From positions 3,906,001 to 3,970,000 of the forward strand of contig NC_070565.1 in the NCBI RefSeq assembly GCF_026914185.1: a stretch of 64,000 nt of DNA, in the 5' to 3' direction. The notes beneath the pieces are model-generated. The model was not told where the DNA came from and did no database searches. It saw only the letters and a list, made by a program, of their open reading frames with translations. The stretch comes from Puccinia triticina (lineage: Eukaryota > Basidiomycota > Pucciniomycetes > Pucciniales > Pucciniaceae). Below are positions 1-64,000 of this stretch, one piece after another. Position 1 is the stretch's first letter. Each line of letters opens with the position of its first letter. The translations under genes were made by a program, and so were the position numbers.

Positions 1-809
1 AAGCAAGAGGGAAGTTAAACCTTGTAAAAACTCTAATGAGGATAACTTGAACAGTATGATGGATGATACTATTTGATTTTGATTTTGATTAGGATTCCGA
101 ATTTGAAGAAAAGGGGAACAGCAATGTAACATTGAGATAAGAATCGGTCAAAAGAATTTGTAAGACAACTGAGTAAAAGACAACTAAAGTCATGATTAAT
201 CAAAAAAACAATTGTGTCTTGAGTCATCCGCATGATCTGTTATCGAGAATCTGGACTCGGTCTTAATAATCCTTACTCTTGTATAATACTGTCTGCCAGT
301 CCAATGGGGCTCATCACCTCCATCTTGTATCCTATCCATTATCTTCATTTCCTCGGGCTATGAATAGCGCCTCCTTTCGAAGCAACGGAACCTAAACCAA
401 GTTTGCTCGTATCTAATCTTCTCTGAGGCTGCACCTGAAACCGTCCCCCAAAAGGTGCAAATTAGCGCAGCGCAGCTAGGCCAAAGAGCGCTGCACTGCG
501 CCTCATGTAAGAATGGCAATCCTCCAAAACCGTAAATTTCCGATGTGAATTGAGCGTGCTCACACTTCAGACCTAACAAATTGAAAAGTGAAATTTCATT
601 TCTTTTTCCTTAAGAAAACAATTTACACATTTTATTCATTGGTTTTCTTTAATCATCTCTGACCAAGGAATACAATTCAGGCCTATAGTTTGACATAAAA
701 GAAGCCAACTAGAAGCGCATCACAGGGTTTTTTGAAAGCAGCAACTATAAAGACAATCTCTTGAACTCTTTTAAAGAATCAACATAACCATCGACGTAAA
801 ATGACATGC
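1..809. other. Region before the first gene; no supported feature
   Basis: This AT-rich stretch shows no coding exon with homology that I recognise. One 73-codon frame on the minus strand (358-579) has no recognisable domain. The part nearest the following gene probably holds the 3' UTR of the NIPSNAP gene, which ends at 810. Confidence 0.5.
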
Positions 810-2242
810 TTAGCGGAGAGGACTGAAGCTGTTGGGTAATAATACATTGGCATCCATCGAATCACACAGCTTCACAGTCTGCAAAATCAAACAAAGGGAT
901 GGAAAAATGCAAGGAAGAAGATGGCCGATTATGAGTCAATGTGAATTGATCAGGCGCGTAGAAAATGGAGGAAAGTTAGTGACGACTTACGTTGGAGACG
1001 GTGTTGCTCCAGGTGTCAACTTGCCAGGCCTTCTCGCGTAACTCTAACCGAGCTTGCAAAGACGGGTACTGCCACATGTGATGGACCTGATGAAGCCTAC
1101 CTACTTGAGCAAACCAGGCTCCGATTGGCTCGACAAATTTTCTGCGAGCTTCCAAACCTCTTCTCCATTCTGTTTCCCACTCCAAAAGCGTGCCCGGTTT
1201 CTACAATCATCCATGCATCTCTCAATAAAGTAAAAGATGAGTGGACAGACAACTTTATGACAATCTTACCAACTGATAACTCCTCATCTCATAGATACCA
1301 CCGTTGACTTTCGGACCTGAGCATGGCCAGAATGCAAACTCTCTACAAAGCTGTGAGTTTCTGGAATGGACGAGGGGTCTGATGCTTTTGGCAAATTCTT
1401 GATGCTCCTACTCAAGATCAAAGTCAACCTATGTGTTTAGCTTACTAAGCAAAACAAAGACACTCGGGGATGGCCATAAGAGAGACTCACCGATCGTTCA
1501 CGCATTTTGCTAGTGGCATCATCGTAACCCTTGTACCCTTCAAACTCCCAGATATGAACTGCCATACGAAGAAGCGGAGGAGGTCATCAGCACACACAGA
1601 TAGTACAGCGTACACAGATAGGAAATGAAATAACAGGGGGGAATGTATCGCGTCGACTAAGGAAACACGCACCAAAGGTATCAAGCTCGCCAACAACTAC
1701 CTCAAAAGAGCCCTTTAATGTCATGTTGAGATCGTTTTGAGAGCTGAGTTTTTCAAAGTATGTGCCGCTGTTGGAGCCCGTGCCGAGCAGTTCATAAGAA
1801 GAATTCATTTGTAAGAATATTTTGTGTGCTTTCGTAGCATTTGGGCAACCCGATGTGGAAAGTAGGAAGGCTCTCCTCACATGATTTCTTTGTACTTATC
1901 AACATGCTGAGGGTGAACCCGATGTTCTGATCAGTTGAAAAAAACCCCAAGACAACGAATACAAGGCAAATCAGATACAGATTTCGTGGGAGGTAGAGAA
2001 GGTTCAGATCATGGGGTCGGCTTACTCTGAACTTCACTTATCGTTTTAGAGCCCACGGTGGTACTATGACTCTGGAAAGCCTCGTTTTGTTTTCGAGCTT
2101 CTTCGGAGCCATGAAGGAGTGTGTTCAATAGTTTGGGTACCTTGGGTTCGACATTGAGGACGGCAGAGATCGAGAGCGAACGGCGTGCTGTCGCTAAGAT
2201 TGGGGCAGACCGGGAGTAGAGTTTTGGTAAGAAGCTGGTCAT
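810..2242 (-). CDS. NIPSNAP-domain mitochondrial protein, multi-exon
   Basis: This is a NIPSNAP family protein, a ferredoxin-like dimeric-barrel protein of mitochondria; its biochemical role in fungi is not settled. The ATG at 2242-2240 starts an N-terminus rich in Arg/Ser (FLPKLYSRSAPILATARRS), as in a mitochondrial targeting peptide. Minus-strand exons then join in frame: one reading RVHPQHVDKYKEI (about 1921-1868), one with YFEKLSSQND and VVVGELDTF (to about 1668), then VHIWEFEGYKGYDDATSKMR, EHQEFAKSIRPLVHSRNSQL, FAFWPC, YEMRSY, a Trp/Arg-rich exon (about 1185-1000, EWETEWRRGLEARR, VGRLHQVHHMWQYPSL), and a last exon ending LLPNSFSPLR with stop TAA at 812-810. The order GELDTF - HIWEFEGY - MRSY - HHMW is the family signature. 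Exon ends are approximate. It is divergently placed with UBC12 (ATG-ATG gap about 550 bp). Confidence 0.88.
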
Positions 2243-2791
2243 CCTCGTTCTTCGTACTGTTTTTCGGGCTTCACTTCGCTCCTGGGTTTCCCGATCACCA
2301 AAGGTGGTTCACGTGCTGGTCGGTATATTCTGGTGGAAACTAGCTCGCTGAGAGTTGGAGGAGGCTCGGGGATGGATGTGCATCGATCCAAGTGACTGCG
2401 TGAACCCGCTGGACGCGCTCGAGTGACGTCAGAAGGGGGTCCGAACTTATCGATCTAACCTCCCGGCTCCCCGCACCGGATTATCTGACTCCGCCGGCAC
2501 CGACACCATCGGGATTCGGGATGACAGTTGGTGAATGACAGCCGGGATCGGGTGGTATTCGGGGATTGAATCTCTCTGCGGAGGTTGCTATGCCAACTCG
2601 GGGGAGATGGCGGGAGCGAGTCACCAAGTCGACGAAAAGGATATTTTCGAAACTCAACGCCACTCCAAGGAAAGACCGGACCCGCCGAGACCTGCAGCAC
2701 TCCCAGTTCTCATCGCACTGTCATCCTCAACTCGCATTTCCTCTTCCACCCCACCCCCTCTTGATACGTTCAGCATACTAAGGAGCCCAGA
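2243..2791. promoter_or_regulatory. Bidirectional promoter region, NIPSNAP / UBC12
   Basis: The 549 bp between two divergent ATGs must hold both promoters and 5' UTRs. It contains a perfect CRE/ATF palindrome TGACGTCA at 2424-2431 and a CACGTG E-box at 2310-2315. Both are known binding sites of bZIP and bHLH factors respectively; their use here is inference. Confidence 0.5.
2424..2431. promoter_or_regulatory. CRE/ATF-type palindrome TGACGTCA
   Basis: A perfect 8-bp TGACGTCA lies in the shared promoter of the NIPSNAP and UBC12 genes, 360 bp upstream of the UBC12 ATG. Fungal CREB/ATF bZIP factors bind this site. A chance match in a region of this size is possible. Confidence 0.35.
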
Positions 2792-3790
2792 ATGATTAAG
2801 GTATGCGTCACGTTCTACAATCCCGTTTCTCATTCCGTATCTTGCTGACTTTTCCATACCAAAAACCAAACTTCAACTCCTAGATCTGGTCGTTGAAGAA
2901 AGCCGAATCGGATGCTGCCAAGAAGAAACCAAAGACCAGTGCAGCCCAAATCCGGGTTCAAAAAGGTAACGGTTTTGTCGTTTGCCTTACCGTGTAGTAA
3001 TATTGCCCGCAGGCGATAATTTATGCTACTGCTAATTCAATCTGGTCGACTGAACTGACTAATTCTGATTGTTTTTCTTTTAGATCTGACGGAACTCGAG
3101 CTTCCATCGACTATGACCACGCATTTCCCTGATCCGACCGATCTCCTGAACTTTACCCTTACCATCAAGCCAGATGAAGGTATGTCTAACCTTGAAGTCG
3201 ATCTCCAGGAACTCCTGAACAGTGCCTTGTTCACGCTCTTCGTCTTGGCCGTCGCTCAGGAATGTACAAAGGTGGCGCGTTTATTTTCAACTTTGTGATT
3301 AATTTGAATTATCCTCACGAGCCACCGAAGGTCAAGTGTACTCAGAAGGTGAGCTTCTCATACAAGTAATAGCAGCCAAGCTTCCACTCATTTACATAAA
3401 TATCTTTTTTCCAACTTTCCTCGCCTTGGTTTGTTGGATAGATCTATCATCCGAATGTTGACGTTGAAGGGAACGTGTGCCTCAATATTTTGAGGGAAGA
3501 TTGGAAGCCAGTATTGAACTTGAACGCGGTGATAGTTGGACTGCAGTACCTATTTTTGGAGCCGAATGCAGATGATCCATTGAATAAGGGTTCGTCACCG
3601 TACCCTTCCATTGATAAGATGCGAAGACTAATAGCTAGAACCTGAATTATTTCAAATTTTTAATCCTTCAGAGGCTGCCAATGACTTGAGGAACGATCGG
3701 GTCACCTTTGAACACAATGTTAGGAACAGCATGAATGGTCGATCCATCAGGGGTACTACCTACGACGTCGTTACGACAAAACGATCATGA
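2792..3790 (+). CDS. UBC12: NEDD8-conjugating enzyme E2 (UBC12/UBE2M)
   Basis: This is the E2 enzyme that takes NEDD8/Rub1 from the NAE1-UBA3 E1 as a thioester and passes it to cullins. The first exon is tiny: ATG ATT AAG and then a GTATGC donor. It continues in exon 2 to give MIKIWSLKK, which matches the UBC12-specific N-terminal peptide that docks on the E1 and on DCN1. Downstream exons read [30 protein letters not shown], then [20 protein letters not shown], where Cys in GNVCLN is the catalytic thioester residue. The next segment, [30 protein letters not shown], is the standard E2 fold. The spliced protein is about 185 residues, the usual UBC12 length. Five introns of 70-100 nt with GT-AG ends are visible. 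The C-terminus ([11 protein letters not shown]) ends at TGA 3788-3790. Confidence 0.93.
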
Positions 3791-5194
3791 ACACTAATCT
3801 CTATCTTCTCACATCCTCAAACCCGTATTGTATCGTCAAGATAGATCGTGCGTGTGTGGAATAGAGGAACCTCTGGCCGTTTTGATCTGCATGTGTACAT
3901 TGCCCTGTGCGACTTTGTTTATCATGAATATACCTTCGCACTGTGAGCGCCGCCTCGCTCATTTGCTCAATCTAGGAACTTTTAACTACTTTGTCACTTC
4001 AGGCTATGTATCATTGAGATATCGTGCCTAACTTCCCTAGCACACAAGACCATTTACACATGACCATCAGTTACAACAATGTGCAAATTTCCATCTTATT
4101 GCTGATGATAAGCAAAAGATTCACTCTAGTTATACTTTCAATCTGAAGCAGTCCGACTTACCGAGGCATTATAACTGTTGTGTCAAATGCTTTGCCCCGT
4201 GGCTGCATTTTTTGCAATCCTTTTTTTTTCGGCGCGCGCCAAAATCAAGCAATGTAGTATTTTGTTCATGCCCACTGCAAAAGTTTTGGGATGCACACGG
4301 GTTTGCACCAAAAATATCGGAGTGCTGGGTTTGTACTCCAATTGAACTTGAATTCAATCTAAGTACACACATAAGTTTTTTCTTTTTCTTTCCAATAGGT
4401 AATGCTACAGAACCACAAAGGCAATAAGACAGGTCAGAACTAGCCCCAACCTCAACAGAATAATTATATAAGGGTATACCCTCCAGCTCCAGCTACGTAT
4501 TTCAAGGGTCAAAAAAAGCTCTCTGCACAAGCTGAGAGCCTGCACCAATGGGTGGCTAACCTCTCACCCTCCTAATACTCCGCAAGTATAACAGCAAAGG
4601 GGTTTATGCCAGACCACCAGCTGGAATTTCACCAAAAGCCAAGCTCAAACAAAGTCACCCAAGACCCAATGCTTGTAAAGAAGATGTCTAGATGGTGATA
4701 GACAGCAGGTCCCCGGGAAATCTGGTTTAGTCAGTCTAAATCTGGCTAGGAGCTCTGGTAATCTGGTTCATGGACCGAAACTGGGGCTGCAGAACCGATG
4801 GGGATTCGTTCAGTCCTTGACCTTCAGAATATTCCTTATCACCTGTATTTCGAATCCACATAGGCTCAGCAAAAGGCGTCGAAAGGGCGCAAGTCCCTCT
4901 TGCCAGCAGCAGCCAAAGACTTAAAATATCACCGTTGGTCTGGTGACTTGCTGATCGGATAGGAACGGATCCAGAAATCTGGACAGGCAGGGATGGGGTG
5001 GCGGTCCGGGATCGGATAGCTTGACATGTGACCAGCTGATTACGTAATGGGCGCTTGCCAGTCTAAACATGTTTTTTTTTCACCACCAGCTGGGTTGAGT
5101 TGCTGTGAAGTCGGTCAAGAAGAACCAGCCACTGGAACGAACAAACGCAATTTTTTCTATGTAGGCAGCCGAGAAGCACTCAAAAGCTCGAAAG
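3791..5194. other. Intergenic region UBC12 - ATG15; no gene seen
   Basis: There are AT-rich UTR-like stretches and short open frames on both strands (for example 4212-4427, Phe-rich) without a recognisable domain or codon bias. I see no repeat ends. The last 150 bp before ATG15 is probably its 5' UTR. Confidence 0.5.
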
Positions 5195-7009
5195 ATGCCC
5201 TCCAACAAGAACCTCGTCTTCCTCTCTCTGGCCGCCTCCCTCGTCATCCCAATCAACTGTTTTCAGATCCCATTCCTATCCCATCCGCAACCATCATCCT
5301 CATCACCGTCTTCCAGCTCAGCCTCGGTCTTTCAACTCCAACAAGCTGTTCACATCACCACCTACAAGACCCGTCGTCTACACCTGCGGAGAACATTTAA
5401 TGAAACGGACAGGGAAACAATCGATATCCGGAGCAATATACCCCGCGCAACAGCAACAAGAGCTGACGGAAGTCCAATCGAGCACTACTATCCTTCCTCT
5501 CATTCTGTGAAAGTCCGTCATGGGAAAATATGGACTCATCATTCTACTCTCAACCAGTGGAAACTCGCCCATCAACGGCAAATCTTACTCGACCAATCCC
5601 AGAGAAACTTTGGAGATCATTCTCGAATCTTAGCCAGCAACAAAACCTTGATGAACAGCCATCTGAACTGGTCTGAATTCGACACCGTTCTTCCTGATGT
5701 CACGGATATCGAAACTCTGGCCAGTCTGGCGATGATGACCAATAATGCTTATACTCTTCCGGGCGACGATAGATGGTACGATCCAGGAGGAGCTTGGAAC
5801 TTGGTTAGCAGATTTACTGCCCCATCCGTTTTTGCTTCCTTAAGAAACGAAAGTTGACATTTTATATTCAATGCTATACTCATTCAGTCCGACTCTTTCG
5901 GATGGGACGAAGATGGCTTGCGGGGCCACATTTTTGCAACACCTGATAATTCGACCATCGTTGTTGCTATCAAAGGAACTTCTGCTGGTTTGCTAGGGAA
6001 TGGCGGTTCGACTGGTGTCAATGATAAATTGAATGTGCGTATGCCTCATCACAAAACAAGAACAACCTTGACCGTTGGTCATCACTAAATAATCAAACAA
6101 CCTTCCTATCCCGATGGTTCAATTGCAGGATAATTTATTCTTCTCGTGTTGTTGTGCGCGAGTCAGTTGGAGTTGGTCGCCGGTTTGTGATTGTTACGAA
6201 GGGCCGAACAAATGTCGAGAAAGTTGTGTGGAGAGCGCGTTGATGAACAAATCAGTGTATTTCCACGCAGCCGTCGATTTGTACGACGACATAGTACGAA
6301 TGTATCCACATTCACAAATCTGGCTGGCTGGGCATAGTCTGGGTGCTGCACTAGCGGGCATATTAGGTGTTACCTTTGGAGTACCAGCCGTGGGCTTCGA
6401 GGCTCCCGGCGATCTGCTCCCCGCTCAACGACTCCATCTTCCCTTACCACCAGGCGCTAATTTCGGGAATGGCCAGGAAATGAGCCACGTTTTTCAAGTC
6501 TTTCATACCGCTGATCCGATCGCCATGGGCACTTGTAATGGCGCGTTAAGTAGCTGTTCAGTGGCCGGTTATGCACTCGAAACTCGCTGTCATTTGGGAA
6601 AATCCATTATTTTTGGTGAGTGAATCCTACCCATACCGCTTGAAAATACTTTTTTTGAATGAATCCTTGGGCTATCATTTATTACCGCCACACAAAAACA
6701 GATACCGTTGGTAAATTAAAATGGGCTCAAGATATCAGGACCCATCCGATCCAAACGGTCATCGATAAAGTATTAAGACCTGATTGGATTCCTGGATCAA
6801 ACTTTTCCGAATGTCACGAAGGCGGTAAGCAAGTTAAAGAGAAAGGCTTACGATGGCCTTGGACTGGTCGTAAAAATAAGGGATCAGATTGCCCGAACGA
6901 GAACGACGAGCCGATCGTTCCTATCGCTGAACCTCAGGATTGCGAGGAGGGTGATTGCCCACTCTGGGAATTCAGAGACTCTTGGGACGATGATGGCGGT
7001 GATCATTGA
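5195..7009 (+). CDS. ATG15: Autophagy-related phospholipase ATG15 (class 3 lipase)
   Basis: ATG15 is the vacuolar phospholipase that breaks down autophagic bodies and MVB vesicles. It reaches the vacuole as a type II membrane glycoprotein. Four exons join in frame: 5195-5803, 5888-6034, 6129-6615 and 6702-7009, giving about 516 residues (family norm about 500). The N-terminus has one hydrophobic segment (LVFLSLAASLVIPINCF, residues 6-22), the signal anchor. Exon 2 ends with IVVAIKGTS, the strand before the oxyanion region. Exon 3 carries a Cys-rich block (FFSCCCARVSW, VCDCYEG) and the nucleophile elbow GHSLGAAL, followed by GFEAPGD and HTADPIAMGTCNG, where Asp and a later His complete the triad. 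This order is diagnostic for ATG15. The acidic C-terminal tail (GDCPLWEFRDSWDDDGGDH) has no recognised domain. Confidence 0.93.
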
Positions 7010-7880
7010 AGATCCCAAAACTGCACATTCTTCTTTCTTCCTCCTTGACAGTTTACCCTCCCTCGGCCAAGTTTTTTGCACCCTTTTTTTATTATTTCAA
7101 CTGATATTAACTTCCCTGTACATGTGCTTTGTTTTTCTCATGATTGTCATTGATGTTTCTATCAAGTTACTCGTTGCGCATGTATGTATTATCAGTGCGA
7201 CTACTGCTAAAAAACTGCTTTATCCCTGTTGTTGTTTTTAAAATTTGCGTTTTCTCACCATTTTCTTGCTCGTTCTACTTTCCCCTCTCCCCCTTGCAAC
7301 TTCTTTACATGCATACATCCCCCCAAATCCTGTTCATACCGCACATCTTCCTTTTCTTTCTGATCAGGAGTTCCTCTTTCGCTTTGGAGAACTCACATTC
7401 TGTATTTCTCTTCCTGCACTCTCCATTTGTATCCTTATGCAGATATATCTGATTCATTGATGTCCGTTGATAAATGCTTTCCACAATCACCCATCTCCTG
7501 TCACCCTCTACACAGTTCAAGAATATTACAAGCAAAACCAATCTGGTTCATTTTACAATTTTTGCCGACTCAGGCTTTTCGGCCGGTCGCAAACCGTCAC
7601 AACACAAGAAGCTTCAAGTCGATTGGAGTGTAATTTAAATCTTGAAAACCTCGTTCACGGAGACACAATCCCCTAGTCCCAACGATTCCCAAGACATTGA
7701 AAGACGATTCTGACAATCAGACCCGCTACTACTCAAGCGGGGTAATGCTGGACTACTTGTGCTTGACTTTCAATACTGCATACAACCTATTAAGAATGGA
7801 GCGTTCGTTTGGTATCAGCCGATCTCGCTCACAAGTCACATCGGTTCAATGGAATTGAAGATCAGGTTGATGAATGGCTC
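7010..7880. other. Convergent 3' region between ATG15 and ketopantoate reductase
   Basis: This is a pyrimidine-rich stretch of about 870 bp holding both 3' ends. Several open frames are made of low-complexity Leu/Phe/Ser and have no domain. A possible last intron of the minus-strand reductase lies at about 7759-7881 (donor GTAAGA at the stop codon, acceptor TGCAG near 7775), which would extend that protein by about a dozen residues. Confidence 0.4.
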
Positions 7881-9597
7881 TTACAAATCAAGTCGAGGGG
7901 TTTCAATAGCTTTGCTTTTGGCTCGTTCCAATACTGCTCCAATGATTGCCTCGAGCTCTATTGGCCGGTTCCTCTCCATGTCGACCAACATGCTTGGCTT
8001 GAACGAACGTAGGCCAATGTCGAGAGGCTCATCAACTTCCACGCTTTTGTCTTCCGCGCTATCGCCGTCTTTTTCTTCCGGAGAAACGTGAGGATTGATG
8101 CTCTGCGAAGCTGCTTGATTTCCTCCGGGTGTTTTCAGGGTCGAGGGTGTCGGCACGTTGCCCTTTGACTGATAGTTCTGAAGCATTAAATTAAGAACTT
8201 CATCCGCCGATTTAGCAGGTAGTTCCGCCTCTCGATAACCAAGTGCTCTGCCGACGTCGATCATTTCTAACATGATTCCTCTGGCTGCAGGCAATGTGTA
8301 CGGCAGCATCAAGGGCGCAAGGCATTGGGCTACTGATGCACGAGACAAGGTACACTTTTGTGACCCAAGATTAGAATAAAAAGAATGAAGATATTAGCAA
8401 TTATCTATCCATCCGTGTTATTACCGACCAAGCATGATACAAATATACGAATGTAAAATCGCACCATTGTTGAGAAAGCTCCGTTGTTCAAGTTCTTAGC
8501 ACACCTGGCTGGTTGGATATTCTCTACCGCTTCAGCCTCACAGCCACCCGCAGTGATGATGTCTAAAAATAATTTCATCTCGCTTGTGCCATTTTGAAGT
8601 TTCTTGGTGCGAGCGGATCCGATGAGAGGAGTCCTGTCTTCAGCCAAGAGCCCTTCGACATACGAATTACAAGGGCGATGACCGGGGCCATCATGAGTGT
8701 CTGTGAGTCCCTCGCCCTCATAGAGACCGACGAGCAAGCGGTCCAGTGCCCCATGTTCAATACGCGGCCCGGCTGGATTAACTGCGCAAATTTCCGGGGT
8801 TGATGTCCCATCCGTAACGAGTGGTTGTGAGGTAGTCAAGTTGACCATAATCCAGGTTACACAACTAATGATATGGACCGAAGGAAACGCTTCTGCCAAA
8901 GGTTGCTCAATCCCAATCCCATTTCTGTTTCATGGTATCCGTTTCAGAAGTTGGTTAATATTATCAGACAAAAACTCCTTCGGAAATGAATCCGGAATGG
9001 CTCAACTGAAGAAGCACAATGGTGGGGGGAGGATTTTTTCTACCATCAGGAGAAGCTTGTTGGTAGGGCTGCAAAAATGGTGCCAAGATCGCAGAGGTAG
9101 GCTGGTCAGTTATTTCGAGAGAATCATCATGTTCCATTGAAAAGAAAAAGAAAAAAAAACTCAGATTCAGTGGGCAACCCCAAATGCTATGATATTTTTT
9201 ATTGAGAGCTTTATCTTACCTGAACGTCAGGCAAACACTTGACGCAACACACGATGAACCGATAGCTGCGATCGGCGGCTTCTTCCGCTGACCGGACGAG
9301 TCGGTAAGGTCTCCAATTTTCAATCAGACCGTACTTTTTTGAACTGATGGTAAGACCGTGAGTCTGAATAGAGTCATAGAGTGATCTGGCGATTGCCGTA
9401 ACTCTACATCGCTGGGATTTCTCCAAGACATAAGAATGGATACCCCCTTCACAAAAAAAAACAATCCGCGAACCAGAAGCATTTTATCAGTGATAATAAG
9501 CCCATGAGAGAAAACCACTTTGTATGGCAAAGCAGTTATAGAGCTTACCTATAGCACCAAATCCAACCAGAAGGACATCTATCGGCTCTGAACCCAT
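7881..9597 (-). CDS. 2-dehydropantoate 2-reductase (ketopantoate reductase)
   Basis: The enzyme reduces ketopantoate to pantoate with NADPH in pantothenate/CoA synthesis (ApbA/PanE family; several fungal paralogues are of unknown specificity). The ATG at 9597-9595 starts MGSEPIDVLLVGFGAIG, whose GFGAIG is the Rossmann GxGxxG loop. After a short intron the next exon gives GIHSYVLEKSQRCRVTAIAR and, later, FIVCCVKCLPDVQ, where a Lys after the third strand is conserved in the family. The middle exon (about 8900-8460) runs AFPSVHIISCVTWI ... IEHGALDRLLVGLYEG ... NNGAFSTM. The last exon contains CLAPLMLPYTL, VGRALGY and SMLVDMERNRPIELEAIIGA, the family's C-terminal substrate-site signature (S-x-L-x-D-x-E/R-x-R-x-x-E-x-E). 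The annotated stop at 7881 coincides with a good donor, so a short extra exon is possible. Confidence 0.87.
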
Positions 9598-10176
9598 TAG
9601 TTCGTTTGCTTGCCGCCTTTCTTCCTGAGATGATATCTTTTCTTCTCTCTATAAATTGGAACACGGATGAAAATGAGCCAAAGCAAGAGTTTGATCAGGC
9701 GAGTTTTAAATGCATCCTTGCTCGCCAAGGCCCGTTTTTCAACTGCAAGTGTCTACCGGCTTTGATGCAAGGGGATGGGTAAAATTTCTGCTGGTAACTG
9801 CATTTCTTTCTGTCGAGTGCAGATTTGATTTGGCGTTGCGCAGAGAACAAACATGCAAAGGATTATTTACAAAAAAGTGTCTGAGTGATCTTTCAAAAAG
9901 GTAAAAATTTGGAGGAGTGGATGGAAGAAGAAGAAAATGCCGCATAAATTGAGAATATTCAGCAGGTGAGGAGAGAATTCCAGGGATGAGCGACCGTGAA
10001 AAACGGTTAACAAAGCGCCTTCCATGCCATCACTCCAGTTGCCTGACGCACGTAGCCATGTTCTTCACTTCTCTTTACTGGCACATTGGTACCAGACGAA
10101 TTTGGCTTTGTATCTTGTTTCCCTTGGCATGATTTGAAGCACCGAGCTATTTCCATCCCATCGGGTGGAGGCTTGT
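9598..10176. other. Upstream region of the reductase with a diverged duplicate
   Basis: No complete gene is seen. About 70 bp around 9725-9795 resembles the segment at 10325-10395 (both read ...CAAAGCCG... preceded by CCTTGC on the minus strand), suggesting a second, more decayed copy of the neighbouring small-protein sequence. Confidence 0.35.
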
Positions 10177-10703
10177 TTATGACATCGATCCTCGAGCATG
10201 GCCAAATCCTCGGCCCTGCTGTGAGGCCAGCGTTGCCGAGCTTTGCACATACATAACGCGTCGGTACTTGCAGGAGGCGGCTAGATTGGGCAGGAGAAAT
10301 GAATGGCTTCTGCTTCGGCAAGGCTGCCTTTTCAACGGAAGATATATGACGGCTTTGACGCAAGGAAATGGGCAAATTACCATGTCGTTACGGCATCCCG
10401 CAAGTGCCACGCACGTTAAGTCAAGCCCTTGGCTACTCTTTATTACCATACTGGCACAACAAGTTGTTAGGAAATTCGGGTCAGGAGTATCGCTAGTCAG
10501 GCCCGATTGGAAAGCATCGGCTTTGCCGTCCAATACATCTTCTCAATCATCAGTCGCGGGCTCAAAGTATCAGCAAAGCAGGCTCCATCTGAAAACCCCG
10601 CCAGAAGAACAATAAAGAGAAAGCAACAAGCAGACAATGTCAATCGATCCTGTGTTTGAATCCATTTACATAACAACTTTCGCTTGTCCCTCGTCAGATC
10701 CAA
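10177..10703 (-). pseudogene. Possible relic of a small secreted cysteine-rich protein
   Basis: I do not recognise a family. One minus-strand frame (10703-10497) carries a hydrophobic stretch, LTLSACCFLFIVLLAGFSDG, like a signal peptide with a plausible cleavage after a small residue. It then stops. The neighbouring frame (10533-10177) continues with a Cys-rich stretch: TTCCASM, LDLTCVALAGC, ICPFPCVKAV. The two overlap near 10500-10533 but lie in different frames with a stop between, so a frameshift or a missed intron is needed to join them. Small secreted Cys-rich proteins are common in rusts, which is why I suspect one. Weak support; it may be non-coding. Confidence 0.25.
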
Positions 10704-10981
10704 TTTGGCAAGAATACAAGCTCAAAATATTTCCAGCGATGGTATGTAGGGATCCTTCAAACTTTTGAGCTAGAGGGAGGCACGTCTTCATGCAGAAGCG
10801 ACTTCACATTGTCATATATTTTCATGAGTAAATGTACAGAGTAAAAGCGGAACCGTGACAAAGAATGACTTGGTTACAAGATATAGTCGTTTTTAGTTAA
10901 AACATACACTTGAGAGATGGCCGTGATACAAGAATACAAACAAGAGTATGCTAGTCAGAGGAAAAGGCAGAAGCCTTCGGA

Positions 10982-13900
10982 TTAAGAGTGTTTGAGTGCT
11001 GCACCAGAGGTGACAACTTGAGCCGAAGAAAATCTGAAAAATCACAGTTGTGTATGTCAGTCGAGATATGCGAATGTCACGGTGATTTGGGAGGAAATTG
11101 TGAAAATGCATAAAATAAATGACACTCTTACCTGCGTAGATCGCGTTCGCTTGTCTTGATTTGTCCGTGCAGGGATCTTCGGGCCGCTTGCGAGTGTTCA
11201 GCACGTTGAATGAAGCTCATCCTGTTGTTGTAGAGGGAACCGGCACTAGATTGACGGGCTAGCGAGTTCGCCTCTACGGCCACAGGTTTCAATTGTCGGG
11301 ATCGGAACTTCTTGAGTACGGCACGAGTCGCGAACTTGATGAGGTCTAAAATAGATAGGGCTGGTTAGAAGTGTTTGACGTGTAACAGATGAGACAGGCG
11401 GTACGAACCCATCGGGAGGAACCAGATCAAGTTCCAGGCCCATGCCACACCTACCCAGGACAACGGGATGGCCTGCACGGCTGAGAATTCCATTGTTCCG
11501 AATACGGCCAACAACGAGGCAACAGTTTGAGCAATGCAAAACGCGCCAACCAATGCCAATGAGGGTCTCTCCATGAAGAACCAACTGTGAGAGCGGGTGA
11601 CGAAGATCAGAGCTTGAGAGATAATCGCGACTTGAAGGTAAATGACCATGTGCAACTGTGGGTCATTGGCATCCTTTAAGGGAGACAGGCCGAAGTTGTC
11701 CTCCAGGAATGTCGTGTTGACAATGACCACAAACAGGAGAATGGTTGACAAAGCAAGGTGAAGGCCATATGCAACGGCGTATGTGACTGCCATTGTGAAG
11801 CGTAATTTTAGTATAGCTACAAATGCTGCGAAGGCCAAGATTACTCACAGATCTCAGCCAGGTCCCAGTGATCAGGTTCGTTGTTGGGTAAGACACGATC
11901 GAGGGAAATAGTCATCACAGTTCCGTCATTCAAGATAGCAATGACCAAGACCATGAAGGGGGGGAAATCAAACTGGAAGGCAAAAGCCATGATGGCGAAA
12001 CCAACGACGATACGGATGGTGACAGCGCACGCGTAGATAGAATAGTTCCGCATCCGCTGGAAGACGATTCGCGACTGTCGGATGGCGTGTACGATGGTTG
12101 ATAGACCGGGCTCGGTGAGGACAATGTCGGCGGCTCCTCTGGCGGCATCAGTCGCACCCTCAACGGCAATTCCGACGTTGGCTCGGGCGAGCTAGATAGT
12201 CAAACAGCAAAAAGAGATGAACAAGATGTTTTGAAAAGGTACCCAAATCACAATCTGAACTTACAGCAGGAGCATCGTTGGCACCATCACCGGCTGTGGA
12301 GGGGAAAAAGATAGTGTTTGATTTAGTTGGTTTTTGGTCAAGCAGAACAGATTTACAGCACTCACTCATAGCAACCATGTGACCCAGGCTCTGTAATTTT
12401 TTGACGATATCATACTTGTGCTCGGGGTACACTCCAGCAAATCCATCGGCATCTGTGTGCATATAGACTGGTGAGCCAGTTGTTATAAAGGGTGACATGT
12501 TCAGAAATACAAACACACCGAGAATCATACTGTCCACTGATGAAAATTTGCTTCCAGGTGGGGGGCCCTCTTTAAGCACCTTGGATGCAAACATGTTGTC
12601 ACCCAAACCCAATCGTCGTCCGGTTTCCTTTGCAATGGCAAGTTGATCACCGGTGACCATCTTGACCTTGAGTCCGAGGCTAACAGCGTCATCGATGGTT
12701 TGCTTGGTGTCATCACGAGGAGGGTCGAAGATGGACAAGAGGCCAATGAGTTGGAATCCACTTCCAGGTCCTTCGGCGTCGCCACTGGGAACGTCTTCGT
12801 AAGCAACAGCCAGGGCTCGCAAACCTCGACGGGCAAACTCTTCAACGTCGGCTTCAAGCTGGTGTTCAATCTCGTCGGTCTTGTTGTAGGTGCAAAGGTC
12901 CATGATTTTTCCGGTCATACCCTTGGTGACTCGGCGCATTTCCCCAGTGGCAACATCGATGTAAGTTATCTCCGTTCTTTTCGAGACTGGATCGAATGGC
13001 TTGAAGTCCACGAGCTTGATCCCTCGACGTGCCACATCAGCTCCAACCGTGCCGACCACGCAACCGTCAATAGCATCCTGGTTTTCAATCCGGGAAGCGT
13101 ATGAGGCCAGAACACAGACGTCTTCCGGTCCGACATCGGAGTAGGTTTTGATGGTAGATTTGTCGATTGTAAGCTTGTTCGTGGTCAGAGTGCCGGTCTT
13201 GTCAGAACACAGGATAGTAACACCCGCAAGTTCTTCGATGGCGGTGATACGGGTGACAATGGCCTTGTACTTGGCGAGCTGTTGAGCGCCAACAGCAAGA
13301 GTGACTGATAGTACGGTGGGCATGGCGATTGGGATACCGCCGATGAGCAACACGAGGATGTTGTCCAAACCCCGGCGGTAAGAGTAGCGGAATGCCCCAT
13401 AGAGAACGATGAGCTCTGCAAAAGACCGGGAAATCAGAGGTCTGGTCTACAATCAAAGAAATTATAGAAATTACTCACCGAGTGCAATGGCAATGCCAAT
13501 TGAGACAAGACAGAATCCACCAATCTGTGCAAAGGAGTCAGTCATCTGAATTGATGTAAAATTCATAAGGGAGTTCCGAATCACCTTGGCCAAAACTGCT
13601 TGCATGTGTCCGGTAGAATCATTTTCTGCACCAACCAGGGTGGCTGCTCGTCCGAAAAATGTGTTGGCACCGGTAGCACTCACAATACCCTCAGCCTCAC
13701 CCTGCTTGCAGATGGATCCCGAGAAACACTGATCGCCAACTGATTTGGAAATCGGAAGTGATTCACCGGTCAAGGCTGCTTGGTCGATGCTAACGTTAAT
13801 TGCGTCGTACAGACGACAATCTCCGGGTACCACATCACCGATCTAGAAAAAAATATGGCAATCAGAAAATCTAGCACAGAGATTATGATCAGCATGACCA

Positions 13901-14686
13901 AATGGATGAACTCACCTTGAATGCCACGATATCGCCAGGTACCAGGTCAGCTGAGTCAATCTCCGACCAGCTCCCGTTGCGCCGCGCCTTCGCTTTCGGA
14001 GCTAGAGAGTCCATGAGGGCTTTGACTGCATTGCCAGCGGATCTCTCTTCGTAGTACCCGATACCGGAGTTCTTTGGACAAGAAGGTCAGACAAGACTTT
14101 CACGTATATTTCAATGCCATGAAATGACTTACGATGAGGAGTAAAGCCATAATACCAACAAAATCCTGCCAGTCTGGAGGACGGTTTTCTCCGTTGGAGA
14201 GCGCAATCGAGACTATCGCCGCACCTTCCATGACCCATGACAACGGGCTATGTAATAAGATAGTTCCATGGTAAGTTCACGCCCGTTGGAATCGGATGAT
14301 AGGAAACTTGGAACTTACTTCCACATGAAACTTAGGAACTGCAAGAACGGATTGACTGATTTTTCTTCCAAACGATTGGGACCAAATATTCCGCGTCGTC
14401 GCTCGACTTCAGCGGCATCCAGGCCATTTTCGCTTGTCCTGTGCAGAAGGAAGCTCGTCAGCAATTGTCACATTGGAAGCGCAGCTGATTCAGGCACTTA
14501 CTGCAACAGCTGCCAAACGTCTTCAAGCTCTACTTGTTCGAGGTCGACCTTTTCGCGATCGTAAAGGTCCTCAGCATTCAACTGGATCGTCTTCATATCA
14601 ACCAGACATCGCGTCGCCGCTTTTTCTTCTTCGAAGGTCTTGTCAAAGTTCCGGGCGGCTTTGGGTGGGGCATTGGACTCGGCCAT
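10982..14686 (-). CDS. PMA1: Plasma-membrane proton-pumping P-type ATPase (PMA1)
   Basis: This is a P3A-type H+-ATPase. It uses ATP to export protons and builds the membrane potential that drives nutrient uptake. It starts at ATG 14686-14684 with an acidic N-terminus. Exons run down the minus strand through the A domain ([29 protein letters not shown], about 13830-13740), the M4 segment ([19 protein letters not shown]) and the phosphorylation motif [12 protein letters not shown] (about 13215-13180, Asp acceptor). The N domain follows, then [18 protein letters not shown] and [10 protein letters not shown] (hinge motif, about 12300-12270), and the C-terminal membrane helices (exons 12170-11350). 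The terminal cytosolic tail is spliced from [15 protein letters not shown] and ends [18 protein letters not shown] with TAA at 10984-10982. At least ten short introns are present. It is head-to-head with the gene at 16202. Confidence 0.95.
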
Positions 14687-16201
14687 TCTGGAAGCGTTGG
14701 ATGAGGTGACTTGGAAAGAGGTGCTGATAATGTGTCAGAGGAAAGATGGATGTACTTCAAAATTGAAGATAGCCGGCGATCAACGCAAGGCTGAAACAAG
14801 AGGGCAAGCTAAGCTAAGCTGGAGAGAATCTCCAATATCCGAGTCAGGACCTGTCGGGGAGGCTTTATCTCCTGAGAAACCTCAAACAATACTCGAGTGA
14901 AGCTGGTTTAACTGTTCCTGAAGAATGGACTTCGAAAATCGAGTGCTTCGAAATAAACGGAGGCCGCGTGTGGTCTGTGAGGCTCTGTGAGGGCTGAGGG
15001 AAGGAGATGCCAGTCGCCCTTCTTAAATAATCTGTTAGTACACCGTTCTTGAGCCCATCGGCGCTCAGCATCCACAGCTCCGACACAAGATAATCCAGCT
15101 AGGGGCACGCTCGTTGATCCGAAATTGAGTTGACTTTTGGATCGATTGACTTGCAATATAATTTATACAGATCATCAGTTATAGGTATCTACATGAGCAG
15201 GGGCTGGACGGATCCATTTGCTCATCGCCGAGGGGCCGGGAGGGCCCGAGACTGATCAACCACGATTTGCAGCCCGGAACGACCGGCCGGCCGGCTCATG
15301 GAAGATTGTAAATATGTAAAATAATTCTTGACTTATGGATGAGCACATCAACCACACTCAAACACTTCCGTGTACTCGTCACCACTTTGGATTTAAGAGG
15401 TATGTAACAAAAATATTCAAAAATTAGGCCAGTAAGCAAAACGGTGCTACTCGGTTAGGTCTAAACCAGCTTCAGATAGTATGTATTGCCATGGACAAGC
15501 ATGGACAGGCATTGCCAATGTGAGAGCTTGCCAGTTGTGACCTTCCAGGGCTCTATGTGACGGCGTCCCTTCAATGCAGAACGCGGTCCAAAGCTATATA
15601 TCTCTGTTTTGGAAAAGCGGCCCTCGATTATAGACTTTTAGACTGGGATCCAAGTTGCGAAGGGAAGTCCAGTGAGATGATGTGGATGAAGAGTGCAGTT
15701 CGCAGCTGGTTGTACTGAAGATAGCAGTTGAAAAAAGCTACCACAACAATTCACCTTGGCCGGGGAAACGGGAGAACATTTACCATTCTCGCGTGTGTTG
15801 AAGGAATCGGCAGTTTATTCAAGAAGGAAGTTATTTCAGCCAGTTGGTAATGAAATAAAGATGAGGCGAAACACGGACTGAGCTGTGAGAGTGGAGGGAA
15901 CTCCCACTTGCCCAAGTGTTAGCTGGTTCTGTTCGTCTCTTCTATTTACTCAACCTCCCGGTCTGTCTAAGAACAGTCCGATTCAGCCCGTGCTCATGGA
16001 CCTACCCTCCTGCGTGCCTGGTTCGGGTACCTCCAATCAACTTAATGTGGAGAAGACCCAGAAGCCTCAGTGTAGATATTTAAAGGGCAACTCCAGCTGG
16101 CATTTATCGATTTCTCCACTCATCTTCTTCTAAAAGTTCTGCAACACCGGACGATTCGAAGAACGACAACGACCACGGCCACGGCGATTCAAATCACAAT
16201 T
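14687..16201. promoter_or_regulatory. Divergent promoter region of PMA1 and the 16202 gene
   Basis: About 1.5 kb lies between two divergent ATGs, consistent with the large promoter expected for a highly expressed proton pump. It includes a GC palindrome cluster GGCCGGCCGGC near 15286-15296 and CT-rich tracts near both starts. The open frames at 14865-15156 and 15885-16133 have no domain and are probably chance or UTR. Confidence 0.45.
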
Positions 16202-19107
16202 ATGTCATCCTCATCTTCCCCAGGCTTGCCCCACGGCAGAGCCATCTCTCGCACTTTTTCCATTCAATCCATCCCCCGCTCCGTTCTGTCAACCCCTAGT
16301 AGTGTAGGTGAATGTTCTCCCCCTCGGCCGTTTGTTCGCGGTAAATGCGAAAGAGTCCACATGGGCTCTCCAGACTCGGTGCACACTCGGACTACCTCCG
16401 CCGAGTCCCTCATCCTTCTGCGGCACCTCCGGCGGCAGGTCTCTGCTGCTTCGATTCCCATCTTCTTTGACAATATCTCTCAACCCCCCTTGGGGTCCAC
16501 CGACGATTTAGAAGAAACTCTAGAGCAGGCCTCTGCCGACGAGGCGCAGAACAATCGCATTGGTTTGCTCGTCTCTCCTCAACGTCAGTGCCGTCTCAAT
16601 ACGTATTTCTTTATGTCCCTTTTCGCTCCAATCTCGGAGTTTATTTATCTGAGGCGCAAGCGTGGCTGCAGGCATTCCTTCCGAAATGAGTTTGACTTGC
16701 ATCTCCTTTAACTAATCCATAAATCGCTCTTCCATTTGTACAACTTCCTGACTTCCTGATTTATTACATATGTGTACATGATCAACACGTGTGCGCTGTA
16801 GTACTTGCTGCTGCTTTTGGGCAAGATGAAGATGCTGAACGAACCGCCGTCGATAACCTTGGTGTCTCATTCGCCTCTTCCCTGGAGCGACCTTCAGACG
16901 CCTTCATGCGTCGCCTTTCTTCGACTTCCGGCCTGACGATGGAGTCCCTTTCCAGTGCATGCACCACTGAACCACCAACCCCTTCGGATAACACCTTCGC
17001 GATGGACCCGAGTGACCCTGAGATGGTCAAAAGTGATGGCTACCATGAGGCCCCAGCTTGTCGTGGTACCCATGCGATGATGCCTACAGGTGACAGTAGT
17101 CACGCCACCGTCCACCAACGGACGGGCAGTGAGGCCAGTACAACTAGCGCTTTCACTATCAGCGAGTACTATGGCAGCCCTGATTGCTCCGGGAATACAC
17201 CTATGGTGGCTTTGGAAACACTCGTATCGCCACCCGACACCACGCAGACCAAAGCCACCGAGGCGATTGACAGCCTAACGCCAACGACAGACAGACGCCC
17301 CAAGCCGGGGGTGGCACAGACTCCTGGTACCCTAACCACTCCCAAGCCGATATCCTTGGCTCGCAAGTTAACCTTTAACATTCCGGAGAAGAAGAATCTG
17401 AGAAAGGAGAGTATGGGTTCTGCTTCAGATGATGTATGTGGCGCAGTAACTCGTTCAATCGAGCAGTCTTGTACATCTCAATTTCCGCCAGTCGGCCCGC
17501 TGCGCCATAGAACCTGCCCTCCTTCGCCTCCCTCCCAGTATCCTGCAGACCATATCAAGCCTGGCCCATCCCCCATTCAAGCTCGCCGTCGCGCAATATA
17601 CCCCCACACTCCTTTGGCCATTGTTCTGCCAGCTCCCACGAGCAATCCCCTATTGAGCCTTGACACCGACAGTGTGGCATCGAGCTCCGGCACAGCCGAT
17701 AGTTCCTTTACTGGAAGTTCCATAGATTCACCTTCAGCAAACATGTTTCAAATCATCCAACCTGATCAATTCTTTCCATCCCATGGCATCCTCCCTATCA
17801 CTCCCCATACCGGTGACTCGTACCAAAATTCGACCACAAATCGAATCCCCTTTCATAGTCTGGACAACAGCAAACTTCACAATAACGAGAGTGATGCTTT
17901 ACCGGTCGGCGAGCTCTTCCGCACCCTTCAGATATGGTTTGATCAAGAAGGCTTCAGGGAGATTGCTCCGGTCTTCACATTCAGCTACTATAACCGCGTG
18001 GATGACTTGCTCTACTTCACCACCGAACGAGTCGGCTACCCTTTCCACTATGATTCGATGCAACAGGTTCCTGTCTTACGCAAAGTCGTCGCCCCCGACT
18101 ACGAAGAAGCTTATGTACTTCTGGAGGGCAAGTCTCAACGCAATGCGGCCGGCAGAAGGGACTTTATCAGCCGGCAAGCCAACCTCGACATGAGAAACGC
18201 TGGCAAGTACGTCGTTGAAGACAAAGAAGGCAAAGGGGGCAAGTGGATCTGGCGATTGGTGTATGAAGTCGAAGAGCGCAAAAGCCTGATGGGCAAACCA
18301 ATGCTCGGCGAAAGAGTTAGTCCCTTTTTCCTTTGATCTGTACCAAATCACTTCATAGCTCACCATTGTCGACTTGATCACATCGTGTTACAGGCCTTTA
18401 TCCCCATCACCTTCGCTTGTTCCCCTGAAATCCTGGCTCCCAGCCATGCCCGCAAACCTACTCTTCTCAACACAATTATGAAAAACATGGGCTCCAAGAA
18501 AACGGCTGTCGCCCTCGACTCGGAGGGCCGTCCCGCTACTCGACCTCGAGGCAAGTCTCTGATGGGTTACCATTCACGGAAAATTTCCGAGTCAACAACA
18601 AAGCTTCTGCGTACCCCGCCACGTCACCCATACCAGTCCAATCCACCCACAAGCGATTCGATACCCTCGCCAGATACCTTCCCGTCGACAACAACAAGCT
18701 CCCATTCTTCCAACGACAATGAGCTCTCCCGCGCCCAGGCCCACTTCTTCAAGACCATCGCACCTGCATCAGCCAGCCGGTTACGCCCCATGACAGCCCA
18801 CGACGAGGACAACGCCACAAAGCGGAACCTACGCAAAGCAAAGACGAACGAACAGCTTCGTCGTCCCTTCACCGCCGATGCGGCTCGCACAGGTTTCCCA
18901 GGTCGCTCCCAACCACCGCTGCCAATCGTACCAGTCTTTGGCATGGCTCCTCAACCCTCTCGGGCAACTCCCCAAACCGCCGGCAACAGATTTCAGTCGC
19001 GGCCTAAAACGGCAGACGACCGTCGACCACGGACAGCCAAATCGCAGCTCGATATCCGCCGCATCGCAGCCGCCAGCTTCTACGCTCCGGCCTCCGGATC
19101 TCCCTAG
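16202..19107 (+). CDS. Unrecognised Ser/Thr/Pro-rich protein, three exons
   Basis: I do not recognise this protein. Exons 16202-16583, 16802-18315 and 18394-19107 join in frame with a GTCAGT and a GTTAGT donor to give about 869 residues. Most of it is low-complexity Ser/Thr/Pro (disordered). One stretch looks folded (about residues 560-690): VGELFRTLQIWFDQEGFREI, FTFSYYNRVDDLLYFTTERV, PDYEEAYVLLEGKSQRNAAG, GKWIWRLVYEVEERKSLMG. It reads like a small conserved alpha/beta domain. The C-terminal third is basic with SR/TP repeats. No signal peptide or membrane segment is visible. The even codon use and clean splicing argue for a real gene; a regulatory or scaffold role is only a guess. It shares the divergent promoter with PMA1. 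Confidence 0.75.
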
Positions 19108-20483
19108 CCCATGGCCAAGAAAGTGAGGCTTTCAAGCAAAAACTCGCTCGACGGCGAGCATGATTCTTCGCACTACCTTCTCTCATCTGTCATCACCCGG
19201 AGCTCTTATGGAGCTGCCCTCCTTCGTCTTCTACCACATCTCTTTCAATTCGCCGTCATCTCAAACCACGGACATCTGTCTTAACATTTCTCTCCGGTGG
19301 AGGTCTCGTAGGTTAATTATCAAAACTCTAAGCGTTAGAGTCTCGTCCGTTTTGCGTATTAGTGTTCATCCAGTTAGAGGTCACCTCATTGTCCAGTTAC
19401 CCCAAATCCAATCCAATCCATCTTTCGTTTCCGTGTTCCATAGGATAAGCTCATTACATCATACCCAGACTATACTCCCATTTTCACTGTATCTAATTGT
19501 CGCCGACTCTCGTCTTTTTCAAGAGAACCCTTACTCACCCTGCAGTGTGTTGTACAACCAGCTGATTATCTCCTAGACCTTCATCAACACAATACACCAA
19601 ACCCCCCAAAAAAAACTGTCGAATACTATTGATTCTCAGCGCCGGCTATGTAGTTAATCGAGTTCGAAAACCCTTCGCGAAGTTATCCTTTAGCAGTAAA
19701 CAATCTTTTTTTCTTCTTCCTGTCATTTTGTACTACGCGGGAAGCATTTCACTTGTGGATGTTTTATATAAGTCTTTTTTCTGTTTCCGCCCGTTCGTTC
19801 TCGCCAGCCACTGGTCGCTATTTTTTTGTTTTCTGGTAACTTTCACTTATCATTTTTGTAGCTGAGTCAGATAGCCTTTCATTTGTGTCCATACCAAGCA
19901 GTAATCAGTTACATACCAGTTGGTCCTACATCGAAGCTGCTTCTCCTGGCATAAGGATAGCGTTTGGATTATGGGCTCCTCTGTAGAGAAAAAGCAAGTG
20001 CTTTGAACATGCTACCTAAACCAATTAGTCTGTTTCGTTTGCAAGGGAAAGAAGAGTGTACCCTTGGCCCCTCCGCAAAATTGGCTTTGATTCAATGACA
20101 GATCCCGGCGCCGCGGCAACAGCTGGTTTGTCGGGGCGCAGAATATATTTTGGTCTTCCTCTGTTTGCATTCATAAAGTTTTTTAATCCTATGAACCACC
20201 TTTCCAATCAACACCATTGTGAACCTTTAATACAGTCCCCACGACTCCCATTGCCTTGGTTTCTCTGTTCCCGCGGCATGGCCTTACACTTTTCACTAGT
20301 GTTACTATCCACAAGATTCAATAAGCTCATAATGGCCCAGAACATGATATCAAAAAAGTGGAAGCTGTTCTGTGTCTTTCTCACCGTCTGCTAACTAATC
20401 TTGACTGTATATGTCCTCTCCCTCTCCCTCTTTTTTTGTGATTGTGTGGAGAGGTTGAGATAAATACATGTGTTTTGTAGAAG
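19108..20483. other. 3' UTR and gene-free stretch
   Basis: Pyrimidine-rich sequence follows the 16202 gene. The open frames here (19160-19576, 20056-20394) are low complexity and unsupported. No repeat boundaries were found before the MITE at 20492. Confidence 0.45.
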
Positions 20484-20491
20484 GATGTGGG

Positions 20492-20684
20492 TAGGGATGC
20501 TAATTGGGCGGGTTTGACCATGGGCCACCTATGGGCCACTTTTGCGCCAATTAAGATTTCAGGACAGAGACCAGTTAAGTAAAGCCCCGGGTGGTCAGAG
20601 GATTGGTTTCACCAAGGGGCCCGCTCAAATTATGTCTCAATAGCCTTGCCAGGGTGAAGCCGGGCAGCCCAATTGTCATCCCTA
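20492..20684. mobile_element. hAT-type MITE, 193 bp, 8-bp target duplication
   Basis: The ends are inverted repeats: left TAGGGATGCTAATTGGGC and right GCCCAATTGTCATCCCTA. They are flanked by the exact 8-bp direct repeat GATGTGGG (20484-20491 and 20685-20692). An 8-bp duplication and a YAGGGATG terminus are hallmarks of the hAT superfamily. The element is too short to code and must have been mobilised in trans. Confidence 0.88.
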
Positions 20685-20692
20685 GATGTGGG

Positions 20693-22640
20693 TCTTGCCT
20701 CTGTGGAACTACTCAAAGGATAGAATAGATCTTGGAAGGGAGATGGATAACTACACTACATAGTACTTGTGAAGCCGCCGTGCATCACAGGATTTTGCAA
20801 GAGATGTAACAGGACTCCTGTCCTTCGAGCTTTCCCATTGACATGCAGGAACATTCTTCAGGTGCCAAAGCTATCTTTGTGATAGCGCTTTAGCTTTCAA
20901 GGGTGACACTGTTGGATTCCTTGTCAAATTTCGAGTCCAACGGCCCCCCACCACATTTTGAGCCTCAGCATAAGCGGTCAAAAAACCACCCAGCCAGGCC
21001 CCATATGGCATAGACCTGTACATACCGGGCTATATAGAAAACAGGGGAAATGAGGTTGAAGTTGAAGTCAAGTTTGGGTATCAGAATTGCAGGTCTGGGA
21101 GCACAAGGTTTCTCAGAACTGCTGTGGTGGAGTGAATCAAGGGAGCTAAATGTCAAAAAGTGTGACATGTACAAATTGAAATGAAGATCAAGGCAGACTA
21201 CAAGATGAGCATTCTCAACATACAAGAGCATCAACCACATCCTCCCTCAACTTTTTGTCTATCCCCAGATAATTGCCGAATTTGAATGATGAATTGGATG
21301 CAAATCTCTCCCTCAACATTGGTTGAGACATTCCAAATAATGTGCTGATTCAATTTTCAACAGATTCTCTTTTAGAAGTATAAATTTTCTATCATGATTT
21401 TGCAACATTTGAAATTTTGAAAGTATTCCACAATTTCTTCTCTTTGCAGAATATAGATTTTTTGCTCTCTGACCTTCAATGATCAGGTATAAAATGCTAA
21501 TATCTAGCAAAATTTTTGCCTTTTCATCAATAAAAAAGGTTATTCTAGTGAGTCAACCCCCAATTCAAATGATAATAAAACCATTTATACATGTAATGCT
21601 TAATCTTGGACCTTCTAATTGATCCCTGATATTACCTTTTCTGGAATATTTTTTCAGTGATCCAGTCCTCAAAACATCCAATCAAGTTGTCTAGCATCAA
21701 AACTAATCCTGAAAAGGAATTATGAGCTTGTGGTTTCCCCACTCAAATGTGGCTTTTTTCCATCTAAAAAAACTATATCTCTATCTACCAGGGGAGACTT
21801 TGATGCATTCTCCAGAGAGTGCCAGAGTCTAATTTTATTTTTTTCTGGGTTGGATGTGGATTAGGAAATGATTGATAAATTTTTCAGAAGTCAATGGGAA
21901 GTGTGTCAGAAGTGAAGCAGAACTGTCACAGGACCTTGTGCAATGTTTTACAGAACAATTTCATTCTCTAAGGATAACTGAATCACAACCTATGATGAAA
22001 TGAAAGTTACTCAATGCCCAATGATTAATCATTTATGTTGAATTAATTTCTCTATGTGCAAGGGGTTTCACACAACTTAACTGTGACTAGCTGGGGTTTT
22101 AATGGCTTTTGGACCAGTTTTTACTTGTCATGGAGCTGTGAAAGTCCACTCTGGTGATCTATCACCACAATGTATGTGTGCACACAAAGCTTATGTTGGT
22201 GAAGTGGAAAACAGCTCACATGCATGTGCATGGAGACATTGGAAAACAAACAAACACAAAAACAACCACAAGCTTGTATGTGTTAAGAAGCCATGATGTC
22301 TAGCTGAAATCTGGTACCACACACCTCCAAGATTAAGGTTGGTTAGTGGGTAGAAATGACCACTTTCCGCCTTCTTCAAGAATTTTTTTATCTGGGATGA
22401 GTGATTATTGATGTCTTGGCTCTTCATTGATACTTTCTGCTAGCCTTCAGCGCTTGGCAATGAGCCTGATCTATAGCATAATAATCCGCAAGGGGTGAAG
22501 CTCTGCACTCCGCAAGCACAAGTCTGTGATAGCAATCAATTGAGTAAGCCAAATAAGGGTCACATAAAACTCTTCCAATACTCTAGTACTTCCGTCAGTT
22601 GGAAGTACAATGATGATTAACAAGTCAGATAAAAACAAAG
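20693..22640. other. AT-rich decayed repeat region without genes
   Basis: About 1.9 kb of AT-rich sequence without recognisable exons. The style (many TGATG/CAAAT runs) suggests old transposon debris, but I find no clear ends. Confidence 0.4.
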
Positions 22641-23185
22641 GAAAAATAGAAGAGAAACCATGAGCCTCCATTCCCTTCCTTCCCTCCACACGCATCTCTG
22701 TTCCCACCCAATTCCGCAATCTGAAACTTTCCTGCACTAGTCCGTCATCTCCACCCAATTTCTGCATGTCATTTTCTCAGGCTCCACTCCACTCTGACAT
22801 CTGACCTCCCATTTCCTCTGCCTAGCCCCCGCCATTTGGTCTCTCACCAGCGCCTCCACCCCAGTTCCACCCGCTTTGGCTGGCTTCCTGACTCACCGCT
22901 TCCATCAGTCCCTGTGTTTGGTCCACCACAGTCCAGCCCTGCCCATCCACTCTGGTCCACCACCCAATCCAAATTCCGCGGTCCACAATCCACATACTTC
23001 CAAGTTGTGCATTCTGTCCGCGCGCAACTTTCTGTAAATTTTTGTATTGTGCTTTTCTGACATAATCCTCAGTGCTTATGTCACTGGAATGCACTCTGAG
23101 ATAAGCTGCTTGTGCATTCCTGCCCGCGCTATTGCCAAGTGGACAATCTACCACGCTTGCCCAAATAAATCACCACAGCGCACAT
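22641..23185. repeat. Dispersed non-coding repeat, copy 1
   Basis: This CT-rich stretch aligns along most of its length with 30430-30965. Shared blocks include TTCCCACCCAATT, CTGCCTAGCCCCC/CTGTCTAGCCCCC, TCTCTCACCAG, CAGTGCTTATGTCAC and TGCATTCCTGCC, in the same order and orientation. It is probably an old LTR or non-autonomous element; no coding capacity is evident. Confidence 0.65.
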
Positions 23186-23374
23186 GAGGGTGAAATTAGA
23201 AAAGTGAAAAAAATGACCACCCCCAAGACACCAGGGAGGAATGTGTTGCACCCTTTAGAGAGTGCCAGACCATTATTTCTCTCTAGAAGTCTCATTTGTT
23301 CATACTCAACTCATACTGATCTTATCTGTGTCAAATCTTGTTGGATTTGGTGATTTCAACTCACATAATGGCTC

Positions 23375-23630
23375 TCTCCACTTAATGACCAGTACACACA
23401 CAGACTCTCCACTGACCTGTTTGTACTGGCCATCAATTTGAGACAACCTCCACTTAATTACTGGGTTTAATGACCATCAAGTGAAGAAACCCTCCATGTG
23501 ATGACTTGTTTAGATGGTCATCAAGTGGAGCACTCAGCAATTCACCACTCAATAATCCTGTGTATTGGCCATGAAGTGCAGAAATCCTCCAATTGATCAC
23601 CATGAATACCAACATTTCAGTGGAGTCAAT
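23375..23630. repeat. Degenerate tandem repeat (minisatellite-like)
   Basis: At least four imperfect units occur in a row, each containing a version of GGCCATCAAGTGNAGAAA followed by CCTCCA and a TGATGACC-like end (for example near 23430, 23470, 23515 and 23570). Unit spacing varies from about 45 to 55 bp. Confidence 0.5.
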
Positions 23631-23656
23631 CCATGTTTTTATACTGTGAAAAAGGA

Positions 23657-23733
23657 CGCAGATAACGGGCTAATTGCGTTATCTGGCATGGCATAAAAAT
23701 GCTGGAAATGGGCAAAAAACCCGCGTTATCTGC
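23657..23733. repeat. Inverted repeat built on CAGATAACG / CGTTATCTG
   Basis: GCAGATAACGGG at 23658-23669 is mirrored by CCCGCGTTATCTGC at 23720-23733. A further GCGTTATCTG lies between them at 23676. This lies about 320 bp upstream of the BuGZ-like gene and could be a MITE end or an operator-like site. Confidence 0.5.
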
Positions 23734-24049
23734 ACGTTATACCCCTGAGATTGCGGGGGAAAACGTAACATGCATAAGAAAACGGGAGAAAAATGAAAAA
23801 AACGGAACCAAATCATTGTTGCTGTTATCGCAAAATAATGGCACCAATTCCACTATGTTGTTACTTTTTGTTACAAATAATGTAACTTATTGTTGCCTGC
23901 AGAGCGGATGTGTGTTGGTTGAGTTCGGTGAGCGAGGTTGAAACCTCGGGGGAAGCGAGGAAGACCGGGGGCTGAGCGTTTGCGGTTGCCCGGTCGCGAT
24001 ACGGCCGACAGCGGCAACATCCGGTCAGACCTTGATCGACAACTCCACA

Positions 24050-25606
24050 AGTCAGCATTTCCCAACCTATCTCTCCCCCCATCCGCACCCACTGAACTTT
24101 TTTTTTCATGTCCATCTTTCTGCAGTGCCGGCCAAGCAACCGACCAGCAAGAAGCGCACCAAGGCGGAGAAGAAACGCCTCCGAAAAGCCCAAGTCGGTC
24201 TCCTAGAAGCCCGCCCCGTCCCGCAGCCTTCCTCACTGACACTCTTCCGTTTTTCTCTCAACAGGCAGCCGTGTTCTGTTGGTACTGTGAACGAGAATTC
24301 GAGGATGCTAAAGGTGCGCCATTTCTATTTTGAAGCTGCGTCATCGATCTGGTTCTGATACATATGTTCGTTTTTTTTTTCTTGGCTGCTGCTTCGTTAG
24401 TCCTGTTGCAACACCAGAAGGCGAAACATTTCCGATGTCCCCATTGTCCGCGGCGGTTGAACACGGCAGGCGGGCTGGCAGTGCACATCGACCAAGTGCA
24501 CAAGCTGCCCACAGACAGGTTAGAGCCTTGCTTGTGACAAGCGACAGTCATCGATCCTTCCAGGAGGGAAACTGACAGATGGGGGGCGTTTCTTTGTTGA
24601 ACGGGGACCACCACAGGATCGAGAATGCGATGCCAGGACGAGACACGTTCGACGTGGAGATCTACGGGATGGAGGGTGTGCCGGCGAACGACCTAGCGGA
24701 CTGGAAGCGACGCAAGGCGGAAGCGATGGGGGTCGAGCCGGAGGCGCAGAAGCGGAAGCGGCCGAAGATCTATCTGGGCGTGATTTCGTCGGAAGAGCTG
24801 CGCTCGCAACTGCAGCAGCACCGCGCGCTCATGAACGGCATCTCCGCCGGGATCCTCTCTCGTCCAGCCGGTCCGCCCTTCGGTGGCCTTCCTCCCCCAG
24901 CTGCCATACCCTCCTCGGCCCCCTCCGTCCCGCCCCCGGGCCTCTTTGCACCCTCCTCAGCTCCCATGCCGCCCCCGCCCGGCTTCCCCTTGTTGCCCCC
25001 ACACCCCGGCATGCCCTTCCCTCCGCCCGGAATGTCCCTGCCCCCCATGCCTCACGGCATGTTGCCTCCAGGCATGCCCTTCCCTCCTCCCCCTGGAATC
25101 TTCCCCCCGGGCATGCTGCCCCCCGGAATGCCGCCTCCTCCCGGGATGATGCCCCCACCAGGACTTGGGTAAGCCTTTTATCTCACACCACCTGCAAAAA
25201 AAAAAAGTGATACATTTTTTACTGAGGTCGATCTGTCGCAGTATGATGCCTGGCGCACCACCATTTGCGCCCCCAGGTGCGCCCCCCATCAACACCCTAC
25301 ATGCGCCTCCTCCTGGCCCCCAAGCGGCACCCCCGGGCGAGGCTGGCGCGGGCCCGGCCCTTCCTGCGACGCCACTGCAGCCGTACAAGATTGCCAACAG
25401 TCAAGTGACCCTCAAGCCTGGCCAAGTCTTGGTATACGGGGACAGCGAGGTCTCTCTGGTCAGTCGCCGATGTCCCTGGCACTACTGCTGCTAGTTTTGC
25501 TGATGCGTTTGTCCACTTGATTTAGGAGGAGAAGCGGGCTCGTCAGCCACGCTACCAGGCCCCGATAGCGGTCCCAGACATGCGGTTTGGCCTTCCAACG
25601 CGTTGA
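24050..25606 (+). CDS. BuGZ/ZNF207-like C2H2 zinc-finger protein
   Basis: This is an orthologue of ZNF207 (BuGZ), which in animals loads Bub3 on kinetochores, binds microtubules and also has splicing links. The exons read [20 protein letters not shown], then two C2H2 fingers: [22 protein letters not shown] and [45 protein letters not shown] follows, a block highly specific for this family. A long Pro/Gly/Met-rich low-complexity region comes next (24880-25340). The last exon is [20 protein letters not shown], resembling the Bub3-binding GLEBS motif. The best start model splits the ATG: A at 24050, donor GTCAGC, acceptor CTGCAG, TG at 24126-24127. No unsplit ATG fits. Further introns precede AAVFCW, VLLQHQ, IENAM, MMPGAPP and EEKRAR. 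Stop TGA is at 25604-25606. The Pro-rich region may phase-separate, as in animals (inference). Confidence 0.88.
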
Positions 25607-26598
25607 AGAAAAAAAAAAATGGCCCTGTTAGAAACACTCGGATCCGCTCCCTCGATCCGCTCCTTATTTGTGCCTTTTCAGTGTCTCCAGACGAAAAGCC
25701 GAAATCCAATAAGCCATACCCACTCCTCCCAACACTTCCCACGCACCCAATCAGTGCGCGCTCCTGAGTTTACACATATACACACATTAGATCTACTGGT
25801 GACAGAAACCAGTTGTTGTGAAAAGGAAACAGGTAGCGAAATTGTTCCTGTGTTTGTTGACGCGCATCTGACCAAACCAGGCCCTGATGTGCAACAGCAT
25901 GAGGCCATGTCGCTACGAGCATGACAAGAAGACAAGGCGACTGAGACCACTTGAGCCGCGCCGCGACAAGCGGACGCCACACCACAGGGGAGCCGCACCC
26001 CGGCCCGCTCTTTGCAGGCCTCCCAGCTCACCTACTGCACCTGTTTAGATTTTCTGGGGTGCAGGACTAAACAGTAAGTACTGCAAGACACACGCACAGA
26101 GAGCTGAGTTGAAGATCGTATTAGATCGATAGATTTCTATACCGTACATGCAGCTAAAGAAGAGGGGCCCGGGAAATACACACATCTACATACATCGCCA
26201 GTAGTACAGACAGAAAAGATCCGGACTAGGAAAGAGAAAGCGGGCGGGATGGCGCGCTTGAAGCCGCCTCGCATACGAATGTTTTTTTTTTCTTGCGCCT
26301 TGCTTGTTCTTTACGTATGTCAGTGTAGGAATAAATAAATCGAGAGAGGATAAGGATGGAGGAGTTGGTGTGTGTATGGATAAAAACTGAGCATTGAGGC
26401 GGGCCTAGAGGAGAACGGGATTGCGGGGCGAGGGTGGCGGACGAGGACGGAGATGGATGGATCGATCGATCGATCGCGAGATGAGAGATTGTGTGTGTGC
26501 GAGGGTTAGGAGTTCCTTCGACTGGTGCAGAAGAGCCAGGCCGCCGATTCAGCATGCACACATCCGAGACAAACGGGGGGAGAAGGAAGGGGGCGGAT
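25607..26598. other. Convergent 3' region between BuGZ-like gene and PIL1
   Basis: About 1 kb holds both 3' UTRs. A (GATC)n microsatellite occurs near 26457-26478. The long open frames overlapping here on either strand are GC-rich shadows of PIL1. A donor-like AG|GTAAAT at the PIL1 stop means PIL1 could have one more exon here. Confidence 0.4.
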
Positions 26599-28566
26599 TT
26601 ACCTGATCTCGAGGCCTGTTGCGGTGTCGCGTTTATTGATCTGGAGGGGCTGGACGACGGCCGAGCCGTGGTCGTCGGCGCCGAACGCGTGTGCGGGGCC
26701 AAGCGAGCGAGGCACGCTGGGGGGCGGGGTGGCGAGGGCGGAGCTGTTGGGGGCGCGTCTGAATGCGCCGGCATGGGTGGTGCGGCCCTCGGCTGCGGGC
26801 AGGCCGGAGACGGGGCCTGTGGAGATGGCATGGTCGCGCAGACGGGGCGAGTAGGCCGACTTGGGGCCGGCGTCGTCCGAGTCGCTCCTGCGTCCCAGGC
26901 CTGCTGCGGTTGTGGAAGAAGGCTTGGTGGATGGGGGGTCGGGCTCGACGAGGGAGGAGCCGGGGTAGGGCCGGGGACTGCTGTCAAGGGACGGGTGTTG
27001 CAGACCGTGCCCGCCGGCCTGGCCCGGGCCTCCTCCTCCTGCGGCGTCCGAGGATGGCTTGTTGTGGGCACTCGGCGGGGGCGAGTAGAGCGAGCTGGGC
27101 GAGTACACGGGCTCGCTGGGGTGGCCCGGGCCGGCGGACAGGGGGGCGCCGTTCAAGCCGCGGACATAGAACACGTTCTCGATGTACGACGGCCGGTCGT
27201 GCGACTCGGCGCCCGGGATCTCTGCCGGGGTGCGCGACAGACGGGCGGCCATGCCGGTGGGACTACCCTGGGATCCTGCTGCTGCTGCTGCGGATAGAGG
27301 CGGGCTGGTCGTGCCGGGCTCGGCGACGGAGTTGTAGCCGCCGTGGTGGGTGGGCAGATGGGCCTCCGATGAGGCCTGGGCGGTGTACGGCAACGAGGAG
27401 GAGTAGTTGTCATGCGGGGCGTAGACGGGGCCAGGGGCGCTGTTGGGATGGTGTGCTGAGCTGCTGCTGGGCGCAGTTCGGGCGGATGAGTCGAGCGGCG
27501 GATCGTTCGGGGCGGGCTGGCTGAAGTACAGCGGGGGGAGCTCCATGGGCAGGCTGTGGGAGGCGTCTGAGGGGGGGTGTGAGGCCTGGTGGAGGCTTGC
27601 AGGATGCTCGGATTCGGAGTGGGGGGACTTGGAGGAGGAGGCGGCCGGCCCGCCCTCGGCGTGGTCCTCGATGGTGGCCGGATGGGCGGGGGCGGCCGAA
27701 TGGGAGGGGTTGAAGACCACCTGGGTCAAGCATCTCTGGGCCTCCTCCACCACGCTCTGGGTCTTGTTGGCCGCACAGTACGGCTGCCGAGCCGTGCCCG
27801 GCGCCGTCCGTTCCACCGGCACCTCCGCCGTCAGCATCTTCCCGAACTCGCACACGATCGTCATCTTCTCCGCCAGCTCGAGCATCGCCCCCAGCCGCAA
27901 TCCGAGCCCTTCCCGCACCGTCTCGCGCTTGAAGTCTGAGAGCCGGGCCTCCTCGATGGCTACCGAGTTCTCCAGACTGATCAGCTCGGAGCGAGCCTCC
28001 TGTAGCCGGGTGGTCAGCGCGGGCAGGTCCTTGTTCTCGCTGCTCATCTTGGTGATCTGCAGGTCCTCTTTTCAGTCAGTCCATATATCTTTTGCAGGTG
28101 GGAGTCTGGGATGCTCACCTTTTTCTCCAGGGCGGTGATTTTAGCCTGGATGGTCTCCCTGCTCTTCTTGAGTGCGGCGAGGGCCTCCTCGCGCATGCGG
28201 ATGCTCTTGAAGTGGATGCGGTAGGTGCCGTCGTGGTCGGAGAAGCGCGACTGGGCGTCGGCGAGGTGGCCGAGCAGGATGGCCAGCTTGGGCAGGATGT
28301 CGGCCAGGTCGTCGCCCTCGTTGAGCCCCCATTCCTTGAGTGCGTCTGCGGCCTTGCGATAGTCGACGGACAGCCGCGAGGATCTGTTGGGTGGAGCAGG
28401 GGTGAGTGTGTTGTTTGTTGGAGATGGGGGATGGATGGGCCTACGCGGAGAGGACGTTTTTCTCGGTGGAGATGATCTCTGCCAGGTTGCGGATGTCCTT
28501 TGGGGCCAGGGAGAGCTTGTTGGTGTGCTGGATGCGGGCCTTGGCGTCGCTGAGGAAGGAGGCCAT
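26599..28566 (-). CDS. PIL1: Eisosome core protein PIL1/LSP1 family (BAR domain)
   Basis: Pil1/Lsp1 proteins form a BAR-domain lattice that bends the plasma membrane into eisosomes (MCC furrows). Three exons: ATG 28566-28564 starts MASFLSDAKARIQHTNKLSL, followed by LAEIISTEKNVLSA. Exon 2 (about 28385-28110) carries SVDYRKAADALKEWGLNEGD, LPKLAILLGHLADAQSRFSD and IHFKSIRMREEALAALKKSR. Exon 3 has MSSENKDLPALTTRLQEARS, IEEARLSDFKRETVREGLGL, LELAEKMTIVCEFGKMLTAE, and RQPYCAANKTQSVVEEAQRC. These are the coiled helices of the Pil1 BAR fold in the canonical order. A long, low-complexity Ser/Pro/His-rich tail (about 300 residues) replaces the short acidic tail of yeast Pil1. That makes it longer than the yeast protein and a likely target of phosphorylation (inference). 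The stop at 26599-26601 overlaps a possible splice donor. Confidence 0.92.
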
Positions 28567-29888
28567 CGCTGGTGGGCTGTGTGGGCTGCTGGTGGGTTTT
28601 GGTGTGATCCGGCCGCGTGACAGCTGGAGATCCATCCCCGGCACAGCCACCACCCCAGCCACCCCACATCAAGCACCCCGCCTGCCAAGATGGGAACCAA
28701 CACGTCCTCTGGAGGAGCACTCGGCCTTTTTAGTTATCCTTTTGTCTTTCCCAGGGAGACATATACAATCGTTGACGAGTTAGGAAAAAATAGAGACAGA
28801 GTTCCGCAAAGCTGAGTTCGCTCGCCGAATCCGTCCACCCAGGGATCCGGAAGAGCGTCAGGGTCAGCTGCTGGCTGGCGAGCATCTTCACACTCGAACT
28901 AGTTAGTCTCGGGGTCCAGTTGCTTCGACAAAAAGCTGCAAGCATTGGGACGAGCTCAGTTTGATCATGGGCACAAGAGCTGTCACCGCCATGACTGGCT
29001 AGTAGCTGAATCAAACAAAACGCAATGAAATTACAAAGAGCTCTACCAATGAAACTGCTGGCCACAACAGTTCCAATGATGCTTAGTCTGGACAAGATTT
29101 GGACAACAGCTCAGACAAAGATTCAAGTGATGACTTGAGTGAAGATTGAGAACTATGTAGATGAAAATGATCTTGTCCACATTTCTTCAATACATACAAC
29201 TTTTTTTTTTGTGCTATACATGTCACAGTGCCTTGTGAGGAAAAATTCAAATGCAAAATCTGTACTGAATTATGTCTTGAGTGGGCTGCCAAGTCTACTT
29301 AAATGGAGTTGAGTTGGTGTGTTGACTTGTGTGGTGTAATTGGGCATTATGGGTTGAAGGATGCTGATGTTTTTACTTTATAACTGAAAGTATCAGTTAT
29401 ATTTTAATTTGCAATCAGATCTTCAGAGTATTGTGGCAATGATGCTAATGTTTATTCAATCTGAGTTATTATGATGTTGTGGAAAGTAGGAAGTGGCACC
29501 CTGGAAAAGTGTCCAGGGACCAATACTACTTCAAGTTGTTTCCCAGATGAGTTGAGTGGTTCTTTGGAACTCCACTCTGCTGTTCTGTAAGGTAGTCATA
29601 AGGCACAAGATGTACACAAATAGAAAACAATGGAAGTAAATATGCCGTAAAGTAAAATAAAGCCACCATAAGTAACATAAAAGCTCTCCCAAGCAGACAC
29701 TGTAGAACAAGTAACAATAAGGCTGTAAAAGAATGATAGCCCATAAACAAAATCCAGAGCATACTCTGCCGCGACATACTTTGTAGAAATATAAAGGCTG
29801 GACCTGGTAAGAAATGAACAAGTCTGCCTCTCTTCAAGAATTTATACTGTTCTGAGTGATTACTGGTGACGGCTGCTCAGTACCACTT
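28567..29888. other. PIL1 upstream region and gene-free sequence
   Basis: The first few hundred bases hold the PIL1 promoter. Beyond about 28750 the sequence becomes AT-rich and repeat-like. Frames such as 28730-29095 and 29526-29837 (both minus) have no domain; the latter is hydrophobic by composition only. Confidence 0.4.
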
Positions 29889-30207
29889 ATGGTGTTCAAA
29901 GTTGGTTTGCATAATTTTATGCATGCATAAATCATAAAATCATAAGGCCCCGTTTGGAGCCAATATAATCCAGGCAATATATGAGTTTTTTTGTGTGACA
30001 TCTGATCAGGTCCACCAATACTTGATCAGATGTCACAAAATTCCAGATTATATTGCACAATTATATTGGCTCCAACAGGGCCTAAAGTCTTTTTTGCAGG
30101 GGATGTGACTGTCTGATTATGTAATACAAAATTTCCTCACCAAAATATTTTTATGATTTGATGATTTATGCATGCATAAAATTATGCAAACCAACTTTGA
30201 ACACCAT
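29889..30207. mobile_element. Outer inverted-repeat element (319 bp) hosting a second MITE
   Basis: The arms 29889-29943 and about 30153-30207 are inverted copies that match at all but about one position over 55 bp (outer end ATGGTGTTCAAAGTTGGTTT). The space between contains the MITE at 29946-30082 plus about 70 bp of unpaired sequence. It is probably a hairpin-type MITE; its own target duplication is not clear. Confidence 0.7.
29946..30082. mobile_element. Tourist/PIF-Harbinger-like MITE, 137 bp, TAA duplication
   Basis: Termini are GGCCCCGTTTGGAGCCAATA and, inverted, GGCCCTGTTGGAGCCAATA. They are flanked by TAA on both sides (29943-29945 and 30083-30085). A 3-bp TWA duplication with GGSCC(C/T)GTT ends is typical of PIF/Harbinger-derived MITEs. 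The core also folds: ACATCTGATCAGG faces TTGATCAGATGT. It sits exactly at the inner border of the left arm of the outer element. Confidence 0.75.
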
Positions 30208-30429
30208 GATTATGTTCCACTAATCTTTGGAAATCTGCTCTAAGTCTGATCTTTAGCCTAAGAGTCTGCCAGTGATAAGTTTGGCACCTTGTAAGTACAA
30301 ATCCGCAATAGCTAGTATGAATAAAAGGTAACACCTAAAAATATTCTAATACTATCTGTTCTGTTCCGTAAGTTGTAAGTAAATTAAGATGAGTAGTAAG
30401 ATAGATGATTCCCCAAAAGAAAAAGAGAG

Positions 30430-30965
30430 AAAATACATCCCCCCCCTTCCCCCTCTTGACCTCCACACTTGTCAACTGCTGTTCCCACCCAATTGTGCAC
30501 TAAGACACTATCCCACCTAGTCCACCATCTCCGCCCAAGACCTGCATACCACACTCCCAGGCTCTGCTCCTCCAATGCTTGACCTTGCATGTCCTCTGTC
30601 TAGCCCCCCGCAGTGAGTCTCTCACCAGAACCTCAACCCCATTTCCACCTGCTTTGGCCACCCCAGCTCACCTGCTACCCAGTACACGCATTTGCTCCGC
30701 CAGAGTCCAGCTCAAGCCCTCCAATCCACTATCTGATATAGCTCTTGGTCAGACCTCCCCACAATCCGTGATCTGTCCTGTGTCTGCTTTTATCCCCAGA
30801 CATGTAGCTTTTGGCATGCATTTTTCCCAAGCTTCCTGATATCACCACACAGTGCTTATGTCACAAAGTGCATGGTGAGCTCAGCCGTGCGTGCATTCCT
30901 GCCTGTACTACTTCCAAGCAGACATTCTGTCAGCCTGTGCCCATATAAAACACCACAATTTAAAA
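30430..30965. repeat. Dispersed non-coding repeat, copy 2
   Basis: This is the diverged partner of 22641-23185, in the same orientation. It keeps the blocks TTCCCACCCAATT, CTAGTCCACCATCTCC, TCTCTCACCAG and CAGTGCTTATGTCAC. The two copies share block order but differ by many substitutions and indels, so the family is old. Confidence 0.65.
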
Positions 30966-33025
30966 GTCTGCAGAATCTGTAAGTCAAGGAAGATCCATGG
31001 GGGATCTCTTCCCTCCACCTCTGCCTTGTGCATGAACACAGAAAAACAACCAGAAATCATAGAAAAGAAGTAAAATATGAAACAGTTGTGGGAACATCCC
31101 ACACATCCACTTTCCTACTCACACGCACACCTCCACCAAGCCCCACTCTCACTCTAACCCCTGTCCCCTCGGCCGTGGAACTCCTCTCTGCCTAGCCTAC
31201 TGGATTGGAATCCCACTTGCAGCCTTTTTTTGGCTGCCACAGCTTCCCCCAATCCCAGCCGCTACTAGTCAGTCTGTGCTGGCCTGCTCAGTTTGATTCC
31301 AGCCTTTATCCTTGATCTCTGCGTGTTGCCTCCTTAATTTGTATGCTATTCTTCCCTTGGATCCTTACACAGGTGTTGTGCATCCACCATTTAAATCTGC
31401 ACTGTGCAGCCCCCAAACTCTGGAACTCCACACATCCCCAGTCACTTTTGACCCCTGCACCACATTGTGCCACCACATCAGGATGGAGGGTTTGGGTTCC
31501 CCTAAAGAGGAGGATGATCATGCAGAGAGGAATTCCTGCAGCACTTGCACTCTGAAAAATGTACAGCTAAAGTGGGTGAAATAGACCTATCTACATGGAA
31601 GTGCACATAACCGTGCACAGGGGATGAGATGGTCCAATGGGGGAAAACCATTCTAAACTGGAGCTCTTGCAGAATGCTCACACACAGAGATCCCAGGCTC
31701 AAATCGTGGTGGCCCTACCCCTCCCCCTCCCCCCTTGGAAGCTACACTCCTCCATCAACAGATCTCAACATGTTGTAAAGCTATAAAACTTTCCTGTAAC
31801 TGCAACAGTTCACAGACACAATGTACTATTTAGTAACAGCATAATTGTGCTCTTACACCATACTTGCATTGCCTTAGTGCACAATTTCTAATCAATAAAC
31901 ACTTAAAAAAATCACCGCACACAATAATTTCTGCCTGTGAGAAAACAGATTCTTTCCTCAGTCAACAACTGGTCCGGCTTGCAGGCAAGATCCAACTCCA
32001 AATGCTCTTTATGTACCATGCTGGGTCCACCTGGATCCATATACATAGGTCAGATTAACATCTACTTGATCCAAAATCTAGCTCCAGGGAATATTCTTCA
32101 AGCACACAATATTTGCCACACATGTGGGAGAAGGCTTTGGTGGACTGTAGTTATTAGTGGGGTTCAAATTGGCAGAAATCCACTGCTGATTTTGTCTGCT
32201 CATGCACCTCTCAGTAAGGTTTATGCATGGTACATTGCTTTCAAAGTGGAGCTGCCCACCAGAACCTTGCAGCTTTCCCAGGACAAGCAAAATGTGCAGT
32301 TGATGATTTTGATGACTGATTTTGAAATCCACCTTAACTGAATCCCCTTATCACGCCTCCTATGCAAGTATGGCCGTGCTTGACGTGGTGGATTGCGGAA
32401 CCAATGTTCTCTCATCCGGGGTTGTTGCAGGATGAGTACTGTAGGATGTTCTGCGGCGAGTAAATTCACACGCTGTGACAACAAATTGGTTCTTGTTTGC
32501 TCAGGAGCCTCATTGATTGGCCACCAGCCCACCTTGCTCCTCTCCTAGTCAAAGTACAAGTGTCCAGGGTCTTGCTCATGTCCCACGAGGTCCCAGATCC
32601 GAAATTTGGTAGTTGTGCCACCAGCCAATTACATGCTGAACGGGATTGTCTTGAGCTTCCATCTCCGCACCAGGGACCTGGCCACTCCTGGTAGTGGTAC
32701 CAATGTACACACAGCCCAAAACTTGTTGGATTTTACATTCACCTGACGCCAACTGACGCAAGTCCTTCAGGACTCATTTTATAATCCAAAAATGTAGACC
32801 GACTCAATCAGCCGCCACGAGTAGATTGACAGGCTGTAGAGGTTGTGAACTGTTGCCAACAGCATGGAAATTCTGTGGGCACACCCAGTCCCGGGGGGCT
32901 TAGTTAAGTCAGCGCGGCACCATCGCGCAAGGAGAATAGGACCAGGATGACATAATAATGTCTCATCCAAAATGAATAAAATACTATTTATGCAACTTAC
33001 ACTTTCTCGATTGTTTTTTTCGGAG
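30966..33025. other. Decayed repeat region without a supported gene
   Basis: AT- and CT-rich sequence with short frames only. A minus frame at 32221-32532 (RQARPYLHRRRDKG) has the feel of a transposase fragment but I cannot place it. The motif GGCTTAGTTAAGTC at about 32899 recurs near 35.4 and 36.6 kb. Confidence 0.35.
31621..31716 (+). repeat. tRNA-like (SINE-type) Pol III promoter pair
   Basis: TGGTCCAATGG at 31630-31640 fits the A box and GGCTCAAATCG at 31696-31706 approximates the B box, at a suitable distance. The stems do not fold into a functional tRNA, so a tRNA-derived SINE head is the best guess. Confidence 0.3.
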
Positions 33026-33388
33026 TGGCGGATATCGCTTGGTAAGACAGCTGTACGAGATCGACCATACCAACGCCGGATGCCCTATAGGAGGGAACAT
33101 ATCGATCATGAAGTTTGTGTTTTGATTTGAATAACTAATCCACCCACTCCCCTTTCATCCTGAACTCCTGAACGAACCTCTGCATGATTTGTCTATGGCA
33201 GGTTTGATGAGATCGCTAACATTCACTTGGAAACTGTTTGCCCAGATAATCCAGCCAATCTGAACTTGCCATTAAATCTCAAGCCAAAGCAAGAACGAGA
33301 TTATACTTCCCTCGACATCGTTTCTTTCCCAGAAAGGCCAACTTTGATACCACTCCCTCAGTCAATCGAGATTGAATTAAGAGATTGA
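33026..33388 (+). pseudogene. Last two exons of a truncated, unrecognised gene
   Basis: I do not recognise the protein. After a polypyrimidine-AG acceptor (ends 33025), an exon reads GGYRLVRQLYEIDHTNAGCP then IGGNISIMK. A GTTTGT intron follows, and after CTATGGCAG the next exon reads FDEIANIHLETVCPDNPANL and ends with PLPQSIEIELRD and TGA at 33386-33388. The composition and clean splice junction look like real coding sequence. Upstream of 33026 there is only repeat-like DNA, so the 5' part has probably been lost or displaced. Only 20 bp separate its stop codon from the NUC1 ATG. Confidence 0.45.
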
Positions 33389-33408
33389 ATTAATCAATTG
33401 ATATCCTC

Positions 33409-35050
33409 ATGGCGTCCACATTGTCGCACTCCGCCGTTTTTGCAGCAGGCTTGCTGATTGGAGTTGGATCCATATTTTACTCAACTCAACGCTCAAGCCA
33501 TCATTCAGCCCACGCGCAAAACCAGAGCTCGGCCACCACGATTCCCACCAACTCGGCCAGCAGTCAACAGGCTCCTTTCCAACAACAGCACTTCTTCTCA
33601 GCCCCGCAAGCACCACCCATCCCTCACCATTCGTCATCGCTCCAAGAGATCCTTAGATTTGGCAATCCTGGTACGTCTTGCAATCACTTCCAATACTCGT
33701 AAGAATCACATCGCAAGTTAAGCATTTCCATGGTTCTCGATGACTCACAAGGCCCGATCAGCGATTTCTTTGCAAGAGAGGCATACGCAGTTGGATATGA
33801 CAGAAGGACGAGGAATCCCGCGTGGACAGCCGAGCATTTGACGAGTAGTAACTTGAAATCGGGGGATGGCGATGATAAACCAGATCGGTCTCATTCGTTT
33901 TGAGTCATTTTCTTTTCTCACCCGTCTTCCTTTTTTCACTTATGCCCCAATTAAGCTCCTCAACATACTTTTCTGCCCAGAACTAAGGTTCAGAAGATTG
34001 ATTGACTGACATAAACCGAAATATCGATACTCAGAACATTTCATGAGGATATGTCAATCCCTAGTCAATTTCGATCCAAACTAAGCGATTACTTCCGGAG
34101 TGGGTATGATCGCGGACACATGGTTTGTGCCCAACATTAAGCTGGAATTGATACACATTTCTCTAATTATATTTCTGTCCTATTGTTTTTTTGGTAGGTC
34201 CCAGCGGCAGATGCCAAAAGAAGCCAGTCAGCCATGAACCAGACCTTTTTACTCTCGAATATCGCACCTCAAGTCGGAGAGGGATTCAATCGGGACTGTT
34301 AGTGAACTTTCCAGTTTTCTTCTTTCTCGCCACTAGCGCAATTTGACCGGTGTGGGTAGCACCATATGAATGCTCTGTCGCTCACTGTTGGTCTGCTTTC
34401 TCCTCTGCGATGGATTGCGGGATGCAGATTGGGCACATCTTGAAGGCTTTGTTCGCCAACTCACCAACTCGTTTCAAGACGTTTATGTTTTCACCTTGCC
34501 GATGTACCTTCCCAAGCAGGATCCAGTGACCAATAAGCAGATCGTGAGCTACGAAGTGATCGGTAAGAGTTGGAAAATCCCTAGCCATAAAAGCGGTGAT
34601 GATTGTTGATAGCCCATTCCGAATTGGATCGTCCTAGGTAATCCACCCAACGTAGCCGTCCCGACCCATTTTGCCAAAGTGGTTTTTGCAACCGGAGGAA
34701 AGTTGGATTCGGGCGGCCAAGGAGTGCTGGGCTCCTTCGTCCTTCCAAACGACAAGATCTCGAACGACCAGCCACTAACGTCATTCGAAGTACCCGTCGA
34801 ATCGGTCGAAAGGTCGGCTGGGTTGACCTTATTACCCGAAAGTGTCAAGAGCAACCCTGTTAGACTTTGCTCCACCGTCCAATGCGATAGCATATTGAGA
34901 AGTCGTCAGTGCTTATTTGCCTCTCTTTTCCTCCGTTGCCTCGTTACCTTATGACATCATCGAGCTTAGCCACTGACCCTTTCTTTCAACATTTTGGGAA
35001 TTTTAGTCAGCCAAATCACTTACAACAAGCCCAAGAAACCAGCCAAATGA
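33409..35050 (+). CDS. NUC1: Mitochondrial DNA/RNA non-specific nuclease (NUC1 / endonuclease G)
   Basis: This is a member of the DNA/RNA non-specific beta-beta-alpha-Me nuclease family, located in mitochondria and acting in mtDNA turnover and cell death. The N-terminus (MASTLSHSAVFAAGLLIGVG) is a hydrophobic mitochondrial leader. Exons then give SLQEILRFGNPG, FFAREAYAVGYDRRTRNPAW, SQFRSKLSDYFRSGYDRGHM, and VPAADAKRSQSAMNQTFLLS. The split motif DRGHMVPAAD carries the catalytic His; NQTFLLSN contains the metal-binding Asn. Later exons give YWAHLEGFVRQL, DVYVFTLPMYLP and VAVPTHFAKVVFATGG. The last exon encodes SQITYNKPKKPAK and TGA at 35048-35050. At least six short introns interrupt it; one donor, GTTTTG near 33898, is weak. 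The very close upstream stop means its promoter must lie within the older exon sequence. Confidence 0.92.
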
Positions 35051-37200
35051 GTTGCCCTTTGTCTGCGGCTTGAAACAAAAAAGTACATGTATTGTTGGAG
35101 TGAGACTCCCCTGCCATTTTCTCCCCTCTTCTTACAAATTCCCCCCCTCCCCCAATGATCTTGTTTACTGCCGTCTCGCCCCGTCTCTTGCAGCTTGTTT
35201 GTGCATATTTTAAGTGTTTGACCCTTTCATACCTCTTCACCCACATATACCTCCTCGACATGTTTCTTGTCAACTCACTCGTAAAATTCACCGAACATTT
35301 GCTCTGCTTGGGTCTAGTAAGCTTTCGAGAAACTCAAAATACGTGAAGAGTCTGCGCAACCGTTTATGTGCCCCATGCTTCTTGCAGCCGACCTCATAGC
35401 GGCCGAGGGATCTGGACAATCTTCAAGGCTGCGTTGGGGTTCTTGCGAACTTAACTAAGTCCCTACTCCGTTGCGGGCCGTGCAGCGTTTGGCTGGTCGC
35501 GAAGCGACCCCGACCGGAGGGAGGGACTTACATATTAAAACCCCTTTCTCGCGTGAGACGATTCCACGGTTTGGCTGGGAGCGGCCTTGTTTCCATCGCC
35601 ACACCTTCAATACCTCCGAGTTTCTTTCTAGGTTCTAGCACCTAATAGATCTACATAATCTTGATTTTTCTATATTTTTTTTACTGCAAAATCTTGTTTG
35701 CATCCATGGAAAAAAAATTATTGAAATTCATGATTTTCAACTTTTGTACTCGAGGCCCATATGACAAGGACCGAGCGCAATCACACTACAAAGATATTTA
35801 TGCTTAACGGGCACCTCGGTAATGAAACTACCGAGGAGTTCACATCACACGGTAACTCTCAAAACGGGCCCGTAAACTTTTGCAGACCGATTCTGCAGCA
35901 TTTCGATCGTTTTCTCATGCGTCATTTCAGTGATTGTCTTATTCAAGGTAAGTTGGCCTGCTTTGTTCTTCAACACTCGCCCAGAGCCTCCCAACGGTGA
36001 TTCATCTGTGATGTTTTCTGATATTTCTTCAAAAGGCAGGGGATCTTCGGTCGTAATATCGAGCGGCAACGATTGGAGAAAATCCGAGGGATCCTCCGCT
36101 CCAGACAGTGGTAAGGGGGCCTCATTCATCCGGATGTCCACCATCGCGATCTGAAAGAGCAGGTGTGGATGTGGACTGTTGATGTTTACCGACTTGCGCT
36201 TGCGTTAATTGATGTGTCATGTACCGACTTGGATGTACCGACTTGGGATTTCTTTAGTCGTCATTGAGCTGCTCTCTATATAATTACTGTTTCGTTAATT
36301 ATTCTTAGTGATCATCATAACGTGATATTGTTAATTATAATCCTTCCGCTTAATTAAATGGAAGGATTTATGTTGAATTTCTTGTTGTCCGTTTTCAAAA
36401 ATGAAGGAGGGGAAATACAATGATAAAAAAAATACTGAAAAATCAGACGCTTGATGAAGATTCCGAAAAACAAAACGGCAAAGTATTACATTGAAAGGCA
36501 TGGAAACCAGGCGAGAAAGTCTGGAAAGTGGCCTCTATATCACGTGCGGCTCACGCGAGTTTGGTGTGCTAATGCATAAGCCTCTCTGGTGAGACTGGGC
36601 TGCCGCCCAGACCCGCTCACCACGAGTGGCTTAGTTAAGCTCGGGGTTCTTGATGGAACGCCAAACCCACCACACCAGCGCCCGCGGGAGGGACTGATGT
36701 TAAGTTAGGGCACTATGCTAACTTGACTAAGTCCCTTTGTAATTGCAGGGGATGCCGTCCGGAGGAGGGTCCCTTGTTTTCTGTTTTGAGCAACGTTAGT
36801 CTTGTCCCTCCTCCCGGCCGGCGCAATACGACCAGTACTTGTTTTACCATTCCATGGGGGAGTTTTGTCTCAATATGTCCAATATTGCAAGTCCGAGAAT
36901 TGCCCCCACCCGACCGTCTAGTATTTGGCTCCGTTCTTACACATTTCTTGCTCCAGGCAAGTCATGATAGATATTTATGTAAGTATATATTCATGATGGC
37001 AATCATGATATTCACCATAGCAATCATTGAGGGGATATGCTGTTTACATACATAAACACATGCAAGTCAGGACTTGTTCTGTTTGGTGGATACAAACAAA
37101 CACAAGCCTTTCTCCCATTGTTCCTCAAGATCAAAGCCCCATCGTCCTGAGGCTGCCTATACCGACCGCGCCTCGCTCCGGCCATCCACACTCAGCCAAG
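35051..37200. other. Repeat-rich gap with recurring CTTAACTAAGTCCCT motifs
   Basis: No supported gene. The sequence AACTTAACTAAGTCCCT (about 35448-35465) returns as AACTTGACTAAGTCCCT (about 36721-36738), with the same core inverted at 36628-36642 and 32898-32912. An imperfect hairpin spans 36691-36738 and another 36589-36621 (GGTGAG...CTCACC). A minus frame at 35845-36144 has no known domain. Confidence 0.4.
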
Positions 37201-37204
37201 TCGA

Positions 37205-38262
37205 GATAGCATCCTGCAGCGAGCTCACCAGTCTGGAAATCCAAGCATGCCATCCGAGTGCCCAAGCCACAGTTCAGGGTAAACATGGTCCACTCTGAGG
37301 AACACGAAGTGGAAGACTGTGGGCTGATGACTTGGCCTCTTGCAATTCTTCATCGCCGCGTGCGTGGGTATGGGAAACATTGTCCGGGCGCAGACAGCAG
37401 TCGATCTTCTGCACGGCGTGTAAGGTGGTACGTCTTTGGAAACCCTTCCTGCATCTGATGGCTTGAGATAGGGAGAGAAAGACTGACTGTTGTGGATTTT
37501 AATGTAGGTCAAAGACATCGATGAGTTTGATGGCCACCAGCTCACCAAAAGGTTTGGCATCAAGCAATGTGTTGTGGGTGCTCTATGTGGCTGGATTACT
37601 AGCTCTCTCCACACCAACCAAAAAAAAGGATCAAGGCCCATTCATTCATGCTACAACGATGGGACTTTACTTGTATGTTTGTAGGCCCAGGAGGAGGCGA
37701 AAAAGCTGCCGATGAGTTACGATGCGGAGATGGAGAAGACGAGAGCGCTGGACAGAGGGGCGGCGGTGAAAAAGATCTGGTGCCGGAGATGCATGCCTCA
37801 GCAAACGAGCGAGTTCTTCTGGTTGGCCACTCCCTTCTCCACGTCTTCGCCTCGAATTGTTCTTCTCTGGCTGACATTTCCGCGGTATCCCATTAAACGA
37901 AATGCTCGTATTACAGTAGTGACTGTGAGCAGAAGTTACACAGGGCAAGTTGTTTTCTGTTCGCCTTGGATCCGGCGGTCCAGCAACACTGATGGACGAG
38001 CTGCTCAACCCCACTCTCTCCCCCCTCTCATCCTCTCCCCGCTCATAATCAATGTACGTGGGAACTGCAGGCCAAGTTCGCCCAAGCCCGTTGAGTTCAT
38101 TTCGCGTGCGGCCTCTTCCCAACACTCCGTGGAATCTGATGGGTGTGCTGTATAGAATTATCGAAACATAAGTCGGATGAAGACAGGTTGTGCAAGGATT
38201 GTGCGGACTTGACGATGCGGAAGGTGGAGGCTGTGCGCGTTGGAGAGGAGTATGAAGCGTGA
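37205..38262 (+). CDS. Possible multi-exon gene or relic of unknown function
   Basis: Several plus-strand segments look exonic but I could not assemble them with confidence. A stretch around 37335-37410 reads FFIAACVGMGNIVRAQTAVD. An exon after ATGTAG (from 37508) reads VKDIDEFDGHQLTKRFGIKQ. After TTTGTAG one reads EEAKKLPMSYDAEMEKTRAL and then KKIWCRRC. A last exon (from about 38156) reads KHKSDEDRLCKDCADLTMRK and ends VGEEYEA at TGA 38260-38262. The two Cys pairs (CRRC, CKDC) would suit a zinc site. The reading frames of the first two segments conflict, so the model may be wrong or the gene decayed. Confidence 0.25.
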
Positions 38263-38675
38263 GTCCGGGGAAAGCTCTGTATGCAAGGACATCTCGTGTG
38301 GACTGACTCGGGGGATCTTTGTTGGGATGCCTTCATAACATGTTGTACATAGAGATGAGATTGAGAACACGTTGAAGGCCAGACGGGTGGCCAAGTGATG
38401 GATGTGTGGATGAATGTTGAGGGAATTCCAGTGTTGTTGTTCTTCTGTCTACCATGTGAAGGGACACTGTTTGTTTGGATGTTGGTCCAGCGGAGGGTGC
38501 TGGGGCCGGAGATCAGTGGGAAGAGGAGAGTGGCGCCGGCGCGGATCGGCTGGGAGGCTGGCCCGCCTCGGGAGTATTTAAGCCCCAGCCAGCCACGCCC
38601 ACACCCCATCCACCCAGAACCAGGCAGGCCACGACAGACCCCATCCAACGACAACGACCAACGACGCAGAGCGCC

Positions 38676-41264
38676 ATGCTGCCCGCCGGCGTCCAGACCA
38701 TCCGCTTCAGGAAGCCGACCAACGACTCCGCAGCCTCCAAGGCCGCCGAGAGCAGCGAGAAGCTCAAGGCCGCCAAACACGTCGTGGTCAAGGACACGCT
38801 GATTGCCGAGCAGATCAACAGGTCCGTCGCACTCATCCAGCACGCTTGCTCAGCAGAACTCACACACCCTTGGCTGCACACAGGAATCGGCCGCCATGGG
38901 TGCCCAAGCTCTCCGTCGCCTTCCGCATCCTCGTCCTGGTCCGCTTCTGTGCAGCCATGTACAGCTCGATCAGCGACTGTGACGAGAGTAGGCATCCACC
39001 ACATCTGAAACAGACCCCCAGAGGTGATCGTCGTGCTCATTTGGATTGGTTTCCGCACACACAGCTTTCAACTTCTGGGAACCGACCCATTATCTGGTCC
39101 ATGGCAAGGGCTTCCAAACCTGGGAATACTCGCCCGACTATGCCATCCGCTCCTGGTTCTTTGTCTTGCTCCACTCCTTCCCGGCATGGCTAGCCAGCAA
39201 AGCCTTCCCGCTAGACAAGGTGTGTGCCCAGACCATCCCCCATCTAGAGCGGCCTCCCCGGCTGACTACATGCTCTCTTTTTTCTTCTCTCAGAGACCTG
39301 GCTTTTTCGCAATCAGGGCCATGCTGGCCTTCCTCTCCTCTTACACCGAAGCCAAACTGTACCGTGCGATCGCCGATCACATCAACCCGCGTGCTGCGCG
39401 TTACTACTTGAGCATGTCTCTGTTCAGTGCCGCGATGTGGAGTGCCAGCTCAGGTGTGTGGTGTTCTCTCTCGTTTGATTCCGGCTTCCGTCGTTTCTGA
39501 CCTGTCATATCATGACGTGATTGTTTTTAGCCTATCTGCCTTCGGCCTTTGCAATGCAAGCGATCAGCTTGGCCTTCTCGTACGTGCTTGAGCCCGTGTC
39601 CTCGAAATCGGCCAGCGGACGCCGGACCTTCTTCGCCTGTCTGTTCTTTGTCATCGCCACTGTAGCCGGATGGCCCTTCGTGGGTGTCTTGGCCCTGCCC
39701 TTTGCGTTCGAGGAGCTCAGCCTGTGCGGGGATGATGAGGTCATGCCGGCCTCCCGACCGGGGTGGGCAGCCTCTCGCTTCAACCGACTCTTCGTCTGCG
39801 GCCTCGCCAGCCTCGTGCTCGTCTCCGTCCCACTGGTCTTTGTCGACTGGCTCGCATACGGCAAGCTCCTCTTCGTCCCGCTCAACATCGTCCTCTACAA
39901 CGTCTTCCCTCACAAGTTTGGCTCCGGCGTCGGCGGAGGCGGGCCGGAGCTCTATGGGACCGAGCCGAGCCATTTCTATCTGCTCAACTTGCTCCTCAAC
40001 TTCAACATCGTCTTCATCCTCGCCCTGCTCTCCATCCCCCTCGTCTTGTTCACCAGTCGGTTCTCGAAGAGCAGAGGCGTCCGCCTCGGCCAGAAACTTC
40101 GGCTTGCTAACCAGACTCCATCTGCCCACTTGTTGATCGTCCGTCTGCTGCCCGTATACGCTTGGATCGCGCTCATGTCCCAACAGCCTCACAAGGAGGA
40201 ACGATTCATGCAACCCATCTACACCCTCATCTCCTTCAATGCAGCCGTCTCTCTCTCATTGATCCGCGGCTGGATGGAAGATATCTTTGTCAAGATCACT
40301 TCATCTCCCTACAGAGTAAGCTCATCTTATCTCCCTTCTCCTCTGAATTCCCATGTCTCACCACAATTCCTCAAACAGGCGGGCCAGACGAGCATCTTTT
40401 CTACGGTTACACGGACAGTAATCATGACGAGCTCCTGCATCGCGATAGCGCGGATCCTTGCTTTGCAAAACTACTACCATGCGCCCCTTGACCTAATGTT
40501 CCACTTCCAATACAACGAGCTCCCAGTACGAGCGATCCAAACGTACCCAGCAGAGTACGCCTACCTGGGCCTGAACACGACCAAGCCGATCCTAGAGGCG
40601 ATCGAGCATGCCGAATACACGGTCGATCTGGGCCCGTTGGCCCGGGAGAAGCTCACGCTCTGTCTCGGCGAGAGCTGGTTCCGCTTCCCCACCCAGTTCC
40701 TCGTCCCCGACCCTATCAACGTCCAGTTCGTCAAGGGCCCCTTCGAAGGCATCCTCCCCGCCAAGTTCATCTCCTCCCCGAAGAAGGACCAGTTCGATGG
40801 CCCCACCACTCGTCCCTCTAACTCAACCCCCTCCCATCCTTTCAGCGAGTGGCTGTGGAGACGCAAGGGCACCCGAACCAATGGCGGCAAGTTCAACACC
40901 CAAAACAAGGAGGAGATCGACCGCTACGTAAGCATTCACACACACCCATATAACTCCTCGTAAAAACTCCCCCCCCCCTGACTGATGATCGACATGTGGA
41001 CTACAGGTGGACCCCGAGACCCAATGCTCCTACGCGATCGGGCTGAACTACCCGCACCGAAGCGCCGGCTGGCGCGGCAACGAGTTCGAGGACGGGGCGC
41101 TCTGGGAGCCCCGGAAGTGCGTGAAGATGCTCGACGGCCAGCAGACCCCGACGCTCTTCCGGACCCTCTGGCTGCCGCTCTCCTGGTGGACCGACGCCCA
41201 CGTCGGCGAGCGGAAGGGCAAACTCAGCTTCGCGGAACTCTGTCTCTACAAACGCACTGCTTGA
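38676..41264 (+). CDS. ALG9: Dolichyl-P-Man alpha-1,2-mannosyltransferase ALG9 (GT22)
   Basis: ALG9 adds two alpha-1,2-mannoses to the lipid-linked oligosaccharide in the ER lumen during N-glycan assembly. The ATG at 38676 starts MLPAGVQTIRFRKP. Exon joins give SVAFRILVLVRFCAAMYSSI then DE-VFNFWEPTHYLVHGKGFQTW; the DE-FNFWEP loop is the GT22 catalytic first luminal loop. Further exons contain EYSPDYAIRSWFFVLL, FAIRAMLAFLSSYTEAKLYR, many hydrophobic helices, and the family motif HKEERFMQPIYTLI (about 40192-40235). The luminal C-terminal domain follows (PETQCSYAIGLNYPHRSAGW), with stop TGA at 41262-41264. Seven or so short introns are present. High GC and clean splicing suggest an intact gene; it marks the last housekeeping gene before the transposon block. 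Confidence 0.93.
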
Positions 41265-42811
41265 CCCCACTCCTCTCGCTTTCTGTCCTCTCATCGCCGT
41301 CGTCGTCGTGTGTACAGTGTGTGTATATATACAAAGATGTCCTCAATCTGCGTCCGTCCTCTAAAAGTGTTGCTCCCAATCATGTACATATCCCCCTTTT
41401 TTCCTAACTCGTCAACGATTAACGATACATGTATGGTTCTCTGTGACATATCAAGACAAAAGTAAAAATTTATAGCTATAAAGACCAACACGTCCACTAG
41501 TGCTCCACCCAATTTTGCATTGGTTCCCATCTTGCCAGGCTTGGTGTTGTAAGTGAACTTAATGCCCTTGACATGTTGTTTCCTCAGGGTTTCCAAGGAT
41601 TGACCAGACATTTTTGCCTTCAAAGCACCCAGACACCCAGGAATTATGCGCAGAGGCAAAGGGAGAATGATGAAGATGAAACTGCGCTTCTTATCTTTCA
41701 CTTTGTGTAACATACCATACAAAAAAGTATGAGATGGGGGGGTATAATAGAGAATAACGATTTGGACCCGGGTACGGTTGGCACCCGGGTACCGGGTACG
41801 TTTTTTTCCCCAAGCAGGGACCAAGTAGCGCACCCGGCACCGCCTGGCGGGTACCAGCGGTACTTGGGGCGGGTCCCGGCGGTACTTTGTGCCTTTTCTT
41901 CACATACTTGGCGGACGGGACTGGAGACACCAATTCCCCAAAGTCCAGCTTGCCAAGAGGCATGTCTCTTGGCGAGCTGGTCAAGTCCACACACCTCTCG
42001 GCGGACTGGGCTTTGACCAGCTCACCGGGAAGAACACCCTCGGCGGGCTGGTGAAAAAATTCAGCTCGCCAGGCCTGCCCTGTCATCCTCCTCGCTCCGC
42101 CCAGCCAACAACCCCCTCTTCTCCCGCCCCGGTCTCATACCGGAACCGGACCTACTCGGGGAACCTTCAGCAGCCCAGTGCTGTAAAAGAGCTCAGATTG
42201 CTCGCTTCCGCCCACTTCCTCTGCCCTGTCCAGGGCACTCATCCCCTGCCCTCGCTTCCCCATCCAACACACTGTTGGCTCCTTGTTCAAGTCAGGCCAC
42301 GGCTTTACTGTCAGCGGACAACCCTGCTCACATGGACATAGTGAGTGTAGGATCCATGACCGTAATGGAGGACAACAGTGATCCAGGATTTTCTGCGACA
42401 AACCGGCTAGACCACGGCAATGTATTCATCAAATACCTCAACCATCTTCTAGAGCATGAGGCTGATTCGGATCAAACAGATGAAGACCCACCTACATCTT
42501 GTGTCACAGCCTTGCCCACCCCTCCACCTACCAACACCGCCACCTCCCTGAAGAAAAAGAAGAAGAAGAAGAAGAAGAAAGAGGCTATTTTCAAGACAGT
42601 GCCCTAATCCTCTATCTCAACCACTCCTTTTGATCCTCCTCCCCTACACCCACCTCAGCTCAATCAGCCAGCTCCACCCCATCACCAACAGTGACCTACT
42701 CCACACAGATAATACCCCCATTCTAGCCTCCTTCTCATTCCCCCAGTTGTTGTCTTTAATTCTGTTCCTTCAATTTTTTCTTTCCCTTTATAGGGGGAGG
42801 GGGGGGGAGAC
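41265..42811. other. ALG9 3' region grading into repeats; polypurine tract
   Basis: A GGGTACC-rich repeat occurs near 41765-41885 and a strong hairpin at 41945-41980. A frame at 42275-42607 ends in a Lys run coded by (AAG)n; it has no domain. A polypurine tract, GGGGGAGGGGGGGGGAGA, precedes 42811 and directly abuts the LTR that follows. This fits the internal 3' end of a retrotransposon. Confidence 0.5.
41945..41980. repeat. Near-perfect 15-bp hairpin
   Basis: CCAGCTTGCCAAGAG and CTCTTGGCGAGCTGG are inverted copies with one mismatch and a six-base loop GCATGT. Related CGGCGGACTGG/CGGCGGGCTGG words follow to 42050, so this is part of a structured repeat. Confidence 0.6.
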
Positions 42812-43169
42812 TGTGAAGCCCAGCACTCCTTTCAGGGTTCACTAGGTGTCACACAGCCTATAACATAATATCCACCAGCCAGGATTTAGTCCCAGCTCCT
42901 CCCCCTCCTTCCTAGCCCGGCAGAGACCCCCGGACCCATCAACTCTCTCTCTGCCGTGCTAGGTGAGTTCCTTCATTTCCTTCTTGCTCTCTTCCCCTCA
43001 TCCTGAAGATCAGTTGTACATAGACTAACTGAGAGACCCCCGGACCCATCAACTCTCTCTCTGCTGTGCTAGCCCCCAAGGATGTTGGATCTAGAACGTC
43101 CCCAGGCCTAGTGCCCTGTCCCTCCGTGCCACCAGCCTCCAAACAGTGAAGGGTCTCCCAACCCTTACA
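42812..43169 (+). mobile_element. LTR of a short-LTR retrotransposon, copy A
   Basis: It starts TGTGAAGCCC right after a polypurine tract and ends CAACCCTTACA. It shares start, end and inner blocks (AGGTGTCACACA, ATTTAGTCCC, CAGTGAAG) with 47238-47521. Inside, a unit of about 41 bp (CAGAGACCCCCGGACCCATC...) is present twice (42922-42962 and 43032-43072). Coding parts of this element are not recognisable upstream. Confidence 0.65.
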
Positions 43170-43274
43170 AAGAACAAATCACCAAGCCTTTGATGGCCAA
43201 CCCCAACCGGTCATTGAGAAGAGATCAAACTACTCCCCTCAATGGACATTTTGTTCCGGCCATTCTGGTCTGTT

Positions 43275-43321
43275 CCAGTATGACCAATACCCGCGCCAGC
43301 AATTGGTATTGGTCATACTGG
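43275..43321. repeat. Perfect 17-bp inverted repeat (hairpin)
   Basis: CCAGTATGACCAATACC (43275-43291) and its exact inverse complement (43305-43321) surround a 13-nt loop. No gene is near. Confidence 0.8.
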
Positions 43322-44880
43322 ATGAGATCCGCCCGCGGCTGGGTGGGAGGGCGGGGGTTGAAAATAACCTAACCAATTCCTCATTTGGTTAAATCCCCAT
43401 AGTTACTAATCCTCCGGAAAAATGATAAATGCTCTTACATACCTTACTGATTGGGTTGGGATGATGAGTGTCAGCTCCGGTCTCTTGAGTGACTCGGAGT
43501 TGATAGGATTTAGAGTTCGCGCTGTAGCGGCTAGGATAGCGGCCAGCGGAATGGGGCCACACTATAACCTTTTCAGGCCAATGGGAAAGAAACCACACCT
43601 CGACGCTGAATAGCGGAGGGGCTAGCTCCCTTACAAAGGTAAGGGGACGCGGCGATGACTCGAGCCAGGCGCCGTAGCTTAGAACACCAAAGGTTTATTT
43701 TCTAAGTTACAGGTGTGATAACAATCACCTGTAACTAGAAAATGCACAAGTAGAGGTCGAAAAAAGCTGTAAGGGAAGGATAAAGTTAGTTGATTATTGT
43801 AAACCCCACTCACTATTGATTTTATAGTAAGGTTGGCGGGTTTTGTATGTGTAATAATCTTGGGGGGAAATCTCTCTAGGGGAAAGATCCCCCCCTTTTA
43901 TATTACAGGATCAGCTCCTCTCTTTGAGTCAAGGACCTGAGGGATCCTTAACTCCAAGGAGAGGAAAGATCACGGAATTCAGAAGGGGATTTACATAAAT
44001 ATGTATGTAATCACCCTATTTGTACATATATTAGGCTTAATCAGGACAAATACATAGAGAGATAAGATTATCTCTCTCTGCATAAACACATATGTAATCA
44101 ATGTGAAATAAGTTTAATTATATACTTAAAAGAGTGTGAAATATGTAGTAAGTACATAATAATAGTACATTGAAATAAAAGGTACATAACTAATGTAAAG
44201 ACAGGGAATTGAACTCTTGAATTTATGTACATGAGTCAATTATTGAAGCAGTCTTTAACCATTAGGTTATAAGACATGTACTGTGCATTGTAGACACATG
44301 GACTTAGTGTCTCAGTGTCTGACAATGAGCACACCCCAACTGTGTTTGCCCGTGCGCCTTGTGAGTTATTTCCTAAGTTGAAGCTCCCCAAGGAGAGCCG
44401 TACTTTCATAGAGGCCCATATAAGGGCCAGCTTGCCCCTCCGTTAACTGTCATCCCACTTCCACTGTTTCATTTCCTAGCATTACCCCCAGCTGCTTCCC
44501 CATCTTAGTGTTACTCAGGCCTGGTGCCTCCCTTGATTTTCAGCTTTGTTTGCAACCCTCCATTTTCCAGCTTTGTTTATTCTTGTTTGTGACACAAGCT
44601 ACATACCTCGTTTTGCATATTTTGCCGTAATTTTGAGCTTCTACTTTATCATCACAGCACCACAAAACTTTGCACTTCCCCAATTTTCCCCCTCTTGACT
44701 CCGCACAAGTTTCCCTCTCTTGAACGCTCTCAACCCCTTTCGCCATCTTTCACCCAACTTTCCTCCTCTCAGCGCCCCTCAAGTCGACTCTGTCCGCCCA
44801 ATCTCTTTGATTCCTGTCTCTCCGCTTCCCCCGCCAACAAAAAGCCAATCCAATCAATTTTGCCATCCTATTCCCCAACC
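43322..44880. other. AT-rich repeat region, no gene
   Basis: It contains LTR-like AT-rich sequence with the words AGTACATAATAATAGTACATTG (44150s), which recur near 58200, and an imperfect hairpin at about 43917-43967. A tRNA-like box pair lies at 44200-44275. No coding exon was seen before 44881. Confidence 0.4.
44200..44275 (-). repeat. tRNA-like box pair on the minus strand
   Basis: On the minus strand, TAACCTAATGG (44269-44259) resembles an A box and GAGTTCAATTCC (44216-44205) a B box. The sequence cannot fold as a proper tRNA. A related A-box-like TATCCTAGTGG occurs near 58145 in similar surroundings, suggesting one repeat family. Confidence 0.3.
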
Positions 44881-45262
44881 ATGACTGAAACCTACCCCTT
44901 CATTGCCAACATCAAAGATGTTGTACCCGAACCGACCACCTCAGAGGTGCCAGCCCCCCGCGGCACAAAAGCCCACCCCTCTGCAATGCAAATGGTCCAA
45001 TGGCTAAATGGTGTAGCCCCATCATTCCCACAACACCCATTCAATGACATGCAGGCCACCCGTCTTCCTGTCTCCGTGCACCAGTGGGTTGTTGACCGTG
45101 TTGATTCGGGCATTGGATGGAAGGGGATTCAAAAGCTCCTGTTGGCCCCGGACCTCAACACAGTAAGACAAATTTCTTTTGTCTAATCGGACAAAAAAAG
45201 ACACTGATTCCATCTTTTGACACATCATCAGCTTTGCAAGACCGTCTCTGCTGCCCCCGAGG

Positions 45263-45955
45263 TAAGGATGGCTATAGGGCGGGCCGCCCGAACCCGCGCG
45301 GGTTTGGGCCGGGCTCGGACACACATTTCAGATAATAATTTAAAATCGGCCCGGCCCATCCGACCCGTTTAGCAAACGGGCGGCTCGCGGGCGGCCCGCG
45401 GGCGCCCGTGGGCCGCCCCCGGTCGGGGGACCGGTGTTCTTCGAAGCGGGACTGGCTGCCGCTGGCAGCTGCAGTGCCACCTCAGCCAACTACCAGCTAG
45501 CCATCGACAGTCGACCGGTGACCAACTCACCCCCACGGGCCACAATGGCAAAGAGAAAGACACGCGCACACCCTGGTTTGTCCGAGGAAGAAGGCAAAAC
45601 TGACGATATCCGCGTCGCCGAGAGATCGGAACCAGAAACTCCATCGACTACGCAGCAGGAGATCGATAGGCAGCCACCTAGAACTGATGCTTCAGCCCCC
45701 CAGACACCAGCCCCCGCCGACAGTTTGAGTGAATCACAAGAAACCGCCGAAGGGAGCTTGTTCAAAAAGCGTAAACTCACCAAATAGCGGGCGGCCTGCG
45801 GCCCGCGGGCTGCCCGCCACCCGCCCGTTTAGTAAACGGGTTTGGGCCGGGCTGCGTTCTTGGCTGCACTGGCCCGGCCCAGCCTGTCCGCTAACTTCAC
45901 GGGCTAGCGCGGGCCGGCCCGCGGACGGCCCGAGCCCGCCCAATAGCCATCCTTA
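45263..45955 (+). mobile_element. Non-autonomous hAT element, 693 bp, 8-bp duplication
   Basis: Terminal inverted repeats are TAAGGATGGCTATAGGGCGG and, inverted on the right, TAAGGATGGCTATTGGGCGG. They are flanked by the exact 8-bp duplication CCCCGAGG (45255-45262 and 45956-45963). Both ends are extended by very GC-rich subterminal repeats containing AACGGGCGG and GGCCCGCG. It interrupts the MULE frame between APE and GRR. Confidence 0.9.
45434..45787 (+). CDS. N-terminal remnant of a hAT transposase
   Basis: The frame inside the hAT element contains MAKRKTRAHPGLSEEEGKTD (from 45545) and ends LFKKRKLTK at the stop 45785-45787. A short basic/acidic start ending in KKRKLTK resembles the region before the BED zinc finger of fungal hAT transposases. 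The zinc finger and catalytic domain are missing, so the product cannot transpose. The family assignment rests on the element's ends as much as on the sequence. Confidence 0.5.
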   Translation: MFFEAGLAAAGSCSATSANYQLAIDSRPVTNSPPRATMAKRKTRAHPGLSEEEGKTDDIRVAERSEPETPSTTQQEIDRQPPRTDASAPQTPAPADSLSESQETAEGSLFKKRKLTK

Positions 45956-47237
45956 CCCCGAGGGCCGGCGCATTATGTACGACCTTGTTCACAATCTCAT
46001 TCGCACCCAACATATCGCTCCGGCAAGATGGGATCCGAACGTCTTCACCTCCTTGGCCCTCTGGCAATCTTACCTCGACGGGCTTGGGTGGTACACTTTT
46101 GCCCTGGCACTTACATGTTTCTCTTTGCGCTCCAGTCCCCATGGCAACACGAGATGATGCTTGCACACGGGACCACCATGCTGTTTGTTGACAAACCTCA
46201 CAACGCGGTCAGCAACCATTTCCTTTCAGGTGATTGGAAGGCCAGCCTCTATACCATCATGATCCGCAATCCGGTCACAGGCAACAGATTGCCGGTCTGC
46301 TGGGCTTTCATGGGATCACTTTCAATGTCAGTGGCCCAATCTCTCATTCTTCCTTGACTCACAGCCCGCTAATCTCTTCTTGGCTTTCAATCCCACGCTT
46401 TAGTGAACCTTTGGAACAGATTCTCAGGTGGTTACGGTCCCTCGTGCTGTCATGAGTGACTGTGCATTGGCAATCAAAGCAGCTGTTTCCTCATGTTTTT
46501 GCAACCTTGTGGACGGAGCACCAAGGCACTATTGGTGCTACTTCCACGTCATGAAAGCCTTCAAGGCAAAGGCAAGATTGTATTTGGGTCAACGTTCAGC
46601 CAAGGCAATCAGCAACTTCCAAAAGCTGATGCATGCAAAAATGTTCCCAAAAAGTCGAGCAATGATATTCCTCAGCAAATGGCGGGAAATTGACGAGCCC
46701 TTTGCAAAGTACGTAGACTCACAGTGGTACACGCATATCAAAAATTGGTCAATGTTCTACAGAGTTGTAAGTGCTACATTTTTTTCTTGGCTGTTTAATA
46801 CCATAAAATCTGACTAGAGAACCTTTCGTCACAAAGACCTCTCAACAGAATATGCACACCAACAATTACACCAAAGCATGGCACCTTGTACTCAAGACCA
46901 AATTCATTCCCCCACCTGAGCGTCGTTAAATTGATGAGCTGATTCAAATTCTCTGTGATGTTGTCAAACCTCACTTCAGCCACAAGCTCTACCAGGTGGA
47001 TACTGGATTCCACAAGCAAGTGGTAAATTTATACCAGGAACAATCAAAGACCTGGGCAAACGGATACACAAGGGAGCATTTGGCAGTGATTGGTGCCAAT
47101 GTTCAAAGGTTTGCCACACATGTTAGTAATATTTTTCATTGTGCATGGAATTGATGTACACAATGTCTAATTGCAACCACTACAGTTTTTTGTCTCTTCT
47201 TTCTCATCCCCGGGCTCACGATTCTACCAAGTTAATT

Positions 47238-47521
47238 TGTGAGCCCCCTCCCAAGGTGTCACACAAATATCACAAGACACTCATTTAGTCCCCACTCCTC
47301 CTCACCTACCTAGCTCTGCGGAGATACTGATCTCTCAAAGCTAGGTATGTCCTCTTTTTCTCTTCTCTTTTCCCTCAGCTGTAGATAGCAGAGATACTTA
47401 TCTCTCAAAGCTAGTCTTCCTCCATTCTGAAATAAACACAGTTGGGCACTAGAAACATTCAAGACGCGGTCTCTGTGCCATCTTAGTTCCTTCAGTGAAG
47501 AGTCCAAACGGGACTCTTACA
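47238..47521 (+). mobile_element. LTR of a short-LTR retrotransposon, copy B
   Basis: It begins TGTGAGCCCCC and ends GGACTCTTACA. It aligns with copy A (42812-43169) through AGGTGTCACACA, ATTTAGTCCC, CTCCTCCTCACCTACCTAGC and CAGTGAAG. A 27-bp unit, GCGGAGATACTGATCTCTCA..., is duplicated at 47318-47344 and 47388-47414. No target duplication was found, so it may be a truncated or recombined remnant. Confidence 0.6.
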
Positions 47522-47605
47522 CTTTTTTTTTCTAGCCCAAGACCCAGAATTTTTTCAAACCATCCCTTCAGTTTGAACATGCTTACTTGCAACAACTAAG
47601 ACTTA

Positions 47606-48487
47606 TTGTTGCAACCTAGCTATTGGGCTGGTCGCACCCAAGCTCAAATTTGGCGAGACGCCGGAAAACCGGCCAGCCACGAAATATCAGCGACAACGCT
47701 GGTTAAATGTTTATTGGCCATCAAGGCCTGGCACCTTGACCACAAGAAGCCGTACCCAAAAGAATTGGAGGGGCGAGTTGAAATCTTTGTGAAATCAGCA
47801 GCTAAAGCGGACGCCGCAGCACCTAAAAAACCAAAAAAAGAGGCAATACACCTTTCACATATGGTGTTTTTAGCCAAAGAGCTGGTAGACAGCACGCCCG
47901 AAGAGAGAGCCGTCTTGGATCTTGCTATTGTAGCATTCTGGGGGATGGCCCGACTAGCAGAACTAACATACAACACAAACAAAGGGTCGCTACAACGCTC
48001 CATGAAGTTGCTGAACTCTGATGTCTCAACCAAAGATCCAGAACATACAGTCCTCACGCTACGCAGCGCAAAGACATGCAAGCCAGGGGAAACCCAGCAG
48101 ATAAAATTGGCACGGCTACCGAATGCCTTATGCCCGTCCTGGGCAGTGCAGCGACGTCTAGACGAAGCAGGTACAACCGCAAAAACATCTCTTTTTGGTT
48201 ACAACGCGGACGGGAAACGCCACCACCTGACAAGGTCGGCGGTAATCTCAATACTCACAAGGACCTGGACCAAAGGGAGGTTCCACAAACTCTCCGGACA
48301 CTCCTTCCGAGTAGGTGGCACATCACTATGGATGGCCTTAGGGATTGACGTAGACAAAATATGCTCTCTGGGGAGGTGGAAGTCCGACTGCTACAAGCTG
48401 TACATCAGAGAATACACGCCTACCCAAATAAAAGACACCCTTGTCTTACTATCTGACCTGCAGGATAGGTGGGAAAACAGAAACTAG
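47606..48487 (+). CDS. Tyrosine recombinase (DIRS/Crypton-type), N-terminally incomplete
   Basis: The open frame from about 47598 gives 293 residues of a tyrosine recombinase that cuts and rejoins DNA without a DDE site. The first catalytic Arg is in FWGMARLAEL (about residue 115). The box II segment is KLSGHSFRVGGTSLWMALGI (His-x-x-Arg, about residue 232), followed by GRWKSDCYKLYIREY, where Trp and Tyr complete the site. The HSFRVGG...GRWKSDCYKLYIREY form is common in DIRS-like elements of basidiomycetes. No ATG is seen near the left edge and no reverse transcriptase lies upstream, so it is a 5'-truncated element or a recombinase-only (Crypton-like) one. All catalytic residues are present. 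The Gypsy element is inserted 240 bp downstream. Confidence 0.78.
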   Translation: MLQPSYWAGRTQAQIWRDAGKPASHEISATTLVKCLLAIKAWHLDHKKPYPKELEGRVEIFVKSAAKADAAAPKKPKKEAIHLSHMVFLAKELVDSTPEERAVLDLAIVAFWGMARLAELTYNTNKGSLQRSMKLLNSDVSTKDPEHTVLTLRSAKTCKPGETQQIKLARLPNALCPSWAVQRRLDEAGTTAKTSLFGYNADGKRHHLTRSAVISILTRTWTKGRFHKLSGHSFRVGGTSLWMALGIDVDKICSLGRWKSDCYKLYIREYTPTQIKDTLVLLSDLQDRWENRN

Positions 48488-48726
48488 GAAATATAACACG
48501 TAACAACTCAGTCAAATGACCACCAGTATGTGGGGTATTGTGCGAGGCTCAGTGGTCTTTTGCCAGAGTTGATGGGTCTAGCACTGATCCCCCACTAGCG
48601 TGCTCCTTTTCTTCTGCTCTGGGGGGTTTTTCATTCCTCTCAAGCTCCAAGACACAAGACAAAGTCTGAGGTGTCTTTGGAGGCTCGGGGGACACGGGGT
48701 GGAAAGCCCCCCCAACCCACACACGG

Positions 48727-49540
48727 TGAGGAACTCTGGCCGGTGCTAGGCCGGCAGCAGTTCGGGGAGGGGAAAAAGAAAAGCTGAGATTTATCTACGT
48801 ATGCCCTCCGGGATGATTGGCCGAAAAAGAGCGCTGAGATTCGTGTAAGCGTGAAGGGGGTTTGATTTTACGACGGCGGGAGATGCGCGTCGGCGGGTTT
48901 GTTTTGAGAGAGGCCGGGATACTGCCGGCAGGAGTGAGAGGTGTGATCTAAACCAGGAAGGTGGAGGAGATCGACGTTTTGCGGGGTAAAGAACTTAAAA
49001 GCCGTGAGATTCGGGCAAACAAATGCCAAGACGTGAACTTTGAACTTTGATGGATTGACTGAAAACTATATCGTTCAGAGTGGGTCCATGCCGCTCCAAA
49101 GCCTGAGTTCAAACTGAACTCAAACCTTGGAGTTGGTGACATGTAGCAGACATCTCATCACAACCTAGCGCGCACGCGCGCGCAACAACAACATAAGACA
49201 AAGACAGAAACAAAACAAAACAAAACAGAAACAAAACAAACCAACCCTCCTCATACAAAACCTATCCAACGCGCGCAATGCGAAAGAGGAAATAACAAAA
49301 CATGATGAAAGATAAACTTAAAAGAAAACAGGACCAAGAAAGCCAAAACACAAGGAAGAGGGGGGGGGGAAAGAAGACCTGAAACGCCTTGAGGATGCGC
49401 GCCACGCCGCGCCGTTGAACTTGAGGAGGCCTCAAGGGCTGAAAGCTGAATCTTGATGTCTTGAGTCTTGACGTCCTCTGGCGCGCGCCGTGCGCGGCAA
49501 AAAGCTTGATTCCTCCGCGTGTACCAGATTGTCCACCACA
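48727..49540 (-). repeat. 3' LTR of the Gypsy element
   Basis: 814 bp, with plus-strand ends TGAGGAACTC and CCACCACA. By eye it matches the 5' LTR throughout, including a run of ten G. It holds alternating CG runs (GCGCGCACGCGCGCGC) and repeated AAACAAAAC blocks. The preceding polypurine tract is short (GGGTGGA on the minus strand). Confidence 0.93.
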
Positions 49541-49649
49541 TCCACCCATGACTTGCAGTCTGTCCCTAGACTGCTCGTCCAATACCGTGCCTAAAAGAAC
49601 TCCAAGTCCTAGAGAAAGAAAGGGAAACAAACCAGGGGCCTCCGCGGTG

Positions 49650-49731
49650 CTCACGAGCGTGGCATAGAGTAGGGTTTTGACGATACGCGGTAGTAACTAC
49701 CCGGGAGATGCATACTTGGAGAGGAACTTAC
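49650..49731 (-). repeat. Intron-like internal repeat, copy 3 (82 nt)
   Basis: On the minus strand it starts GTAAGTTC at 49731 and ends GTGAG at 49650. It aligns with copies at 52915-52994 and 53152-53228. The pol stop codon TAA (49730-49728) lies within its first bases. If it were spliced, pol would read on in frame (TAEAPGLFPFLSLGLGVLLG). Confidence 0.7.
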
Positions 49732-52700
49732 TTCTGGTCAAGAATGTCCTCGCGAGAATAAAACCGCTTGACCTGGTCCGCCGCAAACCGACGCTTGAGC
49801 TCGGTGCCGTCGAGTTCCTCCAATACATACGAGCCGCCGTCGACTTGCTTCACGATGCGGAAGGGCCCGTTCCATCGATGGGCAAACAACTGTCCCCACT
49901 GAGTCTCGAGGGAGCGGTTGTAAGCCAACACTTTGTCGCCCGGCTTGAGAGGTTCCCTCGCGACACCCGGCTGCTTTTCCGCCCAGTAGCGCACCGAATC
50001 CCCGCGTGAATCCATCATCCTCCTGTACGCCAATCCACGAGATTCTTCACTGCGCTCCAGCTGGCGAGAGCGCGCCACCAACAAGTCCGCCGTGGTCTTG
50101 ACCGTCTCCCAGTCGACTCCCAGGTAAGATTCGATCTCCAAATCCAACGGGAGCACCGCACGTTGCCCAAACACCAACTCATACGGTGAATAGCCCGTAG
50201 TCCGCTTAGTGGAAATGCGATCCGCAAAAAGAACTAAAGGGAGGAATTTCCTACAGTTCTTCCCGCTTTCCCCGGCCAGCTTCACCAACGCCGCCTTGAG
50301 CGGTCCATGACCCCGTTCGACCATTCCTTGACCCTCCGGATAGTACGGTGTGGACACTCTGTGCTGCCCCGGCAGCGCCCGCAGCATCTCCGCCAACGCG
50401 CCTCCGAATTCCGATCCTCCATCCGTCGAGTAAGACTGGGCCAACCCGTAGCGCATGGTCCAATGGTCCTGGAGAAAAGCCGCCACTGCCTCAGACGTAA
50501 GATTATTAAGTATCTTGGCCTCTACCCAACCCGAAAGGTCGTCACGAGCTACGATTAAATACTTAGCTCCGCCCGCTTTAAGGTGGACCACATCCATTGA
50601 GACTCGCCCAAAAACCGTAGACTCGCCAGTCGGGTACCGCAGCTCATGCGGCCTCCGCAAGTCCTTCTTCTGACAGGCCTCACAACTCTGGCACCACTTG
50701 ACCACCGCCTGCTTCAACGCTGGCCACCAAAAGCGCTCCGAAATCCGGCGATAGGTTTCCGTCGACCCCCGGTGACCCAAGTCCTCGTGCATCCTTGTCA
50801 GAATCTCCTGTTGTTTCGACGGCGCGGTGACCACTATCCTAGGCAGAGGGGTTCCCCTCTTCATCAGTCGACCAGCCTGCAGGAAAAAATCCGAAGACCG
50901 TCGCTTTAAAGCACGGAACTCCCTAGCGTCCATTCCTTCCGGCCTGTGCAGCGTAGCTAAAAACCTTTCCATCTCGAGCCAATAGCCTTCTTGATACCCA
51001 GAGTAGTCATCCTCCGCGCCCACCGTATACGAGTGTCGCGGTTTTATGTGGGGAGATTCTTCATCAAAATCCGAGGGAGGATCCGACTCATCGTCCCCTC
51101 TAGGTCGCCGAGAGAGTCCATCAGGCATTGTGAAAGACTTGCCCGGTCTATGCACAATATCAAAGGAAAACAGCTGGATGAACGCTACCCACCGCGTCAT
51201 CGGCGCGTTGGGCAGACTGGGAGCGTTGATCATCTCTATCAGCGAGTGAGCGTCGACCTGGAGCTCGAAGTGCTGGCCCCACAGTATCGTCTGCATTTTC
51301 TTGAGGATACGCGCCACACCGCACAATTCGAGTTTGGGTTGAGAATAACGTGATTCGACGTCTGAAAAAAGAAGGGATTCATAGAGAGCCGGCCGATCTA
51401 GACCGTTCGCATCTTCCTGAGTGAGAACCGCCCCTGCTGCATGAAAGCTCGAATCGACCGCCAGCTTGAGCCTGCCCGCGTCCGGCCCGTACGTGATCTT
51501 CACCAGAACAATGTCCTGGCCCACCAGGATCTTCAGCCTTTTAAACGCTTCCTCGCACTCCTCTGTCCACTCCCATTCCGAATCTTTCCTCGTCAGACGA
51601 CGTAACGGGAGGCATATCTCGGACAACTGAGGTATGAAGATCCGCACGTAGACCACCACTCCCAAGAACCCGCGCACTTCCGTAGGGTTTACAGGTGTCG
51701 GCCACGACAAGATCTTGTTCACTTTGACTTTAGACATCTTACGACCTTCCTTGCACACTACGTGCCCGACGATCTCAAGTGCCGGAACACACGCGGCCAA
51801 TTTCGACGCCGAGACGGTTAACCCAGATTCTTCAATGCGAAACAGAATCCGCTCGAGAGTGGTCGCGTACTCCCAGATAAAACGACGAATTCCGGGATGC
51901 CACGGTAGACACTCCTGATCATAGTCGGAAACGGGACCTTTTATCCCGCCATCGTCTATAAATATCCCGGCGTACTCCGGGACTTCCTCCTGCAGAATCC
52001 AAAGCATCTGCGCCTGATACACGGCCACAGAATTAGTCGCACCCTGTGGGAGTCGCGTTAACTGAAAACGACCCAATGGCGTGTCAAAGGTTGTAAGCGG
52101 TCGAGAGATAGGGTGCAGAGCGCGCTCATCATACCCGCCCATAATGTCGCCGAGCCCGTAACACGCACGCCCAGCGAAAGATTCAACAAATTCCTCCGTC
52201 GCTGGAGGCACCCCAGCATCCTTGATGGTCACCTTGTTGAGGGCCTGAAGATCATGCACCACCCGAATCTTCCCGTTGCTTTTCAAAACGCAAAACACCG
52301 GGCTCGTATAGCTCGACGTGGACTGCTCGTACAGGCCCGTTTCCACGCGTTCACGTATGACCCGGATATACTCGTCCTTTTTAGCGGCTGGGATCGGGAT
52401 TCGCCTCTTCTGCCAAGGTACGTGCTCTACCACTGGGATGATGTAGGGCAAGCCGTAAGTCTCCTTCAACAAACCCCGTTCACGTTCCGTGAAAGCTATT
52501 GAGAGATTTCTTTCCGCCAGCACGTTCTTGATAACGTTCAACTCATCCGGAGACAACCACCCCTCGGGGCCAAAGTTCACCACCTTCAGCCTTTCCTCAG
52601 TTACGCGACCCCTAGGCACAAAGGGCCCCGCCATGGATCTCGGCAACTCGCGGTAGGGATCCCTCGACAGCGGCGGTCTTCTAAGTGGCGGGTTAATCTC

Positions 52701-53705
52701 CTGCGGCATCGGCTGGTTAAGAGGCTTGATTTTCCGAGACACCGGCTTGTACTTGGCAGCGAACGCTAGAAATCCGCCCTTCGCCCAAGAGTCCAACAAC
52801 ACCAGTTGTTCGTGCCATCGCAATCCGCACTCCAGCAGAATCCGTGTTCGATGCTCGGACCGATCCTCGAAGGGTGCCTTCTCTGAATAAGAGAAACCAA
52901 ACATTTGGGGATCGCTCACGAGTGTGGCACATGATAGAGTTTCGACAACTTCGGTAGTAGATACCCTCGGAGGTGCATATTGGTCAGAACTTACTTCTGT
53001 ACCAATCTCCTCCCATGGAATCCCAAATTCCACCTTGCCCCAACCGCCTTCCAACACCAGAGAGCCTAGTTTATCCTCATTGCGGAGCGGCTTCTCGGCA
53101 AGCGCGGCCAACTTCGGACCTGGAGGGAGCCCATAACGAAATTGTCCAAGGCTCACATGTGTGGCGACGTAATGCTTTCGACAATGTAGTAGAGAGCCCT
53201 CGGAGGTGCATAACTGGGAGGAACTTACTTTCAGTTCTCCCGACCTCCGCACGATACCCATTTCTTCCTCCTCATCCGCCTCCACCCGGTCGCAACTAAA
53301 CCCGAACCCACTGAAAGCCTTAAACGGAACCGCCAGATGATGAGAGTCGAAGGGAGATTGAATAGATTGAGGAGGAACTAGAGACGGAACCGAGTCAACT
53401 TGAAGAGAGATTTTTTTAGATTTTTGACGGTTTTGTAAATGTTTTTTGAATTCTTTTGCGTGTTTTTCGGAATGAACTTGAGAAGACAAAGAGAAATAGG
53501 GCCTGTGAGTCTCTAGTTTTGCAGTTGATTCAGCGGCTAGATGTCGAGACTCTAAATTAAATCTGCCGCCTCCCGAATCAACCGAGTCTACAAAAAATGG
53601 CGACCCTCCAAAGGGTCGTCGCGAGCCTTTCCCTTGTGAGAAAGAACCGCCTTGCGCCCCTGGCCAGGAAATTCGCGCTCCCATCGGCCGGAGTCCACTG
53701 AGCAC
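49728..53705 (-). CDS. pol: Gypsy Pol: reverse transcriptase, RNase H, integrase
   Basis: The open frame spans 1325 codons. It is probably entered by -1 frameshifting near 53591 rather than at its own start. RT: RVVHDLQALNKVTIKD (about residue 483), TRLPQGATNS, and the active site FIDDGG (about 583; Asp pair in place of YxDD). RNase H: LKLAVDSSFHAAGAVLTQED (about 745). Integrase: HHCC zinc finger HEDLGHRG ... CQSCEACQ (about 975-1010), first Asp in VSMDVVHL, second in YSTDGGSEFGG, Glu in GMVERGHGPLKAAL. A GPY/F-like end, GPFRIVKQVDGGSYVLEE, and RRFAADQVKRFYSREDI finish it. No chromodomain is seen. The N-terminal 350 residues before RT contain two intron-like repeats read through in frame. Confidence 0.92.
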   Translation of the reverse strand: MLSGLRPMGARISWPGAQGGSFSQGKGSRRPFGGSPFFVDSVDSGGGRFNLESRHLAAESTAKLETHRPYFSLSSQVHSEKHAKEFKKHLQNRQKSKKISLQVDSVPSLVPPQSIQSPFDSHHLAVPFKAFSGFGFSCDRVEADEEEEMGIVRRSGELKVSSSQLCTSEGSLLHCRKHYVATHVSLGQFRYGLPPGPKLAALAEKPLRNEDKLGSLVLEGGWGKVEFGIPWEEIGTEVSSDQYAPPRVSTTEVVETLSCATLVSDPQMFGFSYSEKAPFEDRSEHRTRILLECGLRWHEQLVLLDSWAKGGFLAFAAKYKPVSRKIKPLNQPMPQEINPPLRRPPLSRDPYRELPRSMAGPFVPRGRVTEERLKVVNFGPEGWLSPDELNVIKNVLAERNLSIAFTERERGLLKETYGLPYIIPVVEHVPWQKRRIPIPAAKKDEYIRVIRERVETGLYEQSTSSYTSPVFCVLKSNGKIRVVHDLQALNKVTIKDAGVPPATEEFVESFAGRACYGLGDIMGGYDERALHPISRPLTTFDTPLGRFQLTRLPQGATNSVAVYQAQMLWILQEEVPEYAGIFIDDGGIKGPVSDYDQECLPWHPGIRRFIWEYATTLERILFRIEESGLTVSASKLAACVPALEIVGHVVCKEGRKMSKVKVNKILSWPTPVNPTEVRGFLGVVVYVRIFIPQLSEICLPLRRLTRKDSEWEWTEECEEAFKRLKILVGQDIVLVKITYGPDAGRLKLAVDSSFHAAGAVLTQEDANGLDRPALYESLLFSDVESRYSQPKLELCGVARILKKMQTILWGQHFELQVDAHSLIEMINAPSLPNAPMTRWVAFIQLFSFDIVHRPGKSFTMPDGLSRRPRGDDESDPPSDFDEESPHIKPRHSYTVGAEDDYSGYQEGYWLEMERFLATLHRPEGMDAREFRALKRRSSDFFLQAGRLMKRGTPLPRIVVTAPSKQQEILTRMHEDLGHRGSTETYRRISERFWWPALKQAVVKWCQSCEACQKKDLRRPHELRYPTGESTVFGRVSMDVVHLKAGGAKYLIVARDDLSGWVEAKILNNLTSEAVAAFLQDHWTMRYGLAQSYSTDGGSEFGGALAEMLRALPGQHRVSTPYYPEGQGMVERGHGPLKAALVKLAGESGKNCRKFLPLVLFADRISTKRTTGYSPYELVFGQRAVLPLDLEIESYLGVDWETVKTTADLLVARSRQLERSEESRGLAYRRMMDSRGDSVRYWAEKQPGVAREPLKPGDKVLAYNRSLETQWGQLFAHRWNGPFRIVKQVDGGSYVLEELDGTELKRRFAADQVKRFYSREDILDQK
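52915..52994 (-). repeat. Intron-like internal repeat, copy 2 (80 nt)
   Basis: On the minus strand it starts GTAAGTTC after GAA and ends GTGAG. It keeps ATGCACCTCCGAGGG and TCTACTACCGAAGTTGTCGA with the other copies. Here it is translated in frame as VSSDQYAPPRVSTTEVVETL. Confidence 0.75.
53152..53228 (-). repeat. Intron-like internal repeat, copy 1 (77 nt)
   Basis: On the minus strand it starts GTAAGTTCC after AAA and ends GTGAG. It shares ATGCACCTCCGAGGG and a CTACTAC-GTCGAAA core with copies 2 and 3. Read through, it encodes VSSSQLCTSEGSLLHCRKHY. Its length is not a multiple of three, so splicing it alone would shift pol out of frame. Confidence 0.75.
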
Positions 53706-55723
53706 AAAGAGACCTCGATCTTGCGGCCCGTTGAGTCCGGCAACAGAATACGTTCGCCTACTTGGTTATCGAAATTCAGCGTCGCGTTGAAGTCCATGAG
53801 AAAAGGCCTGCCGAAAATGAGCGGCCCATCCATACGCGTAATCCAGAAATGACAGGTGCCAACAATGGTCTTCCCTACTCGGATCGGGACATCCTCCGCG
53901 ACGCCGACAAGCTCACACGCCTGGTTCCCGATGCCATAAACGGCGGAGCTAAAATTTACACGTGGGCTAATATTGAATTTGTTAGCCATCGTGTCTGAAA
54001 TCAAATTCAATTGAGATCCCGAGTCAATGAGAGGAAGGGCGTTACTCTCCTCGTCGCCGACCAGACACGGCATATGACCCAACGGGCATGAATAGAGCTT
54101 CATGCCGTCAATCCTGCCTTCGCCCTCCGAGTCCTCCGCCAATGTCCCTGACGCGACCCTCATCTCTTCAGCTCCAACCTCCACACGCCGCCTTGAAACC
54201 CACTTCTTCATGCCTTCGGAAACCGAGGGAGAAATAGCCAAAATTTCCGAAACCGTGACGTTAGGAACTGGCAAGTCGAACATTTTCCGCAATACACCGT
54301 CCACTGCCTGCGGATGATCTCTAGCCACTCCTCGCTCAAATCTGACCTTAGGAGTGGGGGAGTTTGGCTTGGGAACTTCCGTCGCAACCGGGTCATCCTT
54401 CGAAGCATCGTCGTTGGCAGCGAGGGGCTGTCCTCGCTCGAATAGCTCTGGTTCCGCTCCCATCTCCTCGGTATCTGAGCCGGATTTGGGTGTACCAATG
54501 GACTTCTTCCTCGGCGGTCGCTGAGCTGCCGAGGGCGGAACTATCGGAGCCTTATAGGGCTTAGAAGCCTCATGCTTCTTCCGAGCTGGATCCGCCTGAT
54601 AAACACCCGTGAAAGACTGCGAAGTAATCGAAGGCGGTCTCCACGGCTCAAGCGAACCGCACGTGGTCCTGAACTCGGACTCAGCAGCCGTCGCTGCAGA
54701 CGTCTTCGGCTGGTAGGACGCCACCACGTGACGGATAGGACGAGAGTTGTCCACTGGAATCAGCGCCCCGTTTGGTAAGAAGAAACTACCTCCTCGCTGC
54801 TCCACCAGTTTTTCATCCTTGTCCTTCTGCAGCTCCGCGCATCGTCCCAGCCCGTGACCCTCTCTGTGGCAATAGTAGCACACCATAGGTCCCCGCGGCG
54901 TCGTCGGCCGAGCCTGTGCTGAAAACTTCTTCTCCAAGCGCTGTTCGAAGGACTGTAACATTCGCTCTATCTCGTCCACTGTCGCAGGGGCCCGCGTCTG
55001 TGTAGGAGCTTCTCGGGGGCGACGGTCCGATTCCATCTTCTGCATAACGTCGTTGGATTGCTTGAAGACTTCAGCAGGCACCGGAACGTCCGCACGAGAA
55101 CCTTCAAAGGTAAGCGCCGTCTGATTCTTCATCACTTCTTCTACCGCCTTCTTCAGAATCTCGAAGGTGGGGAGCTTGAATCTATTATCCTGAGTTGTGA
55201 TCATAGTCTTATCCTTGATCAACTGATCACGGATGCGCTCCTGAAGGCCCAATGAAAAAGACTGATAGTACAACCTCTTAATTTCCTCGACGGAATCGAT
55301 GTGGTCCTTCCGCAACAGGTAGGACTGGATTGGCTGCCACGACTTGCGGAAGTCCTGAAAATCCACTACCGATCGAACGCCACCTTTGTCCTTCCACCCT
55401 TGCACCAAATCCTCCAGATCTCTAGTCGTAAAACGCGCGGTGTCGATCTTGCCCCAATGGGAGAGCATCGCCGCTTTGAGCAGAGTCCAGTTGGGAGGGT
55501 CGAATCCGTCTAGCGTCTCGACTACATCCTTCACCTCTGCCGTGCGGATGAAAAACCGGACTTGCTGAGCCATGTCCATCTCGGAGGCACCATCTAGACG
55601 TGCCGCTAGCTGATAGTCGGCCAAAAAGCGCTCCACGTTGGAGCCATCAAAGCCCAAAGACTTATCTTGCGGCTTGATCTTCACCATCCGCGCTACCTGT
55701 TCAGCGCCAACAGGTTCTGCCAT
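53588..55723 (-). CDS. gag: Gypsy Gag-protease polyprotein
   Basis: 711 codons from ATG 55723-55721. The N-terminal part is a retrotransposon Gag (KPQDKSLGFDGSNVERFLAD, LVQGWKDKGGVRSVVDFQDF, IQSYLLRK). A CCHC knuckle follows at about residue 281-294 (CYYCHREGHGLGRC). A Pro/Ser/acidic linker follows, then an aspartic protease with PLIDSGSQLNLISD (Asp-Ser-Gly, about residue 565) and WITRMDGPLIFGRPFL. The frame ends at TAG 53590-53588, directly behind the heptamer T TTT TTG, and pol lies in the -1 frame. It overlaps the pol frame by 118 bases. Gag packages the RNA; the protease cleaves the polyprotein. Confidence 0.92.
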   Translation of the reverse strand: MAEPVGAEQVARMVKIKPQDKSLGFDGSNVERFLADYQLAARLDGASEMDMAQQVRFFIRTAEVKDVVETLDGFDPPNWTLLKAAMLSHWGKIDTARFTTRDLEDLVQGWKDKGGVRSVVDFQDFRKSWQPIQSYLLRKDHIDSVEEIKRLYYQSFSLGLQERIRDQLIKDKTMITTQDNRFKLPTFEILKKAVEEVMKNQTALTFEGSRADVPVPAEVFKQSNDVMQKMESDRRPREAPTQTRAPATVDEIERMLQSFEQRLEKKFSAQARPTTPRGPMVCYYCHREGHGLGRCAELQKDKDEKLVEQRGGSFFLPNGALIPVDNSRPIRHVVASYQPKTSAATAAESEFRTTCGSLEPWRPPSITSQSFTGVYQADPARKKHEASKPYKAPIVPPSAAQRPPRKKSIGTPKSGSDTEEMGAEPELFERGQPLAANDDASKDDPVATEVPKPNSPTPKVRFERGVARDHPQAVDGVLRKMFDLPVPNVTVSEILAISPSVSEGMKKWVSRRRVEVGAEEMRVASGTLAEDSEGEGRIDGMKLYSCPLGHMPCLVGDEESNALPLIDSGSQLNLISDTMANKFNISPRVNFSSAVYGIGNQACELVGVAEDVPIRVGKTIVGTCHFWITRMDGPLIFGRPFLMDFNATLNFDNQVGERILLPDSTGRKIEVSLCSVDSGRWEREFPGQGRKAVLSHKGKARDDPLEGRHFL
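53591..53597 (-). promoter_or_regulatory. Slippery heptamer for -1 ribosomal frameshifting
   Basis: On the minus strand T TTT TTG sits in the gag frame as ...CAT TTT TTG TAG. It fits X XXY YYZ and abuts the stop. Slippage by -1 gives TTT TTT GTA GAC, exactly the pol frame. AGACTC just downstream can pair with GAGTCT about 35 nt later, a possible stimulatory stem. Confidence 0.75.
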
Positions 55724-55842
55724 CACGACGGCCTAATTTTAGTCTCCTGTGCCTCCGCCGCTGAACCCAAAGAAATAACAAAATAACACCTAAAAAAAAG
55801 AAAACAAAGACCGCCAAGCGTCTCGAGACCGTCCAAATCGCC

Positions 55843-55891
55843 GAGACTGTAAATCTTGAGGTCGCTGGTTCGATCCCGGCTCGGGGGACCA
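55843..55891 (-). promoter_or_regulatory. Extended primer-binding site complementary to tRNA-Tyr 3' half
   Basis: The plus strand reads as the 3' half of tRNA-Tyr: anticodon stem CGAGA, loop CTGTAAA (anticodon GTA), stem TCTTG, T-arm GCTGG-TTCGATC-CCGGC, acceptor TCGGGGGA and CCA (55889-55891). Only AA separates it from the LTR. On the element's strand it starts TGGTCCCCCGAGCCGGG, a typical PBS, but complementarity extends for 49 nt. Confidence 0.85.
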
Positions 55892-55893
55892 AA

Positions 55894-56707
55894 TGAGGAA
55901 CTCTGGCCGGTGCTAGGCCGGCAGCAGTTCGGGGAGGGGAAAAAGAAAAGCTGAGATTTATCTACGTATGCCCTCCGGGATGATTGGCCGAAAAAGAGCG
56001 CTGAGATTCGTGTAAGCGTGAAGGGGGTTTGATTTTACGACGGCGGGAGATGCGCGTCGGCGGGTTTGTTTTGAGAGAGGCCGGGATACTGCCGGCAGGA
56101 GTGAGAGGTGTGATCTAAACCAGGAAGGTGGAGGAGATCGACGTTTTGCGGGGTAAAGAACTTAAAAGCCGTGAGATTCGGGCAAACAAATGCCAAGACG
56201 TGAACTTTGAACTTTGATGGATTGACTGAAAACTATATCGTTCAGAGTGGGTCCATGCCGCTCCAAAGCCTGAGTTCAAACTGAACTCAAACCTTGGAGT
56301 TGGTGACATGTAGCAGACATCTCATCACAACCTAGCGCGCACGCGCGCGCAACAACAACATAAGACAAAGACAGAAACAAAACAAAACAAAACAGAAACA
56401 AAACAAACCAACCCTCCTCATACAAAACCTATCCAACGCGCGCAATGCGAAAGAGGAAATAACAAAACATGATGAAAGATAAACTTAAAAGAAAACAGGA
56501 CCAAGAAAGCCAAAACACAAGGAAGAGGGGGGGGGGAAAGAAGACCTGAAACGCCTTGAGGATGCGCGCCACGCCGCGCCGTTGAACTTGAGGAGGCCTC
56601 AAGGGCTGAAAGCTGAATCTTGATGTCTTGAGTCTTGACGTCCTCTGGCGCGCGCCGTGCGCGGCAAAAAGCTTGATTCCTCCGCGTGTACCAGATTGTC
56701 CACCACA
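55894..56707 (-). repeat. 5' LTR of the Gypsy element
   Basis: 814 bp, the same length as the other LTR and visually identical to it. It carries the element's promoter (U3 towards 56707). The open frames seen in both LTRs are copies of each other and have no domain. Confidence 0.93.
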
Positions 56708-56723
56708 ACGGCCAACTTGGAAC

Positions 56724-56746
56724 CCCCCCCCCCCCCCCCCCCCCCC
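56724..56746. repeat. Homopolymer tract of about 24 C
   Basis: A run of about 24 C follows CCAACTTGGAA, 15 bp beyond the Gypsy insertion. The exact length is prone to sequencing error. Confidence 0.7.
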
Positions 56747-57304
56747 AAAGGGGTTCAGGCCGGCCTAGGTTCTGCGTGGAAGGTAAACACTTTCACGCGG
56801 ACCTGAACCTGTAAGAAGCAAAAGTGAGACACAGGGAGGGACTCCTGAAGCCCTAAATGGGCAAGGAAGCCCTCCCCACTACCCAACCAAGGCTCCCGGA
56901 GGGTGCGTGAAATGGATCCCAATCAGCTTTCCAACTACTGTGTTTCCATGTACGCGCTCGCTCTGCTTGTGATTCCTTTATTGTCACCAATCTCTCCCCG
57001 AGTTCCATCTGATTCCATCGCCTTCTATGCATATTCATTTTGGTCTCAAACCCACAACTTGATCCTGTGTACATAGTCTATATCAACCCAGCCTAGACAC
57101 AGTAATCAAACCTCATTGGTTCTTCTTCTTCATTATCCGCACCTCCAATTGGAGCCAATCCGGTGAGCTCTCATCCCCTCACTGTCCCTTCTCAAGCCCA
57201 AAGGCTCATCTCTGTTCTTTCTTTGTGTGGCGGTCTTCATTTGAAATACCTTCACAATTAACAGTCAAACTGCGTTCAGACTTTCTTCCATCCTCGCTCC
57301 CTGA

Positions 57305-57910
57305 TCAACCATTTCTTCCAAATTGGTTGTCTGCAAAACCAAGATTCTTCTCACCAACAAGAATTACGCCCTCTGGCTTCTCCCAATCAAAGCAAAACTT
57401 CACAAACTCAAGTACCTCAACATAGTCAACAATACTGTTGCCATTCCCAATCCCAAGAAGGACAAGCACAACTTCAAGTTATACGTCAAGTACAACGAAG
57501 ACGCTTATGCAGAAATCATTCAACTCCTCAGTCAAGAGGTTCTTGCTTATGTCAGCTCATCTTTACCGGATGCCAACAAATTCAACGGACAAAAACTGTG
57601 GTCGCTCCTCAAGTCCAAGTATGCAGGGGACGACCTCACCGCCAAGACCACTGCTCTCAAACAGTTCCTAGCAGTTGATTACAACAACTTACTTGCATTT
57701 ATGCCATTGATCCGATTGGCCAATCAGAAGATCAACCTTTCCCGACACGTCCTTGATGATCAGGTCCGTACCATCTTGATGCTTGACAAGCTGCCTCAAG
57801 AGTTCCACACCTTAAAGACCAATATCTTGATGAACTTTGAAACAATCCCGTTTGACCAAGTCCTCAAGAAGTTAGAAGATTTTGCCGCTCAAAATCAGCT
57901 CAACAATTAA
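57305..57910 (+). pseudogene. Copia-type Gag fragment (UBN2-like), start missing
   Basis: The open frame after a stop at 57302-57304 lacks an ATG. It encodes LLTNKNYALWLLPIKAKLHK (the N-terminal Copia Gag NYxxW motif), VSSSLPDANKFNGQKLWSLL, KTTALKQFLAVDYNNLLAFM, LRLANQ-like IRLANQKINLSRHVLDDQVR, and TILMLDKLPQEFHTLKTNIL. This is the gag-polypeptide/UBN2 domain of Ty1/Copia elements. The frame stops at 57910 without a zinc knuckle, protease or pol, so the element is incomplete. Confidence 0.75.
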
Positions 57911-58236
57911 ATCATTGACTGTATCTATCACTCAAACCTTGCTTCATAACCAAGCCTTGTTGATAATAGGCCGTGGAGGATCTGGATAGTGCTGTCCGCG
58001 GTGTGGTGTGCCAAATCTGTTTCAAGTATCAAATTACATAAAGTGATGGTTGAATACATGAGAAGGAGATATATTCCTAGATTTATTATTGCATAATTAG
58101 ATTCTGTAAGTCATTTAACCCCTAGTCACTCACTTGAACCACTAGGATAGCTCCACTCAGTCAAAAGTTATTTTGGTTAAATGGTTTTCATCCAACATAA
58201 GTACATAGTATAGTAGTACATTGGTAGTACATAATA

Positions 58237-58680
58237 TGGTATTAGAGCCAACCACAACTGAGTCATATTTTTTGTGCATATTCAATTAGATTTAGGGCTA
58301 GAACCACAAGTTGGCCATATTTGTATGCATATTCAATTAGACTTAGGGCTAGAACCACAAGTCGGCTGCCTTGTAGATAGACTATATAAGGAGCCCTTCC
58401 TCCCCCCTCATTTGAATTCAGCATGTGAATAGCAACCACCAACCAACCAGTCACTCATTCATTTAACAGTGTGATCTCAAACATTCACTCACCCAACACC
58501 TGTGATCATAATCAGGTTCTTAAATAGCTTGTGTCATTGCACATCATCTGCATTGTTTGATCTAAGTCTGATAGAGACTACTACACATAGTGATCTCTAT
58601 CAAGGTTTTGCCACAACAATAAATAATTTTTGTTGTCAGAATCCTTGTGTAGTACAATAGAGGGGCAGGTCCTTCAAACC
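58237..58680 (+). mobile_element. LTR-like sequence with tandem 51-bp unit and TATA box
   Basis: TGGTATTAGAGCC at 58237-58249 resembles the initiator-Met primer site of Copia elements. A 51-bp unit (TGCATATTCAATTAGA...GGGCTAGAACCACAAG) then occurs twice (about 58266-58316 and 58317-58367). TATATAAG follows at 58383-58390. This looks like a promoter-bearing LTR, but I could not fix its ends. Confidence 0.35.
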
Positions 58681-58700
58681 ACCCGTAACATAAATATTGC

Positions 58701-59993
58701 TTAACTGCAAATATCATATTTGTTATCTCCCCCTCGGAGAACTGCCACCCGTCCCAAAGGAGTTCTCACAGCGGGTGGTGTTGGTTTTTTGATTTGGCGT
58801 TGCTGGTACTGGACAGGTTCCAATGAGATGATTGCCTGAGCCGCACTGGTAAAAGTGTTGAGAAGCCGGTGTTCCAAAATTTGCCGGTCAACCAGCCATG
58901 GTGTACACATTGTTGGGGTGACTCTTGATAGAGGCACTTTGTTGGGTTTGAGCTGACGCCTTGGCAGCAAACGTGCTTGGAGCAATTTTTGTTGTTAAGC
59001 AGCCTCGCGGCCTTTGATCTTCTCCTGGCATTTGTTGAGTATGTTGATCATCTCCACAAAAAGTAGTGGAATTTGTTGCCTGGCAGCCAATTCTTGGTTG
59101 ATGCGGTAGTCAAATTCCTGTTGGAGCGGGGTACGGTGGCCTAACAATGCCTGCAGAAGCACACCAAAGAGGAAATCCTTAGTGAGAGAGGCGCCAGATT
59201 CTGTAAAGTCCAGAAAACACCTGTGGTAGGTAGCCGCGACCGTAGTAGCAGGAGTTGACAGATCACAGGCAATAGACTTGAGATCAATTCATCGATTCAT
59301 CTGGGCTGCACGGCTGAATGTGGTTAATTGGCGGCGAATAGCGTTCATGATTTCAAAGCTGCTGTTTAGACCATCAACTTCTGTCTTGATCTCCTGGGAT
59401 AGAGAGATTCAAAGGATTGCTTGCGCAATCTTTTTCACACCGTGTTGAGAGAAGTCCTTGAAGCAGTACTCCTTGTACTCCAAATTGAAGTCCGCCATTT
59501 CTTGAACATCCTTGAGCCAGTCATGGTAGTTGCCACCACTCGAAATGAGTCGTAAACCTTCAGGGAAATGCAGATAGGTGTTCTTTGTGATATGCTCCCT
59601 GTTTCAAATCTCCATTGCGTATGAAAATTCCGGAGTTGTTTCTTCATCACCCAGTGGAGCAGCAACAGGGGCAGGAATGACACGCGAAGTTGAGTCAATG
59701 TGATGTGCATCATTGCAACTCGCCCATACCATTTCCCGTTTGTTGTTGGACCCAGTGGGACTGCTTGCAACTTGTATTCCAGCGGGAATGATGCTGGATG
59801 CTGCATTTGGTGCCAAACCAGAGGATCTGGTAGCAATGGAGCTTGGGAAACGCTTGACGGGAGCCATATGTGAAATGTATTTGAAGTGTTGGTGGTGATA
59901 CTGTAGTGAAAGACTTGTATAGAAAAACCGTGGGAGACACCATGGGAGTTTCCTCAGCACTTGTGTGCAAGTGCCATCTCTGAACTCAGGCAT
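58701..59993 (-). pseudogene. Decayed Copia-type Gag on the minus strand
   Basis: Pieces in different frames read MAPVKRFPSSIATRSSGLAP (from about 59865), FPEGLRLISSGGNYHDWLKD, ADFNLEYKEYCFKDFSQHGV, then DFLFGVLLQALLGHRTPLQQ and EFDYRINQELAARQQIPLLF. The block -NYHDWL- followed by a helical region is like a Copia Gag. Several stops and frame changes break it. No pol was seen. Confidence 0.45.
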
Positions 59994-60259
59994 AGATTTG
60001 GTTGGATCTCAGTTAGATGCTGGTTGGAAGGCAATTTCATGTCTGCCACAAAGTGAGTTTATAAGAACTGGAATCATACCAAATGTGTTGTGCAATGTCT
60101 GTGTAAAATGTATGCCATACCTATGCTGAAAAACAGGCCAATTTAATGATGAGGTTTAATTGATCCTCAAGCTTGACAAAAGTTCCTTATGTATCAACTA
60201 TCATGATTTTTGACCTCTTTGGAAACCCACCCGCCTTAAAAACCCAGGATTCAGGATAC

Positions 60260-60315
60260 CGGCACCCGTGGGCGGGTACCCGTCACTGAAGGCGGGTACC
60301 CGCCCACGGGTGCCG
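60260..60315. repeat. Perfect 23-bp GC-rich inverted repeat
   Basis: Left arm 60260-60282 (CGGCACCCGTGGGCGGGTAC + CCG) is exactly the inverse complement of 60293-60315, with a 10-nt loop. Similar GGGTACC words occur at 41765-41885, so this may be the terminus of a GC-rich repeat family. Confidence 0.8.
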
Positions 60316-62093
60316 GGTACCCGCCGACAGGTACCCAGTGACATCTCTAACGTAGACCATCACCCAGCCATATCATGCCAACATGAGTGCCCCGCGATCC
60401 CATGGGTGAATTAGCTGAATCCTTTAATAATTGTATCTGATTTTCATCCATCAGTACAAAAATCCTGTTGAGGAGATTGTAATGTACCCTCAGCAGCATT
60501 TTCTCCCGATCCATTTCATTATTCTCCTAAATCTAGATGTTGCAGCTACCAACTGCACTTGGGCAAACTATTTTTTCAAATTTTATCTTGCACCAAATTC
60601 CCCAGGTGTGGGTAGGCGTCTTTGAATTGAGTTGCACTCAAATTATGCCGCAAATCTGGGAACGAGAAGCTTTGCAAGTTGAAGGAATAAGAGACGGGGC
60701 CATGGGCGCGATTTTGGCGCGAAATCTCTATTAATAGAAGTGTTCCCCTGTGCCTAATTTTCTCAGCTGGTGACAGTGTGATTCAGGGGCCTCTAGCATT
60801 TCGCATCTTTAGCATAAAAGTGTATTGAAAAATATGAGATTTCGGAGCTCACAATCAGACTCGGAGGAAGAGAAAAAAATTTCCGACTTGGCACACAAAT
60901 CTCTCGTCGCAAGTACTAGTGTCGGATCATTGAAAGAGGACCTCTTGCCGGGGACCTCGTCCCCTCCAATGGCGGACTTTGACATCCTGCCGGAGAGGAT
61001 TAGCCGGGCTCTGCCGGGTTTGCCAGACAATTCCAGGAAATATGAAGTCTCAATTTCCTTGGTAAACGCTGAGACAGTGTGGTAGCTGCCATCCGCCTAG
61101 AACGGATAAGAGAGACGGCATCCTTCAATTCATTAAGTTTTATGGATTGATTAGAAAGAAAAGCCTGGATACATAACTTTTGCCAATCTGCAGAGCACAA
61201 AGGGAAACGTGACTCTTTGTTCAGCGTAGAAGCTCAGTCTTGCGTTGTATGCAATCCTCAGTATTTTAACCACGAAACTGTGAGAATACGGAATCAGGCC
61301 CGCAGCTATCCTCCGGGAAGCTCGCGCGGCTCCAGCAAAACCCAGACCACCCGCAGCAACCCTTGAGGAAGCTAGCGCGGACAGAACCAGAATTAGCCCC
61401 AGCTGCAAAAAGAGATACGGCAACCACACCGGGAACTGTAACGGGAAAAACAAGATCAGACCAAGCGTCCAAGTACGTACCTAGAGAGAGTTAAAGTTTG
61501 AATTACTAGCTAATCAACTTTACACTCGTAGAACCCTCGCAGACCAAATCGGTACCCAGAGCCAAGAGTCTATCCTCCATAGGATCTCATCAACCACCGC
61601 GCAAGGTGAGCAGAATCTCCTCCTCAAGGATTGACAGAAATAGAACAGACAGCTGACTGAACCAAACTCTGTTCGATAAGCAGACACCAGCTCAGCTCAT
61701 CCGCATAGGCTGAATAAGACCAAGCTGTTCAGTTAGCTAGCCCCACCATCGGTGAGCTTGAAAAGAACAGACCAGAACAACGCCAGCGGAGACTCTAGCT
61801 AACGTAGGCATTCTTCACAGCAACGCCCAAGCTAGCCTTGCATAGCGACCGTCGCCGCACCAGCTGTAAGACAGGCAACTCCAAGAAGAAACTTAAACTA
61901 AGCCAAGCACCCAACTGTGCTGCTTTTAGGTAAAGATTCTTCAGCTCTTTGTCCCAAATCTATCATTGTAAATGTACATACAAGATTATTAAGACAAAGG
62001 AATATATTTTAGTTGTTCCAAATCTTTCAGATTTACAGTCTCAACCGAATCTCTTCTTTGACTACCTCACAAAACAACTGAAAGCAGCACGGT
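60316..62093. other. Leader/LTR region before the Copia ORF; no independent gene
   Basis: An 86-codon frame at 60825-61085 (SSQSDSEEEKKISDLAHKSL) has no domain. From about 61450 to 62090 the sequence is stop-rich and A/C-rich and probably holds the LTR and leader of the following Copia element. The second LTR lies outside the window, so the borders cannot be set. Confidence 0.4.
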
Positions 62094-64000
62094 ATGGCAA
62101 ACACGCGAAACCAAGGGCCCGCCCCCACCGACAAAACCGCGCAATCCTCCAAGAGCGATGCTTACAGCCCGGACAAAGATCACGTCAATGTGCCAAAGTT
62201 CGACGGCACCAACTTCCCGCTATGGGAGCGGAAAATCAAAATGCATCTACGGCCTCGCCATCTCGAGACGTACCTTGAAAAGTTCTTGTCAAAAGAACCA
62301 GACAACGATGAACTGCAAGGTGCTCTCAGAACCTGCAGCATCTTAAGTGAGGCGATTTCCAATGCGATCTTCACCAGCGTCATCAACAACGACAACAAGA
62401 CGGATCCCTTCCAAATATGGTCAGACATCAAGACCATATACGCCTCGGATTCCTTACTCTCAGTTTTCCAAGTATGGAATAAATGGTTAGATATCCAATT
62501 CAACAAGGATATGAACTCATACATCACCAAGATGGAAGAAAGCCTCGCCGAATTCAGCTCCCTCGGCCTTAGAGTCCCCGACGTCCTCGTAGGCTGCGGA
62601 ATCGTCGGCAAGATCACCAAACGCCGGCCCATGCTCATGCAGGCTCTTTTCGCCGATCTCAAGGCTCTAGCTAAGCCGAAGGAAATCATCGCCAAGCTGC
62701 GAGACATTGGTCGGCATGAAACCTCCACCAAGAGGAAATTTGTTGAAGACGCAGAACCAACATCCACCGCCCTAGCCACAGGCCCTAGCCGAAAGCAAAA
62801 GAAACCAGGACAATCAATTATCAGGTGTAGTGGCGGTAAACATAATCCTAAAGCAACGACCCACACAGAAGAAACATGCTGGACGATTCACCCGCTCACT
62901 CGCCCACCGGACAAACCGCTCCAGGAGCGTGAAAGACCGCAAAAGCGCCAGCGTAACTCATACCACGCAGCCGCAGAAGAATCTGAAGAGGAAGCCCACC
63001 ATACGATTGTCAAGCCATCCTTCACCTACAACACCTCCCCGAACTCCTCATCACCACTGTCAACTATTCTTGACTCAGGAGCCAGCAATCACATGCTGAA
63101 CTCCCTCAGCTACTTCGCCGAAACCACCCCCGTACATATCAGCATTGTCACGGGCTGCGGCAAATTGCAATTAGTCGCTGTTGCTCGAGGCACCGCGCAC
63201 ATATCTCTACCATCCGGACAAGTCCTAGCTCTTCAGGAGGCGCTATACGTGCCGAATCTCTCAAGAAACCTTGTATCAATGATGCAGCTACTTGACCGGA
63301 AAGCCTCTGTTTATGAGACAAACGGCAGCTACGAGGTGCGGATTGATAACAACAAGCCGTTCAAAGTCAATATCGCAAACGATTTGCTCGAGCTAGTCGG
63401 AGCCGCCCCACCACCACCACCAGCTGTCAACTGCAACACAACAGCCATCACTCAGCTATCCGATTACCACAAGTGGCATAATAGACTCGGACACGCAAGC
63501 TCTGGCAGAATACGGCAGGTGGTACCAGACTCCCTGGACCTGACCAAATCTCACTCATGCACGGCTTGCATGCAAGGCAAGCTGACTAGACGGCCGTGCA
63601 ATGGTCATTTCAAGGAAGCGGAGGCTCCCCTTAGCGTCGTCCACGCGGATCTCGTCGGACCCATTAGCCCACCAACCAACGGAGGGGCTCGCTACTTTCT
63701 GATGCTGACCGACCAATTCACCGGATACATCCACACCGTCATTCTGAAGGAGAAGAGCCAAGCAACCCAAGCCATCTTAGACTTTCGTCTCTTCTTTGAG
63801 AAACAGACCGGCCACGCCATGAGGAAACTCATATCAGACGGCGGAGGCGAATTCATTAATGGTACTCTCGGTGATCACCTGAAAAACGCTGGAATCCAAC
63901 ACAATGTGGCCCCAGCGTACACTCCGCAGAACAACGGTCTCGCGGAAAGAGCCAATCGCACCATCATTGACATGACGAGGTGCCTTATGATGCAAGCTAA
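62094..64000 (+). CDS. Copia Gag-Pol polyprotein, cut by window end
   Basis: The ATG at 62094 opens a frame without stops to the end of the window (635 codons). Gag: VPKFDGTNFPLWERKIKMHL, LEEF-like MEESLAEFSSLGLRVPD. A zinc-knuckle variant has C at residue 245 and spacing C-x4-H-x6-H-x4-C (CSGGKH...HTEETC). Protease: TILDSGASNHML (Asp 327). Pre-integrase HHCC: KWHNRLGH ... CTACMQGK. Integrase: VVHADLVGPI (Asp 519), LISDGGGEF (Asp 582), NNGLAERANR (Glu 618), a DD35E triad. Integrase before RT is the Copia order; RT should lie beyond 64000. The intact frame suggests a young element, but activity cannot be judged from half of it. Confidence 0.92.
   Translation, partial: MANTRNQGPAPTDKTAQSSKSDAYSPDKDHVNVPKFDGTNFPLWERKIKMHLRPRHLETYLEKFLSKEPDNDELQGALRTCSILSEAISNAIFTSVINNDNKTDPFQIWSDIKTIYASDSLLSVFQVWNKWLDIQFNKDMNSYITKMEESLAEFSSLGLRVPDVLVGCGIVGKITKRRPMLMQALFADLKALAKPKEIIAKLRDIGRHETSTKRKFVEDAEPTSTALATGPSRKQKKPGQSIIRCSGGKHNPKATTHTEETCWTIHPLTRPPDKPLQERERPQKRQRNSYHAAAEESEEEAHHTIVKPSFTYNTSPNSSSPLSTILDSGASNHMLNSLSYFAETTPVHISIVTGCGKLQLVAVARGTAHISLPSGQVLALQEALYVPNLSRNLVSMMQLLDRKASVYETNGSYEVRIDNNKPFKVNIANDLLELVGAAPPPPPAVNCNTTAITQLSDYHKWHNRLGHASSGRIRQVVPDSLDLTKSHSCTACMQGKLTRRPCNGHFKEAEAPLSVVHADLVGPISPPTNGGARYFLMLTDQFTGYIHTVILKEKSQATQAILDFRLFFEKQTGHAMRKLISDGGGEFINGTLGDHLKNAGIQHNVAPAYTPQNNGLAERANRTIIDMTRCLMMQA

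What the first reader, a model, noticed from the sequence alone, without database searches (positions are those of the whole stretch)
49650..53228. Three dispersed intron-like 80-nt repeats inside one Gypsy element
At 53228-53152, 52994-52915 and 49731-49650 (minus strand) the element carries homologous segments of 77, 80 and 82 nt. All start GTAAGTTC, a near-consensus 5' splice site, and all end GTGAG. They share ATGCACCTCCGAGGG-like and CTACTAC cores. Introns are rare in LTR elements because the genomic RNA would lose them, and similarity between introns of one gene is the hallmark of introner-type spread. Copies 1 and 2 lie before RT and are read through in frame; copy 3 carries the pol stop. 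Alternatives are an RNA structural signal or alternative splicing to make sub-genomic RNA. Splicing copy 1 or 2 alone would shift the pol frame, which argues against simple constitutive introns.
Basis: partly seen in the sequence, partly recalled or inferred. Interest (0 to 1): 0.8.

Follow-up and report, generated by a model that had tools for sequence, protein, structure and literature searches.

The report
Hairpin-guarded introns in a rust retrotransposon
A jumping gene in a rust fungus carries several related introns that can be cut out of its RNA but are mostly kept in the copies that are passed on, which suggests that it uses splicing as a switch instead of losing its introns as such elements should.

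Summary
The three segments are real and are introns. They are one homologous family, 3-5 per element in loci spanning most of an element, in a Ty3/gypsy lineage of a Puccinia-like genome: before the gag ATG, between protease and RT, and at the pol stop. Splicing is indicated by exact GT-AG intron-loss copies of all three classes: a C13 copy, 99.9-100% identical to the window element where compared, has a 108-nt leader intron that the window lacks; L021 lacks an internal one; L041/L042 lack the terminal one. Each kept other copies, so splicing is partial. The retained form looks translated: internal segments keep frame in 34 of 34 distinct copies; leader introns contain no ATG (0 of 17). Removing an internal intron shifts RT out of frame. 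Nucleotides, not amino acids, are conserved, and most donors lie in a covarying exon-intron hairpin. Inferred mechanism: hairpin-limited splicing separates a Pol-less pool from an intron-retaining pool used as Gag-Pol message and genome. No RNA data were available. Introner spread is not supported.

The parts
55894..56707 (-). 5' LTR (814 bp, 100% identical to the 3' LTR; TG..CA ends)
53591..55732 (-). gag-protease ORF (714 aa, stop to stop), with a CX2CX4HX4C zinc knuckle and a DSG protease motif (motifs recognised by eye)
   Evidence: no Pfam hit at E <= 0.001
55736..55737 (-). Exact site of the lost 5'-leader intron: exon ends ..GGAGGCACAGGAGACTAAAA (55737), next exon starts TTAGGCC (55736). 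The C13 copy has a 108-nt GTAAGT..TTCAG intron here
53591..53597 (-). Probable -1 frameshift heptamer T_TTT_TTG directly before the gag stop TAG
   Evidence: function inferred
49728..53765 (-). pol ORF (1345 aa, stop to stop) with RT, RNase H and H2C2 integrase; reads through introns 1 and 2 and ends in the donor of the terminal intron
53120..53228 (-).
52883..52994 (-).
49609..49731 (-).
53198..53254 (-). Donor hairpin of intron 1: about 26 nt of exon paired with about 31 nt of intron, GT of the donor in or beside the loop
   Evidence: predicted fold; shown on the matching C13 copy L001
52964..53020 (-). Donor hairpin of intron 2, same architecture with different, compensated bases
   Evidence: predicted fold; shown on the matching C13 copy L001
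48727..49540 (-). 3' LTR

Best explanation
These are spliceosomal introns of one homologous family, carried 3-5 times per element by a Ty3/gypsy lineage of a rust fungus. SHOWN from DNA: copies exist from which a 5', an internal or a terminal member is missing exactly from GT to AG, as expected if spliced RNA was reverse transcribed; such copies kept other members, so removal was partial. The nucleotide sequence, the acceptor and, in most copies, a donor hairpin are conserved, and the intron-retaining sequence keeps the pol frame open and the gag leader free of ATG. INFERRED: the exon-intron hairpin around the donor slows U1 recognition, so that only part of the transcripts splice. RNA with an internal intron removed has RT out of frame and can give only Gag-protease. 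Unspliced RNA is the Gag-Pol message (through a -1 frameshift site) and the packaged genome. Introns persist because copies made from internally spliced RNA lose the pol frame, and because splicing itself may help expression in a host whose genes depend on introns.
For: (1) Window and C13 copies match at 99.9-100% over the stretches compared, except for one uniquely placed 108-nt GTAAGT..CAG insert in the 5' leader; the window copy kept its other three. (2) The exact terminal junction occurs in L041/L042, matching the window on both sides. (3) L021 has an exact internal junction: the exon after it starts 25 nt before YCTCCGC, as in the six relatives shown, and L021 kept its 5', last internal and terminal copies. 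(4) YAG at 25-49 nt after GTGAG in 62 of 64 distinct copies, with 0.79 pyrimidine before it against 0.51 in RT sequence. (5) Diversity by codon position is 0.30/0.22/0.24 in the last internal segment (13 copies of one subtype) against 0.12/0.05/0.59 in RT (9 of these). (6) The acceptor NCA|G is the same in 17 of 17 last internal copies, at a synonymous site. (7) Segment length 2 mod 3 in 34 of 34 internal copies, against 11 of 29 of the 5' and terminal copies; ATG inside 0 of 17 5' introns where shuffling expects 12.1. (8) Donor hairpin: mean MFE -18.5 against -12.5 for RT windows; total cognate pairing better than in all 5000 swaps within class. (9) Read-through internal segments also occur in a Puccinia coronata protein (3 copies, by eye) and two unnamed proteins (2 and 1).
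Against: No RNA data were available, so the splicing rate and the two RNA pools are not measured. Intron-loss copies are few: 1 for the 5' site, 1 internal, and 1 terminal pattern seen at 2 neighbouring places. A pattern for spliced copies of the last internal intron found none at up to 1 mismatch and 18 at exactly 2 (controls 5+2; 6 of the 18 read ACAG and are unspliced), against 253 unspliced at up to 2 (controls 0+0), so that intron may rarely be spliced in packaged RNA. L021 has no near-identical filled partner among the loci read. After in-silico removal of the last internal intron the shifted frame stays open for at least 150 nt in L011, L015, L017-L019, L027 and L028, so an early stop is not general, although RT is out of frame. 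The donor GTAAGT is strong, so repression by the hairpin is an assumption. Hairpin z-scores are modest (mean -1.88; below -1.5 in 39 of 64), 8.7% of RT windows fold at least as well as the mean donor, and in the largest class cognate and swapped pairing differ little (-21.9 against -21.1). Copies are related, so permutation counts and Fisher values are not true probabilities. In the second, 4-copy subtype the codon-position pattern looks coding-like (0.08/0.04/0.19). A frameshift site already gives excess Gag, which makes a second Gag device less necessary.
Confidence: 0.75

Rival explanations
1. The repeats are primarily a cis-acting RNA signal (packaging, dimerisation or export), used several times per genome, for example bound by the Gag zinc knuckle. 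Splicing at them is a by-product of donor-like and acceptor-like sequence.
For: Nearly invariant stretches inside the intron that splicing does not need (TGCACCTCC, GCCAC, GTGAG), a covarying hairpin, several copies per element, and copies in untranslated as well as translated parts.
Against: The pyrimidine tract and YAG are kept while the bases between GTGAG and YAG vary, the acceptor is held at a synonymous site in 17 of 17, and three positional classes show exact GT-AG removal.
Confidence: 0.15
2. Introner-type mobile introns that are spreading through the genome and happened to hit this element.
For: Several similar introns in one transcript unit; 106+128 pattern hits in the genome, controls 0+0. 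One of 18 isolated copies (L059) has no upstream match and only a 27-nt downstream match to the elements read.
Against: Copies sit at recurring positions and group by position. All 18 isolated copies sampled have element-like sequence downstream, 12 of 18 also upstream. Four sister-family elements examined in the same genome lack them at the ends read, and their protein alignments leave no room for internal ones.
Confidence: 0.04
3. Ordinary repeated coding sequence: a peptide repeat in the pol linker, with chance resemblance to introns.
For: Internal copies are open and in frame in most loci, and are kept in the P. coronata protein model; the small 4-copy subtype varies mostly at third positions.
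Against: In the 13-copy subtype the codon-position pattern is not that of coding sequence; one nucleotide motif is read in two frames (C-T-S and A-P-P); homologous copies lie in the 5' leader and at the pol stop; exact GT-AG losses exist.
Confidence: 0.02
4. Real introns but neutral baggage: efficiently spliced in mRNA, kept because genomic RNA escapes splicing by chance, with no regulatory role.
For: Exact losses occur, and at least one intron-lacking copy (the window, identical LTRs) is a young insertion.
Against: Hairpin covariation, conserved intron body, frame keeping and ATG avoidance point to selection on the retained state. If splicing of the internal introns were efficient, Pol could hardly be made.
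Confidence: 0.12

Closest known systems
BARE1 alternative intron (barley Ty1/copia; PMC3735527, passages seen)
   Same: A short (104-nt) facultative intron inside the polyprotein ORF whose splicing shifts the frame, so spliced RNA can make only Gag; the paper argues for separate translated and replicated RNA pools.
   Different: BARE1 has one such intron, in gag; no donor hairpin is mentioned in the passages seen. Here there are 3-5 homologous introns per element, including leader and terminal ones, in Ty3/gypsy, with a probable frameshift site as well.
Ogre intron between gag-protease and RT (plant Ty3/gypsy; known here only from a passage in PMC6317226)
   Same: Partial splicing of an intron between protease and RT in a Ty3/gypsy element.
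   Different: In Ogre splicing allows translation of the entire polyprotein; here splicing breaks pol and the unspliced RNA is the coding one.
Drosophila copia sub-genomic Gag RNA (as cited in a passage of PMC3735527)
   Same: Splicing produces an RNA for Gag only.
   Different: One large 2950-nt intron removes nearly all of pol; a single intron, not a repeated family.
Introners (PMC9860276; main text searched for terms: Puccinia, Basidiomycot, rust and LTR 0 times each)
   Same: Similar introns in several places.
   Different: Here confined, as far as sampled, to fixed positions of one retrotransposon lineage.
Yeast ribosomal protein introns autoregulated by intron structure (PMC12311795, PMC13232506; starts of abstracts in a search listing only)
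   Same: Intron structure takes part in control of splicing by a protein.
   Different: No binding protein is shown here; the hairpin spans exon and intron.

Membership tests
Ty3/gypsy LTR retrotransposon | RT, RNase H and integrase in pol, RT before integrase | tested here: met
   Pfam RVT_1 (494-668), RT_RNaseH (766-865) and Integrase_H2C2 (983-1034) in that order
Ty3/gypsy LTR retrotransposon | Paired LTRs with TG..CA ends and target-site duplication | tested here: met
   814-bp LTRs, 100% identical, with CCGT on both outer sides
Spliceosomal (U2-type) intron | GT donor, AG acceptor, polypyrimidine tract | tested here: met
   YAG in 62 of 64 distinct copies (copies were picked by donor motif, so the donor itself is not counted)
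Spliceosomal (U2-type) intron | Exact removal from RNA | tested here: met
   Indirect: exact GT-AG losses in DNA at 5', internal and terminal positions; no RNA-seq
Spliceosomal (U2-type) intron | Branch point | not tested
   TAC and GTGAG motifs are conserved, but neither was assigned
Introner | Copies at many unrelated host-gene positions | tested here: inconclusive
   18 isolated copies sampled out of 234 pattern hits, all with element-like downstream flank, one of them only 27 nt; no host-gene copy seen, but most copies were not read
Introner | Recent spread, copies similar irrespective of position | tested here: not met
   nearest neighbour in the same positional class for 56 of 61, or 52 of 61 when closer than 8% is passed over (some class labels wrong)
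BARE1-type facultative intron | Splicing shifts the frame and abolishes Pol | tested here: met
   Window: stop after 17 codons (intron 1) and 38 codons (intron 2) beyond the junction; 31 of 34 internal introns are 1 mod 3; in some other elements the shifted frame is open for 150 nt but RT is out of frame
BARE1-type facultative intron | Spliced and unspliced RNAs coexist | not testable with these tools
   no RNA data; partial splicing inferred from mixed copies
Ogre-type intron | Splicing restores one gag-pol frame | tested here: not met
   In the window the gag stop lies upstream of intron 1, and removing intron 1 or 2 breaks the open frame

The most novel reading that the evidence does not exclude
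The unit is a portable retention cassette: an exon-intron hairpin plus a conserved intron body bound by the element's own Gag (zinc knuckle), which blocks splicing and marks unspliced RNA for packaging. That would be a Rev/RRE-like or RPL30-like (comparison recalled) autoregulated splicing switch in a fungal retrotransposon, reused 3-5 times along one genome, so that any spliced RNA is kept out of the particle.
Probability: 0.25. Interest if true: 0.9.

Novelty: new variant of a known kind. Interest (0 to 1): 0.78.

Why it matters
LTR retrotransposons copy themselves through RNA and should lose any intron. A lineage that keeps three to five homologous introns, shows their occasional loss, and keeps both the unspliced reading frame and a donor hairpin makes it testable how a retroelement separates translated, spliced and packaged RNA. 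It would be a case of retrovirus-like splicing control in a fungus. Practically, annotation pipelines could treat such segments as plain coding sequence or cut them out wrongly.

Tried and rejected
Rfam: in 49-57 kb no family matches the segments; two weak sub-threshold hits lie near 55.8 kb. Folding the three 77-82-nt segments alone gave nothing better than shuffles (z +0.3 to +0.8); structure appears only when the upstream exon is included. Splicing as a way to fuse gag to pol was tested and rejected for the window: the gag stop lies upstream of the first internal copy and the reading is broken after splicing. An internal start for a pol-only RNA was considered by eye only and not supported. 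A pattern for 5'-site losses was sent four times and never answered, so the number of such losses in the genome is unknown. Copies in host genes could not be searched exhaustively, because genome searches list only the first or best places. Of 97 regions planned from the searches, 20 were read in full (all on C1-C3), so the sample is biased to close copies and three contigs. The 64 'distinct copies' were picked by donor, TGCA and GTGAG motifs, so copies with broken motifs were left out. Class labels set by rule are partly wrong; the class counts used are, where 5' and terminal copies were listed by hand, one copy (L041+601) was left out, and the remaining 34 were called internal.

No title or start of abstract listed describes these introns, but the library lacks most subscription papers. 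The Ogre paper itself is not held.
Full report
WHAT IS THERE. The window is part of an 18-contig, 122.8-Mb genome. The best protein relative of the searched part of pol is from Puccinia coronata (57% identity over 87%), and P. striiformis is also among the 12 hits, so this is a Puccinia-like rust; the species is not given. On the minus strand lies a young Ty3/gypsy element: LTRs at 56707-55894 and 49540-48727 (814 bp, 100% identical, CCGT on both outer sides), a gag-protease ORF and a pol ORF with RT, RNase H and integrase zinc-binding domains.

Aligning 69 copies from 20 fetched loci and the window (61 unique) shows conservation from about 20 nt before GTAAGT to GTGAG, then a poorly conserved pyrimidine-rich stretch and a YAG. 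Of 64 distinct copies (from 91, picked by donor, TGCA and GTGAG motifs), 62 have a YAG 25-49 nt after GTGAG, with 0.79 pyrimidine in the 20 nt before it, against 0.51 before YAGs in RT sequence; 46% of random RT windows also have a YAG at that distance. The window introns are therefore 53228-53120, 52994-52883 and 49731-49609 (109, 112 and 123 nt).

THE FAMILY. Genome searches with each segment returned the maximum of 40 scored places. A 29-nt core pattern with up to 2 mismatches gave 106+128 places, with 0+0 for the reversed control. In loci that span most of an element there are 3-5 copies: one just before the gag ATG, 1-3 between protease and RT, one at the pol stop; shorter or cut loci show fewer. 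Copies group by position (56 of 61 nearest neighbours in the same class, 52 of 61 when neighbours closer than 8% are passed over; some labels wrong). Of 18 isolated copies sampled, all have element-like sequence downstream (L059 by 27 nt only) and 12 also upstream. Sister families found with a P. striiformis protein (32 matches listed) align with lengths that leave no room for internal copies in the full-length matches. In four 5' pieces and two 3' pieces of four such elements there is no GTAAGT and no copy, apart from one 24-nt match at E 0.006. So the introns look like a derived feature of this lineage. Read-through internal copies are visible by eye in the P. coronata protein (three) and in two unnamed proteins (two and one).

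DNA EVIDENCE OF SPLICING. (a) 5' leader: a C13 copy matches the window element at 99.9-100% over the stretches compared but has a 108-nt insert GTAAGT..CTTCAG before the gag ATG. Only one placement reproduces the window sequence exactly, and it is GT-AG. The window copy kept its three other introns. (b) Terminal: two neighbouring places on C3 have TTGACCAGAA joined to GACTTGGAG, matching the window on both sides with its 123-nt intron missing. They look like one event in a repeated, non-autonomous derivative, which has further copies of the family nearby. (c) Internal: L021 has the exon end joined to an exon start that lies 25 nt before YCTCCGC, as in the six relatives shown, and kept its 5', last internal and terminal copies. 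A spliced RNA was thus probably reverse transcribed at least once for each class, and each time only part of the introns was removed. A fourth unfilled site in the scan, L032, is a mutated donor, not a loss; 82 sites in the loci were filled, duplicates included. For the last internal intron no spliced copy was found at up to 1 mismatch, and 18 at exactly 2 with controls of 5+2, against 253 unspliced with controls of 0+0.

THE RETAINED FORM LOOKS USED. Internal segments have length 2 mod 3 in 34 of 34 distinct copies, and 31 of 34 internal introns have length 1 mod 3; the 5' and terminal copies show no such rule (segment length 2 mod 3 in 11 of 29). 5' introns contain no ATG in 17 of 17 (12.1 with ATG expected by shuffling), while 34 of 34 internal and 10 of 12 terminal ones contain one. 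In the window, splicing intron 1 or 2 leads to a stop 17 or 38 codons beyond the junction. In L011, L015, L017-L019, L027 and L028 the shifted frame after the last internal intron stays open for at least 150 nt, but RT is out of frame. All 12 terminal copies put a stop codon in the donor (K then TAA), with the 100 codons before it open in 10 of 12; in the window splicing there would add 13 residues. Gag ends in T TTT TTR followed by a stop in the window and the six other elements printed (7 of 7), and the next pol frame is -1 in the elements where both ORFs are seen, except L016, so -1 frameshifting is likely (inference).

SELECTION IS ON NUCLEOTIDES. In the last internal copy (13 copies of one subtype) diversity at codon positions 1, 2 and 3 is 0.30, 0.22 and 0.24; in RT of 9 of these it is 0.12, 0.05 and 0.59. 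In the 4 copies of the other subtype the values are 0.08, 0.04 and 0.19, which by itself would look coding-like. The motif TGCACCTCC is read as C-T-S in one subtype and as A-P-P in the other. The acceptor is NCA|G in 17 of 17. Several of these copies are close relatives.

THE DONOR HAIRPIN. The 57 nt around the donor fold to a mean of -18.5 kcal/mol, against -12.5 for RT windows of the same length; 8.7% of the RT windows reach that mean, and the z-score against shuffles is below -1.5 in 39 of 64. In most predicted folds about 20 nt of exon pair with intron bases from about +5 to +28, with the donor GT in or near the loop; a few copies fold weakly, such as L005. Cognate exon and intron arms pair better than swapped ones (observed -1264, swaps -1141, SD 17.7; 0 of 5000), also when swapped only within rule-based classes (mean -1196, SD 14.0; 0 of 5000); the gain is largest in one internal subtype (-19.6 against -17.3) and small in the largest class (-21.9 against -21.1). 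Related copies make these counts optimistic. The rest of the conserved segment is poorly structured.

MECHANISM. The hairpin probably limits donor use, giving two RNA pools. The unspliced RNA codes for Gag and, by frameshift, Gag-Pol, and is the usual template. RNA with an internal intron removed can make only Gag-protease. Copies from internally spliced RNA lose the pol frame, which would keep the introns in active lineages. Introns may also help expression: in the basidiomycete Cryptococcus neoformans removal of introns greatly lowers mRNA for most tested genes (PMC3744415, abstract and outline seen). Whether Gag binds the hairpin is open. BARE1 of barley is the closest precedent for a frame-breaking facultative intron (PMC3735527, passages); Ogre is the precedent for an intron between protease and RT, with the opposite coding effect (passage in PMC6317226). 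No description of this intron family was found in the listings of ten searches.

VERDICT. Introns: close to certain from DNA. Partial splicing: well supported. Hairpin-controlled RNA pools: likely but untested. Introner spread: not supported, though most copies were not read.

Noticed in passing
window 55891-55815 (minus strand): Directly after the 5' LTR the primer-binding region is complementary not to about 18 nt but to nearly a whole tRNA (looks like tRNA-Tyr, anticodon GTA, by eye). The Rfam tRNA hit at 55820-55888 on the plus strand is below gathering (19.8 bits) and ARAGORN calls none. The same stretch is seen in other elements of the lineage. In the four 5' pieces of sister elements a short tRNA-like motif matched once only, inside gag.
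   Followed up: partly
window 53597-53591 (minus strand): T TTT TTG heptamer directly before the gag stop; T TTT TTA in L022, L025 and L027. Probable -1 frameshift site.
   Followed up: partly
window about 53090-53060; L021 2870-3150: The linker between protease and RT holds short repeats like CTCCGCRAYGAG..AAACTA, repeated in L021, with unknown role.
   Followed up: no
L041, L042 (C3:1517990-1521019 and 1521688-1524717): Repeated, apparently non-autonomous derivative with a 3.7-kb spacing, with the terminal intron lost and a 5' intron kept after the LTR.
   Followed up: partly
L017, L018, L019 (C1:4.15-4.32 Mb): Three copies, identical in the stretches aligned, spaced about 77.4 kb apart, suggesting a large tandem duplication.
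   Followed up: no
L020 about 2070-2850 (element strand): L020 has about 780 nt extra compared with L027, starting about 90 nt into its first internal intron.
   Followed up: no
L032 1552: 5' copy with a mutated donor (TTAAGT) that has also lost the TGCACCTCC motif.
   Followed up: no
window 57305-57910 (plus): Copia-type gag (Pfam PF14223).
   Followed up: no
window 47600-48487 (plus): 295-aa ORF that looks like a tyrosine recombinase by eye; no Pfam match at E <= 0.01.
   Followed up: no
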